Shown here in pieces: positions 1 through 48,666 of a DNA stretch of 48,666 bases (the first letter of the stretch is position 1; each line of letters opens with the position of its first letter). The position numbers and the translations under genes were made by a program. The DNA is from Bacillus niameyensis (GTDB lineage: Bacteria > Bacillota > Bacilli > Bacillales > Bacillaceae_C): NCBI RefSeq assembly GCF_001375535.1, contig NZ_LN831197.1, positions 1,797,321-1,845,986 on the forward strand, read 5' to 3'. The notes below the pieces were generated by a model. The model worked only from the letters and a program-made list of their open reading frames with translations. It was not told the DNA's origin and ran no database searches.

Positions 1-220
1 CGAAACCGTCTTTTAACCTTTCCCCATGCAGAGAAAGAAGTTATCCGGTATTAGCTCCGGTTTCCCGAAGTTATCCCAGTCTTACAGGCAGGTTGCCCAC
101 GTGTTACTCACCCGTCCGCCGCTAACTTGCGGGAGCAAGCTCCCACAAGTCCGCTCGACTTGCATGTATTAGGCACGCCGCCAGCGTTCGTCCTGAGCCA
201 GGATCAAACTCTCATTTAAA
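1..220 (-). rRNA. 16S ribosomal RNA, 5' end (partial)
   Basis: Read on the minus strand, the sequence opens with the conserved GAGAGTTTGATCCTGGCTCA block (about 197-216). It continues through GACGAACGCTGGCGG, the V1 hairpin and the GTGAGTAACACGTGGG helix before running off the left edge. Only about the first 220 nt are present. The mature 5' end is placed near 220 by analogy with Bacillus 16S. The operon is transcribed leftward out of the window. Confidence 0.97.
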
Positions 221-282
221 GTTTGTTTAGCTCATATAAAGCTGACGATGATCATTAGATCATCTTTATATTACTGACGTTT

Positions 283-316
283 CTATTTTGTTTAGTTTTC
301 AAAGAACTAATTTGAA
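283..316 (-). promoter_or_regulatory. rrn leader boxA-like antitermination/processing segment
   Basis: The minus strand reads AGTTCTTTGAAAACTAAACA within the transcribed leader between promoter P2 and the 16S start. This block is conserved in Bacillus rRNA leaders and spacers, where it is associated with Nus-type antitermination and pre-rRNA processing. The role here is by similarity. Confidence 0.6.
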
Positions 317-326
317 GCAGGCAATT

Positions 327-355
327 AATATACCATTCAACGATGTGTTTGTCAA
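327..355 (-). promoter_or_regulatory. rRNA operon promoter P2
   Basis: On the minus strand there is a perfect -35 TTGACA (350-355), a 17-bp spacer and -10 TATATT (327-332). It lies about 110 bp upstream of the 16S start, the usual layout of the proximal promoter of a Bacillus rrn operon. Confidence 0.8.
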
Positions 356-398
356 TTATTTTTCTGAAATAATTTCCGTCGTCGAAGTGACAAATAAT

Positions 399-428
399 AT
401 AATACCACTTTTAGTTGATCATTGTCAA
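399..428 (-). promoter_or_regulatory. rRNA operon promoter P1
   Basis: A second minus-strand promoter has -35 TTGACA (423-428), an 18-bp spacer and -10 TATTAT (399-404), about 72 bp upstream of P2. Tandem strong promoters are typical of Bacillus rRNA operons. Confidence 0.75.
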
Positions 429-504
429 CAAAAAAAATCAACGCTGATCTATTTTAAAATTTAAAACCTATTATTTTTCAAACACGTTCCATATATTACT
501 CCTA

Positions 505-720
505 TATGAACCTCCCGCCACTTAAAACATTCCGTTTTTGAAGTGGGGGTTTCCTAACAAATTAATAAGAAACGCTCCAACAAAGAAGTGGTTGGCACTC
601 TCTTTTTACGAGTTCTCGTAGGAGTCGTTTTCATCAACTACATTAGGCAACCACTTATCTGCAGATAAGCAGGGTCGGAACTGACCATCTACTACTTCCT
701 GCCATTAGGCAATCCGTAGA
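505..720 (-). ncRNA. Putative reRNA/omega RNA scaffold downstream of tnpB
   Basis: The roughly 200 nt after the tnpB stop are strongly structured. There is a 16-bp palindrome CTTATCTGCAGATAAG (654-669), a long-range stem AAGTGGTTG/CAACCACTT (586-594 with 648-656), an inner hairpin TACGAG/CTCGTA (607-620) and the right-end hairpin (514-549). In characterised TnpB elements the guide RNA scaffold is made from the 3' end of tnpB and the right end, with the guide taken from DNA beyond the element. Here that DNA is the 5' flank of the rrn operon. This is inference from position and fold. Confidence 0.45.
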
Positions 721-1892
721 TACTTTGTGTTTTTCAGGCTAAAATCGAGCGCTCTGATTTCACCGTAAAAGGTTTTGGCGAAGAAATTAGATGCCCCGTG
801 AATATCTCGATGATTCGAATATCCGCAAGTACATGTATAGATTCTCGAAGATACTTTTCGTCTCTTCGGACAACAAGGACATTGTTGCGTTGTAAAGCGT
901 TCATCATATTTGTCGATTGAAATTCCTTTTGCTTCTAGTTTATAGGTAAGGTAGGCATAGACTTTTCCGAAAGACCAATTGGATAGTTTCTGATTGGTTG
1001 TTCTGCGACGAACCCTTTTCTTTTTACGGCGGGATGTGTTGCGCTGAACCCCGTCTACACAGCCAAAAGCCACTTCTTTCACTTCATTTTCCATGCACCA
1101 ATCGGCAAATTGCTTTGTTGTTTTGTGAAGGGCATCTTGGAGTTGTCGATTGCTTTTTGAGAGAACATAACGTTTCGCTCGGTTGTATTTTTTCCACTGT
1201 TTGGAGCCTTTTGTGCACTTGCTCATTTTCCGTTGCAGTTCTGCTAGCTTTTTATTACGCAGACGATGAATGGAACGGATTTTACGCCCTGTGATAATAA
1301 TGTTTTCACCATTCTCTGCGACTGCCGCTATCGTGTGAACTTCTCCAACATCTATAGCCGAACGGTTCAAGAAGGTATTTTCTTTCACTTCTTGTCCATC
1401 TTCATAGGCGATGGACAATTGCAGTTGCCGGTCAAAAATCAGTTCGATTTCTTTGATTTCACCTTCCGGTAATTCTTTTATCCAAAGAATGAGTGGTGCT
1501 TGTCTTTTTCCTTCAAAGTCACCCATTGATAATTGGATTTTTCCATTTTCAAAGACTTTGAAACCGTTGTTGGCCCATTTCGTATTGAAATGTTTTTTCC
1601 GTTTGTACGGATATTTATTTTTATGACCAGCTTTCCGAGCCTTTCGTGCCGCATCACGTGCAAACAGATATTTATGGCAAACAGCCTGTACGGATTGGGA
1701 ATGAAGGGGGAAAATCCCCTTTGTCCCTTTCTGCAGCGCACTCTTGGTGATCCATTTTCCCGTTTTCAAATGGGTTTCTTTCGCAAGTTCCAGACAGCGG
1801 TTCCAAACTTCGCCCGAAATCCGGTTACACTGGAATAGACGATCAACAGTTTCCTTGCTGGCTCGAAACGGGGTCTTCATACAGCGAATCAT
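705..1892 (-). CDS. tnpB: TnpB-like RNA-guided endonuclease, RuvC-II glutamate displaced
   Basis: This 395-residue protein is a TnpB/IS1341-type nuclease, a family that uses an element-derived RNA to cut DNA and is ancestral to Cas12. It has a basic helical N-terminal region (1-170), RuvC-I Asp at D181 (AIDVGE), a bridge-helix region rich in Lys/Arg (203-250), zinc-binding cysteines (C338-C341 and C354/C356) and RuvC-III Asp at D363 (HRDIHGASN). Where most TnpB proteins carry the RuvC-II glutamate (around 275-279) this one reads VAFGCVDG with no acid at the usual position. E331, just before the zinc finger (YDERFTTQQC), is a candidate substitute, as in TnpB groups with a rearranged active site. 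Start: ATG at 1890-1892; an internal ATG follows at codon 5. No tnpA is present. Confidence 0.85.
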   Translation of the reverse strand: MIRCMKTPFRASKETVDRLFQCNRISGEVWNRCLELAKETHLKTGKWITKSALQKGTKGIFPLHSQSVQAVCHKYLFARDAARKARKAGHKNKYPYKRKKHFNTKWANNGFKVFENGKIQLSMGDFEGKRQAPLILWIKELPEGEIKEIELIFDRQLQLSIAYEDGQEVKENTFLNRSAIDVGEVHTIAAVAENGENIIITGRKIRSIHRLRNKKLAELQRKMSKCTKGSKQWKKYNRAKRYVLSKSNRQLQDALHKTTKQFADWCMENEVKEVAFGCVDGVQRNTSRRKKKRVRRRTTNQKLSNWSFGKVYAYLTYKLEAKGISIDKYDERFTTQQCPCCPKRRKVSSRIYTCTCGYSNHRDIHGASNFFAKTFYGEIRALDFSLKNTKYLRIA

Positions 1893-1921
1893 GTCGATCC
1901 CTCCATGTGATGATATACTTC

Positions 1922-1951
1922 ATTATATCACAAGTAGGAAACGAATGTTCG
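1922..1951 (-). promoter_or_regulatory. tnpB promoter with LexA/DinR-like box
   Basis: Minus-strand CGAACATTCGTTTC lies at 1938-1951 and matches the Gram-positive LexA (DinR) consensus CGAACRNRYGTTYC at all but one defined position. It overlaps the -35 region of a good -10 TATAAT (1922-1927) about 30 bp upstream of the tnpB start. Repression by LexA, and so SOS control of tnpB, is inferred from the match only. Confidence 0.4.
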
Positions 1952-2084
1952 CATAAATAAAAATATAAGAGCAAGCACTCATCTCCCACCTACATCTATC
2001 AGATGTTGAGGAAGGAGACTTCTGCCCAGAGCAGTTAAAACTAAAGTCAATTATTATTCTAGAGTATTCTTCGAACGTTTTCCC

Positions 2085-3488
2085 TTATACAAGCTTATGG
2101 GCATACCATTTCTTTCCCTTGAATCTCCAAGTGAAGATAATTCCCCTAGCGCCCCATTCAATAATCATAGCCACCCATACTCCTATTATTCCAAATCCTA
2201 ATGTAATACCTAAAATATACCCTAGTACAACTCGTAACAACCACATACTTAATAATGACGCGACTGAAGTAAAGGTTGAATCTCCTGCTGCACGTAATGC
2301 GGATGGCATAACAAAACTTAGTGACCATAATAAAGGTTGTGTAATAGCTGAAATTAACATAAGTGTAAAAATGGTCGGTATAATTTCCTCAGGTGGATTG
2401 AACATTTTAATAATTAATGGGAAAAGTGGTAATAAAATTACAGCCGAAACGATAAAGAATATCGAGGATAGTCCAATCAGCGATTTTGTAAGTTTCTTAG
2501 CATCTTTTATATTTCTTTTCCCTATACATTGGCCAACAACTGTAATAATGGAGATACTAATGGCATTTGGACCAATTTGAAACAGAAGTGCTATTGAATT
2601 TGAGATAGCATAAACAGTCATTGCCAGTGTTCCTAACTGAACAATAAATGTTTGTGTTAGCAGCTTTCCTCCATTAAAAAACAATTGTTCCGCTGCAAAT
2701 GGTATGCCAATATACATAACTTTTCTTAGAATGGCAAAATCCAAATGCAAAGCTTCTTTTATCTTGAAATGAATGGTTTCATTGTATTTAATGATATAAA
2801 TTATAGCAGCGATTACCCCTAAAACTCTTGCCGTTATAACAGATAGAACAAGTCCAGTAATTCCCATATTGAAAATCGTAATGAATAAAACATTAAGACC
2901 CGTATTCGTCAAGTTCATAAATAATGATAAATTCAATACAGGCTTTGTTTCGCCTATCCCTCTTAAGGCTCCGGTTACTGCTTGAAAGATTGCAATGAGC
3001 GGATAGGAAATACAACTACCTATTAAATAGATTTTGGCATTAGACAACACATCAGCTTCTGCCTGACCGAATAATAGTTTTAAGACAGGATCATGAAATA
3101 TAATAACGAATAAACTAAGTGTTACAGAGAAAATAGTGCACGCAGATATCGCTTGTGTGGCTGTTTTCGCTACCATATTTGTTTGTCCGCTACCTTTAAA
3201 TTGGGCAACAATAACAGTACCACCTGTTGCAACGGCTATAAATACATTAACTAGAAAGATGTTCAAAGAGTCTACCATACTGACCGCACTGACAGCAGAA
3301 ACTCCGGCAGAACTAATCATAGCTGTGTTTAAAAGGCTCATTAAAATTAAAAAAGCTTGGTCCACAAGGATTGGCGCTGTAATACCGGTAATTTGCTTGT
3401 AGTCCATCAAGTCTCCGGTCAAATATTTATTTAACCAAAAGAATACTTTTTGTTGTACTTTACTGTTTGTTTTATTCAATTTGAACAC
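2085..3488 (-). CDS. MATE family efflux transporter
   Basis: This 467-residue integral membrane protein has about 12 hydrophobic segments in two related halves, the MATE (multi-antimicrobial extrusion) layout. MATE pumps export cationic drugs or metabolites in exchange for Na+ or H+. The N-terminal stretch ITGITAPILVDQAFLILMSL and the segment TGALRGIGETKPVLNL are typical; the latter recurs in the second half as PSALRAAGDSTF. The start is GTG (3486-3488) with a weak AAAGAAG site. It stands alone between the tnpB element and a permease gene. Substrate unknown. A second, different MATE gene lies at 9590-10942. Confidence 0.9.
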   Translation of the reverse strand: MFKLNKTNSKVQQKVFFWLNKYLTGDLMDYKQITGITAPILVDQAFLILMSLLNTAMISSAGVSAVSAVSMVDSLNIFLVNVFIAVATGGTVIVAQFKGSGQTNMVAKTATQAISACTIFSVTLSLFVIIFHDPVLKLLFGQAEADVLSNAKIYLIGSCISYPLIAIFQAVTGALRGIGETKPVLNLSLFMNLTNTGLNVLFITIFNMGITGLVLSVITARVLGVIAAIIYIIKYNETIHFKIKEALHLDFAILRKVMYIGIPFAAEQLFFNGGKLLTQTFIVQLGTLAMTVYAISNSIALLFQIGPNAISISIITVVGQCIGKRNIKDAKKLTKSLIGLSSIFFIVSAVILLPLFPLIIKMFNPPEEIIPTIFTLMLISAITQPLLWSLSFVMPSALRAAGDSTFTSVASLLSMWLLRVVLGYILGITLGFGIIGVWVAMIIEWGARGIIFTWRFKGKKWYAHKLV

Positions 3489-3613
3489 TTCTTTAATGTA
3501 TTTTTTCTATACCAGTTGCGTTTAATCGAATTAATTATACCATGACTACTAGCAAAGAATGAAAACAGATATCTTAATTTTTTTAATCTATAGATTGCAC
3601 ATTTCACCTTATT

Positions 3614-4672
3614 TTATAAAAATACCTTTCCTATTAGACCACAAATTACTCCAAGGAATACTACTGATAAGGCGACAAAAAGTAATACTTTTTTAGGAAA
3701 TGATTTAGCAACCATCAATAATGAGGGTAAACTAATTGCAGGCAATGTAATTAACAATGCAGCTGCTGGCCCACTCCCAAGGCCAATAGACATAAACGTT
3801 TGGATTATCGGAATTTCAGCAGCAGTTGGAATGACAAATAACATTCCGGCAAAAGCCAAAATAAGAATCGCTAAAATGCTATCTGCTGTTGCATCACTGA
3901 ATTGCGGAAATAACCAGATACGTCCCGCACCAAGAAGCAATACCGACAATACATAAGCTGGCACAACATAAAGTAGCATTCCTAGCAAATTTTTCAACCA
4001 TCTTACTATAAAGGGACCTTCAGGTGTTTCTTCCGGAATAATTTGGTCAACATCCAAAGTTTGACTTTTCTTTACAAATCGATTTGCTAAAAAACTAACT
4101 CCAAACGTTAAAGCAATGCCAAATATGAGGCGCAGTACTGTAAACTTCCACGATAATACAAATGTCATAAATATGAGAGTTGCTGGGTTTATCATTGGAT
4201 TTCCAATCCAAAAGGCTAAAGCTGCACCAACTGAAACATTTTTCTTCCGAAGTCCAACAGCCATTGGAGCCGCACAACAGGTGCACATCATCCCTGGTAC
4301 GGAAGCAATTCCAGCAAGAGCTGTACTTCCAAATGATGCTTTCCCTAATAGTTTAAGGAGCCATTGTGTTGGTAACAATACTTGGATTAAAGACCCTAGC
4401 AGAATTCCAAGCAGTGCGGCTTTCCAGACAGATTGAAAGTAAACGAACGCATAATCTAAAGCAGATTGCCAGGATGGTTTCACATTCGATAGATCGCCTA
4501 AAATAGAAGAGCCTACTGAATGTGTATCTTTAGCTAAAATTGCCTTATTAAAATAGGGCCACCATTTTATATACAATAATCCAGTAACAGTGATTAATAT
4601 GAATAGAACGACAAGCAAAATTGCCTTTTTATGAAAAAAGTTTCCCTCTCGTGATGTGTGATCTAGCTGCAA
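3614..4672 (-). CDS. ArsP/DUF318-type permease
   Basis: This 352-residue membrane protein belongs to the permease family of PF03773 (DUF318, which includes the organoarsenical exporter ArsP). It has about eight membrane spans and a central hydrophilic loop (around 195-225). The motif PGMMCTCCAAPMAVGLRKK in the third span region, with three closely spaced Cys, is characteristic, as is WIGNPMINPATL. The start is TTG (4670-4672) behind AGGAGGG at good spacing, and TATAAT lies upstream. There is no arsR or arsenic gene beside it, so an arsenical substrate is only a family-based suggestion. Confidence 0.82.
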   Translation of the reverse strand: MQLDHTSREGNFFHKKAILLVVLFILITVTGLLYIKWWPYFNKAILAKDTHSVGSSILGDLSNVKPSWQSALDYAFVYFQSVWKAALLGILLGSLIQVLLPTQWLLKLLGKASFGSTALAGIASVPGMMCTCCAAPMAVGLRKKNVSVGAALAFWIGNPMINPATLIFMTFVLSWKFTVLRLIFGIALTFGVSFLANRFVKKSQTLDVDQIIPEETPEGPFIVRWLKNLLGMLLYVVPAYVLSVLLLGAGRIWLFPQFSDATADSILAILILAFAGMLFVIPTAAEIPIIQTFMSIGLGSGPAAALLITLPAISLPSLLMVAKSFPKKVLLFVALSVVFLGVICGLIGKVFL

Positions 4673-4817
4673 CTTTAATCCCTCCTATTTTCCAACACGA
4701 TATTATAACACGGTTTTATCGACATGTTTATTTTTTTGATGCCTAAAATGCACTTGCAAAAATTACCTTTCGAATATACTTCTATCATATGAAAAAAAGT
4801 TGATAAAATAGAATAGA

Positions 4818-4851
4818 GCCGTCCCAAGTACTTAATGTCTTGTCGGACGGC
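4818..4851 (-). terminator. Terminator after the SDR gene
   Basis: Arms GCCGTCC (4818-4824) and GGACGGC (4845-4851) form a GC-rich hairpin about 18 bp past the SDR stop. On the minus strand it is followed by a T-rich stretch. The loop is long (20 nt). Confidence 0.55.
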
Positions 4852-4868
4852 CGTGATGCCTAAAATAT

Positions 4869-5630
4869 CTATTGTCTATGTCGATGAATAACTTCAACTC
4901 CACCTGTGGCTGATATAACACTGCCTGTGATCATATCAGAATCTTCTTCACAAATAAACCCGATCAATCTAGCAATGTCTTCTCCCGTACCTGAACGCCC
5001 AATTGGAGTATCGGAATTCTTTATTTTCCTCGCAAATTCTATATCGGATTCCTTCATTTCACCTTCTATATCTCCAGGGCAAATCATATTGGCTGTTATC
5101 CCAAAATTTGCTTCCTCTATTGCTATCGTCTTTGTTAATGATACAAGCCCAACTTTTGCCGCACTATAAGCTGACCGATAAATCCATGCAGGGCTTTGAT
5201 CAGCATCCTGGAATCCATACGTAACGATTCTGCCAAATTGCTGCTGTCTCATAATCGGAATAATCAATTTTGAAAAATGAAAAACCGCACTTAAATTTCC
5301 TTCAATCATTTCATACCATTCGTAATCTTCATAATCAACAAGCTTTTTTCTGACGAAAATATAAGGACCAGCATTATTGATAAAATAATCAATCCGACCA
5401 AAACTAACCATAGTCTGTTCAACAATCTTTTGAATATCAGCCTTTTTGGTAATATCTCCTCTTATAAACAAAATTCGATCTTCATATAATTTCCATTCAT
5501 CCATTAATTCCTGTACTCGTGCAAAATCGCTGCGATAATTTATAGTAACAGAACACCCATTTTGCAAAAAATGTTCTGTTACCTTCCTACCAATCCCCTT
5601 TGAACCAGCTGTTATAATTGCATGCCTCAT
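4869..5630 (-). CDS. Short-chain dehydrogenase/reductase (SDR), possible pteridine or acyl-ACP reductase
   Basis: This is a classical SDR of about 253 residues: an NAD(P)-binding Rossmann start (ITAGSKGIG), NNAG motif (INNAGPY), and catalytic Ser and YxxxK (YRSAYSAAKVG). The Arg-containing stretch TINYRSD suggests NADP(H) preference. The ATG at 5628-5630 is chosen because GGTGAT, complementary to the 3' end of 16S rRNA, sits just before it; an in-frame ATG 12 bp upstream lacks a site. It lies 90 bp downstream of folE in the same direction, which makes a role in pterin reduction (FolM/PTR1-like) conceivable. Sequence alone does not separate that from a FabG-like role. Confidence 0.85.
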   Translation of the reverse strand: MRHAIITAGSKGIGRKVTEHFLQNGCSVTINYRSDFARVQELMDEWKLYEDRILFIRGDITKKADIQKIVEQTMVSFGRIDYFINNAGPYIFVRKKLVDYEDYEWYEMIEGNLSAVFHFSKLIIPIMRQQQFGRIVTYGFQDADQSPAWIYRSAYSAAKVGLVSLTKTIAIEEANFGITANMICPGDIEGEMKESDIEFARKIKNSDTPIGRSGTGEDIARLIGFICEEDSDMITGSVISATGGVEVIHRHRQ

Positions 5631-5733
5631 TAAATCACCCATTTTTTATAGTGTCTTTTTAATAGCATAAACTGGCTGAGTATTCCTCGCTGATTGATGT
5701 TGCGCTTTATTACCGTAATTCATGTATATTGCT

Positions 5734-6369
5734 TTATTTGCCAAGTAGAGACAAAAATTCCATTCGCTTGTCCGAATGATCGGCAAAAACTCCACTCGTT
5801 GCAGTAGTCGTAGTCATTGCATCTGATTTTCTAACTCCTCTACCGCACATGCACATATGTTTTGCTTCGATTACGACCATCACACCCTCAGGGTTGAGCA
5901 TTTCATCTATTGCCCCAACAATTTGATTCGTCAATCTTTCTTGTACTTGAAAACGTTTGGCATACCCTTCTACTGTACGTGCAATTTTAGATAGACCTGT
6001 GATTTTTTCACCTGGAATATAAGCAACGTGTGCTTCACCAAAAAACGGTGCAAAATGATGTTCGCACATAGAATGAAATTCAATATTTTTCACCATAATT
6101 AACCCTTTGTGCTGTACATCAAATACCTTTTGCAAATGAATCCTTGGATCCTCCTTATAACCCTCTGTATATTCAAGAAATGATTTTAATACTCGATATG
6201 GCGTTTCTTGCAATCCTTCCCGTTCAGGATTGTCTCCACATACTTGGATTAAATCACTAACAGCTGCCATAAAATTTTCCGTTTGTTGAACCTTGTAATC
6301 AATATCTTCTTGTCCCTCAAAACGGTCATATAATTTTTGAATTATAAATTGTTTTTTTTCAGAAGGCAT
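5734..6369 (-). CDS. folE: GTP cyclohydrolase I
   Basis: This 211-residue enzyme converts GTP to 7,8-dihydroneopterin triphosphate, the first step of folate, biopterin and queuosine precursor synthesis. Family hallmarks are present: the zinc/catalytic motif MCEHHFAPFFGEAHVAYIPG, KITGLSKIARTVEGYAKRFQ, QERLTNQI and the second zinc cysteine in KHMCMCGRGVRK. The protein is about 20 residues longer at the N-terminus than B. subtilis MtrA. AGAGGT precedes the ATG, and TTGACT/TATTAT (18-bp spacer) lies upstream near 6452-6482. Because it is next to an SDR rather than the mtr/trp region, it may be a paralog of a housekeeping copy. Confidence 0.95.
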   Translation of the reverse strand: MPSEKKQFIIQKLYDRFEGQEDIDYKVQQTENFMAAVSDLIQVCGDNPEREGLQETPYRVLKSFLEYTEGYKEDPRIHLQKVFDVQHKGLIMVKNIEFHSMCEHHFAPFFGEAHVAYIPGEKITGLSKIARTVEGYAKRFQVQERLTNQIVGAIDEMLNPEGVMVVIEAKHMCMCGRGVRKSDAMTTTTATSGVFADHSDKRMEFLSLLGK

Positions 6370-6525
6370 AACCTTACCTCTTTTCTATTTATATGAAGAA
6401 TATATTTATGTTGTAGTTAAATTATAATTACTATTAATTAATATTTAATATAATAGATGACACTCAATACAAAAGTCAATTGTATTAAAGAAAGCAATTT
6501 TTGTAAAAATAACTGTTTACCTATA

Positions 6526-7566
6526 TTACCCATTTAGGATGTATGGATTCTCATTTAAAATCGCCTCAGTTGTGTTCCATAGTTTTGGTAAAAAATCAAT
6601 AACATGTTCACCACGTAATATAAGGTCATTGGTAGAATAGACCCCAATATCACTCATAACTGCTTCAAAAGTTGGAGTGTGATCAAGTTGGAGATTAGGG
6701 GCATCGCAAGCCAATATTTTATGGCAACGCGCAAAAGTTGCTATAATCCAAAACATGGCTTCACGATGATAGCCTGATCGGATCAAATTTAGACTCCCAT
6801 CTATAGCAATAGGGCGAGATATTTGCGCAATATCAGTGCTGAAAAAGAATGGCGTTTTGGCTACAGAGGCAGCTGCATCAAAAGTAAGCGCGAGCTGTTC
6901 TAAGTGGTTCTCCACTTGTTGAGGTGTAAATTGAACACAGCCAAGCAGTGTCAGTAATTCTTCATAAATGTCAGTATACCCGTATTCCATTAAAACCTCT
7001 CGAGCAGCGAGATACCTTAATCTTACGGTAGGATTTCGCAGTGCAGCAACAAGGATAACGTGTGTCGTTACGCCTGATGGGAATAACCATGAAGTAACTT
7101 GATCGTGCCAAGGTACAGCAGGATCAATAGATTGTAATCCATTCTCAACTTTTTTCCGAGCATTTTCACAGCGGCGACGCACCCAACTTCTTTTAGAAAA
7201 TTGGCTGCTAACTTCTTTTTGTAACTTATGTAAATGACCTGTTGGATCCACTATAATCGTGTCTAATCGAAAACTGCCAGCCAAATGATAAGCAGTTAAA
7301 ACATGTTCTGCTGATTGAAGTTCCTTCCAAGCTATATATGTAATCTCAATCAAAACACCTTTATAAATTAATTTTCCAAGTTTAAGTGGCACCTCCTCCT
7401 CATCAGTAACGATAACAATGTCAATGTCAGATGAAATGGGTAATTCTTCATCTACTTGCATGCCTGTTGTCGAACCACTAAAATAAGCTCCTCGAAACCA
7501 CGGCTTTTGACTAACGTGCAACACTACCCATTCAACAGCTATCTTTTTCGCTTTTCCAACTTTCAT
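6526..7566 (-). CDS. Nucleotidyltransferase-domain protein
   Basis: This 346-residue soluble protein has an N-terminal nucleotidyltransferase fold. The signature YFSGSTTG followed by ISSDIDIVIVTDE (residues 28-56) supplies the GS and paired Asp metal-binding residues. A later acidic strand (VLIEITYI) is a candidate third carboxylate. The remaining 250 residues are helical and unassigned. The fold covers aminoglycoside nucleotidyltransferases, CCA enzymes and many uncharacterised proteins; I cannot assign a substrate. AAAGGAGC lies 8 nt before the ATG. It is transcribed alone, upstream of folE. Confidence 0.75.
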   Translation of the reverse strand: MKVGKAKKIAVEWVVLHVSQKPWFRGAYFSGSTTGMQVDEELPISSDIDIVIVTDEEEVPLKLGKLIYKGVLIEITYIAWKELQSAEHVLTAYHLAGSFRLDTIIVDPTGHLHKLQKEVSSQFSKRSWVRRRCENARKKVENGLQSIDPAVPWHDQVTSWLFPSGVTTHVILVAALRNPTVRLRYLAAREVLMEYGYTDIYEELLTLLGCVQFTPQQVENHLEQLALTFDAAASVAKTPFFFSTDIAQISRPIAIDGSLNLIRSGYHREAMFWIIATFARCHKILACDAPNLQLDHTPTFEAVMSDIGVYSTNDLILRGEHVIDFLPKLWNTTEAILNENPYILNG

Positions 7567-7702
7567 AGACGAACGCTCCTTTAGTAATATAGTGGTCCCC
7601 AGTGCTTAACACCCGTAGTTTAAATAATTATGTTTCATAAAGAATGCTCCATTGTTCCTGTTCATATAATGGTATGGAATAAATGAAGTGAGGAGGTTGA
7701 TT

Positions 7703-8071
7703 ATGGGAATTAGACTAATTAAGATTGCTGTTATTTATTTTTTGATCGGCATTTCATTTGGCTTGTATATGTCCATCACCCATCTTTTTAATTTGGCAAC
7801 CGTCCACGTTCATGTTAATCTGCTCGGTTGGATGTCTCTTTCCATCGCTGGTATTTTTTATATTTTATTTCCTAAACTTCAAAATACTTTCGCCGCAAAA
7901 GCTCACTTTTGGCTGCATAATATCGGATTACCTGTCATGATGATTAGTATTGCATTAGCGATACTAATCGGGAGCCCCATTTATTTCATCATTGCTACAA
8001 TCGGCGGAGCTGTTACAGTCCTTGGAATCTTCTGCTTTGGCTATAATATTTTGAAAAACTTAAAATTATGA
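7703..8071 (+). CDS. Four-helix membrane protein, heme-copper oxidase subunit I-like
   Basis: This 122-residue protein has four hydrophobic segments. The block ATVHVHVNLLGWMSLSIAG, with two closely spaced His, resembles the first heme-ligand region of cbb3/NorB-type oxidase subunit I. Such short stand-alone proteins are common in Bacillales and are often annotated as cytochrome oxidase-like. They lack most catalytic ligands, so a heme-binding or assembly role is a guess. The start is the ATG at 7703, 6 nt after GAGGAGG; the GTG at 7688 would place the ribosome site inside the gene. Confidence 0.72.
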   Translation: MGIRLIKIAVIYFLIGISFGLYMSITHLFNLATVHVHVNLLGWMSLSIAGIFYILFPKLQNTFAAKAHFWLHNIGLPVMMISIALAILIGSPIYFIIATIGGAVTVLGIFCFGYNILKNLKL

Positions 8072-8134
8072 TCTAAAAAGCTTGGCATCCTATTCTTCAT
8101 CGCAAAAATCAGCCCATCTATGATATCTTTAGCC

Positions 8135-8175
8135 AAAAAGCATCTTACCTTCTACTGAAGCGCAAGATGCTTTTT
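8135..8175. terminator. Bidirectional terminator
   Basis: A perfect 12-bp stem (8135-8146 with 8164-8175, AAAAAGCATCTT/AAGATGCTTTTT) separates two convergent genes. It carries A- and T-tracts suited to termination from either side. Confidence 0.85.
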
Positions 8176-8183
8176 GAAGATTG

Positions 8184-9557
8184 CTATTGTGACACTATCG
8201 TCTTCTCTTTTTGTCTTAGCAATAAAGTTGTAACTGCAAACGCACAAACTGCAAGCACTACTAAAAGGATAAAGACAGAGTGTAGGCTTGACTCTAGAGC
8301 ACGACCTTTTAATTCATCACTTAACCATAGGCCCGAGATCGAAATTCCGATAGCTTGTCCTAAATTTCTCATTAAATTATTCGATCCCATCGCCGCTCCG
8401 CGCATATTCCAATCTACGGCTGATTGAACAGCAACTGTAAAGGCCGTAAAAGTTAACCCAAACCCGAAACCGATCGTAGCCGTGAAAACCATCATGACTG
8501 GTACTGGAGTATTCGTCTGAAAGAAAATAAAGCCGATACATCCAAGAAGAATAACGATAATCCCTGCCAATGTAATGTGAGCAATAGGCTTTTTACTCAT
8601 CCATTTACCTGATAACACTGCTCCAACTGGCCATGTTAAAGACATTGGCAGCATAGCGATCCCTGAAAAAGTCGCATTCAAATTTGTTACTCCCTGTACC
8701 CATAATGGGATATAAAAAGTTACAGCAACTAAGATAAAACTTAAAAGAAAACCAGCAATATTAGAAATTGTAATAAACTTATTTTTGAATAAAGAAAGTG
8801 GCAACATCGGTTCTTTTCCCTTTTTCTCAATCCACAGAAATAAGCAGAGCCCTATAAACGCTATAATTAAGAAGATGAATATATGGCTTGTAATCTGTTT
8901 TTCCTCTTTTAATAGCGATAATGCATACAAAAAAGCTGTCATACAAATAGTAAAAGTAAAAATCCCTGCATAATCAATGATTTGCTTTTTCTTCTCAATT
9001 TGTTCATGTAAAGAAAACCATAATAGTGTGAGGGAAACAATTCCAAATGGAAGATTCATAAAGAATATCCAATGCCACGAAATCGTATCAACGATAAATC
9101 CTCCCACAAGTGGACCGATGACCCCAGCAATTCCCCAAACACTGCTAACCCATCCTTGCATTTTCGCACGCATTTCAAACTCAAAAATATCACCAATAAT
9201 TGTAAATGGGATGGTAGCTAAGGCTCCTGCTCCAATCCCTTGAATGACACGGAACAAAACAAGCTGTTCCATTGTTTGGGATAATCCAGATAGCATAGAT
9301 CCAACTAAAAAGATGATTGTACCAATTGTGAACATTAGCTTCCTGCCATATAAATCAGCCATTTTACCAAAAACTGGAGTACTTATCACAACTGCTAATA
9401 AATAAACTGAGATCACCCATGTATATAAATGACTGCCCCCTAGGTCTTCAACAATTTTTGGCATAGCCGTACTGACAATGGTCCCTTCTATAGCCATCAA
9501 AAATGTTGAAATAAGTAAAGCGATCACAACGTTTTTTCGTTTTGTTTCTTTATTCAA
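8184..9557 (-). CDS. MFS drug exporter, DHA2 (14-TMS) family
   Basis: This 457-residue major facilitator has about 14 predicted spans. Motif A appears as GKMADLYGRKLMF, and the motif C-like antiporter region as WGIAGVIGPLVGGFIVD. The opening TFLMAIEGTIVSTAMPKIVEDLGG is typical of the EmrB/QacA/Bmr3 drug:H+ antiporter family. The start is TTG (9555-9557) behind GAGGGG. It lies 32 bp downstream of a MATE gene in the same direction, so the two exporters may form one transcript. Confidence 0.9.
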   Translation of the reverse strand: MNKETKRKNVVIALLISTFLMAIEGTIVSTAMPKIVEDLGGSHLYTWVISVYLLAVVISTPVFGKMADLYGRKLMFTIGTIIFLVGSMLSGLSQTMEQLVLFRVIQGIGAGALATIPFTIIGDIFEFEMRAKMQGWVSSVWGIAGVIGPLVGGFIVDTISWHWIFFMNLPFGIVSLTLLWFSLHEQIEKKKQIIDYAGIFTFTICMTAFLYALSLLKEEKQITSHIFIFLIIAFIGLCLFLWIEKKGKEPMLPLSLFKNKFITISNIAGFLLSFILVAVTFYIPLWVQGVTNLNATFSGIAMLPMSLTWPVGAVLSGKWMSKKPIAHITLAGIIVILLGCIGFIFFQTNTPVPVMMVFTATIGFGFGLTFTAFTVAVQSAVDWNMRGAAMGSNNLMRNLGQAIGISISGLWLSDELKGRALESSLHSVFILLVVLAVCAFAVTTLLLRQKEKTIVSQ

Positions 9558-9589
9558 TTTCTCTTTCCCCTCTACTTCAAAGTAAACAA

Positions 9590-10942
9590 CTATCCTACAA
9601 TCCGGTCAGCAAGCCTCTTCCATCTTCCACGATGATATTCAATAAAGGATGGGATTAAGCCGAGTGCCCAACCAACTGGTCCTGCATACCAAACTCCAAT
9701 ATACCCAAACATCATCCCTAATAATATAGACAGCCCCACTTTGGCAATAAGTTCCACAATACCTGAAATAAGTGGAATCGGCACTTCTCCCATCCCGCGC
9801 AATGTATTATTGTAAAGCCATATAAGACCCAAAAACGGAAAAAAGTAAGCACTAATAAATAAGTATTGTACCGACATATCTACAATTGTTTCAAGATGGG
9901 CGTCCTGATCAGAGATAAACCACCTCACCAATGATTCTCCAGATAAAAAGATAAATATTGAGGATAGAATACTAATAACAATCGTAATGAGTGCTATTTT
10001 CTTAAATGCATCTTGAATTCGATCTGTTTTCTTCGCACCTAAGTTTTGAGCTGCAAAAGTGGCGAAAGCTTGTGCCATATTGAAATAGGCCAATGTTGCA
10101 AACTGTTGAATTCGGTTACCTGTCGTATAAGCGGCTACGGCATTTGTTCCGTAAGTATTTACGACCGCTGAAACGGCCATTTCCCCAATCGATATTAATA
10201 AACTTTGCAGTCCCATTGGTATGCCGATTTTAGATATCGTCCCTACATTTTGCCAATGTGGATTCCATTCGGAACTCTTTACTCGAAAAATCGGAAACAT
10301 TTTATACGTATAGACGACACAAAGTACAGCAGAGACAACTTGTGCTAGGACTGTTGCAACTGCAACACCCATAACGCCCATTCCAAATACAATCACAAAT
10401 AGCAAATCGAGTAGAACGTTTAATATCGATGACAATATTAAAAAATATAAAGGGGTTCGACTATCTCCCACGGCACGAAGGACAGCCGCCGCTCCGTTGT
10501 AGACAAATAACCCAACACCGCCACCGATGCAAATTTGAATATAAATAGTTGCTTCATCAATTATATCTGCCGGGGTTTGAAGAAGCTCCATGAGTGGCCT
10601 CGCCCCTACTATACCCGCAATCGATAATAGAATCGTAAACACGATCGTTATATAAATAGAACTAACTAAAGTTTTTCTTACCATTTCTTCATTTTTCGCA
10701 CCGAAATATTGTGACATCACAATTGAAAAGGCATTGGTTAATCCTAATGTAAGAGAGATTAGAAAAAAGATAGTTGAACCTGTTGCGCCGACAGCAGCAA
10801 GCGCCTGAGAGCCGACAAAATTCCCTACAATAATCGTATCCGTTACATTATAAAACTGTTGAAATATTCCACCTAACAACATCGGTAAAGTAAATGCGAA
10901 AATTAGTTTAAGCGGACGACCCTCTGTCATATCTTTAATCAC
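9590..10942 (-). CDS. MATE family efflux transporter (second)
   Basis: This 450-residue protein of about 12 spans belongs to the DinF/NorM-like branch of MATE transporters. It opens with KLIFAFTLPMLLGGIFQQFY and NVTDTIIVGNFVGSQALAAVG, and both halves carry the matching loop (VLRAVGDSRTPL and LRGMGEVPIPL). Start GTG (10940-10942) is 8 nt after GGGAG. It differs clearly from the MATE protein at 2085-3488, so it is not a recent duplicate. Likely co-transcribed with the downstream MFS exporter. Confidence 0.92.
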   Translation of the reverse strand: MIKDMTEGRPLKLIFAFTLPMLLGGIFQQFYNVTDTIIVGNFVGSQALAAVGATGSTIFFLISLTLGLTNAFSIVMSQYFGAKNEEMVRKTLVSSIYITIVFTILLSIAGIVGARPLMELLQTPADIIDEATIYIQICIGGGVGLFVYNGAAAVLRAVGDSRTPLYFLILSSILNVLLDLLFVIVFGMGVMGVAVATVLAQVVSAVLCVVYTYKMFPIFRVKSSEWNPHWQNVGTISKIGIPMGLQSLLISIGEMAVSAVVNTYGTNAVAAYTTGNRIQQFATLAYFNMAQAFATFAAQNLGAKKTDRIQDAFKKIALITIVISILSSIFIFLSGESLVRWFISDQDAHLETIVDMSVQYLFISAYFFPFLGLIWLYNNTLRGMGEVPIPLISGIVELIAKVGLSILLGMMFGYIGVWYAGPVGWALGLIPSFIEYHRGRWKRLADRIVG

Positions 10943-11184
10943 TGAACTATCTCCCTCTTAGAAGTCTCCATCCTATTTTACACTATAAAACTTCGTAAAG
11001 AGTATCTAAATCTTTTAAATACCCTAATCGTAGAGAACGTTCAGATCTCTCAATCTCTTATGAGCCCTTCTACCCTATCCTTCAAAGAAAGAGGTTTTAC
11101 TGTCCACTTTTCACGATTCTCAATAAACTTCTCATATATGCCAAATCACTCCAAGTTTGAATCTTTATAATCAATCATAATAGA
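10943..11184. other. Intergenic region between divergent transporter genes
   Basis: About 240 bp between the MATE gene (leftward) and the modA operator. I see no convincing gene or RNA structure. It must hold the divergent promoters. Confidence 0.4.
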
Positions 11185-11220
11185 ATATAATTAATAATAA
11201 CTCGTTATAATTAATTATAT
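11185..11220 (+). promoter_or_regulatory. 36-bp palindromic operator upstream of modA
   Basis: The outer arms (11185-11195 and 11210-11220, ATATAATTAAT and its complement) and inner arms ATAAC/GTTAT (11197-11201, 11204-11208) form an inverted repeat. Only the two single A positions and the central TC break symmetry. It abuts the GGGAG ribosome site of modA. The half CGTTATA recalls the E. coli ModE site, but the regulator here is unknown. Confidence 0.6.
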
Positions 11221-11234
11221 TTGGGAGTGTATAC

Positions 11235-12041
11235 ATGAAAAACAAATTTGTGCTTGCAATATCATTTGTATTTCTTCTAATTTTCACAGTTGCTTGTGAA
11301 AATCAAGCAGAAAATAAACAATTAACAAGTAAAGAAAAAAACGAGCAACAGATTGAATTGACAATTTCGGCTGCGGCAAGTTTAAAGGATGCTATGGAAA
11401 CGCTCCAAAGTACATACAATAATGAACATCCTAATATCAAAATAAATTTCAACTTCGGAAGCTCTGGTTCCCTGCAACAACAGATTTCACACGGTGCACC
11501 TGTTGATATTTTCTTTTCAGCTGCGGAAGATAAGTTTAATAAATTAATAGAAGAAGGTAAGATTGATGAACAGGATAGTATCGATCTTCTCGGAAATTCA
11601 CTAGTATTAATTATACAAAAGAATAATGATTCAAGTATCTCAGACATTACAGACTTGACGAAAGATGAAATTACCCAGTTTTCAATTGGAACTCCTGAAT
11701 CCGTTCCAGCAGGTAAATACTCACAAGAAGCACTTGAGAAAATGGATATATGGAGCAAAGTCGACTCAAAAGTCGTGTTTGCAAAAGATGTTCGCCAAGT
11801 TTTATCATATGTAGAAACTGGGAATGTAAGTGCCGGAATGGTCTATAAAACAGATGCCCTTGTTAGTGATAAGGTAGAAATTGTAGCTACAGCTAATCCC
11901 AACTCCCATACTCCGATAATTTATCCTGTTGGTCTCATAAAGGATTCAAAAAACTACGAAGCAGCAAATGACTTCTATCAATATTTACAAAGCGATAAGG
12001 CGCTAAAGGTATTCGAGGAATATGGCTTTACTACTCAATAA
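11235..12041 (+). CDS. modA: Molybdate ABC transporter substrate-binding lipoprotein
   Basis: This 268-residue lipoprotein has a signal peptide with lipobox FTVAC (Cys21) and then a Lys/Gln-rich linker. The mature domain is a periplasmic-binding-protein type II fold of the ModA family: AAASLKDAMETL (oxyanion-binding Ser), NFGSSGSLQQQI, GAPVDIFFSA, TPESVPAGKYSQEAL, VLSYVETGNVSAGMVYKTDA. It would capture molybdate or tungstate outside the membrane and deliver it to ModB. A palindrome sits directly upstream of its ribosome site. modB overlaps its 3' end by 20 bp. Confidence 0.93.
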   Translation: MKNKFVLAISFVFLLIFTVACENQAENKQLTSKEKNEQQIELTISAAASLKDAMETLQSTYNNEHPNIKINFNFGSSGSLQQQISHGAPVDIFFSAAEDKFNKLIEEGKIDEQDSIDLLGNSLVLIIQKNNDSSISDITDLTKDEITQFSIGTPESVPAGKYSQEALEKMDIWSKVDSKVVFAKDVRQVLSYVETGNVSAGMVYKTDALVSDKVEIVATANPNSHTPIIYPVGLIKDSKNYEAANDFYQYLQSDKALKVFEEYGFTTQ

Positions 12042-12702
12042 TTCATCCATCCATGAGTTTATGAGTCCCATTTGGTTATCTTTGAAAATCGGACTTACAT
12101 CGGGGATCATCGTCATTTTCCTGGGAACACTTTTCGCACAACTATTTGCTCGAAAAGAAATAAAAGGCAAGGCGCTTTTGGAAACGATCCTTATGCTTCC
12201 ATTAGTCCTCCCACCTTCTGTGGTAGGTTTCCTGCTTATTATTATCTTTGGTGTAAATGGTTTTATGGGAAAGTTAGTTGAATGGGTTTTCCATCAGCCG
12301 ATTATTTTTACTTGGTGGGCCGCTGTTATTGCCGCTGTTGTTGTCGCCTTTCCCCTCATGTATCAATCGGCAAAAGCTGGATTTCAAAGCATTGATACAG
12401 ATATTGAAGAGGCTGCTAGAGTTGATGGTGCAGGAGAATGGCGAATCTTTCTGTCCATTACCATTCCACTTGCTGCTAGAGCACTCGTTTCAGGGAGTAT
12501 CTTAAGTTTTGCTCGCGCCTTAGGTGAATTCGGTGCTACTTTAATGTTTGCTGGTAATATCCCAGGGAAGACCCAAACCATTCCCACTGCAATTTATTTA
12601 GCGATTGATTCGGGGGATATGAAAATGGCGTGGCTTTGGGTTATATCCATCATGCTAATTTCATTTTTAATGCTTTTATTTGTTCGGGTTAAAGCAGATT
12701 GA
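12022..12702 (+). CDS. modB: Molybdate ABC transporter permease
   Basis: This 226-residue permease has five to six spans and the ABC-permease EAA loop (IEEAARVDGAGEWRIFLSITIPLA, around 132-155) that docks the ATPase. LGEFGATLMFAGNIPGKTQT near the C-terminus is diagnostic for ModB. It overlaps modA by 20 bp, indicating translational coupling; the ATG at 12022 follows GAGGA closely, and an in-frame ATG at 12061 is an alternative. No modC ATPase gene follows: the operon ends at a terminator. As in the B. subtilis yvgLM pair, the ATPase must come from elsewhere. Confidence 0.93.
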   Translation: MALLLNNSSIHEFMSPIWLSLKIGLTSGIIVIFLGTLFAQLFARKEIKGKALLETILMLPLVLPPSVVGFLLIIIFGVNGFMGKLVEWVFHQPIIFTWWAAVIAAVVVAFPLMYQSAKAGFQSIDTDIEEAARVDGAGEWRIFLSITIPLAARALVSGSILSFARALGEFGATLMFAGNIPGKTQTIPTAIYLAIDSGDMKMAWLWVISIMLISFLMLLFVRVKAD

Positions 12703-12710
12703 TATGATAG

Positions 12711-12755
12711 AAAACAAGGTTCTCCCTTCCATGATGAAGGAAAAACCTTGTTTTT
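12711..12755. terminator. Bidirectional terminator between modB and nrdG
   Basis: Inverted repeat AAAACAAGGTT (12711-12721) and AACCTTGTTTT (12744-12754), with flanking A- and T-runs, lies between convergent operons. It overlaps the nrdG stop codon. Confidence 0.85.
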
Positions 12756-13407
12756 ATATATAAGAAAATTCGTTTAGAAAGTAAGGAACCTGGCTTTTAT
12801 AATACTCTTTACGCTCTTCAACATACCTTCTAATTTCTTTAAAATACTCGTCATCAAGAATAGGATATTTAACTGTCCGTATTTGATCGAGCTGTGAATT
12901 ATGTGCAATGACGAGATCGATGCTTGAAAGTAAATTTTGTACCAACTTCTGTGATGGTTTAATACCCATTACATCCTGAAAAATATGCTGATCCGCTTTT
13001 ACATCCAGTGCGTGGTAAGGCAATTTCATATCAATATGGATGCCATCTACAAGCTCTTCCTCATAAAGTCGTTTTACCTTCTCGTTGTAAATTCCGCTCG
13101 TTGTCACAATAATCTTCCCTGAAAAACTCTTTCTACACTTGTGAAGAATATCACGTATATCATTAATATTGTCAATTAAAAATTCCCCACCGCTAAACAT
13201 AACTGCATCAAATAAAAAACCGCTTTTTTTCAAATACGAAAATAAATCATCTGTCGTCTTATATTTCTTAGGTGTATTCGCAATAATCTCATCATAGTTA
13301 TGGCAACCATAGCAATGCAATGGACAACCTGATAAAGAATGCACTAATAATGTTGTAGCACCAGGTAAATCGGTAAATGTTCGAATAAAGTTTTGATAAA
13401 ATTTCAT
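12754..13407 (-). CDS. nrdG: Anaerobic RNR activating protein, radical SAM
   Basis: This 217-residue radical-SAM enzyme has the cluster motif CPLHCYGC (CxxxCxxC, Cys28/32/35), the three ligands of the 4Fe-4S cluster that cleaves S-adenosylmethionine. FSGGEFL corresponds to the SAM-binding GGE motif. Its expected role is to install the glycyl radical on NrdD. It is somewhat longer than E. coli NrdG (154 residues), closer to NrdG forms partnered with other NrdD subclasses. It lies 27 bp after nrdD and closes the operon. Confidence 0.88.
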   Translation of the reverse strand: MKFYQNFIRTFTDLPGATTLLVHSLSGCPLHCYGCHNYDEIIANTPKKYKTTDDLFSYLKKSGFLFDAVMFSGGEFLIDNINDIRDILHKCRKSFSGKIIVTTSGIYNEKVKRLYEEELVDGIHIDMKLPYHALDVKADQHIFQDVMGIKPSQKLVQNLLSSIDLVIAHNSQLDQIRTVKYPILDDEYFKEIRRYVEERKEYYKSQVPYFLNEFSYI

Positions 13408-13434
13408 CTCGTATGATCAGTAAAAGCTTTGCCC

Positions 13435-15378
13435 TTACTGATGGATCACATCCTTCAACGTGTCCTCCTTAAGACGATGGCGCCCATTCCAGTCGTGCCT
13501 TCTCGCTTTGGACCAGAAATTATATTTTCCACCGTAATACCCTTTTTCGTCGACATGGATATTATTTCGTGCAATCATCTTTAAGTAACCAATTACCCTG
13601 CTGAAAGTGGCGATATCCGTTGATGCGCAAGTTGGGCATTGCTCAATATTTTTTGCATCATCAGCAATAATCTTTTGACCACAACTCATGCAAGAAGTAA
13701 TAGTTGGGGTTAACGTAATGTAATTAATCGGTTTTTCAAAAATCTTGTCCAAATAACGAGCAAGTCTTTCTGGTGTCACCTTCGATTCAAGAAAATGATG
13801 AAGCACACTTCCTGAAGTAGCATAGCCTTGAAATTCGGCGCTATTTTCCAATTGTTCCAAGAAATCTTCTTCCGAGAAAGGGATCATGCAACCGCTCGTC
13901 AAATATGGGTTTTCTCCTTCCCCTTGCACAAATATTTTTCGCCCTTGCTCCTCTGCCCATTTTACATCATGACGTGCAAGTTTGATCGCAGCATTTTCAG
14001 CAGGTGCATATTCGATACCGCAAGCAACTTTATCTCGAACAATAAATTCATTGATGATTTCTGTCATATATTGCATCAATTCATGCGCAAGCATTTTTCC
14101 CATTTCCTCTTTTATTCCTTCAGAATAACCTAAATTGACCAATCCCTCATTCATCCCCGTAACCGCAAACACGTTAAAATAATTTTTCAAATTATCATTG
14201 AAGGCAAAGAAAGTTGGGTACAATTCTTTATGTTGTTCGATCCAATTTCTTTTCGCCATATGGGCGTTTTGCATAATCTCCATATAGCTCCGAATTTTCT
14301 TTTTCAATATACTTCTATCATGGCCATACTCCAGCAGCATACGGTTCATATTTAAATTTAATACTTGCACTGCACCAGTCGATCCTGTTGAGGAGCCAAA
14401 CACACCTCCCCCTGCTTTTGATAATGTTTCGAGATTAATTTGTAAGCGACAGCATAAACTGCGGCTGACTTCTGGGTCTTTCGCCTGAAGCAATGGATTT
14501 AATTGTTTATAATAAGGGTCCGCAAATGGTTTCGTCTTGAAATTTTCAAAGTAAACACCACCCCAATTGTACATTTTATCCAAAAGCTCTAGAAATAGCG
14601 GATTTCCATAATTAAATTGATCATCAATTTGCACCGTTAATAGTGGGAATGTGAAAGGGATCCCTTCACTTCCAGTACCCTCGCTCATCACCTCAATAAT
14701 CGCACGATTGATACGGTCGAAATAACCGCTTGGAATATCCTTGTATTGTATGAAACGTAATTCTCCGCCGATTATGACATATTCCTCTTTAATTTCCTCA
14801 GATGGCTTACCAAATTCCAATGTTATATTAGAAAAACTACTTTGCGCTCCGGATCGAAGTGGCATGTTTAATTCCCAAATTAAACTTTGAAATAATTGCT
14901 TTAGTTCATCATCCGAATATAGATGACCTCGTTGTTCTTCGTCATATAAATAAGATGCAGCAATTGTCGAAAGCTGGGCCAACATTACGGCACCCGAGAC
15001 TTGTTGCGAAATCAGTGTGACGACATTACTAAAATGTCTGACTAAAATCGATAAGCGCCTCGTCGGCTTAGATGAAATCATATTTTTAGCCAATGAAGGA
15101 ATCCCCTTTGAAGCAATATCTAAACAGCTAATCGAAACGCAATATGGGGCAAGCTGTTTATCATGAACATACACGATCCCTTCGTCATATAGTTCCTTTA
15201 TTTCAGGAGGAAGCACATGAGTAAATAAGTAGTCCTCTTCTCCATAATTATTTAAATTATGACGCAACAAAGGAAGTGAATAAACATAGTTGCTATTCTC
15301 ATGTTTTAGATAATCAGATTGTTTATCTTCTCCATTAGAGATAAATTTTTGGATAATCTGTTCCGTATTTTTAAACAT
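13435..15378 (-). CDS. nrdD: Anaerobic (class III) ribonucleoside-triphosphate reductase
   Basis: This 647-residue glycyl-radical enzyme reduces NTPs to dNTPs without oxygen. Visible features are C80 and C309/C310 (CCRLQIN) in the active-site barrel, the phosphate-loop-like GSSTGSTGAV, a C-terminal zinc motif (CMSCG...CPTC) and the radical site RVIGY with Gly597. There is no N-terminal ATP-cone: the protein begins about where the catalytic domain starts, so dATP/ATP activity control by a cone is lacking. Its start overlaps the stop of a redoxin gene (ATGTTTAA), implying tight coupling. The linked redoxin suggests the thioredoxin-reduced NrdD subclass rather than the formate-dependent one. Confidence 0.93.
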   Translation of the reverse strand: MFKNTEQIIQKFISNGEDKQSDYLKHENSNYVYSLPLLRHNLNNYGEEDYLFTHVLPPEIKELYDEGIVYVHDKQLAPYCVSISCLDIASKGIPSLAKNMISSKPTRRLSILVRHFSNVVTLISQQVSGAVMLAQLSTIAASYLYDEEQRGHLYSDDELKQLFQSLIWELNMPLRSGAQSSFSNITLEFGKPSEEIKEEYVIIGGELRFIQYKDIPSGYFDRINRAIIEVMSEGTGSEGIPFTFPLLTVQIDDQFNYGNPLFLELLDKMYNWGGVYFENFKTKPFADPYYKQLNPLLQAKDPEVSRSLCCRLQINLETLSKAGGGVFGSSTGSTGAVQVLNLNMNRMLLEYGHDRSILKKKIRSYMEIMQNAHMAKRNWIEQHKELYPTFFAFNDNLKNYFNVFAVTGMNEGLVNLGYSEGIKEEMGKMLAHELMQYMTEIINEFIVRDKVACGIEYAPAENAAIKLARHDVKWAEEQGRKIFVQGEGENPYLTSGCMIPFSEEDFLEQLENSAEFQGYATSGSVLHHFLESKVTPERLARYLDKIFEKPINYITLTPTITSCMSCGQKIIADDAKNIEQCPTCASTDIATFSRVIGYLKMIARNNIHVDEKGYYGGKYNFWSKARRHDWNGRHRLKEDTLKDVIHQ

Positions 15379-15634
15379 TTCTCATTTCTCCAATCTGAAA
15401 CTTATGTATTATTTTTAGTAGTTCCGTAGGGTTGACCCCACTGCTACGGACTAATTCCGTTTGATCATCGGCCAGTAAAATCGTTGTCGGAACTGACAAA
15501 ATTTGAAATTTCTTTGCCAATTCTTTTTGTTTTACAGCATCAATAACATCAAACTTTGCTCCTTGCTGCTTTAAAAAATGCGAGACAACTGCACATTTCG
15601 AACATGTCTCCGTTACGAACTGAACTAGTTTCAT
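15371..15634 (-). CDS. Thioredoxin/NrdH-like redoxin coupled to NrdD
   Basis: This 87-residue thioredoxin-fold protein has the redox motif CSKC (Cys11/Cys14) and cis-Pro in VPTTI. The size and position match NrdH/glutaredoxin-like redoxins that serve ribonucleotide reductases. It is the first gene of the nrdD-nrdG operon and overlaps nrdD by 8 bp. The inferred role is electron supply to NrdD. AGGAGTG lies upstream of the ATG. Confidence 0.85.
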   Translation of the reverse strand: MKLVQFVTETCSKCAVVSHFLKQQGAKFDVIDAVKQKELAKKFQILSVPTTILLADDQTELVRSSGVNPTELLKIIHKFQIGEMRNV

Positions 15635-15668
15635 TCATACTCACACTCCTTTCATAACTTCCTAAAAG

Positions 15669-15674
15669 ATATTA
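15669..15674 (-). promoter_or_regulatory. -10 element of the redoxin-nrdD-nrdG operon
   Basis: Minus-strand TAATAT lies about 35 bp upstream of the redoxin start. It implies transcription from about 15662, which puts the centre of the Fnr-type box at -41.5, the class II activator position. No good -35 hexamer is seen, as expected for an activator-dependent promoter. Confidence 0.5.
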
Positions 15675-15690
15675 ACACAATATATCGTAG
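15675..15690. promoter_or_regulatory. NrdR-type box, proximal
   Basis: ACACAATATATCGTAG matches the NrdR consensus (ACACWATATATWGTGT) closely. A second box starts exactly 32 bp away, about three helical turns, the usual spacing of NrdR box pairs. NrdR represses RNR operons in response to (d)ATP. Confidence 0.75.
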
Positions 15691-15695
15691 TAATC

Positions 15696-15711
15696 TGTGA
15701 CCTACGTCACT
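15696..15711. promoter_or_regulatory. Fnr-type box
   Basis: TGTGACCTACGTCACT is a two-fold symmetric Fnr/CRP-type site (TGTGA-N6-TCACT), lying between the two NrdR boxes. Fnr would activate the operon when oxygen is absent. Confidence 0.72.
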
Positions 15712-15722
15712 ATATATTGTAT
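15707..15722. promoter_or_regulatory. NrdR-type box, distal
   Basis: TCACTATATATTGTAT matches the NrdR consensus at 14 of 16 positions. It overlaps the right half of the Fnr box by five bases, so NrdR and Fnr binding may be mutually exclusive. Confidence 0.75.
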
Positions 15723-15848
15723 ATAGTTCGATATCTTACTTGAAATATCGTATTGCGAAGGAGATAAAATTCCAATGTGAAGGTGTTATGTCCGATCTAT
15801 GAATTTGAAATAAAAATAAGGGAGACGCTATCATAAGGAGGATGATCC

Positions 15849-17069
15849 ATGACTACTATAAGAATTATTTTATTCATATTATTATTTAGCTTCATTTTTT
15901 CCGTGAATGCTTCTGCTGACGGATCACTTAAAGCTGCATTTATCCGTGACCATCAATTGTGGATAAAAGATGGAGATAAAGAAATACAAATCACAAAAAA
16001 TCGAAATATTTATTCTCAAAAGTGGTCCTATGACGGTCGGTTTATCGGTTACCTTGATGGGGATGAGCTTGCAGAAAAAAGGAGTTTATTTATATATGAT
16101 ACGAAGGAAAAGGAAAGTTACCAACCCTATGTCAAGGTTGAAACAGCGGACTTTAAATGGTCACCTATAAAAAATCAATTGGCTTACACTGTTCAAGGGA
16201 TATTAAATGTTACAAAGACAAAAGACGGCCGTCCAGAAGGTTTTGAAAATGTATCATTAGGTGTTAGTAGTTTTGAATGGTTTCCGAATGGGAAGGAATT
16301 TATCGTTTCCTCTCAATCTGTCTTACGTCCTACAGGTTGGGGACCTGTGCTAATTTATCGGATTCCAGTTGATGCAAATCTGAACGTAGATAAAATGAAG
16401 CATTTCTACACCCTCAAAACTAATGAAAATGATTTGTTTGCGATTGATATCGACTTTTTCAAGTGGAGTTCTGATGGAAAATGGGTTAGCTTTTTAGCAA
16501 TTCCTACAGCCTCTTTGTCAAATGATAGTAATACCTTAGGCGTCTTATCGTCCAAGGGTAAACACTTTCAAGAAATCGGACAAATGCTTTGGTATAAAGA
16601 TTGGATAAAATGGGCTCCTTTGACTAACCAGCTTGCGTATATCGCAGGAGAAGGTAGATTTTTCGTTGAAAACAAAAGAACTACTATTGCAGATATTCCT
16701 ATTACTAAACAGCAAATAGAATATACACCTGAAGGTTATGTAGACCTTGACTTAGAATGGTATTCTCCTGACGAAGTAATCGTCGCTCGCGCCAAAGAAA
16801 ACAAAGAGTGGAAAGAAGGACCTGTCCCAACTATGTTCACATCCCTATATGCAATTAATATAAAATCAAAAACTCAAAAACAAATCTCATTTCCAAAAAG
16901 CAATGAACTTGATGAAGATCCTCAAGTTGTCGGACCCTATCTTACTTGGTATCGAAGCAAGGGAAGAGTATTAAAAGGGGATGTTTGGATAAAGGACAAT
17001 ATAAGTGGTGAAGAACGCATCTGGCTAAAGAATGTCGATTCAGCACCGGTATTTTTTAAAAATAATTGA
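15849..17069 (+). CDS. Exported TolB-like beta-propeller protein
   Basis: This 406-residue protein has a cleavable signal peptide (hydrophobic 5-21, then NASADG). Repeated blades follow, each with a variant of the WSPDG-type motif: QKWSYDGRFIGYL, FKWSPIKNQLAYT, FEWFPNGKEFIVS, FKWSSDGKWVSFL, IKWAPLTNQLAYI, LEWYSPDEVIVA. Six such blades match the TolB/WD40-like PD40 propeller. It is presumably extracytoplasmic in a Gram-positive cell; binding partner unknown. It has a strong AAGGAGG site and is a single-gene unit. Confidence 0.85.
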   Translation: MTTIRIILFILLFSFIFSVNASADGSLKAAFIRDHQLWIKDGDKEIQITKNRNIYSQKWSYDGRFIGYLDGDELAEKRSLFIYDTKEKESYQPYVKVETADFKWSPIKNQLAYTVQGILNVTKTKDGRPEGFENVSLGVSSFEWFPNGKEFIVSSQSVLRPTGWGPVLIYRIPVDANLNVDKMKHFYTLKTNENDLFAIDIDFFKWSSDGKWVSFLAIPTASLSNDSNTLGVLSSKGKHFQEIGQMLWYKDWIKWAPLTNQLAYIAGEGRFFVENKRTTIADIPITKQQIEYTPEGYVDLDLEWYSPDEVIVARAKENKEWKEGPVPTMFTSLYAINIKSKTQKQISFPKSNELDEDPQVVGPYLTWYRSKGRVLKGDVWIKDNISGEERIWLKNVDSAPVFFKNN

Positions 17070-17094
17070 ATGTCATAGACTCCGCGTCTAATTG

Positions 17095-17260
17095 AAAGCA
17101 CCTTTTACCGATATTCATTACCGTTTTAAGTCCGGGGATCAATTACCAGTAACGATTCAAGACCAACCGTTACGCTCCAATTCAAAACATCGCTTACCGA
17201 TAATTATATCTAGCCTTTTTACGAATTATTTCTAAGGCAGCTATCGGGCAAAGGTGCTTT
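17095..17260. repeat. 166-bp segment bounded by 19-bp inverted repeats (MITE-like)
   Basis: The left end AAAGCACCTTTTACCGATA (17095-17113) and the right end (17242-17260) are inverted copies matching at 17 of 19 positions. The interior has several TTACCG motifs. It fills the gap between two convergent genes. It could be a miniature inverted-repeat element; a target-site duplication is not evident. Confidence 0.45.
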
Positions 17261-17319
17261 ATCAAAAAATCTATATGATAAATGGTTATCGTCCGCCAGC
17301 TTCTCAAGCCACACCAAAA

Positions 17320-17360
17320 AAGCAAGTGAAGAAAAACAATTCATTTTTCTTCACTTGCTT
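17320..17360. terminator. mqo terminator
   Basis: A perfect 17-bp stem (17320-17336 with 17344-17360) with a 7-nt loop lies 4 bp past the mqo stop. It has A- and T-rich flanks on both sides, so it can serve both convergent genes. Confidence 0.88.
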
Positions 17361-17364
17361 CTTT

Positions 17365-18882
17365 TTATGATACACCTTGTCCAACTTGAACCGGTTGTTT
17401 TTCTTTTAGACTTAGAGCCTGTTCTGTTGATGTAAAGATATCTTGGAATAATTCTGGATTTTCTGCTAGCGACATTCCATATGATGGAATCATTTGCTTT
17501 ATTTTTGGTTCCCATTCTTTCACATATTGCGGGAAACATTTTTCTATGACTTCAAGCATTACATGAACCGCAGTAGATGCACCCGGAGATGCACCAAGCA
17601 AAGCAGCGATCGATCCATCTGCACTGCTTACAACTTCTGTACCAAATTGTAGCGTTCCTTTTCCGCCTGTCTCTGTATCTTTAATAACTTGCACACGTTG
17701 ACCCGCTACGACGATACTCCAATCTTCACTTTTTGCGTTTGGAATAAACTCTCGCAATTCATCCATGCGCTTTTCATTCGATAACAACACTTGCTGGATA
17801 AGGTATTTCGTTAGAGATAACTCTTTCGCACCTGCAGCCAACATTGTAAGAATGTTATTCGGTTTCACAGAAAGTATCAAATCAAAAATCGAACCTGTTT
17901 TTAAAAATTTAGGTGAAAAGCCTGCAAATGGCCCAAACAACAATGCCTTTTTATTGTCGATATACCTTGTATCTAAATGTGGAACAGACATTGGAGGGGC
18001 TCCAACCTTTGCTTTACCGTATACTTTTCCATGATGTTCCTGAGCAATTTCTGGATTATTACATACTAAAAATAATCCGCTTACGGGGAAGCCCCCAATA
18101 TGTTTGGACTCTGGAATCCCGGTCTTTTGTAATAAAGGCAAACTTCCACCGCCAGCACCAATAAAGACGAATTTAGCTGTGTGGTGTTCTACTTCTCCGT
18201 TATCGAGATTTCGTACTTTTAACTCCCATGAGCCATCTTCAGTTCGTTTCATATTTTTAACACTATGCTTGTAATGAACCTCTACGTTATTACTCTTTAA
18301 ATGTTCAAATAACATACGTGTTAAAGCACCAAAGTTAACATCCGTTCCGGAATCAATTTTTGTTGCTGCGATCGGTTCAGTCGTTGTACGCCCTTCCATA
18401 ATTAACGGAATCCATTTCTTCAGCTTTTCAGGATCATCTGAAAATTCCATCCCTTGGAACAGAGGGTTATTAGCTAATGCTTCAAAACGCTTTTTCAAAA
18501 ATGATACATTTTCCTCCCCTTCTACTAAACTCATGTGAGGAATTGGCATAATGAACTCATTCGGATTCTGAATTAGATTACTATTTACAAGATAAGACCA
18601 AAACTGCCTAGAAAGCTGGAATTGTTCATTTACTTTTACTGCTTTACTAATATCGATAGAGCCGTCATTTTTTTCAGGTGTATAGTTTAACTCACAAAGT
18701 GCTGAATGGCCCGTTCCCGCATTATTCCATTCGTTCGAGCTTTCTTCACCTGGTTGCTCGAGCTTCTCAAATACTTTAATCTCCCAGTCTGGTACGAGCT
18801 CCTTCAAAAGTGTCCCTAAAGTTGCACTCATAATTCCGGCACCAATTAAGATAACATCTGATTTCGTTTGTCTGTTACTCAT
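17365..18882 (-). CDS. mqo: Malate:quinone oxidoreductase
   Basis: This 505-residue FAD-dependent, membrane-associated dehydrogenase oxidises malate to oxaloacetate and passes electrons to quinone. The N-terminal dinucleotide-binding motif is [36 protein letters not shown] and [20 protein letters not shown] are family signatures; [22 protein letters not shown] sits near the C-terminus. It is full length for the family. The ATG follows GGAAGG. Monocistronic, with its own terminator. Confidence 0.97.
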
Positions 18883-19259
18883 TTTCTACCTTCCTTACTA
18901 CCCTAAGTTTTGCAGAAAGGATGTAGGCGCTCTCACTTCCAAACGAGCGCTGCTTGACACACACCTTTTCTGGATGAATAATAATCTTATTACTATAGTG
19001 TATCACTATTATTTCGTAATTAAAATATGTATTATTTTGATAAAAAAAGAGTCGATTTTACGATAATTATGTTTTCATTGTTATTTAAAAGCTTATTTTC
19101 GAATGCAGGCATCAGCCTTTAACAGTATAGTTTTCCCCTTCCCTCTAAAGCCTATAAGAAAAAATAGGATGCAAATCTTTGAATCCGTAGCAATACCAGT
19201 GTTGACATACTAAATATGCATTCCCCGCTCTTATTCCTAACTTTTTAATACTAAGCCTC
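18883..19259. other. Intergenic region upstream of mqo
   Basis: About 375 bp without a supportable gene. The only feature seen is a small inverted repeat ATAGTG-TAT-CACTAT (19005-19019) about 125 bp upstream of mqo, a possible operator. The rest is AT-rich with no clear structure. Confidence 0.4.
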
Positions 19260-19607
19260 TTATTTCATTATCATTTTCCTTATCATCTTTTTTGGCAATT
19301 CGTAATGAGCTATTAGGAAAAGTAAATACCAATCAAAAACCCAAATATTTGAGGTTAAATCATAATCCTCTTTATTTATTTTATTTTCTATTTCATTCAT
19401 CAAACCTACCGATAAAGAACACGCAAGAAAGTACAGATATTGCGTAAATGCGTAAATCCAATCTTGTTGGTTCCCTCCTATTGCGACAATCGCTGAAAAG
19501 ACAGATACTACGAAGAACCATATACTTATAAAAATCGATATAATCAAAATAACAAATCGAATAAATCCAAAAACATATAAAGCAAACGTTTTTATTTTTA
19601 TCACCAC
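19260..19607 (-). CDS. Small hypothetical membrane protein
   Basis: This 115-residue reading frame has two or three hydrophobic segments (about 10-40, 55-68 and 88-100). I do not recognise a family. The start is uncertain. The assigned GTG sits inside GGTGGTGAT, which itself looks like a ribosome site. An overlapping frame begins at an ATG at 19624-19626, and a short open frame starting at 19630 ends on the GTG. A frameshift or translational coupling could explain this. Confidence in the gene is modest. Confidence 0.4.
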   Translation of the reverse strand: MVIKIKTFALYVFGFIRFVILIISIFISIWFFVVSVFSAIVAIGGNQQDWIYAFTQYLYFLACSLSVGLMNEIENKINKEDYDLTSNIWVFDWYLLFLIAHYELPKKMIRKMIMK

Positions 19608-19903
19608 CGTTTGAAAAGTAAACCATTCATTACAACTTAACCTCTATGTAATTATACAGAAAAATAATCAATTAAACAGCACATTTACTGGAGTGGTTTA
19701 CTGTTGGTCTCAGTGTTTCATTCGAGTCATTGGGGAAAGGAATTCTTTTGGGAGATTTATCCCTGATAGAAACAATTTTTCATCAATGGATAAACTTAGT
19801 TAGGAAATTTAATAATTTATTTTAGAAAAAACGGGATCTATCCCCTAAGTTTTATCGTACTGGGGGGACAGAACCCGAAGCTGTCACGAATATCATAAAA
19901 CCC

Positions 19904-20641
19904 TTATTTACCCTTGCGCCTTTCTCTATTTAAAAAGTCATTTAAAGATTCTTGTAAAAACGCTAAATTAAAATCTGGCCAATATATTTCTGGAAAGACA
20001 AACTGTGTGTTTCCAGTCAAAAATGATAAAAAGTCAGCGGAATTATGAGGATCTTTAAAAGATCCTGTACGTATGATTAAGTCAACCTCAGGTAAATTCC
20101 CTGTCCAAGCATAACTACGCAATAATCCTTCAGCCTCCATAGCATCTTTAATTGCCATACTTCTATTTAACTTTTGATCATTTAATAATGATAATACCGC
20201 TTCACCTCTTTCAACCTTACCATCATATGCTACAAGCAACGTAAGAGTTGCTTTTTTATTATCAGAGGTTTTTTGGATAATTTTCTCGACGATCCTTGCC
20301 GTATTGTCATCTAGCATTTCTCTCCAACGTCCATAAACCTTTACTTTAATCTCATTCTCCATTAATGAAGGATCATTTAAAAGTTCATTAAACTTCTTGG
20401 CATAAAGTTTATTAGTAGCCTTGACTAAATTAGCAGATCTATCGCATAAATTAGTTATAGAACTTATCCAGAAGGTTACATTTTGTATACCCAATTCAAA
20501 CAAATGAGTAGTTATAGTATTAAAATTAGCTGCTCCCTTTTCATATATAGATAATTCAGAAAAAATACCTTTTTTCCGCGCCCATCTTCTATTCCCATCA
20601 GGAATAATGGCGATATGATTAATACAATTTGCAACTTTAAT
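19904..20641 (-). CDS. cis-Prenyltransferase (UppS-like) with apparent ATT start
   Basis: The 245-codon frame encodes an undecaprenyl diphosphate synthase-family protein. It has the substrate loop HIAIIPDGNRRWARKKG near the N-terminus, EVDLIIRTGS for the (D)LxIRTGGE motif, and PEIYWPDFN and NRERRKG at the C-terminus. These enzymes add isopentenyl units in cis to build polyprenyl diphosphates. The conserved N-terminal Asp motif lies upstream of any ATG/GTG/TTG. The only start that keeps it is ATT at 20639-20641, preceded by AGAGGTGA at 9 nt and an in-frame TGA. The FSTEN motif is replaced by FWISSITNL, as in some secondary UppS paralogs, so it is probably not the housekeeping UppS. Confidence 0.8.
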   Translation of the reverse strand: MKVANCINHIAIIPDGNRRWARKKGIFSELSIYEKGAANFNTITTHLFELGIQNVTFWISSITNLCDRSANLVKATNKLYAKKFNELLNDPSLMENEIKVKVYGRWREMLDDNTARIVEKIIQKTSDNKKATLTLLVAYDGKVERGEAVLSLLNDQKLNRSMAIKDAMEAEGLLRSYAWTGNLPEVDLIIRTGSFKDPHNSADFLSFLTGNTQFVFPEIYWPDFNLAFLQESLNDFLNRERRKGK

Positions 20642-20757
20642 GGTATTTCACCTCTTTTTAGGTTTTTATGCTATCAATAAGGCCCTATTATTCAATCCAC
20701 TTCTGATCGCTATACGACCGCAAGTACAATGTGTATTTCATAAAACATTCGCTACGA

Positions 20758-22212
20758 TTATTTAAATTTCAAATCAGACAACCTTTCATAAGCTTTGTTT
20801 CTGATGAAATTTTCTGATTGCCACGTATCGCCTTTTATAAAGCTTCTGTCCTCTTTCCTTTGTTTTAACACTTCTTCTAATTCTGGAACATGAGGGTCGA
20901 TTTCATAAAGGTCAATTAAACCGATAACGCCTGTCGCAGATAAGCTATTTAAATAATGGACGTCAATTTTTCCCGTTTGTTCGAATCGATTGATATTTTG
21001 ATCAACGACAATTTTATTGAGATTTACAACATTCATTCCTACGTAATAAATAAGTGATGCGATGAAATAGAAATGGAATAATGAAAGCTTCTCTAACCAT
21101 ATTTTAAGAAGAGTATAAGCAAAAATAATCATCAAAAAAATCATAAATGAGTGTGCCAAAACACGTGTGATAGTGAAGCCATATGCGTTCTCATACATTG
21201 TTAGACGCATGAAAGCTGATATAAGTAAAACTCCACTCGATAACACGAGAATCGTTAATGCAGTACTGATAACTTTTTTCAAAGCTCCTTGAACATTTTT
21301 CGTAAACTGTATAACAGCTGTTGTTACAGAAAGATTGATTAAAGTGGCAAATAACAATTCAAAAAAACCACGTCTTGCGTATTCCGCATAGGTAAAATCA
21401 CCCTCTAATGTACCACTGAAAAAATACTTAAATTGAACAACGACAAACAAAAGATAGACCAAATCAAGTAGAACTAATATAGTAAGTGTAATGATTCCAT
21501 CCATTACGATTGGCTTAGCATTTTCTTGAATATGATATGCTTTCTTCCTTGAAAGAACTTCCATAAATCCAAAGAAAATAAATGCTGAAAATAAAATAAT
21601 GAAAAAGCGAATAATATAGTCTGCTCTTACAGTAAGTAAGGTCGGGATATTACCAATTAGTCTTTCAAATTGTGAATCTGCCGAGATTAATAATGTAAGG
21701 ATGATGAACAAAATTGGCACTGAGATAATGACACCGATCAGGACTTTCATCCAAACATCATAATGTTTTTTATTCGTTCGTTGTTTCATACGAGATGTAA
21801 GATATTTTATAAATCTTCCACTATAGCCGATACCTCCAAAAAGACGCCGCACAGCATGAAAAATAAAACTCAAATTATTCCAGGCTGTTTTTTGCGGTGA
21901 GGTGATTAATGTAAGGTGAAAGATAACCAATGCAGGAATGGCAATTATATTTAAAACGTGAAATAGTTCTGTATCGAACAAATAGTAACTAATTGCCAAG
22001 AGCCATATACAAATTAACACTAAATATCCGAACCTTTGATGTGAAAACGTATTGGACCGAAACCTATAGAAGACAATGGAATAAAGCACGACAACAAAGG
22101 CAATATAGGAAATGCCAATTTGCCCTCGAAAAAATGATTCCTCTGCCATAATCCCAACAATCAAACTCATAAATATAAACAACCAGTCAATTTTCTCGAT
22201 TTTCAAATCCAT
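20758..22212 (-). CDS. DUF4173-family multi-span membrane protein
   Basis: This 484-residue protein has about 12 predicted spans and a soluble C-terminal tail of some 90 residues (from about 395), ending FIKGDTWQSENFIRNKAYERL. The layout and motifs resemble DUF4173/DUF4153 proteins, whose function is not known. It is third in line after padR and the HAAS gene, with its own GGAGG site and a short symmetrical sequence in the 64-bp gap before it. Confidence 0.72.
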   Translation of the reverse strand: MDLKIEKIDWLFIFMSLIVGIMAEESFFRGQIGISYIAFVVVLYSIVFYRFRSNTFSHQRFGYLVLICIWLLAISYYLFDTELFHVLNIIAIPALVIFHLTLITSPQKTAWNNLSFIFHAVRRLFGGIGYSGRFIKYLTSRMKQRTNKKHYDVWMKVLIGVIISVPILFIILTLLISADSQFERLIGNIPTLLTVRADYIIRFFIILFSAFIFFGFMEVLSRKKAYHIQENAKPIVMDGIITLTILVLLDLVYLLFVVVQFKYFFSGTLEGDFTYAEYARRGFFELLFATLINLSVTTAVIQFTKNVQGALKKVISTALTILVLSSGVLLISAFMRLTMYENAYGFTITRVLAHSFMIFLMIIFAYTLLKIWLEKLSLFHFYFIASLIYYVGMNVVNLNKIVVDQNINRFEQTGKIDVHYLNSLSATGVIGLIDLYEIDPHVPELEEVLKQRKEDRSFIKGDTWQSENFIRNKAYERLSDLKFK

Positions 22213-22240
22213 AATAAACCTCCACTATAGGATTTCTACC

Positions 22241-22259
22241 TACATAGATATTCTATGTA
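22241..22259 (-). promoter_or_regulatory. Inverted repeat before the DUF4173 gene
   Basis: TACATAGA-TAT-TCTATGTA is a perfect 8-bp inverted repeat in the short gap between the HAAS and DUF4173 genes. It could be an operator, possibly for the PadR regulator encoded upstream. Confidence 0.4.
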
Positions 22260-22276
22260 TATGTTTAAAAAAAAGC

Positions 22277-22915
22277 TTAAACAGAAGCTCTTTTCCCCCA
22301 TTTATAACTAATTAAGCAAACCGGATATAAAAGTAGCATAAAGAGAATGCAAAGTGCGATAAAATTTTCGGTTAATAAAGGATGAAACCATTTATGCGGA
22401 ATAATATGAAAAACAGTTAAAACCATAAGTATGACATCAGGAATTATTGCCAAAAGAAAAGTTGCTTTTAGCAACTTTTTACCACTATGCCCAAAGCTCC
22501 TACCAATTTCATAACCAAGCAGAACCCAAAAAAACAAATAAACACATGCAATAATAATCGGGAAGGATGTCAGTATATCCCATATATTTGTAAGCCAAGT
22601 CCAATCAAACAAATTATGGGCTAGAGTTAGAATGGAACCTCCACCGAAAAACAAAATATTGACAGCAACAAACAGCCACTTCATATTGCTAGGTGTAACA
22701 GAAAGTTCTTCGTTCCAGATAGCAGCAATTTCCGCTGGTGTGCCTAACCTTGAATAAAGTTCTTCCCTAATTTGATTGTCCTTAACCAACTCGATTTGGC
22801 TGAAGAGGAATTCATCAAGATGAGTCTCATATTCCTTTAATATTGATTCTTTTTCACGATGATTCACGAGATTTTTTGCAAGTTCTTCCAAAAACTCATT
22901 CTTCAGCCGTTCCAT
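22277..22915 (-). CDS. HAAS-domain (DUF1700-like) membrane protein
   Basis: This 212-residue protein has an N-terminal helical HAAS signalling domain of about 65 residues (ending [15 protein letters not shown], the conserved G-P-E signature) and four predicted membrane spans. HAAS proteins are typically encoded with PadR regulators and are thought to relay envelope signals; the mechanism is unsettled. It overlaps padR by 20 bp, and its GGGAG site lies within padR. Confidence 0.82.
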
Positions 22916-23243
22916 GCTTTTTTCTCCCTATTACCTTGTTCATGACCGAAACAAAGCTATGCCATTCATCTGTTTTTTCTAGAAGCATTTCTCTTCCTTC
23001 ATCCGTAATTTGATAATACTTCCTAGCTGGACCCTTTTCTTGTTCTTGCCAATAGCACTCAATATATCCCTGTTTTTCAAGTTTATGTAACGCTGGATAG
23101 AGAGTACCTTCCTTAAAAGAAATCCCATTACTACTGCGCATTTCCAACACTTTGACAAGCTCATATCCGTACATATCTCGCTCATCTAATAATTGGAGCA
23201 GTAAAAGCGATGTACTTCCTTTTACCAATTCTCGATTAAACAC
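22896..23243 (-). CDS. PadR-family transcriptional regulator
   Basis: This 115-residue winged-helix repressor has the PadR core [19 protein letters not shown], the recognition-helix region, and the wing [23 protein letters not shown] followed by [13 protein letters not shown]. It has the short C-terminal helix of subfamily 2. GTG start with GGTGAT. First gene of the padR-HAAS-DUF4173 operon and likely autoregulated through the repeat just upstream. Confidence 0.92.
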
Positions 23244-23252
23244 ATTATCACC

Positions 23253-23271
23253 TACCTAGCATTTTTAGGTA
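23253..23271 (-). promoter_or_regulatory. Candidate PadR operator
   Basis: TACCTA-N7-TAGGTA is a perfect 6-bp inverted repeat 10 bp upstream of the padR start. A second symmetrical site precedes the third gene. Autoregulation is usual for PadR regulators. Confidence 0.5.
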
Positions 23272-23318
23272 TATAGGAATTCTATACTCAATTGAATAAA
23301 ATGTAAAGTAGTAATTTA

Positions 23319-23812
23319 TTTTTTTATGAGCGTGGAAACGTTAGGAACGTTACTTGTGCACTTTGAGGTGACTTTTTCACGTAAATCTGCCATTAGAACC
23401 GGGATCATGGCACTTCGGCATGGGTTTTCCTCGCAAATCCGCCATGATAACCGGGATCGTGGCACTTTTGGGTGACTTTTTCACGTAAAAACGCACCTGA
23501 AAAGTCAAGTCCCGATGATATAGTTTTACCTTCGGAATGGGACGTGAGAGACTCTATCATGGACCATTGACAAGACTTTTCTGCGAGTTCGGGACGTGAG
23601 GGTCGCCATCATGACCCATCAACGCGACTTTTCCGCGAGTTCGGGACGTGAGAGTCGCCATCATGACCCATCAACGCGGCTTTTCCGCGAGTTCGGGACG
23701 TGAGAGTCGCCATCATGACCCATCAACGCGACTTTTCCGCGAGTTCGGGACATGAGAGTCGCCATCATGACCCATCGTCGCGACTTTTCCGCGAGTTCGG
23801 GACGTGAGGGAG
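23319..23812. repeat. 52-bp tandem repeat array (minisatellite)
   Basis: Units begin near 23575, 23627, 23679, 23731 and 23783 (last partial), nearly identical, each with TTTTCCGCGAGTTCGGGACG and GTCGCCATCATGACCCATC. Older units at 23371, 23423, 23475 and about 23523 keep the 52-bp period but have diverged, and a trace is visible from 23319. Within each junction AGTCGC/GCGACT can pair. It is GC-rich compared with its surroundings. No spacer pattern, so it is not CRISPR. Reading frames inside are incidental. Confidence 0.85.
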
Positions 23813-23847
23813 GGTGCAGGATCAGGTCCCCAGTATCCAGTTTTTTC

Positions 23848-23890
23848 ATTAGAATAGGACTTGAAGGTTATTTTCAAGTCCTATTCTAAT
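23848..23890. repeat. 18-bp perfect inverted repeat at the NERD remnant stop
   Basis: The arms at 23848-23865 and 23873-23890 (ATTAGAATAGGACTTGAA and its complement) are separated by 7 bp. No T-tract follows on either strand, so it is not a standard terminator. The stop codon of the remnant lies in the right arm. Confidence 0.7.
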
Positions 23891-24284
23891 GTCTCCCTAT
23901 CTTTGGAACACTACACAAAATAAGTCCACCTTGTAATCTAATCTTTTTAAAATGCCTATCTAATATTCTTATTATCGTCTTTCTTCCAACGATAAACCCA
24001 CACCACTCCTGAATCCGTCTTGTCGTTACCTTCTCCTCAGGAAATAATAGCTTATATGAACGAACACTATGTAACACAGCTTCATCCACACTATCCTTCT
24101 TGCCACAATCCAGACAAATACATCCCCTACCTGTTATTACCATGGAAAGTGATTGACAACTTTTACAGTTCAATCCCTTTTGCAAAGAATTGAAAATATA
24201 CGCGGGGGTTTCTTCCAAGGGAGAATCCTCTATGTTTAAAGATAGTAACTTATCGGCGAGCGCCTTATGTTTTTGATTTAATTT
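23886..24284 (-). pseudogene. C-terminal remnant of a NERD-domain protein
   Basis: The frame is open from 24284 to the stop at 23886 (about 132 codons) with no proper start; the first TTG is at 24218. The translated part has a zinc-ribbon CKSCQ...CLDCG, then SYKLLFPEE, TTRRIQEWCG and RKTIIRILDRHF. This matches the C-terminal portion of Bacillus NERD (nuclease-related) proteins. The N-terminal NERD nuclease domain is missing, so this is a 5'-truncated relic. Confidence 0.65.
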
Positions 24285-24569
24285 TTAAAATGTGCACTTA
24301 GGCGATTGATAATGGAATATATTTGCGCTGGAAAGATAAACGGTGTGTTAAGGGGTACTTGGTACAGGGTGAATGCGGGATTAACAAAACAACAAAAGCT
24401 TTTATTTCAAGGTTAAAACCGATGTTACTTAGTAATTGGATTTTTCTCTATCATTGTAAAACCTACCTACTTCCTTTTCAAAATTTATTTTCTGTATCCA
24501 AATGGATCTGAATAAACCAATTATACCAAAGTATCCAGAAAGCTAGGATCATATTTCGAAATTTTAAAA
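24285..24569. other. Intergenic region, no gene seen
   Basis: About 285 bp between the NERD remnant and the aldehyde dehydrogenase terminator. A 62-codon frame here has no ribosome site or recognisable motif. It may contain decayed 5' parts of the NERD gene. Confidence 0.35.
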
Positions 24570-24590
24570 GACCGGTGCCTAGACCCGGTC
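24570..24590 (-). terminator. Aldehyde dehydrogenase terminator
   Basis: On the minus strand, GACCGG...CCGGTC followed by TTTTAAAATTT lies 32 bp past the dehydrogenase stop. Confidence 0.7.
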
Positions 24591-24621
24591 AAAACTAATC
24601 TATTTAATTCCTTAGCCTTTT

Positions 24622-25992
24622 CTATTTTAGGAACAACTTTATTTTCTTCAAGCCATTTTTCAAATTCGGGTATCTAAAAGGCAAGTCAAATCGAGTCGTT
24701 TGTTTTAAAATACTTTTTTGGTGTGAAAATGTGTCAAAACTTCCTTTACCATGGTAGTTCCCCATGCCGCTGCTGCCAACGCCGCCAAAAGGTAAATAAG
24801 GAGATGAAAGGTGGTAAACCGTGTCATTGATACAACCCCCACCGAATGATATATCCGTCATAACCTTATCTTGAATACGTTGATCCTTTGAAAAAAGATA
24901 AAGAGCAAGCGGATTAGGGTGGCGTTTGATACCGTCGATCACCACGGACAATTCATCGTATTCAAGTACAGGAAGGATTGGTCCAAATATTTCATCCGTC
25001 ATAACGGAGTCATTCCAATTAATGCCAGTTAAAACGGTTGGCTCGATTGCTAAATTCTCATCATTTGCTGATCCCCCAAATGCAATTTCACCATCCTTAA
25101 GGAAAGATACTAAACGTTCATAATGCTTCATACTAACAATATGAGTATAGTGAGGATTCTTTAATGGTTCTTCCCCATACAATGCTTTTACCATGAGGGA
25201 TAACTCATGCAAAAATTCATCACGTACACTGCTATGAATAAACAAATAGTCTGGAGCTACACAAGTTTGACCTGCATTCATAAATTTCCCCCAGGCAATT
25301 CTTTTCGCAGCTAGTTTTAGATTTGCATCTTTATGAACAATGCAAGGGCTTTTGCCTCCTAGTTCTAAAGTAATCGGAGTTAAATGTTTAGCCGCCCCTT
25401 TCATAATCACTTTTCCAACCGAAACACTACCAGTAAAAAATATATAATCGAATTTCTCCTCAAGCAGAGCCTCACTCGTTTCTATTCCTCCTTGAACCAC
25501 TGAAACTAATTCTTTTGGGAAAATATCAGTCATTAATCTTGTAAGAACCTCGGATGTGTTAGGAGTATACTCCGAAGGTTTAATAATCGCGCAATTTCCC
25601 GCCGCAATTGCTCCAATCAATGGTGCGATTGCCAATTGGAATGGATAATTCCATGGAGCTATAATAAGTGTCACTCCGTAAGGTTCTGGATAAATGAACC
25701 CTTTAGAACCAATATGAGTGATGGGTGTCTTTACTTTTTTCGGCTTACACCAAGATCGTAAATGCTTTTGAATAAAGCGAATTTCTTCCAATACAATCCC
25801 AATTTCTGTCGTGTAGGATTCAAATTCTGACTTATTTAAATCCGCTTTTAACGCAACCATCAACTTTTCTTCGTTTTCTTTAATTCCATTTCTTAGCTTT
25901 TGAAGGGCTTCTATTCGATAGGAAACTGGCTTTGTCTCTCCAGAATTAAAAAAGCTTCTTTGTCTTGCGATCAGTGTCTGGACATTACTCAT
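24622..25992 (-). CDS. Aldehyde dehydrogenase, class 3-like (YwdH-type)
   Basis: This 456-residue NAD(P)-dependent enzyme oxidises aldehydes to acids. The catalytic Glu is in LELGGKSPCIV and the catalytic Cys in NAGQTCVAPDYLF; IIAPWNYPFQLAIAPLIGAI and ITFFTGS-like FFTGSVSVGKVIM bind cofactor. The C-terminal ending LPFGGVGSSGMGNYHGKGSF and a hydrophobic tail resemble class 3/fatty aldehyde dehydrogenases such as B. subtilis YwdH (same length). The natural substrate is probably a medium- or long-chain aldehyde by family. AGGGAAG precedes the ATG. Confidence 0.92.
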   Translation of the reverse strand: MSNVQTLIARQRSFFNSGETKPVSYRIEALQKLRNGIKENEEKLMVALKADLNKSEFESYTTEIGIVLEEIRFIQKHLRSWCKPKKVKTPITHIGSKGFIYPEPYGVTLIIAPWNYPFQLAIAPLIGAIAAGNCAIIKPSEYTPNTSEVLTRLMTDIFPKELVSVVQGGIETSEALLEEKFDYIFFTGSVSVGKVIMKGAAKHLTPITLELGGKSPCIVHKDANLKLAAKRIAWGKFMNAGQTCVAPDYLFIHSSVRDEFLHELSLMVKALYGEEPLKNPHYTHIVSMKHYERLVSFLKDGEIAFGGSANDENLAIEPTVLTGINWNDSVMTDEIFGPILPVLEYDELSVVIDGIKRHPNPLALYLFSKDQRIQDKVMTDISFGGGCINDTVYHLSSPYLPFGGVGSSGMGNYHGKGSFDTFSHQKSILKQTTRFDLPFRYPNLKNGLKKIKLFLK

Positions 25993-26205
25993 AGTTTCTT
26001 CCCTCCAAATTTCATTACAAAATACTAATTTAGCTTCAACTATAGATAGAGAATTTTACTTCAAACTTATTATACTAAATCCCAAAAGATACAAAACAAT
26101 AAGTTTTACTTATTAATCGGCATAATAATTGGAGAGTTTACTTATCGAAGAACCCTCTATACAATATAGATGGTGGCTATTTCCTTAATTGTTAGGAGGA
26201 ATTTT

Positions 26206-26568
26206 ATGATTATCGGGTTACATCACGCACAAATTACAATTCCAAAAGGAGCTGAAGACGAAGGGAAGAAATTTTATTGCCAGCTTCTTGGTTTACAAGA
26301 GAAAGAAAAGCCTAAATCACTGCAGGGGCGTGGAGGTTTTTGGTTACAAGTCGGTGAAAGTGAAGTGCATATTGGAACGGAGAACGGTATCGATCGATTA
26401 AAAACAAAAGCTCATTTAGCTTACCAAGTTGACGATCTATCATTTTGGAGAGGTATTTTAGAAAGAAATGACATCCACATTATTGAATCCGTACCAATAC
26501 AAGGCTTTGAACGATTTGAGTTTAGAGACCCATTCGGTAACAGAGTTGAATTGATTCAAGTGGTTTAA
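26206..26568 (+). CDS. VOC-family (glyoxalase-like) protein
   Basis: This 120-residue single-domain vicinal-oxygen-chelate protein shows two paired beta-alpha-beta-beta-beta modules: GLHHAQITIPKGAEDEGKKFY with a metal-type His, and LAYQVDDLSFWRGIL...RFEFRDPFGNRVELIQ. The ending EFRDPFGNRVE is the usual VOC signature. The reaction is not predictable. The ATG at 26206 is chosen because TTAGGAGGA lies 6 nt before it; an upstream GTG frame at 26170 has none. Confidence 0.88.
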   Translation: MIIGLHHAQITIPKGAEDEGKKFYCQLLGLQEKEKPKSLQGRGGFWLQVGESEVHIGTENGIDRLKTKAHLAYQVDDLSFWRGILERNDIHIIESVPIQGFERFEFRDPFGNRVELIQVV

Positions 26569-26659
26569 TAACGTTCATAAATTCCCTTATTGTAATTAGT
26601 GGAATAGGTGTCATCGTGTTAAAATATGTGTACGATTACACCTAAGTGAGGGATTCAGA

Positions 26660-27112
26660 TTGAAAGTTAGAGACTTTATGATTACAAAAGTTATTACTGT
26701 AAAACCTTCGACTACTATTAGAGATTTATTACTTGTACTCACTTCTAATCGAATTGGCGGTGTGCCTGTTGTTGATGATAAAGGCCAATTAATAGGTATG
26801 GTCTCAGACGGTGATATATTACGCTATTTAGCTCCAAAGCCTATAGGTATTGCTGGTCTTGTTTATATCATTGAGGTTGGAGAAATAGAGGATGTAATAA
26901 AAGAAAAGTTAGATACACAAGTTAAAGATGTAATGACAAAAAGAAATCTCCTCTTCGTTTCACCTGATGATGATTTTGAATGGGCAATCCGTTCATTATC
27001 CCGACACCATTATAAAAAACTTCCTGTTGTAAATGGCGCTGGACGAGTGATTGGTGTTCTCAGCAGAGGTGACTTGATCAATGCTATTTCAAAAAAGATT
27101 ATTTCGTCGTAA
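26660..27112 (+). CDS. Tandem CBS-domain protein
   Basis: This 150-residue protein consists of two CBS domains (about 1-60 and 80-145), each with the V/I-T/K-V-x-P and GGVPVVDDKGQLIGMVSDGDI type motifs. Paired CBS domains bind adenosine nucleotides such as AMP, ATP or SAM and act as sensors. As a stand-alone protein its target is unknown. TTG start after GAGGGA. Single-gene unit. Confidence 0.9.
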   Translation: MKVRDFMITKVITVKPSTTIRDLLLVLTSNRIGGVPVVDDKGQLIGMVSDGDILRYLAPKPIGIAGLVYIIEVGEIEDVIKEKLDTQVKDVMTKRNLLFVSPDDDFEWAIRSLSRHHYKKLPVVNGAGRVIGVLSRGDLINAISKKIISS

Positions 27113-27154
27113 AAAAACATTATTTTCATCTATTGAAAGCCCCTCAACTATAAA

Positions 27155-27190
27155 GAAACTATTCGTAACAACATTCTTACGAATAGTTTC
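27155..27190 (+). terminator. Hairpin after the CBS gene
   Basis: A perfect 14-bp stem (27155-27168 with 27177-27190) with an 8-nt loop lies 43 bp past the CBS stop. It lacks a T-tract, so termination is likely but not certain. Confidence 0.5.
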
Positions 27191-27387
27191 TAACAGAATT
27201 AACCACGTACAAGTTCTGTTGCAACAGTCGCTTCAGATCCTTCCTTTACTTCTCTTGGCCTTTTTTATTAATCCAATTATGGAAATACCCATTATAAAAT
27301 AATTGGCTCTTAGCCTCGTTACTACTCAATTTATTAATAGATTTATTGAGTTCCCTCACTACCATTCCTCCATAATATTACGGTTAA

Positions 27388-27732
27388 TTACTTCTTCAAA
27401 AGCATCAAAATATAACTAATTAAATAGGCTAGGCTTGTTATGCCGAACAAAGCAAATATGCTCGGGGTCATTGTTACATACACACTAACTGGCAACGACC
27501 AGATAAAAGCTATCAACATTAATGTTTTTTTACGATTTAAAGACGAAATGATCGCTAAACAGGCAGGGAGACATAGCATGAAAAAAGTATTCAATACAGG
27601 AGCAACATCCGTTGTATTTGAATAGGGATTAAAGAAACTAAACACGATCCATAAACAAATGGAGATTCCCCCTGCGATTAGCGCTAATATTGTCGATATG
27701 TTTCTAATTTTACACGTCCCCCTTCTTTTCAA
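27388..27732 (-). CDS. Hypothetical four-span membrane protein
   Basis: This 114-residue hydrophobic protein has four predicted spans (about 13-33, 43-63, 69-87, 93-111). No family recognised. It follows the lipoprotein gene by 5 bp and is likely co-transcribed. The start is assumed to be TTG at 27730-27732 after GAGGATTAAGG. Confidence 0.6.
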   Translation of the reverse strand: MKRRGTCKIRNISTILALIAGGISICLWIVFSFFNPYSNTTDVAPVLNTFFMLCLPACLAIISSLNRKKTLMLIAFIWSLPVSVYVTMTPSIFALFGITSLAYLISYILMLLKK

Positions 27733-27737
27733 TTGCC

Positions 27738-28487
27738 TTAATCCTCTTTTACATAATAATTTTTGTTGCCGACTTGGATATCATTTACGTCTGAATCATG
27801 AATAAAGAATAATAACGGGGTTACTGTACCATCATTAGATGTCAGGGTTATCGTATTGTTTTCAATCTTATAATTGCCCTTTTCTGCGTCACCAGAACTA
27901 CTTGTATGGGTTGAAACGCCTGTATTTGCTCCAAGGCTTCCAAGTGTTACGCCCGAGAGTTCAAATGTTTCGTCTGGATATAGGGATAAGGAGTATGTCC
28001 ATGAACTGGAAGATCCAGTAACTCCAATCAAGCCTCTATAACCTATATACGTATAATGATTATCCAATGTCGTTCCTTTTGGCACTGGCTGGACTGCATT
28101 TAACTTCACTTTATTAATAATGAGAGTGTCATTCTCCAGTATGATTGGATAAGACTCTCCATTACTCAGGGTTAATTGACCATCGCTAATCGAGTAATCT
28201 AGACATTCATCACGCTTGCAATCAATCGTTTCTGGACCTCCATTTTCTGGTAAACCAATCAATACTTTATTTTTAGGCAAGAACGTATAAAAATCCCAAC
28301 ACATGCCACCACATTCGTCACCGCCAAAATCATCTCGAAAACCTGAGAACATCCCTTCTAAATTATCCAAGCCTACTGGTAAATTCGATTGATCCTTCGG
28401 ACTATTTGTTTTACTTTGTGGCAAACATCCCGTGATTATTAGTGATGCAACGAGACAAACAACTACTAGGAAACCCCGAACAGTCAA
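27738..28487 (-). CDS. Hypothetical lipoprotein
   Basis: This 249-residue protein has a signal peptide ending in lipobox IITGC (Cys21), so it should be anchored outside the membrane. The mature part is Ser/Thr/Asp-rich and beta-rich with two cysteine pairs (DECGGMCWD and DCKRDECLD), suggesting disulfides. No family recognised. TTG start 8 nt after AAAGGGG. In an operon with the small membrane protein downstream. Confidence 0.72.
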   Translation of the reverse strand: MTVRGFLVVVCLVASLIITGCLPQSKTNSPKDQSNLPVGLDNLEGMFSGFRDDFGGDECGGMCWDFYTFLPKNKVLIGLPENGGPETIDCKRDECLDYSISDGQLTLSNGESYPIILENDTLIINKVKLNAVQPVPKGTTLDNHYTYIGYRGLIGVTGSSSSWTYSLSLYPDETFELSGVTLGSLGANTGVSTHTSSSGDAEKGNYKIENNTITLTSNDGTVTPLLFFIHDSDVNDIQVGNKNYYVKED

Positions 28488-28700
28488 ATTTCAGACCCCT
28501 TTCCTTTATCATCTTATTTTTATCAAACATGTTAAAAACCTTAATTACTTTTTCTACATACAACCTTAATTTTTGAATGCCTCATTGTTCTACGCGCTTA
28601 TCATTATAATTAAGGTCATTATCTTAATCATATTATGAAACTTGAAAATTGGTTATTCCGTTTGTATATAACAGCTTACTTCCCTATTGATATTCTTTAA

Positions 28701-28720
28701 GGAAGGGATGATTCCCTTCC
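28701..28720 (-). terminator. ABC-F gene terminator
   Basis: GGAAGGGA-TGAT-TCCCTTCC is a perfect 8-bp stem with a tetraloop 2 bp past the stop. The T-tract on the minus strand is short. Confidence 0.6.
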
Positions 28721-28722
28721 CG

Positions 28723-30186
28723 CTAATTCCCTAATCGTAAATTTTGATCATCTATAACATAAATATAATCTGCTACACGATCAACGAAAGTACGATCATG
28801 TGATACAAGCAGAACAGTGCCTTCGTATCCTTTTAAGAAAGTTTCCAATGCTTCAATACAAAAGACATCTAAAAAATTTGTAGGTTCATCTAAAATTAAC
28901 ACATTATATCTTCCTAGAAACAACTGACATAGTACTAGTCGTATAGCTTCTCCACCACTTAAATTCCGAACATTCTTTTTGAGATCATTTCCTATAAAGC
29001 CCATGGAGTGGAGAACTGAACGGATTTTACTATCGGCATAATCACTATTTTCCTTCATCAATCCTATTACCGTTTTATCTGCAACGAATTGATAATCCAT
29101 CTGTTCATAAGCACCTATGACCGCTTTTGGAGAAATTGTGATCCCCTCACCATATTGCAGTATGTGGCGCAATAACGTCGTTTTACCAGATCCATTCTTT
29201 CCTGTAATCGCAATAATCTTCCCTAAGGGAAATTGAAAGCTCGTTTCTTTTAGGAGAAGCTTTTCTCCTGCTTTTAGCGTTAATCGATCAGCCATAATTG
29301 GAAACTTATTGTGTAACTGGAGAGCATGAGACTGGTGAAAACGAATGATTTTCTCCTCTTTCGGTGCCTCCACCACGTCTAGTTGTTCCACTCTCTGTTC
29401 AATCGCTTTGGCTGCTCGTTGAATGTTCTTTTGACTAGTATCCTTTGACTTCGTCATAAACATCTTATTTGCCTTTGCTCTTGTTTCCTTCTTGGAAATA
29501 CGACCATTTGCCTCTGTTACTTTTGCAGCCTTCTTCATTTTGTCATCAGCGGCTTTCATAAGTCGTGTTTTCTCTTTAACATACTTATCATGCTGTTCCT
29601 GTTGTTGCTTCTTCTGAAGTTCTTTTTGCGCGACATAATCTGAATAATTCCCTGTATATTCCGTAATATGTCCCTCTTCTACTTCCCAAATTTTCGTCAC
29701 CAATTGATCTAATACATATCGATCATGACTGACGAGAATGAGCGCACCGTAGTAGTATGTTAATTCCTCAATAAAAAACTGGATACCCTCTGCGTCTAGA
29801 TGAGTAGTAGGCTCATCAATGAATAAGCCTTCATAGTAGGTCGAGAAAATTTGTGCTAACTTTAATCTTGTTTGCTCACCGCCGCTAAAGTTTTTTATTT
29901 CCGTTTCTGGGATTGACAATTTTCCCCTTAGGTCGTAATCCACATCCTTTTGCGTTGGTGCATTTAATTGATCAAAATAGCCTGTTTCTATAAAACTTCT
30001 GACATATCCTTGATCTGGCTGAATTAAGCCAGCCATTAGTTTTAACAGCGTGCTCTTTCCCGCTCCATTCTTTCCAACAATACCGATCCGATCAAACTGA
30101 TGTACGGCGAGCCGCGGGATGTTTAGAACCATTTTATCTAAAAAAGAAAGTTCAATATTTTCCAATTCAATACATACTTTTTCCAT
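28723..30186 (-). CDS. ABC-F ribosomal protection protein (Msr/VmlR-type)
   Basis: This 487-residue soluble protein has two ATP-binding cassettes and no membrane span. Cassette 1 has Walker A GKNGAGKST, signature FSGGEQTRLKLA and Walker B GLFIDEPTTHLD; cassette 2 has GKNGSGKTT, LSGGEAIRLVL and VLILDEPTNFLD. A long charged linker between them (about 190-280) corresponds to the antibiotic-resistance domain that reaches the peptidyl-transferase centre. Such proteins expel macrolides, lincosamides, streptogramins or pleuromutilins from the ribosome. The ATG at 30184-30186 follows GGAGAAG; an in-frame ATG 189 bp upstream lies in the regulatory leader. A 400-nt attenuator leader precedes it. Confidence 0.92.
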   Translation of the reverse strand: MEKVCIELENIELSFLDKMVLNIPRLAVHQFDRIGIVGKNGAGKSTLLKLMAGLIQPDQGYVRSFIETGYFDQLNAPTQKDVDYDLRGKLSIPETEIKNFSGGEQTRLKLAQIFSTYYEGLFIDEPTTHLDAEGIQFFIEELTYYYGALILVSHDRYVLDQLVTKIWEVEEGHITEYTGNYSDYVAQKELQKKQQQEQHDKYVKEKTRLMKAADDKMKKAAKVTEANGRISKKETRAKANKMFMTKSKDTSQKNIQRAAKAIEQRVEQLDVVEAPKEEKIIRFHQSHALQLHNKFPIMADRLTLKAGEKLLLKETSFQFPLGKIIAITGKNGSGKTTLLRHILQYGEGITISPKAVIGAYEQMDYQFVADKTVIGLMKENSDYADSKIRSVLHSMGFIGNDLKKNVRNLSGGEAIRLVLCQLFLGRYNVLILDEPTNFLDVFCIEALETFLKGYEGTVLLVSHDRTFVDRVADYIYVIDDQNLRLGN

Positions 30187-30210
30187 TGTTTTTCTTCTCC
30201 TTTCCATAAC

Positions 30211-30240
30211 AAAAAAGTCACAAGCGTCTGCCTGTGACTT
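30211..30240 (-). terminator. Attenuator terminator 3 (next to the ABC-F start)
   Basis: Minus-strand AAGTCACA-N10-TGTGACTT followed by TTTT forms a strong intrinsic terminator 25 bp before the ABC-F start codon. It would stop transcription before the gene unless an alternative fold or a stalled ribosome prevents it. Confidence 0.8.
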
Positions 30241-30343
30241 AGAGTAAAGGGAAAGAGCCTGATCCTTATTTTGGAGGCCGCTCAGAGCCGTCAACAAATA
30301 GTCCTCGTTCAGAGAACAAAAAAGGGAAAATAAACAAAAATAA

Positions 30344-30369
30344 AGAAAGGCAGAACGAGCCGCCTTTCT
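30344..30369 (-). terminator. Attenuator terminator-like hairpin 2
   Basis: Minus-strand AGAAAGGC-N10-GCCTTTCT followed by TTATTTTTG is an 8-bp stem with a T-rich tail in the middle of the ABC-F leader. Part of its loop (CTCGTTC) can pair with GAACGAG further downstream. Confidence 0.6.
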
Positions 30370-30454
30370 AAGCATGACATATTTTTACAGAAGAACATCG
30401 CAATATATAAGTATATTGGATGTATCAAATATGAAATGAAGATTATTAAAAAAG

Positions 30455-30494
30455 GACAGACTAATCCCGTTTACTCTGTCTACCAAAAACAGAG
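30455..30494 (-). terminator. Attenuator terminator 1 with competing antiterminator
   Basis: On the minus strand CTCTGT/ACAGAG (30489-30494 with 30474-30479) forms a first hairpin, while GACAGA/TCTGTC (30475-30480 with 30455-30460) followed by six T forms a terminator. Both need the same ACAGA bases, so they are mutually exclusive. It lies just after the leader-peptide stop. Confidence 0.7.
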
Positions 30495-30511
30495 CCTTTG
30501 ACCGTATTCAA

Positions 30512-30556
30512 TTACTGGTTCAAAGTTGGGAAACGTAGTCTCATTGCATGTGTCAT
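30512..30556 (-). CDS. ErmD-like leader peptide controlling the ABC-F gene
   Basis: A 14-codon frame reads MTHAMRLRFPTLNQ. It begins at an ATG preceded by AAGGAGG at 11 nt, just downstream of a consensus promoter. It differs at one residue (Ala4 for Ser) from the ErmD leader peptide as I recall it. There, macrolide-bound ribosomes stall at MTHSMRL because of the following Arg-Leu-Arg (+x+) motif. Stalling would alter folding of the attenuator downstream. The peptide is too short for routine gene callers. Confidence 0.82.
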   Translation of the reverse strand: MTHAMRLRFPTLNQ

Positions 30557-30594
30557 TTTTTAATAATCCTCCTTAATACTATAAATTCAATTTT

Positions 30595-30623
30595 ATTGTA
30601 GACTGTCTGTTCAGAAATGTCAA
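30595..30623 (-). promoter_or_regulatory. Promoter of the ABC-F leader transcript
   Basis: Minus-strand TTGACA (30618-30623), 17-bp spacer and TACAAT (30595-30600). Transcription would start near 30588, giving a leader of about 400 nt before the ABC-F start codon. Confidence 0.82.
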
Positions 30624-30695
30624 AGGGTAGTCACATCAGATTTAAACGAATAATCCCCTGTTATTTCTTAAATAGTTCACTTTTACAAGTTAAAA

Positions 30696-30717
30696 GGAGC
30701 TGTTTAAACAACTCCTA
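30696..30717 (-). terminator. Lipoprotein gene terminator
   Basis: Minus-strand AGGAGTTGTTTAAACAGCTCCT followed by TTTTAAC, about 20 bp past the lipoprotein stop, makes a near-perfect hairpin with a T-tract. Confidence 0.7.
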
Positions 30718-30736
30718 ATTCGGGTTAGTTAGCTTT

Positions 30737-31687
30737 TTACTCTTCTACCACTTTATCATCAAATTTTTGATATGCAAAAGTTGCCATAGATTCTAAGTCA
30801 AAGAGTTGTATACCGCTCTCATCATATCGTTGCAGCTCCATTGGCATTTGCTTACGAAACTCACCTTCGTTAAGCTTTTCACCGTTTTTATATAGGACAT
30901 CATGGTGGAAAGTAAGGGTCCCCCTAATATAGTTCCATTCCCAAGTTCCTTCATACGCATTATCCTTATTTGGGAATTCTCCGTTTCCATAGCCTTCATA
31001 GCTTCCATCTTCATGTAAAACAATACTGACGTTATGTGTTCCATCATCATTTATAAATCCCCAATGACCAACTAATTCTTTGCCCTCTTTAGATACATTG
31101 AGAAGAACACTGTCACGATCAATACCTGCATTCAAGTCCAAATCTTTTAAATCCTGTGAATCGATTGTTCCGTCGCTGCCCTCAACTGGGATTGGATTAT
31201 CAATTGAGAGTAAACGGAACGAATAATTCCAGTAATCCTGCCCTTTTTGAAGATGTTCTAAAGCTTTCTTATCGATTTCTCCATCCCTTTTATAAGTGGC
31301 TTCTTCAAATAGATCCATTCCTTTATGATACTCATTCAAAGCTATCGAAATTGCTTCACCCATTTCTTTATTCTCATCTGGAGGAGCAATTGTGCCAAAT
31401 TCATTCAAAACTTCGCGAATTGCATTGATTTTTTCAATGGATTGCTTAGTCCATTCTTTATCGTTATTATTCGCACTTTGCCGAACTTCCCCAAATGCTT
31501 GAATAGCTGTAGTAAATTCCGAACGTAACCTTACTGCTTCTTCTGTATAATCGTCAAATGTTAATTGTTTTATATTATCCTCTTGCTTAGATGCTTTAGA
31601 TCCATCACTTTTATTTGTGTTAGTACATCCACTCATTAATGCAATCAGAATAATGAATCCAATCATCCATTTCCCTTTTGCGACCAT
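30737..31687 (-). CDS. Hypothetical lipoprotein
   Basis: This 316-residue protein has a signal peptide with lipobox ALMSGC (Cys20 of this start) and a Lys/Ser/Asp-rich linker. A helical domain follows (about 40-180) with mixed charge, and then a beta-rich C-terminal domain with VGHWGFINDDGTHNVSIVLHEDGSYEGYG. This pattern suggests a lipocalin-like barrel, as in extracytoplasmic DUF-type proteins. No family is assigned with confidence. The ATG at 31685-31687 is chosen for GGAG at 8 nt and a normal signal peptide. A degenerate insertion element lies about 175 bp upstream. Confidence 0.72.
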   Translation of the reverse strand: MVAKGKWMIGFIILIALMSGCTNTNKSDGSKASKQEDNIKQLTFDDYTEEAVRLRSEFTTAIQAFGEVRQSANNNDKEWTKQSIEKINAIREVLNEFGTIAPPDENKEMGEAISIALNEYHKGMDLFEEATYKRDGEIDKKALEHLQKGQDYWNYSFRLLSIDNPIPVEGSDGTIDSQDLKDLDLNAGIDRDSVLLNVSKEGKELVGHWGFINDDGTHNVSIVLHEDGSYEGYGNGEFPNKDNAYEGTWEWNYIRGTLTFHHDVLYKNGEKLNEGEFRKQMPMELQRYDESGIQLFDLESMATFAYQKFDDKVVEE

Positions 31688-32026
31688 GTCTTCAACTCCA
31701 TTTCTTAAAATGCCATTCACTTGAACTCCAATTAAACATCTTGTTTAACAGACTATAAGTATCTCAAAAATACACCCGTATCTGTCAACAGAATAAATAC
31801 CCATTTTTCCGTACCTATATGTAATAAAAGAAGGACCAGTTGCTGGCCCTCCACACTGTTAAATAGACTCTCGGCATTCACCGAGTCAGATGGTACAAGG
31901 TTTTCTAGTACCGTTTTTTTATTTCCCCTCCTATTTAATAGGGGGATATTTGACTTTTTATTAGTAAAATTACCCGTTCTATATTGAACCGATAATAATT
32001 TACATACAACGTAAGAACTAGCTACC

Positions 32027-32155
32027 GTTGATTTCCGTTCCAGGCGGACGCTTTCCGGGGGGCGTGCGGTGAGCCTCCTCGGTCGCTTCGCGCCCTCCGG
32101 GGTCTCACCTGTCACGCTGATCCCCCAGGAGTCGCCGCCTTCCACTCCAATCAAC
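32027..32155 (+). repeat. GC-rich dispersed repeat (element copy 1, left)
   Basis: Starts GTTGATTTCCGTTCCAGGCG and ends CCACTCCAATCAAC, 129 bp, much richer in G+C than its surroundings. Three further copies occur in the window, at 32625-32750 and 43497-43622 (inverted) and 42862-42988 (same orientation). Similar repeats are widespread in Bacillaceae intergenic DNA. Function unknown. Confidence 0.75.
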
Positions 32156-32219
32156 TAAGATAGTCTTTTGCACATGTACTTAAGTTTGTTATTCATTCAA
32201 TGAAATTTTGTTCTTAATT

Positions 32220-32576
32220 TCATTAGCTTGTAGTACAAAAAATACGTGTAAAAGCCCATGCTCTACTGCCGAATACGGAAGAACATTCCATACTTTTAGG
32301 AAAGATATTCTTCGACTTTTTACTAAGACTCCTAGAACTTCTAAAAAGTGGAAGCTCCTCATTTATAAAGGAAGAACATCGGTAGAACGTTCTAACAAAC
32401 GAGAAAAAGTCGATTATCACTTAGAATTTGGACGGCATCGCTCTACAAAGATGTGGTACATACGGACTTACACCATTATGATGTGCCAACACATTGATGC
32501 CTGGTATACCAATCAAAAAGATGAACTATCCTTCCTTAACGGTCAAATTTTATCTTCAATGGCCCAATCTTTTTAA
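32220..32576 (+). pseudogene. C-terminal fragment of a DDE transposase, copy 1
   Basis: About 118 codons survive, ending FLNGQILSSMAQSF. The stretch YKGRTSVERSNKREK fits the Y-x2-R-x3-E-x6-K signature of IS4-superfamily transposases and supplies the third catalytic acid (Glu). The N-terminal part with the two catalytic Asp is absent. Compared with copy 2, about 40 bp at the left edge is lost. Confidence 0.75.
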
Positions 32577-32624
32577 AAGACCTTATCCAAGGGTTTGTTG
32601 CATTTAAAACAAAAACCATTAAAG

Positions 32625-32750
32625 GTTGATTGAAGCGAAAGTGCGAGACTCCTGCGGGATCTGCGGGACAGGTGAGACCCCACAGGCGTTTACGCCGAGG
32701 AGGCTCACCACCCGCCCCGCGGAAAGCGAGCAACTGTAGCGGAAATCAAC
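32625..32750 (-). repeat. GC-rich dispersed repeat (element copy 1, right, inverted)
   Basis: Inverted relative of the repeat at 32027-32155, sharing the GTTGATT ends, GCTTTCCG, GGTGAGCC and the TCTCACCTGTC core. Open reading frames that cross it on either strand are by-products of its low stop density. Confidence 0.7.
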
Positions 32751-33081
32751 CAAGCACTATCTTGGTAAGCAGTAATGTTTACAAACAACCTTTTAAAAAA
32801 ATACATATGTGAGGATTCTTTTGCATGTCTATTTTTGAAAAAAATTTAATAATGAATACCAAATCTTCAATTAATCACAATTCCCAATAGGCCTTTGAAA
32901 ATTCAGCAAATTTGTCCCTCGGAATTCCGAGAGTATATTTAAGTTATGAAATATGATCTATTTAATACGTAGTTTCCCCCTATTACCCATCACATGTTTC
33001 TATTAGTAGAAGGTTCTTTTATTCCCACTGATACTTTCGCCTTAGTTTTATTGTTTTTGCCTTCTTTAGCCTATGATTTCT

Positions 33082-33777
33082 TTATACTTCTATCTTCCTA
33101 AAGTATTGACGAGTTTCCTCATCACGTACGATGTAGCCAACTTTAGCGAGTTCTTTGCGAAGATCTTTTATATCGTTTTTTTCCTTTTTTTGCAATGCAA
33201 TTTCTCGTGCCTTTAGTAAAGCATTGGCAGCCGGAGATATATCTGGTGTATCCAGAACCCAACGGCGATAATCATCTTTAAATGGGTCTCCATCCGAGGA
33301 CCATGGGTAATCATAGTCCTTAAAAACATTAACTATTTTCTTTGCCGATTCATCTGTTAATTCCCTAGCAAGTTCATAACCTGATTTTCCTAGGATTACA
33401 AGCTCTTTACCATCAAGAAACACCATAGCTATGTCTTTCAATGCGATTGTCTGTATATCCTCCCCTCTTTTAAGGGAAACCTCCTCATTGGTAATAGTTA
33501 CGATTAGCAATTCGCTAATTGTCATAGCCGCTAAAATGAGGCCAGCTATCAATCCAAGCACTGGTAAAGTAACTTGAAGCCAGAATCCGTTGAATGTATT
33601 GATAAGCTTTATTAATCCTTCGAAAGGAAACCAAGGCAATGATATTGCCCAAGTAGCGATTCGGGGCAGAAAATATCCAAGGATAAGCCCTACTATTCCA
33701 AATCCGCCATATAGCAGGATCCCTGTTGAATTGGAATATCCTACAACTGTTTTTTGGTCATGCTGAAAAGGTGTCAT
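33082..33777 (-). CDS. YqeB-like membrane-associated protein
   Basis: This 231-residue protein has two N-terminal hydrophobic segments (about 19-45 and 65-95) and then a cytoplasmic domain with a PH-like strand pattern (VSLKRGEDIQTIALKDIAMVFLDGKELVIL). The C-terminus is charged and helical, ending RQYFRKIEV. It resembles B. subtilis YqeB in size and layout, an uncharacterised protein; that match is from memory. The ATG at 33775-33777 is 8 nt after AAGGA. It follows the TetR gene by about 46 bp and is probably its regulatory target. Confidence 0.65.
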   Translation of the reverse strand: MTPFQHDQKTVVGYSNSTGILLYGGFGIVGLILGYFLPRIATWAISLPWFPFEGLIKLINTFNGFWLQVTLPVLGLIAGLILAAMTISELLIVTITNEEVSLKRGEDIQTIALKDIAMVFLDGKELVILGKSGYELARELTDESAKKIVNVFKDYDYPWSSDGDPFKDDYRRWVLDTPDISPAANALLKAREIALQKKEKNDIKDLRKELAKVGYIVRDEETRQYFRKIEV

Positions 33778-33823
33778 AATTACCATCCTTTAATAAATCG
33801 TCTTTTTGGATAAAATTTGTTTA

Positions 33824-34459
33824 CTATCTGATTGCCCTACCAACAATTTCTATGAGTTCTTCACTATATGTTTCTAGATCAACCTTTTTAGTAATGGAAG
33901 CGTTCAGCATATATTCACCGATTGCGCCTTGAATCATGTTAGCCATTACATCAATATGAAACTCTCTAAATTCCCCTTTAGCTTGACCATCTTTTAAGAT
34001 TTGGCAAAGTTCATCCATAATCGGATCTTCCTCTTCTTCATCCGCTAATTTGTAATAAGGTATATTTTCAGGTGTTCTTGCATTAAATATAATTTCAATT
34101 AATGCTATGTTTCGTGAATGATGAGTACCTTGATAGGCTAGACTTGCCATAATAAATGTTCTTAACTTTTTCTGTGGTGTATCTTCTTTACTTACTCGCT
34201 CTAAAATATAAGTAGTCGAGCTATTAAGCAGACTCATTAATAAATGATTCATCAAATCATTTTTATCCGAGAAATGATAAGAAATTAATGCTGTACTAAT
34301 ACCTGCCCTTTTCGCTATTTGAGAAAGGCTCGTTTTCACATACCCTAGTTCATCAAGTGTCTGGATTGCTGCTTCAATAATTTGCTCTCGCCTGGCTTCA
34401 GCGATGAATGATTGTTTCCCTTTTCCGTCATTCTCGATATTTCCTACAGCTTTACTCAT
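33824..34459 (-). CDS. TetR-family transcriptional regulator
   Basis: This 211-residue repressor has a clear N-terminal TetR helix-turn-helix (REQIIEAAIQTLDELGYVKTSLSQIAKRAGISTALISYHFSDKNDLM, about 23-70). Its helical C-terminal ligand domain resembles the TetR_C_6/BetI-like group. The ATG at 34457-34459 has GGAG at 8 nt; an upstream in-frame ATG would lie inside the operators. Two palindromic sites upstream suggest autoregulation together with the downstream membrane-protein gene. Confidence 0.9.
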   Translation of the reverse strand: MSKAVGNIENDGKGKQSFIAEARREQIIEAAIQTLDELGYVKTSLSQIAKRAGISTALISYHFSDKNDLMNHLLMSLLNSSTTYILERVSKEDTPQKKLRTFIMASLAYQGTHHSRNIALIEIIFNARTPENIPYYKLADEEEEDPIMDELCQILKDGQAKGEFREFHIDVMANMIQGAIGEYMLNASITKKVDLETYSEELIEIVGRAIR

Positions 34460-34483
34460 ACAAAACACTCCAATCAGAATAAC

Positions 34484-34524
34484 TGATTGATCAATCAATT
34501 TATTATTTGTTTGATCAATCAAAC
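34484..34524 (-). promoter_or_regulatory. Twin TetR operators
   Basis: The perfect 14-bp palindrome TGATTGATCAATCA (34484-34497) and the inverted repeat GTTTGAT-CA-ATCAAAC (34509-34524) have centres 26 bp apart, immediately upstream of the tetR start. The shared TTGAT/ATCAA half-sites point to one regulator. Confidence 0.7.
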
Positions 34525-34762
34525 TTTATCATAAAAAAATAAATTAGTCTATTTAATGGTGGAAATGTCCCATTAAAATTTGATTAATCCGTGCCCGATA
34601 TTAGCCATTAAATCATTTAATGAAAAAGACTCAAAGTGACATAATAATGCGGAGGGATGATTGTGTTCTAAGAGATTAACATCAGTAAAATAATGCCCCC
34701 CATTCACTCTACAACATAGCTTTACATTTTCATGATAAGTTACTATTTGAACTTACTATTTA
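34525..34762. other. Intergenic region, no gene seen
   Basis: About 240 bp between the TetR operators and the small rightward gene. AT-rich; it must hold the promoter for the 41-residue gene. No structured RNA recognised. Confidence 0.35.
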
Positions 34763-34776
34763 GGAGGTATAAGACA

Positions 34777-34902
34777 ATGGAAAATGAGAAAGCAGATCGA
34801 TTGAAAGTAATGCTCCAGGAGGCTTTACAGCCAATTATGGAACAATTAGATCGCATGGAAAAGGAAATAAAGGAATTAAAAAAGCCCAATAAAAATAAAT
34901 AA
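34777..34902 (+). CDS. 41-residue helical small protein
   Basis: A short frame with a strong AGGAGG site 9 nt before the ATG and an intrinsic terminator 26 bp after the stop. It encodes a highly charged peptide with heptad-spaced hydrophobics (IMEQLDRMEKEIKELKK), likely a coiled coil. No family recognised. The signals on both sides make it credible despite its length. Confidence 0.7.
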   Translation: MENEKADRLKVMLQEALQPIMEQLDRMEKEIKELKKPNKNK

Positions 34903-34927
34903 TATTGACTTATTTTGCATCATCTAA

Positions 34928-34957
34928 AAATAGGGCATCAATTGCTCTATTTTTTTT
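34928..34957 (+). terminator. Terminator of the small protein gene
   Basis: AAATAGGGCA/TGCTCTATTT (34928-34937 with 34943-34952, one G-T pair) followed by a run of T. Confidence 0.8.
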
Positions 34958-35170
34958 GAAGTTAGAAAAATAGGCATTGAATTTCAACCTTCTTTTAAAT
35001 GACCACGTTCATTTATGTGTCTAAAATTCTCATTACCTTAAACGAAATTATCAAGAGAGCTTAGGAATTTCTAAACTCCATGCTAATATATCGAAATTGT
35101 GCTCTATTCAATAAAAAGGCTATCCTCTATAATTGAAATAACTCTAAGAAAATACGGAAGTGTCTTATTA

Positions 35171-35983
35171 ATGAATAATTATTTAAAATCTGATTGTCAT
35201 ATTTGTTTTGGATTGTGTTGTGTGGCCTTGCCATATGCTAAATCAGCAGATTTTCCATTCAATAAGGACGGTGGAACACCTTGCCGAAATTTATGCCAAG
35301 ATAATCGCTGTAATATACATGACCAATTGAGAGAACAAGGGTTTCGGGGTTGTGTTTCTTATGAATGTTTTGGCGCAGGACAACATGTTTCGCAAACTAT
35401 TTATAATGGTGAAGATTGGCGAAATAACTCAGAAAGTGCCGTAGAAATGTTTGCGATATTTCCGCTCGTTCAACAACTCCATGAAATGCTTTGGTATCTC
35501 AATCAAGCTTTAAGCCTAAAGGAAACACAGTCATTCCATTCAAGTCTGCAAAGTATTTATGAAGAAACATTACAATTAACGGATAAAATCCCTGCGGAAA
35601 TTTTAAAATTGGACATTGGGGCACATAGAAGTAAAGTTAATGTTTTATTACTTAAATCTAGTGAAGTGTTTCGTGAAGACGTAAATAAAAATAAGAAAAG
35701 CAAGAGGAAAAAGAATGGTTTTGATTACATAGGAGCAAATCTTAAAGGGGCAAATTTACAAGGGAGTAGTTTTCGGGGAACACTAATGATAGCAGCTAAT
35801 CTAAGTCATGCTGATTTAAGAAAAGCTGACTTTATTGGAGCTGATCTCAGAGATGCTGACCTAAGTAATGCTAACTTAACAGGGGCCATTTTTCTAACAC
35901 AATCGCAAATAAATTCAGCTAAAGGTAATATCCATACGAAAATACCAAATCACTTAGAAAAACCAGCTCACTGGTTGCATTAA
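35171..35983 (+). CDS. YkgJ-like cysteine cluster plus pentapeptide-repeat protein
   Basis: This 270-residue protein has two parts. The N-terminal 75 residues carry a cysteine cluster, CHICFGLCC...CRNLCQDNRCNIH...GCVSYECFG, like the YkgJ-type zinc/iron-binding cluster. After a helical middle and a Lys-rich segment (KNKKSKRKKN) comes a pentapeptide-repeat solenoid, A(N/D)LxxA type: YIGANLKGANLQGSSF, IAANLSHADLRKADF, IGADLRDADLSNANL. Pentapeptide solenoids form right-handed beta-helices. The combined function is unknown. The ATG at 35171 follows GGAAGTG; an upstream TTG/GTG frame is less likely. Confidence 0.8.
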   Translation: MNNYLKSDCHICFGLCCVALPYAKSADFPFNKDGGTPCRNLCQDNRCNIHDQLREQGFRGCVSYECFGAGQHVSQTIYNGEDWRNNSESAVEMFAIFPLVQQLHEMLWYLNQALSLKETQSFHSSLQSIYEETLQLTDKIPAEILKLDIGAHRSKVNVLLLKSSEVFREDVNKNKKSKRKKNGFDYIGANLKGANLQGSSFRGTLMIAANLSHADLRKADFIGADLRDADLSNANLTGAIFLTQSQINSAKGNIHTKIPNHLEKPAHWLH

Positions 35984-36113
35984 ATGAGCCATTACGGCAA
36001 TGAGAAATGCTAAGTTTAAGGGTCAAATACTGAGTTTAAACTCAGGGCTAGTAGCGGGTCTACAAACAATTAAGATAAAAGGCAAACGGATGATCATAAC
36101 GACCTATAAACAG

Positions 36114-36150
36114 AAATGCACTGCAACCGTCGGGCTTTAGTGCATTTTTT
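36114..36150 (+). terminator. Terminator of the pentapeptide-repeat gene
   Basis: AAATGCACT (36114-36122) and AGTGCATTT (36139-36147), followed by further T residues, form a 9-bp stem between convergent genes. Confidence 0.8.
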
Positions 36151-36175
36151 TCTATCTTTTCCCGACATGATCGCC

Positions 36176-37096
36176 TTACACAAAAGAAATTTTCCGATGT
36201 TGCACCTCAGCCTTTAAAGGAATTTGACCAATTTGTTCTCCGTCTGCATGGACAAACATCTTATCCTCGGATTCTATGGAAATTGTCCTCCCCTTGTGTT
36301 GAACAACCTCTTTAAATCCGGTATGCTTTCCAAAAAACACAGTACCAAATACGAATAATAGCTTTATTCTAGAGAGGTTATGGACAACGGTAATATCAAG
36401 AAGACCGTCTGTCATGCTCGCTTTAGGCGCTATTTTCATACCTCCTCCATAAAAGGGCTGATTGGAGACTGTAGCAAACCACACTTTATCGTACCTGTAT
36501 GTTATCCCATCAACTATCATCGTAATGTTTGTTAAACGATACGTAAAAAGAAGACGAATGACTGCACCAATATAGATAAGTGAGCCCAATCCAATCTTAT
36601 TCAACCATTTTTTCATTTTTGACTTGTTCGTTAACTTAGAAACCGCTGCATCAAACCCTGCGCCTAAGCTGTTGACAAAATATTTATTTTTCGAACCGTT
36701 CACCGCATACTTGCCGATATCATAAAACTTCCCTCTGTTTTGTTTTAAAACGAAGGATAAAGCTTCTAGCGGAGACTTTGGCACATGAAAACCACGTGAA
36801 AAATCATTTCCTGAACCTGCAGGGATATATCCAACTTTTATATTTGGATAATCAACCATCCCATTTACAACCTCATGGATCGTTCCGTCTCCACCTACTG
36901 CAACAATAGTTTCGATTTTATCTTTATACAATGAACAGATTTGCCTTGCTAATCCTTCTGCGTGCAAAGGGTACTCCGTATTGAAAGATCGATAATTTAC
37001 ATTCTTATTCTCAAGTTCATTTTTAATCTGATTCCATATCTTCAATGCTCTGCCATTTCCTGCTTGTCTATTTACAATAAAAATTAATAGTCTCAT
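36176..37096 (-). CDS. Diacylglycerol kinase-family lipid kinase (YtlR-like)
   Basis: This 306-residue DAGK-catalytic-domain protein has FIVNRQAGNGRALKIW at the N-terminus, the nucleotide-binding loop AVGGDGTIHEVVNG, and GYIPAGSGNDFSRGF, then DIGKYAVNGSKNKYFVNSLGAGFDA. These are hallmarks of the DgkB/YegS/sphingosine kinase superfamily, which phosphorylates lipid alcohols with ATP. It resembles B. subtilis YtlR more than DgkB. The ATG is preceded by GGGGAT. Single-gene unit. Confidence 0.92.
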   Translation of the reverse strand: MRLLIFIVNRQAGNGRALKIWNQIKNELENKNVNYRSFNTEYPLHAEGLARQICSLYKDKIETIVAVGGDGTIHEVVNGMVDYPNIKVGYIPAGSGNDFSRGFHVPKSPLEALSFVLKQNRGKFYDIGKYAVNGSKNKYFVNSLGAGFDAAVSKLTNKSKMKKWLNKIGLGSLIYIGAVIRLLFTYRLTNITMIVDGITYRYDKVWFATVSNQPFYGGGMKIAPKASMTDGLLDITVVHNLSRIKLLFVFGTVFFGKHTGFKEVVQHKGRTISIESEDKMFVHADGEQIGQIPLKAEVQHRKISFV

Positions 37097-37249
37097 ATAT
37101 TATCCCCACACACTGTGCTATTTCTAATAGTGTATTTTATTATGAGAGAGATGACAATATTCACTGATCATATAAATTGATAGCTAATTACAAAACCTAA
37201 CGAGGTCTCTCTGTTTGATAAAACATACAACTAACTTGCTCTCCAATTA

Positions 37250-37293
37250 AATAATAAAGTGACATCCCTACTATACAATGTCACTTTATTATT
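37250..37293 (-). terminator. Terminator of the UvrA2-like gene
   Basis: A perfect 16-bp stem (37250-37265 with 37278-37293) lies about 34 bp past the stop. The 3' arm is T-rich on the minus strand. Confidence 0.75.
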
Positions 37294-37326
37294 ATCATCC
37301 CTATTCAACTATCGGTACTTTTCCAG

Positions 37327-39783
37327 TTACAAATACTTCCCTGTATAAGACTGCAGATTTTTCTTAATTGTATCTGGGGTTCCCTCGGCAATGATATGAC
37401 CACCTTTTTCTCCACCTTCGGGACCTAAATCAATAATCCAATCTGCTCCTTTGATCATTTGGCTATTATGTTCCACCATAATAACGGTATTCCCGGCATC
37501 AACAAGTCGATTCATTAGTTTTAATAATTGGGTCACATCATTTGGATGTAAACCAGTTGTTGGTTCATCCAACAAATAGAGTGAACTCTTATTCCCTTGT
37601 TTTAGTAGTTCCTTTGCTAATTTAAGCCGTTGTCCTTCTCCGCCTGATAATGTAGTTAATGATTGTCCCATCTTTAAGTAGCCTAAGCCGATTTCAACAA
37701 GCAAATCAAGAACATTTTTTACTTTTCTCTCCTCTTTAAAAATAGTTAGACAGTCAAGAATAGAGCTTTCTAGAATGTCATTAACAGAGTATCCATTATA
37801 TTTTACAGTCAAAACATCTTTCTGAAATCGATGACCGTGGCATGCTGGGCAAACGACCTCTAAATCAGGGAAGAACAGCATGTTTGTTGTTACAAAGCCC
37901 AATCCTTGACAATTTTCACAGCGTCCACCTACTGTATTAAAAGAAAAGTGCTTCGCGGTTAACCCTTTTTCTTTCGCTATATTAACATTCGCCAATATTG
38001 TTCGTATTTGTGTAAACACATCAATATACGTAGCTATATTTGATCGTTTCATCCTACTTAACGGAGATTGACCAACAATGATCATCTGATTGAAATGCTC
38101 TAGTCCTATTACACGCTCAAATCCTACATGTACTTTGTCATTTCCTTTTGCTACAACCTCGAAAACGAGGGATGATTTTCCTGAGCCAGACACTCCTGTC
38201 ACAGCAGTAAGACAACCAATCGGAAAAGTAACTGTTATGTCCTTTAAATTATGAACTTTTGCATGATGAACGGTTATTCCTTGTCCAGTTCCTTCTCGGT
38301 ATGTCTTCTTAATCGCATCTTCTTCACGTAAATATTTTCCAGTTACAGAGTTTTCTTGATTCATCAATTCTTGTAATGTACCTTGTCCAACTACTGTTCC
38401 ACCAAGACTACCTGCTCCTGGACCAATATCAATAATGTAATCAGCTTCTTTCATTACATCCACATCATGCTCTATTAGTAAAACTGTATTACCTAATTCC
38501 CTCAGCCTCTTTAATACACTAACTAAACCTAACGTATCCTTTGGATGTAATCCAACCGTCGGCTCATCCATAATATAAAGCACACCTGTTAGTGCAGAAT
38601 CAAGGAGGGCAGATAATCTTAATCTTTGTGCTTCGCCACCTGATAGTGTGATCACTTGACGGTCTAAAGTTAAATATCCTAGTCCAATTTTTTGAATTCT
38701 AGTAAGTTTCGTTTTTAAATCTTGAATGAAAGTTTCAACTAGTAAGTAGCTTTCCTTTCCTAATTTCCCCTCCAAATGATTAGTCCATTTGAGCATCTCT
38801 TCCAATGATTGATTCACTAACATTGGAATCGTTTTATTTTCAACAGTTACACTTCTGCTAGTTTCATTTAAACGATCCCCCAGACAATCAGGACATACTT
38901 GTGAATAAAAATATTGCTCTGCCTCAACCGATGAACCTGACTTTTCTGCAAACCGTCTCCACATCCCTGTTAAGACACCCTCAAATTTTCCCTTTTCTAC
39001 CGTCTTGGGAGGCTTGACTTCAGGAAAGTACTCTTTTACTTCGTCACTTTCAACACCATAATAGAGAATGGCTTTTTGTGCAGAACTGTAATTTTGCAAG
39101 GGAAGCTTATCCTCTATTGGGACACCGAAATATTCAAAAGCAGCTTTTACAATCATTATTTGATAATCTGCATAACGTCCTTTCCATAAATCTACTGCTC
39201 CTTCTTCAATAGGCAGTTCTTGGTGAAAAACAGAATCTTGATGAATATTAACGGTTTCGCCGAGACCTTTACAAGTTGAACAAGCTCCTTCAGTCGTATT
39301 GTAAGAAAAGTGGGTGCGCGTTAACCTTTCCATCCTGTGGTGACAAGCGGGGCAGAAAATATATTCTTTAAAACTGCCATCTTCTTTCTCAATGTCGCCT
39401 AAATTGAATGTTGAATCGATTTCGCCCTGACAAACAGGACACTCTCTCTTTCCAAGCTTTTCAAAAATCATCCGTAAACTAGTGTACATATCTGTTATAG
39501 TACCAACAGTCGATCGGGGATTTCTATTTGTAATTTGTTGGTTAATACTAATAGCTGGGGAAAGTCCTTTTATTGACTCAACCTTTGGCTTACTTATTCC
39601 TTGCAAACCCATAGATTCTAAATACTGTCTCTGGCATTCCTTAAATAATGTATCGCTCGCAAGCGTGGATTTCCCCGAGCCAGATGGACCAGTCAAAACA
39701 ATAAGTTTATTTTTTGGTATAGATACGGACAAATCCTTTAAATTATTTTCTTTGGCACCTTTTACGATAATGGTATCGTTCAA
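37327..39783 (-). CDS. UvrA2-type ABC ATPase (excinuclease subunit A paralog)
   Basis: This 818-residue protein has two UvrA-type ATPase modules: Walker A GPSGSGKST (about 32-40) and GVSGSGKSS, signatures LSGGEAQRLRLS and LSGGEGQRLKLA, and Walker B YIMDEPTVGLHP and YLLDEPTTGLHP. The zinc modules CPVCQGE...CPAC and CENCQGLG...CPACHGHRF are present. It is about 130 residues shorter than UvrA. The segment between the first cysteines (CPVC) and FCPACHHRM is too short to hold the UvrB-binding domain. This matches UvrA2/DrrC-type paralogs linked to resistance against DNA-intercalating drugs, not standard repair. TTG start with AAAGGAGG. Divergent from a MerR-type gene. Confidence 0.9.
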   Translation of the reverse strand: MNDTIIVKGAKENNLKDLSVSIPKNKLIVLTGPSGSGKSTLASDTLFKECQRQYLESMGLQGISKPKVESIKGLSPAISINQQITNRNPRSTVGTITDMYTSLRMIFEKLGKRECPVCQGEIDSTFNLGDIEKEDGSFKEYIFCPACHHRMERLTRTHFSYNTTEGACSTCKGLGETVNIHQDSVFHQELPIEEGAVDLWKGRYADYQIMIVKAAFEYFGVPIEDKLPLQNYSSAQKAILYYGVESDEVKEYFPEVKPPKTVEKGKFEGVLTGMWRRFAEKSGSSVEAEQYFYSQVCPDCLGDRLNETSRSVTVENKTIPMLVNQSLEEMLKWTNHLEGKLGKESYLLVETFIQDLKTKLTRIQKIGLGYLTLDRQVITLSGGEAQRLRLSALLDSALTGVLYIMDEPTVGLHPKDTLGLVSVLKRLRELGNTVLLIEHDVDVMKEADYIIDIGPGAGSLGGTVVGQGTLQELMNQENSVTGKYLREEDAIKKTYREGTGQGITVHHAKVHNLKDITVTFPIGCLTAVTGVSGSGKSSLVFEVVAKGNDKVHVGFERVIGLEHFNQMIIVGQSPLSRMKRSNIATYIDVFTQIRTILANVNIAKEKGLTAKHFSFNTVGGRCENCQGLGFVTTNMLFFPDLEVVCPACHGHRFQKDVLTVKYNGYSVNDILESSILDCLTIFKEERKVKNVLDLLVEIGLGYLKMGQSLTTLSGGEGQRLKLAKELLKQGNKSSLYLLDEPTTGLHPNDVTQLLKLMNRLVDAGNTVIMVEHNSQMIKGADWIIDLGPEGGEKGGHIIAEGTPDTIKKNLQSYTGKYL

Positions 39784-39814
39784 ATTAACCCCTCCTTTTC
39801 ATCTTCTAAATTAA

Positions 39815-39837
39815 GCATACAACATTTATGCAAGTGC
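39815..39837 (-). promoter_or_regulatory. Candidate MerR-type operator/promoter
   Basis: The inverted repeat GCATA-N7-TATGC lies within a TTGCAC...TTAATT arrangement with a 19-bp spacer, in the divergent gap between the uvrA2-like gene and the merR gene. Long spacers with a central dyad are the hallmark of MerR-activated promoters. Confidence 0.4.
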
Positions 39838-39951
39838 AAGGTTTTCCTTACTATGTTACTATTATGATGGAGTTTCAAGTAAATAAACTCGTCAAGGTGC
39901 TTTAATGTTTTAATTTAATCTTAAATCATCTTTAAGTTTTCGGAGGTTCAT

Positions 39952-40668
39952 ATGGAACTAAAACCAGTAGATATTGCTCGAAAATTAGATGTTGGGACAA
40001 GTGCTCTACGTCATTATGAAGAATGGGGTATTGTTCCACCAGCCCAGAGAAAGCCTAATGGATATCGTATTTATACGGAGGAACATGAGGCTTATTTCCA
40101 ATGCATAAGGGCAATGTATCACGGTTTTGGGATGGCAACTGTTCGAAAAGTCATGCCCATGATTCAACAAAATAACTTTACGCAAGCTCTGTGGGAAGTA
40201 AATAAAGTTCAAGCAGAATTATTCCAAAAAAAGCAACAGGCCATCAAGGCATTAGAAATATTGAAACCTGATAATATGGAAAGTTTTTTAAAGAAAAGAA
40301 ATAAAAAATGGTATACAATCGGTGAAGTCGAGCAAGAAATTGAAGTGCCTGGGTCGACTCTTAGACATTGGGAAAAGGAAGGATTGATTACACCGAACAG
40401 AGACCTTGAAAATGGCTATCGAAGGTATAATCACGAAGATATTCGGCGGCTATTAATCATACGAACCGTCCAATCATCCGTTTTCTTACTTGATATCGTA
40501 AGAGATGTAATGGAAAAAATAAACGAGCGTAGTATCTCCGAAGCAAGAAAAATTACAATGGATTCTTTGGCATATATGGATTACCAAATTGAACAACAAC
40601 TTCGTGGGGCACACTATTTATATAAATTAATAAATTTACTCAAGAAAAAAGAAAATGATTCATCATAA
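39952..40668 (+). CDS. Regulator with two MerR DNA-binding domains
   Basis: This 238-residue protein has one MerR helix-turn-helix at the N-terminus (ELKPVDIARKLDVGTSALRHYEEWGIVPPAQRKPNGYRIYTEEH, about 2-45 and onward to 70). A second, complete one lies in the middle (KWYTIGEVEQEIEVPGSTLRHWEKEGLITPNRDLENGYRRYNHED, about 120-165). A helical C-terminus follows. Classical MerR proteins have one such domain plus an effector-binding tail. There is no obvious metal or drug-binding domain. GGAGG lies 5 nt before the ATG. Its likely target is the divergent UvrA2-type gene. Confidence 0.88.
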   Translation: MELKPVDIARKLDVGTSALRHYEEWGIVPPAQRKPNGYRIYTEEHEAYFQCIRAMYHGFGMATVRKVMPMIQQNNFTQALWEVNKVQAELFQKKQQAIKALEILKPDNMESFLKKRNKKWYTIGEVEQEIEVPGSTLRHWEKEGLITPNRDLENGYRRYNHEDIRRLLIIRTVQSSVFLLDIVRDVMEKINERSISEARKITMDSLAYMDYQIEQQLRGAHYLYKLINLLKKKENDSS

Positions 40669-40681
40669 CGGAATCATTTTC
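40651..40681. terminator. Bidirectional terminator
   Basis: GAAAATGATTC/GAATCATTTTC (40651-40661 with 40671-40681), with A-rich and T-rich flanks, overlaps the merR stop and serves the convergent reductase gene. Confidence 0.8.
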
Positions 40682-40747
40682 TTTTTCCACTTGAATGTTT
40701 GCTGGCTCCTTGGAATTTCTCAAAATAGCACGGTTCTTCCTTCATAA

Positions 40748-41455
40748 TTAATAGCCAAAAAAAGCATCCTTTTTAATGTTTCGTTTTGAAATATTATGAT
40801 TTTGTATATAGGTTGAAATAGAATCCACCATTGATTTCGGTCCTGCAATATAGTACTTACCTTCGTTCTTATATAAGCTGATATACTTATCTATCTCCTG
40901 GTGTAAAACATCCCTCGAATCAAGGTAATTTACACTTATTGATGTATTATTAGCAATCTCATCGAGTTCATCTTTATATACATATAATTTTCCGCTATCT
41001 ATATAGAGTAAGTGTACCGGTTTCTCGCCCCGATTTCCTTCGGACTCTAATTGTTTAACAATTGATCGAAATGGCGTTATTCCAATTCCACCTGCTATTA
41101 GGATTGCAGGACTGTCTCCTTTTATATAAAAGGACCCTACAGGACCAGCCATAGTTACGGTCATTCCCTGTTTTAATTCTAACATGGCCTTCTTAAAATC
41201 ACTTGCATCATCACGAATACCCACTGTAATTTTAACAATATTCTCTGTAGGAGCAGATGCCACACTGAATGGTCGTATAGGATTCTTTAGTTTCTTATGT
41301 GTAATAGTAAACAAACCATGTTGCCCAGCTTTCCAAGTCATATCTTTCTCTTTTTCAAATAAAAAGCTATATATCCCATCTGATTCTTTATAGCTTTCGA
41401 TGAAAGGTAAATCCCTCTTTTTAAAAACTGAAAAAACATCTTGAAAAAAACTCAT
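40748..41455 (-). CDS. Ferredoxin-NADP reductase-like flavoprotein
   Basis: This 235-residue protein has an FAD-binding barrel with RPFSVASAP (RxYS-type flavin motif, about 58-66) and an NAD(P) domain with AILIAGGIGITPFRS and the ending YYIAGPKSMVDSI. It belongs to the ferredoxin-NADP+ reductase superfamily. There is no 2Fe-2S or ferric-reductase membrane domain, so it is a stand-alone reductase. GGAG precedes the ATG. Its electron acceptor is unknown. Confidence 0.9.
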   Translation of the reverse strand: MSFFQDVFSVFKKRDLPFIESYKESDGIYSFLFEKEKDMTWKAGQHGLFTITHKKLKNPIRPFSVASAPTENIVKITVGIRDDASDFKKAMLELKQGMTVTMAGPVGSFYIKGDSPAILIAGGIGITPFRSIVKQLESEGNRGEKPVHLLYIDSGKLYVYKDELDEIANNTSISVNYLDSRDVLHQEIDKYISLYKNEGKYYIAGPKSMVDSISTYIQNHNISKRNIKKDAFFGY

Positions 41456-41500
41456 TGCACATTACTCCTTTCGAACCTCTAAGAAACAGGCTTTCTTGTT

Positions 41501-41872
41501 TTATTTCCTCCAAAAAGTGGTGCAGTTTGCTTTATCAAAAATATTAAACTCGATCATTTTCTCAAGTAATGTGTATTCAATTGGACTTTTCCAAGGGATA
41601 CGAATTAATTCCTTTGTGTAGTCATAACCAGCCTTCTCAAGATCATCCTCTATGTGAGCGATCGTTACTCTTTCAGGTGCAACAGCTAAATGCTTTTTAG
41701 ATAAGCTAAAACCAATAATAAATGTACCATGATCAGTAAACATCGGTTGATTCCATTTAAGTTCTGGCTTTAATTGAGGATATTTACTTCTTATCCAATT
41801 GAACACTTCTTCTGTTTTTTCTCGATGTGAAGGGTTATCAATTCCAGCTAAAAAGTCAGCAAAAACGTCCAT
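41501..41872 (-). CDS. DUF1801 protein, frataxin-like iron chaperone family
   Basis: This 123-residue protein matches DUF1801 (YdhG/Fra type): an N-terminal helix, then LKPELKWNQPMFTDHGTFIIGFSLSKKHLAVAPE and the closing KIPW-type motif LIRIPWKSPIEYTLLEKMIEFN. B. subtilis Fra of this family supplies iron to Fe-S assembly and heme synthesis. The ATG at 41870-41872 has GGAGGG at 6 nt. Last gene of the arsR-SRPBCC-DUF1801 cluster, although an 80-bp gap separates it. Confidence 0.85.
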   Translation of the reverse strand: MDVFADFLAGIDNPSHREKTEEVFNWIRSKYPQLKPELKWNQPMFTDHGTFIIGFSLSKKHLAVAPERVTIAHIEDDLEKAGYDYTKELIRIPWKSPIEYTLLEKMIEFNIFDKANCTTFWRK

Positions 41873-41955
41873 GTCGTTCCCTCCTGTAATAAACATAAGG
41901 TTATTTTAAACAGTCTCTCAAATCCAATTCGATTGTCGCTCAAACTAAACGTATC

Positions 41956-42345
41956 TTATACCTCGCCTAACACTTCTTTAAGGCCTTCAATCATGTACGC
42001 CCAGCCATTTTTTGCACCAGTGAAGGCATAATCTACTTTCTTAAATTCAGATTGTTCAAGGTGTAAATAAGTTGTTTCATCCTCTTGTCTTAATGTCCAT
42101 GTGACTACTGTATTAATCGGCCCACCTACCCATGTGTAGGATAACTTATTTGGCTTATCTACGGCCAATACTTCACTGTTCACGATTAAATTAATGTGCT
42201 CATTCCAAAACTGACATTTGTGTCCAACAATTGGTTTAAAATTATTTTCCATTATCCATTTTGAAAGAGTATCCGAATTAGTTAAAGCGTCCCACACCTT
42301 ATGGATGGAGCTTTTAAATTGAAAATCTAGTGATAAATCAGCCAT
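41956..42345 (-). CDS. SRPBCC/AHSA1-family protein
   Basis: This 129-residue single START-like (AHSA1) domain shows FKSSIHKVWDALTNSDTLSKWIM at the N-terminus and a long C-terminal helix (NGWAYMIEGLKEVLGEV). These helix-grip proteins bind small hydrophobic ligands and are often encoded next to ArsR regulators. It starts 3 bp after the arsR stop, so the two are translationally linked. Confidence 0.9.
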   Translation of the reverse strand: MADLSLDFQFKSSIHKVWDALTNSDTLSKWIMENNFKPIVGHKCQFWNEHINLIVNSEVLAVDKPNKLSYTWVGGPINTVVTWTLRQEDETTYLHLEQSEFKKVDYAFTGAKNGWAYMIEGLKEVLGEV

Positions 42346-42348
42346 CGT

Positions 42349-42669
42349 CTATTCCTCCAATATATTTTTTAGTAATCTCGCTCTTTCTTCCCAAAACTTC
42401 TCATAGAAGGATAACCAATCTTTAACTTCCTGTAAGGGGGCTACATTAAGTCGATATCTTGTTTCCCTACCCATTTTACGGTTAGTGACTAAATCAGCTT
42501 CTTTTAGGATTGCTAAATGTTTAGAAACAGCAGTACGACCCATTTGAAATTCGGCAGTTAATTCGTGAAGAGGCAACTCGTCTGCAACTGCCAACAAACT
42601 TATTAATTTACGTCTTGTAGGATCTGCAATAGCTACAAAAACATCACGTTTTTGATATGTATTATTCAA
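42349..42669 (-). CDS. ArsR-family transcriptional regulator
   Basis: This 106-residue winged helix has FVAIADPTRRKLISLLAVADELPLHELTAEFQMGRTAVSKHLAILKEADLV, the ArsR HTH with a TAVSKHL recognition helix. It lacks a CxC metal site, so it is of the SRPBCC-linked group rather than a metal sensor. The TTG start (42667-42669) has AAGGAGG at 8 nt; a longer frame reads into the adjoining insertion element and is artificial. The element end sits 24 bp upstream, so the native promoter has been separated from the gene. Confidence 0.9.
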   Translation of the reverse strand: MNNTYQKRDVFVAIADPTRRKLISLLAVADELPLHELTAEFQMGRTAVSKHLAILKEADLVTNRKMGRETRYRLNVAPLQEVKDWLSFYEKFWEERARLLKNILEE

Positions 42670-42861
42670 AATGCTCCCCTCCTTTTTAATAAATAGACTC
42701 TCGGCATTCACCGAGTAAGATGGTACAAGGTTTTCTTATACCAATTTTTTATTTCTCCTCCTACTATTAATAGGGGGATATTTCATTTTTTTGTTAGTAA
42801 AATTGCTCATTCTCTATTGAACGAGATGAATAATCTACATACTACGCGAGAGCTCGCCACC

Positions 42862-42988
42862 GTTGATTTCCGTTCCAGGCGGACGCTTTCCGGGGGGCGT
42901 GCGGTGAGCTTCCTCGTCGCTACGCTCCTGCGGGATCTCACCTGTCACGCTAATCCCCCAGGAGTCGCCGCCTTCCACTTCAATCAAC
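42862..42988 (+). repeat. GC-rich dispersed repeat (element copy 2, left)
   Basis: Same family and orientation as 32027-32155, starting GTTGATTTCCGTTCCAGGCG and ending CACTTCAATCAAC. The centre differs from copy 1 by small substitutions and a shift in the CCTCG/GTCGC block. Confidence 0.75.
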
Positions 42989-43043
42989 TAAGTTATTCTT
43001 TTGCACATATACTTAAGTTTGTCATTCACCAGCAAAACTTAAA

Positions 43044-43448
43044 ATGAAACCAAACGGATATGACAAATCGCAAAATAGGCAAAAATGGCGTTGTCCATTA
43101 GCTTGTGGTACAAAAAATACGTGTAAAAGCCCTTGTTCTACAGCCAAATACGGAAGAACATTCCATACTTTTGGGAAAGACAATCTTCGACTTTTTACTA
43201 AGACTCCTAGAACATCCGAAAAATGGAAGATCGTTTATAAAAGAAGAACATCGGTAGAACGTTCAAACAAACGAGAAAAAGTCGATTATCACTTAGAATC
43301 TGGTCGGCATCGGCCTACAAAGATGTGGTATATACGGACTTACGCCATTATGATGTGTCAACACATTGATGCCTGGTATGCCCATCAAAAAGATGCGCTA
43401 TCCTTCCTTAACGGTCATATTTTATCTTCAATAGCCAAATCTTTTTAA
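43044..43448 (+). pseudogene. C-terminal fragment of a DDE transposase, copy 2
   Basis: 134 codons, from KPNGYDKSQNRQKWRCPLAC to the stop after ILSSIAKSF. YKRRTSVERSNKREK fits the IS4-superfamily YREK signature. The upstream catalytic part is missing: the GC-rich repeat abuts the fragment. It is very similar to copy 1, with few substitutions and mostly conservative ones. Confidence 0.78.
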
Positions 43449-43496
43449 AGGACCTTATCCAAGGGTTTGTTGATTTTAAAACAAAATCCGTTGAAG

Positions 43497-43622
43497 GTTG
43501 ATTGTAGCGAAAGTGCGAGACTCCTGCGGGATCAGCGGGACAGGTGAGACCCCACAGGCGTTTACGCCGAGGAGGCTCACCGCCCGCCCCGCGGAAAGCG
43601 AGCAACTGTAGCGGAAATCAAC
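43497..43622 (-). repeat. GC-rich dispersed repeat (element copy 2, right, inverted)
   Basis: Nearly identical to 32625-32750 and inverted relative to the left repeat. Spurious frames run through it on both strands. Confidence 0.72.
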
Positions 43623-44017
43623 CAAGCACTGTCCTGGTAAGCAACAATGTTTACAAAAACAACCTATTAAAAAAATAAATAAATATGTGACGCTTCTTTG
43701 GCATGTCTTTTTTTGAAAAGGTTTTGAAAACAAATACCAAATCTTCAATAATGCTCATTTCCCAGTAATCTTTTGGAAACTCAGCAAATTTACGCCTCTA
43801 TATTCCGAGAGTCTATATAAGACACTTTTTGGTGTCTAAATTATACGACACCAAAGAGTGTCTCGTCAATCATATAAAAATAAAGTTTAAAGAAAACCCC
43901 TTCTTATTTTGATAGCTTAACCTATATTTCTTCCTCTAAAAAATACATATTGTGGTGTTAAAAATTTTTTCAATGAGACTCTAGTATCTTCAAATCAATA
44001 TATTCTATATTAAAATG

Positions 44018-44046
44018 AAAAAAACCACAGAGTGACACTTCTGTGG
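44018..44046 (-). terminator. Terminator of the kinase-vWA-PP2C-J operon
   Basis: Minus-strand CCACAGA-N8-TCTGTGG followed by seven T, 15 bp past the stop of the J-domain gene. A textbook intrinsic terminator that marks the operon's end. Confidence 0.9.
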
Positions 44047-44060
44047 CGAAGAAAATAGCT

Positions 44061-44720
44061 TCATTTAGATAAATAAGTTGTTGCTTCATTAATTTGTTTA
44101 AATAATTCCGGATCTCCAAATTCCGTATCAGGGTGGGTTAAACGCATCCATTTTTTGCCTGCTTCACGAATTTCCTTACCCTCATATTTCTCTTTCGGAT
44201 TAAGACCCAATCGTAATAAATACTTTGCACGTTGATTCACAACATAGCTAGAATACTCGATTTGCGCAGATTCCAATAACTGAACTAGTAATGTTGTCAT
44301 TTCTCGTTCCTTTTCAAAATGCTTAACGACTTCATCAACCGTATTCGTATCTTTCAATAGAGAAGTAGCTAAAATAGATACACTGATTCGAATGAAAGTG
44401 TAGAAAAGGAAAATGGTTTGGTCATTTTTCCAGTAATCTTTTAAAGATAGATATTCCATGCAGGCAAACAGTTCCGAAAAAGAAGTTTGCCTGCCAAAAG
44501 TCACTTCCTCTCCATCTAGTTGGAATATGACTCGATCGATCGAACCCTCTTCGGTTTTCTCCAACTGAATCCTGTTATTTCCCGATTCCATTACTAAATG
44601 GGAGCTTTGGACAATAAAGGTAGATTCGGTGCTTCCATGCACATTTAGCTTTATTAGCTTGCCTTTTATCTGTAATCTACCAAAGATCGGATTCACTAAT
44701 TTTTTTCTAATCATCTTCAT
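44061..44720 (-). CDS. J-domain protein of the TerY-P-like operon
   Basis: This 219-residue protein has an unrecognised N-terminal part: beta-rich to about residue 85, then helical. The C-terminal J domain reads YLLRLGLNPKEKYEGKEIREAGKKWMRLTHPDTEFGDPELFKQINEATTYLSK, shown here only to place the motifs: helix I/II residues, the invariant HPD at about 199-201, and helix III. J domains stimulate the ATPase of Hsp70 (DnaK). It follows the PP2C gene by 11 bp with GGTGAT before its ATG and ends the operon. Confidence 0.82.
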   Translation of the reverse strand: MKMIRKKLVNPIFGRLQIKGKLIKLNVHGSTESTFIVQSSHLVMESGNNRIQLEKTEEGSIDRVIFQLDGEEVTFGRQTSFSELFACMEYLSLKDYWKNDQTIFLFYTFIRISVSILATSLLKDTNTVDEVVKHFEKEREMTTLLVQLLESAQIEYSSYVVNQRAKYLLRLGLNPKEKYEGKEIREAGKKWMRLTHPDTEFGDPELFKQINEATTYLSK

Positions 44721-44731
44721 AGAATAATCAC

Positions 44732-45709
44732 CTAGTTTAAATAATATTTACCTTTTTGATAGGTGATCATTCCAGCCTTCATTAATGCATTGACATTCGC
44801 TTTTACATAAGACCTTTTCACAAGCATTGCTTTCGCAAGTTGTTTTAATGTTAAAGGCTGTTGTAGGAGTTCAGTCATTTTATCCCACTTTTTAATTGAG
44901 CAATGTTTTGGATTGTTCAAATAGTGAACGAGCAACTCCTTATCACTTCTTGTCAATTTTGCGTAGGAGGGTGATTCATTCACCATTGTCATCATCACCA
45001 AAGCACAATCGTCCTGAGTTTTCTGTTTCACAAGATTTTCAAAGCTTTCTTCCAATAATCCATTCAATACTTGTTCCTTATGAATCGATGATTGTTCAGC
45101 TAGTTTGCTAATAAAAGGAGAAAAATAATTACGTTCTTTCGAATACAAGCTTGCTGCCGTTCCATCAGACATTAGAAAGAAGGAAGAAAAGGACGAGACA
45201 TCCCTACTTTTAAATAACCTCAAATGGCGCCACGCATGCTGTGATGTCGTGAAGATTGTCGCATTTGCATATTCACCATTTTCTGCAGAGGATAAATTCA
45301 TCCTTTTTCCATGCTTAATTGTACCGATTTCTCCATCACCTAAATGGAGGATTAGCACATTGTTTCCCTTTACGGCAACAGCTAGCAAAGTCGATGCGAA
45401 TGCTTTTACAGGCTCCTGATGAGATTCCGCCAGCTGATGAAGTTCATTTAAGACGGTATCCATGACCATATGCTGTGCTTCTTCCACTTCATTCATTTCG
45501 AAAATGTCATCAAAGCAATCGTATAGCAATGCACAAATTGTTTCGGTCACACGCTCTGCACCGTAATGAGAGAGAGAGGCACTGCCAGCACCGTCAGCAA
45601 GTGCCATGACCGTTACCTCTCCTCGTTTATAATAAATCTTGTCTTGTACAGGAATATTTTTCTTTGCATGTCCTCTTCCTTGGACTGCTGTACCAATTAT
45701 GCTCCACAT
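44732..45709 (-). CDS. PP2C-family phosphatase with winged-helix tail
   Basis: This 325-residue protein has a PP2C Ser/Thr phosphatase domain (to about 240) with metal-binding motifs LADGAGSAS, ILHLGDGEIG, FLMSDGTAAS and QDDCALVMM. The C-terminal 60 residues (LTLKQLAKAMLVKRSYVKANVNALMKAGMITYQKGKYYL) form a winged-helix-like domain. It would reverse phosphorylation by the linked kinase. The ATG at 45707-45709 is chosen for AGGAG upstream; an ATG 48 bp earlier overlaps the vWA gene and lacks a site. Confidence 0.88.
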   Translation of the reverse strand: MWSIIGTAVQGRGHAKKNIPVQDKIYYKRGEVTVMALADGAGSASLSHYGAERVTETICALLYDCFDDIFEMNEVEEAQHMVMDTVLNELHQLAESHQEPVKAFASTLLAVAVKGNNVLILHLGDGEIGTIKHGKRMNLSSAENGEYANATIFTTSQHAWRHLRLFKSRDVSSFSSFFLMSDGTAASLYSKERNYFSPFISKLAEQSSIHKEQVLNGLLEESFENLVKQKTQDDCALVMMTMVNESPSYAKLTRSDKELLVHYLNNPKHCSIKKWDKMTELLQQPLTLKQLAKAMLVKRSYVKANVNALMKAGMITYQKGKYYLN

Positions 45710-45728
45710 ATCTGTTATGCTCCTGCTC

Positions 45729-46496
45729 TTAAATTTCGCCCCAACTTTTAATTCCATCTACATTAAGTTTGATAGAGTCACCTGGCATCGAGTCCGATAC
45801 CGTACTTACTGACTGGCTTAACCATTCGAAGAACTCTTTAAAGTTCATTCCTTTTAGGCGTAATGGTGTCCGTTTCGGTGAAAACTTTGCCAGTACACTC
45901 ATATCTGCTTCTGGACCAATTCCGATTGGGAAAATAGTAAGTTTTCTATTATTAATAAGTTTGTTTGTACGCTCGATTGCACGGCGTAATTCACTTTCTG
46001 TTCCGTTTGGCTCACCGTCTGTCATTAATACGAGCCAAGGCTGGTAATAGTCAACACCAGCTTCTCTGTACTCATTTTTTCGTTCTTCTAAAAGATCTAA
46101 TGCTAAATTAACGCCTTCACCCATAGAAGTTGTACCGTCTGCCTTCAGTTCTGGCGGATCCGGCTGAATATCAATGGTAGAATAATCAACCAACGTTTGA
46201 GCTTTACTATCAAAGGTCACGACACAAATTTCCGCGCCATATCGAGCTACTTCATCTTCTGAAATAGCATTATAAAAATGGTTTATGCCGTCCTGGAGCT
46301 CTTGCAATGCCGTAATTCCGCCTTCAACGATGTTCCACTCCTGACCATCCTGAAAGACGGTACGTCCAGTGTTTCTAGTTTCTCCACCAACGATTCGTAG
46401 CATAGATGAGCTTGTATCAAGGCATAAACAAATTGGAATTCTTGGTGTTGGGTTATCTAATAAATCCTCCATGCGCATAAGCTGATTTTTTTCCAT
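45729..46496 (-). CDS. TerY-like von Willebrand factor A protein
   Basis: This 255-residue cytoplasmic vWA protein has a complete MIDAS: DTSSSM (about 28-33), the Thr in DGTTSMGEG and MTDGEPNGTESEL. It closely follows the TerY pattern, including PICLCLDTSSSM and FPIGIGPEADMSVLAKFS. vWA proteins use the metal site for protein-protein contacts. It starts 4 bp after the kinase stop and is followed closely by the PP2C gene, which is the TerY-P triad order. Confidence 0.92.
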   Translation of the reverse strand: MEKNQLMRMEDLLDNPTPRIPICLCLDTSSSMLRIVGGETRNTGRTVFQDGQEWNIVEGGITALQELQDGINHFYNAISEDEVARYGAEICVVTFDSKAQTLVDYSTIDIQPDPPELKADGTTSMGEGVNLALDLLEERKNEYREAGVDYYQPWLVLMTDGEPNGTESELRRAIERTNKLINNRKLTIFPIGIGPEADMSVLAKFSPKRTPLRLKGMNFKEFFEWLSQSVSTVSDSMPGDSIKLNVDGIKSWGEI

Positions 46497-46500
46497 TATG

Positions 46501-48666
46501 TTATTCCCCCTGTGTTGTACGTTGTTTTAAATGGTTAAACATTTCTATATATAGGTTTTTGCATTCTTGATATTGACTATTTTCAATGAGTTGTATACAC
46601 GGCTGAATATATTGTCGCATGATCATTATGCAAAGTTCTTCATATTGCTCGCTTTGTTTAATGTATTTCACAATTGTAGGTGCATCTTCATAATATTGCT
46701 TTATTATGCTCGGTCCATCTGTCTGTGCATTCAGCCAATTGTCACGATAACTTCGCAATGTTTCTAACTCATAGCAGTTATCCGCTAAATCGTAATATTC
46801 ACAGGCAACCGTTGTTAAGAAGCACCAGCGACGACTGCTCCTTGTTGATTGACTTGATCGTGATTCTGTCTCCGGCTGAGAATAATCTTTATGTATATGA
46901 GATGTCGTTTTATTTGAACGTCTGCAATCTAGACAACGCTTAGGATAATTATATCCGCGTTGATCATAAAACTCTTTATCTCTATATGTTAGAGAAAAAT
47001 AGGTTCGGCAATCGGAACATTGAATACTTTTGAACTCACTATTATAATGAGCGTTACAATCTTTACAATGTTCAAATCCCTTTTTCATGTGCTTCACATG
47101 CTTTTCAAAGTTAGTAAAAATCATCTCTTTGCCACAGCGGGCACACCCGTATTCTTCGCCTTTATTGAGACAGCCGCGGCAAATATTTTTAGTTAGTTGC
47201 CATTTTTGATAGCTTTGGTCACAAAGAATACAGTTTTGTAAATTCTGTTTCGAATCACCAATCATTTTGAAACGACTAGGAAAAACATCGTTCGCAATCT
47301 CATCTTGTTGTACTAGTCTCCCAGAATCAAGATCGCTGAAGTACTTTTTCATAATCTGAATCCAATCTTCCGTTTTCAATCGATCAGATTCATTGGCATG
47401 TGGCTGACCCTTTTGAAATGTTTGATAAAAAGCCTTTTTTACCCGATAAGGAAGATTACTCCAAATATAACGCCATTGGCCTTTTGGAGTGTTTTCTGCT
47501 CGTTCTTCTTGACCGTAAGTATATGGGAAATCCATGGATTTTATATTTTCCGCATTTGTATCTCCGCCTGTTTGGCTGTATGGGGATTTTCCAAGAAAAA
47601 GAATGCTGAAGACAAGGGTGGCAACAGCAAAATATTCGTTTCCAAAGGTCCGTAGAAAATCTTTAAAGTTTTTCCCTTGAATTTCTGGAGCTGTATAATT
47701 ATCTGTTCCTACCGGACATGGAAATCCTTCCACCTGATTACTATCCACATCTACTAAATACACTTCTTCTGGTGAGACAACTAATATATTAAAAGGATTA
47801 ATGTCTCCTAGAATAATATTTCTTTTTTGCAAGTAATCGATTTTCTCCAAAATGGTTAAGCTCAGTTTCACTAAATCTTTTCTTGTCCAATTTGGATGAC
47901 GGTTTTCAAATACCTTTTTCGGAATAAATAAGAAATGCTTTAATTCCTTTCCTTCCGCTTTAGGCATTGTATAACCGATAAATTCATTATATTCGTTATA
48001 CAAAATATCAATGGGATAGCAAATTCCTTCTTTTTGAATAGGTTTGCTAACCATCAATTTCAATTTTTCATGCTTTTCTACCGTTACCTTTTCTCTTTTA
48101 TAAATTTTCGCAACAACATTTTTATCATCTGTTGCATAAACTGTTCCTTCTCCGCCACTCCCAAGTTGTTTGCGAAGGTGTACACGACGCTTCTTATCGG
48201 TTTGGACATAATCTCCTGCCTCCGGCAACTTGTTTATATGCATTGTTTGGTCTGAGACTGGAGTAATCTTAGTTGCTAATTTAAATTTTTCCTTTTCTGT
48301 AACTCCCGCCTTTTCAGACTGAACGTGAGGCTTCTGAACGGTTTCACCATCTGCTCTTACTCTCTGCAAAAAGCCGAAACGGTCTACTTTTTGAACGTGA
48401 ACTTTTTTTCCTCGGACAGACTGTGATTGATTCAGCAACAGAATATCCTGACCAAGCTTGATATCATTCGTGATTAAAAGAATGGCATGGGTTACTCTTA
48501 AACGGGTTATTTGGGTATTGAATACGTTATCTGCAAAATTATCCAATGATTGATCACCGTAAATATCAAGGTGTCCTTTTTGCTGAAGCAGTGCCAAACG
48601 ACGAAGAGTTTGCGTAGCCATCTTAGCTAACTCAGAATTATTCTCATTATTTTGATGCTTCTTCAA
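46501..48666 (-). CDS. PIN-like/protein kinase/zinc-ribbon/CFI-box protein (5' end beyond window)
   Basis: At least 721 residues; the frame is still open at the right edge, so the TTG at 48664-48666 need not be the start. In order: a partial PIN-like domain (about 1-100) with DNFADNVF and ILLITNDIKLGQDILLLN; a Ser/Thr kinase fold (about 160-450) with GSGGEG loop (169-174), Lys187 (VVAKIYK), catalytic GD at 287-288 with N293, DVD at 306-308 in place of DFG, and APE at 326-328. Several zinc-ribbon pairs follow (CILC...CRGC, CARC, CKDC, CSDC...CLDC; about 490-605), and then a CFI-box-type C-terminus (CFLTTVACEYYDL...CYELETLRSYRDNWL). It is the presumed signalling core of the operon. Confidence 0.85.
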   Translation of the reverse strand: MKKHQNNENNSELAKMATQTLRRLALLQQKGHLDIYGDQSLDNFADNVFNTQITRLRVTHAILLITNDIKLGQDILLLNQSQSVRGKKVHVQKVDRFGFLQRVRADGETVQKPHVQSEKAGVTEKEKFKLATKITPVSDQTMHINKLPEAGDYVQTDKKRRVHLRKQLGSGGEGTVYATDDKNVVAKIYKREKVTVEKHEKLKLMVSKPIQKEGICYPIDILYNEYNEFIGYTMPKAEGKELKHFLFIPKKVFENRHPNWTRKDLVKLSLTILEKIDYLQKRNIILGDINPFNILVVSPEEVYLVDVDSNQVEGFPCPVGTDNYTAPEIQGKNFKDFLRTFGNEYFAVATLVFSILFLGKSPYSQTGGDTNAENIKSMDFPYTYGQEERAENTPKGQWRYIWSNLPYRVKKAFYQTFQKGQPHANESDRLKTEDWIQIMKKYFSDLDSGRLVQQDEIANDVFPSRFKMIGDSKQNLQNCILCDQSYQKWQLTKNICRGCLNKGEEYGCARCGKEMIFTNFEKHVKHMKKGFEHCKDCNAHYNSEFKSIQCSDCRTYFSLTYRDKEFYDQRGYNYPKRCLDCRRSNKTTSHIHKDYSQPETESRSSQSTRSSRRWCFLTTVACEYYDLADNCYELETLRSYRDNWLNAQTDGPSIIKQYYEDAPTIVKYIKQSEQYEELCIMIMRQYIQPCIQLIENSQYQECKNLYIEMFNHLKQRTTQGE

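Follow-up and report, generated by a model that had tools for sequence, protein, structure and literature searches.

A putative macrolide-responsive attenuator RNA in front of an Msr ABC-F gene of Bacillus niameyensis is shared with other families of resistance genes

Descriptions of inducible macrolide resistance usually deal with one gene at a time. The window, i.e., the whole stretch of 48,666 nucleotides of Bacillus niameyensis DNA analysed here (from a genome of 4.68 Mb), carries on its minus strand an ABC-F ribosomal protection gene preceded by a long leader, and this locus raises the question of whether the leader is a drug-sensing attenuator, how it would operate, and whether it belongs to this gene only or to a broader set of genes. 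The features of the locus are collected in Table 1.

Table 1. Features of the ABC-F locus and of its leader RNA (window coordinates).
Feature	Coordinates	Strand	Basis
Msr-family ABC-F ribosomal protection gene, 487 aa	28723..30186	-	NCBIfam ABCF_Msr_all
T3 terminator-like hairpin, T-rich tail	30215..30240	-	scan; still folds with leader masked
T2 terminator-like hairpin, T-rich tail	30344..30369	-	scan; still folds with leader masked
Attenuator element (model R1)	30434..30574	-	141 nt; cmsearch 167.3 bits, E 2.4e-36 (R1 was built from 91 rows, the window copy among them)
P1 3' arm, T1 U-tract and tail TTTTTTAATAATC	30441..30453	-	covariation in A1 and A2
P2 3' arm AGTCT, T1 base	30458..30462	-	A2 covariation analysis; folds
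P5 hairpin GCTCTG...CAGAGT	30473..30495	-	98.5% of cells paired; double changes in 5/6 pairs
P4 hairpin CTTTGA...TCAAAG around leader stop codon	30496..30525	-	6/6 pairs with double changes
Leader frame MTHAMRLRFPTLNQ and stop	30512..30556	-	translation; conserved
P2 5' arm AGACT, codons 6-7	30537..30541	-	95.9% of A2 cells paired
P1 5' arm, SD end and spacer GATTATTAAAAAA	30556..30568	-	covariation in A1 and A2
Leader SD AAGGAGG	30568..30574	-	sequence; SD kept in 91 relatives
Promoter-like site TTGACA-17-TACAAT	30595..30623	-	consensus scan, 11/12 matches

The product of the gene belongs to the Msr family, since it scores 754.4 bits against ABCF_Msr_all (curated cut-off 680); its nearest solved chain, 5zlu_EE, is named macrolide efflux protein. 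The start of the gene was placed at 30186, and the profile match begins at residue 1 of this start. The frame is open for 63 further codons upstream (ATG 30375), running through T2 and T3; in the region from T1 to the gene, an SD-like stretch stands ahead of two starts only, TTG 30297 and TTG 30294, both in the frame of the gene. Upstream, the ATG at 30556 opens 14 codons that end at the stop codon 30514-30512, so that a leader of the MTHxMRLR type, as in the erm(K)/erm(D) attenuators, stands behind the SD AAGGAGG. The preliminary description, which had proposed an ErmD-type leader with its ribosome site ahead of an ABC-F gene, was correct on these points. The promoter that it reported is present as a box with 11 of 12 matches; however, one site of this kind was found against a mean of 2.4 in shuffled sequences, and therefore the box alone is not significant. 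On the plus strand, two similar unexplained frames (32208-32576 and 43044-43448) with common stretches such as VERSNKREKVDYHLE are perhaps copies of a repeat.

The likeness to ErmD had been claimed for the peptide, and it was found to extend over the whole RNA. A degenerate MTHxMRLRF pattern was searched in 84,980 species, each represented by one genome; it matched 103 stretches, of which 90 have the 3' half of the element. The other 13 include nine outside Bacillales that lack the element (chance matches), two that were cut by the end of the locus and in which the element was confirmed afterwards (L091 and L099), a diverged Ureibacillus copy with MRLS (L032) and a Peribacillus leader without the 3' half (L097). 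The window and the 90 leaders form the 91-row alignment A1, whose mean column identity is 84% with the non-coding parts counted, including the SD GGAGGATTATTAAAAAATG and the tail TTTTTTAATAATCTTC. Two of its rows (L104 and L115) are erm(K)/erm(D) leaders of the Bacillus licheniformis group, with the same RNA element, and hence the homology with these leaders spans both leader and terminator.

Nevertheless, a resemblance confined to the peptide does occur. One mef(A)-msr(D) region (L376, the one region scanned) encodes MTASMRLR and gave no match to the element at E 0.01, and according to PMC4335068 the leader regions of mef(E) and erm(K) are not recognizably homologous. Convergence, with a peptide common to ErmD and the window and an RNA that is not, is however refuted for the window and has next to no probability: the window aligns with the erm leaders across 140 nt, non-coding parts counted, and leaders ahead of different gene families may differ as little as those of two Robertmurraya species, where an MFS leader (L078) and an ABC-F leader (L050) are distinguished by 2 of 118 nt.

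The fold of the 404-nt leader has an energy of -117.7 kcal/mol (z -7.18), better than 100 of 100 shuffles. Apart from the helices in Table 1, the conserved element has P1b (GACA/UGUC) and P3 (UCCC/GGGA). In A1, 97.3% of 3317 cells pair and double changes occur in 12 cells of six pairs (shuffled mean 1.8 cells); slid versions of the alignment show 39-50% pairing, yet up to 7 pairs with double changes, so the covariation of A1 is weak on its own. RNAalifold recovered P2 to P5 from A1, and P1 was absent from its structure. A second alignment, A2, holds 100 more divergent elements (loci L185-L284), of which 99 are not rows of the covariance model R1 built from the 91 leaders, whereas L189 is identical to one row; their median distance to the nearest model row is 36 of about 137. 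Here, 90.8% of 3466 cells are paired, and double changes are seen in 385 cells, spread over 32 of the 37 pairs; the shuffled mean is 138 cells, and slid versions have 41-122. The alignment of A2 to R1 favours this result. For P3, no more than 66% of the A2 cells are paired, and double changes are scarce in P2. These data support the fold, including the P1 helix, in which the ribosome site of the leader itself is sequestered. Since P1 is nearly palindromic, R1 also gives a weak match of 31 bits on the opposite strand (30435-30575).

The pairings of P1 and P2 are absent from the preliminary description, where another set of shared bases had been proposed as the antiterminator/terminator pair. 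In the window, ACAGAG can indeed pair with CTCTGT, or partly with TCTGT, so that P5 as the antiterminator and a small ACAGA/TCTGT hairpin directly before the U-tract as the terminator are both possible structures; moreover, CAGA/UCUG is complementary in 96.7% of the A2 cells. Against this arrangement, which we consider unlikely, CAGA/UCUG has no double change in 394 A2 cells, which is the shuffled level, while P5 covaries; the small hairpin forms in none of the predicted structures, whether or not a ribosome is masked, and nothing was found that would open P5.

The codons of the leader agree with what the P2-based structure asks of them. Among the A1 leaders, Arg6 is AGA in 90 of 91 and Arg8 is CGN in as many, and Leu7 is CTN and Leu12 TTG in 88 each, an agreement to which shared descent may add. 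P2 has a mean probability of 0.81 in 90 ribosome-free leaders (one was skipped) and of 0.98 in the window, folded to the U-tract. When a ribosome is masked at codon 7, the best energy of the window changes from -34.1 to -20.8 kcal/mol, P2 being abolished by construction; with the ribosome at the stop codon, the mean probability of P2 is 0.03.

The analysis confirms that the leader in front of the Msr ABC-F gene belongs, as a conserved member, to the erm(K)-type attenuators. Very probably, the element controls this chromosomal gene by transcription attenuation of the erm(K)/erm(D) type, operated by ribosomes and induced by macrolides. We infer the stalling, the termination, the inducers and the timing from the sequence, the homology with erm, the conserved and covarying pairs and the codon bias, as follows. 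In the absence of drug, once no ribosome is left on the leader, codons 2-3 and 6-7 would pair with AGUCUGUC, immediately upstream of the U-tract; this pairing would enclose P4 and P5, and T1 would thereby be closed. Soon after, P1 would conceal the SD of the leader, as proposed for tlrB, and consequently only ribosomes that initiate during transcription could take part in sensing. A macrolide-bound ribosome would stall at Arg-Leu-Arg and occupy the codons that form the base of the terminator, so that RNA polymerase would read through. Since P2 is likewise lost when the ribosome stands at the stop codon, the off state would require ribosome release or untranslated RNA, which places the decision in the timing.

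Terminators thus lie between leader and gene, T1 being recognized by fold and covariation and T2 and T3, the two further hairpins that had been reported before the ABC-F start, by the scan; the attenuator anatomy proposed earlier is therefore present. Six terminator-like hairpins were found at 30000-30900, both strands, against 0.7 in shuffles. T2 and T3 would lower leakage; the proposed mechanism accounts for read-through at T1. The idea that such stacking is unusual did not hold: at least one further terminator-like hairpin lies between T1 and the gene in 282 of 294 elements, and at least two in 163 of 294 (54 of 86 for the ABC-F copies), with family means of 1.25-2.23 after T1 against 0.14-0.27 in shuffles (purpose-made scanner, five shuffles each; 9 of 303 labelled loci were dropped because the region was short).

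This abundance of terminators also bears on the view that control is mainly translational, P1 and a sequestered gene SD setting expression while T1 ends little transcription. P1 has been remade with other letters in divergent copies, e.g., before HflX genes with a weak U-tract; the SD region of the ABC-F gene is paired in the window fold; and both layers are combined in vmlR and tlrB (PMC9226507, PMC6851288). The SD that is hidden by P1 is, however, that of the leader and not that of the gene, and in addition to the further terminators, U-rich T1 tails are common in the ABC-F, RlmA-type and MFS copies. Mainly translational control is therefore rated as quite unlikely, and transcription attenuation remains the preferred reading.

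How far the element extends was established with R1. It was detected in 26 of 34 genomes of the GTDB family of the window (E 0.001), in 125 of 397 Bacillales genomes (E 1e-5) and in 69 of 398 genomes of the class, these samples overlapping. Client genes were read in 232 model-found loci, to which the order search contributed 134 copies from 116 genomes, and in the 90 pattern-found loci; these loci are not every match and include some species twice. In the model-found set, 222 of 232 loci precede one of seven gene families, the first family downstream being ABC-F (50), Mph (48), Mef-like MFS (41), Erm (36), HflX (30), RlmA-type methyltransferase (13) or LmrB-like MFS (4), and none in 10. For the pattern-found loci the first family is ABC-F (36), RlmA-type (19), MFS (14), Erm (12) or none (9); longer stretches revealed a client for eight of these nine, which are counted with the model-found loci. 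Client names come from NCBIfam scans of representatives: those of Msr, Erm and HflX pass the curated cut-offs; those of Mph, Mef-like and RlmA-type have their best match to these models, below the cut-offs; and for the LmrB-like protein, the general EmrB model is the only one passed. Two proteins labelled ABC-F (L161 and L280) look like distant ABC-F proteins and not Msr. At the Rfam 15 gathering score, the window gave only 16S rRNA, and ten loci spanning all seven client types gave no family.

In the HflX-type copies L150, L151 and L154-L156, P1 is remade (GGGTTTCC/GGAAACC), the start is GTG and the U-tract is short, so that T1 may be weak there.

These comparisons strongly support a single RNA switch serving at least seven resistance families, the ABC-F gene of the window being one client among many; with this switch the bacteria would probably sense macrolide antibiotics. 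Leaders group by client, yet they switch often. In a FastTree tree of 285 leaders there are 81 changes of client family, against a shuffled mean of 176 and a minimum of 165, a number inflated by the shortness and poor resolution of the tree; for 102 of the 285, no leader of the same family is closer than the nearest one from another family. At least 39 loci (42 rows less three split genes) have two different client families behind one leader, a lower bound because many loci are short, the commonest pairs being RlmA-type then ABC-F (21) and MFS then ABC-F (10). Much of this switching may come from genes being gained and lost behind one and the same leader. In two loci, a short piece of an ABC-F gene (110 aa, L213) or of an RlmA-type gene (94 aa, L309) lies between the leader and the next client, as if one client had been lost under a retained leader.

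Genomes may also hold more than one copy: in 16 of the 18 order-search genomes with two fetched copies, these precede different families. The genome of the window has a second copy outside the window (G000:C6:1573028-1573160), ahead of a Mef-like MFS gene, whose leader reads MIPRLWSLTLNQ; it has lost the R-x-R and kept the P2 arm, and has either decayed or been tuned to another drug. This second copy, and the rarity within the genus of an Msr more than 60% identical to that of the window (3 of 16 genomes), would fit a leader that came along with its gene as a relic that does not work here. Such a relic is improbable in view of the consensus SD, the peptide and the pairs that the window copy retains, together with the promoter-like box.

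Mobility is apparent from blastn of 30187-30640, which matched 25 plasmid records; in phage records no leader match was found. Among the records examined, in pBEH5 of Priestia filamentosa the leader is followed by a putative RNA methyltransferase and then Msr, and in pFN9B of Lysinibacillus capsici by mef(F)-msr(G). The client is a macrolide phosphotransferase in plasmid records of Planococcus maritimus and Priestia megaterium, mphN in Exiguobacterium arabatum, and msr(G), behind the leader MTYSMRLRCTVLNQ, in a plasmid record deposited as Stenotrophomonas rhizophila. In plasmids of Acinetobacter variabilis and Latilactobacillus curvatus, a short-chain dehydrogenase lies downstream.

The copies on these two plasmids (L371, 2477-2594, and L372, 2473-2590) are diverged, as is one in a further genome (L277, 151-272) that likewise stands before a short-chain dehydrogenase (Pfam adh_short). 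The leaders of the two plasmids, read by eye as MIDILTLNR, have neither the R-x-R nor the P2 arm, and it is possible that the dehydrogenase is an unknown resistance gene with another inducer.

Taken together, a single homologous and mobile RNA device is likely to sense macrolides on behalf of at least seven unrelated resistance mechanisms in Bacilli, and in the Stenotrophomonas plasmid record it precedes msr(G). On this reading, genes have been exchanged under a fixed switch, two switches in a genome can stand before different mechanisms, and the switch could serve to fish out new resistance genes, for which the short-chain dehydrogenase is an example. The same RNA part precedes genes for methyltransferases, ribosome protection, efflux, drug phosphorylation and ribosome splitting; provided that the proposed mechanism holds, it would form a cis-regulon in which one signal calls up several defences. 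A single model, with a hidden ribosome site and stalling codons that double as a terminator arm, could then be tested once and carried over to the family, and the switch in front would offer a route to resistance genes not yet known.

Several parts of this picture are already known from the literature. Transcriptional attenuation has been described for erm(K), whose leader peptide, printed as MTHAMRLRFPTLNQ in PMC4335068, is identical to that of the window, and arrest of ErmDL occurs at Arg6-Leu7-Arg8 (PMC8298421); the client of erm(K)/erm(D) is a 23S rRNA methyltransferase, whereas that of the window is an Msr ABC-F protein. That the leader serves another mechanism, as the preliminary description stressed, is true here but less new than it appeared, given that Table 3 of PMC4335068 places MRLR-type leaders before msr(A), msr(C) and mef-msr(D). 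The same paper gives the leaders MTASMRLK for msr(A), MTASMKLRFELLNNN for msr(C) and MTASMRLR for mef genes, and reports mef attenuation; ermK and mef/msr attenuators are also named in a review (PMC5418344). With mef(A)/msr(D), msr(A) and msr(C), the window shares the short MRLR-type peptide, the client families and, as proposed here, macrolide induction (PMC4335068, PMC10314930).

In Listeria, rli80/hflXr has a 14-aa RLR frame through which hflXr is attenuated (PMC6310831), and uORFC-6-1, with 51 representatives mostly from Bacillales, lies primarily before hflX with a conserved RLR (PMC8632094). Both share with our element the RLR frame in a structured leader, and uORFC-6-1 also the order; judged by its published description, it is probably the same RNA as our HflX-type copies. 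The description of uORFC-6-1 concerns mainly hflX and only structure downstream of the start codon; the present analysis adds the P1 helix spanning the SD, together with six further client families.

In B. subtilis, tlrB (yxjB) shares the principle of an R-x-R stall that masks the base of a terminator, an RlmA-type client and a later structure that can close the leader SD; its peptide, MIIQFIRYR, is different and specific to tylosin (PMC6851288). Likewise, vmlR is an ABC-F gene under stalling-dependent attenuation with SD sequestration, but its tripeptide is MIN and its inducers are of the lincomycin type (PMC9226507). In searches of the open-licence literature, no title or abstract united these leaders as one RNA family, and neither did passages of PMC11109978 and PMC9927578. 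Compared with these systems as described there, the locus in the window is itself of a known type, and what has no counterpart in the literature searched is the sharing of one switch across the whole family.
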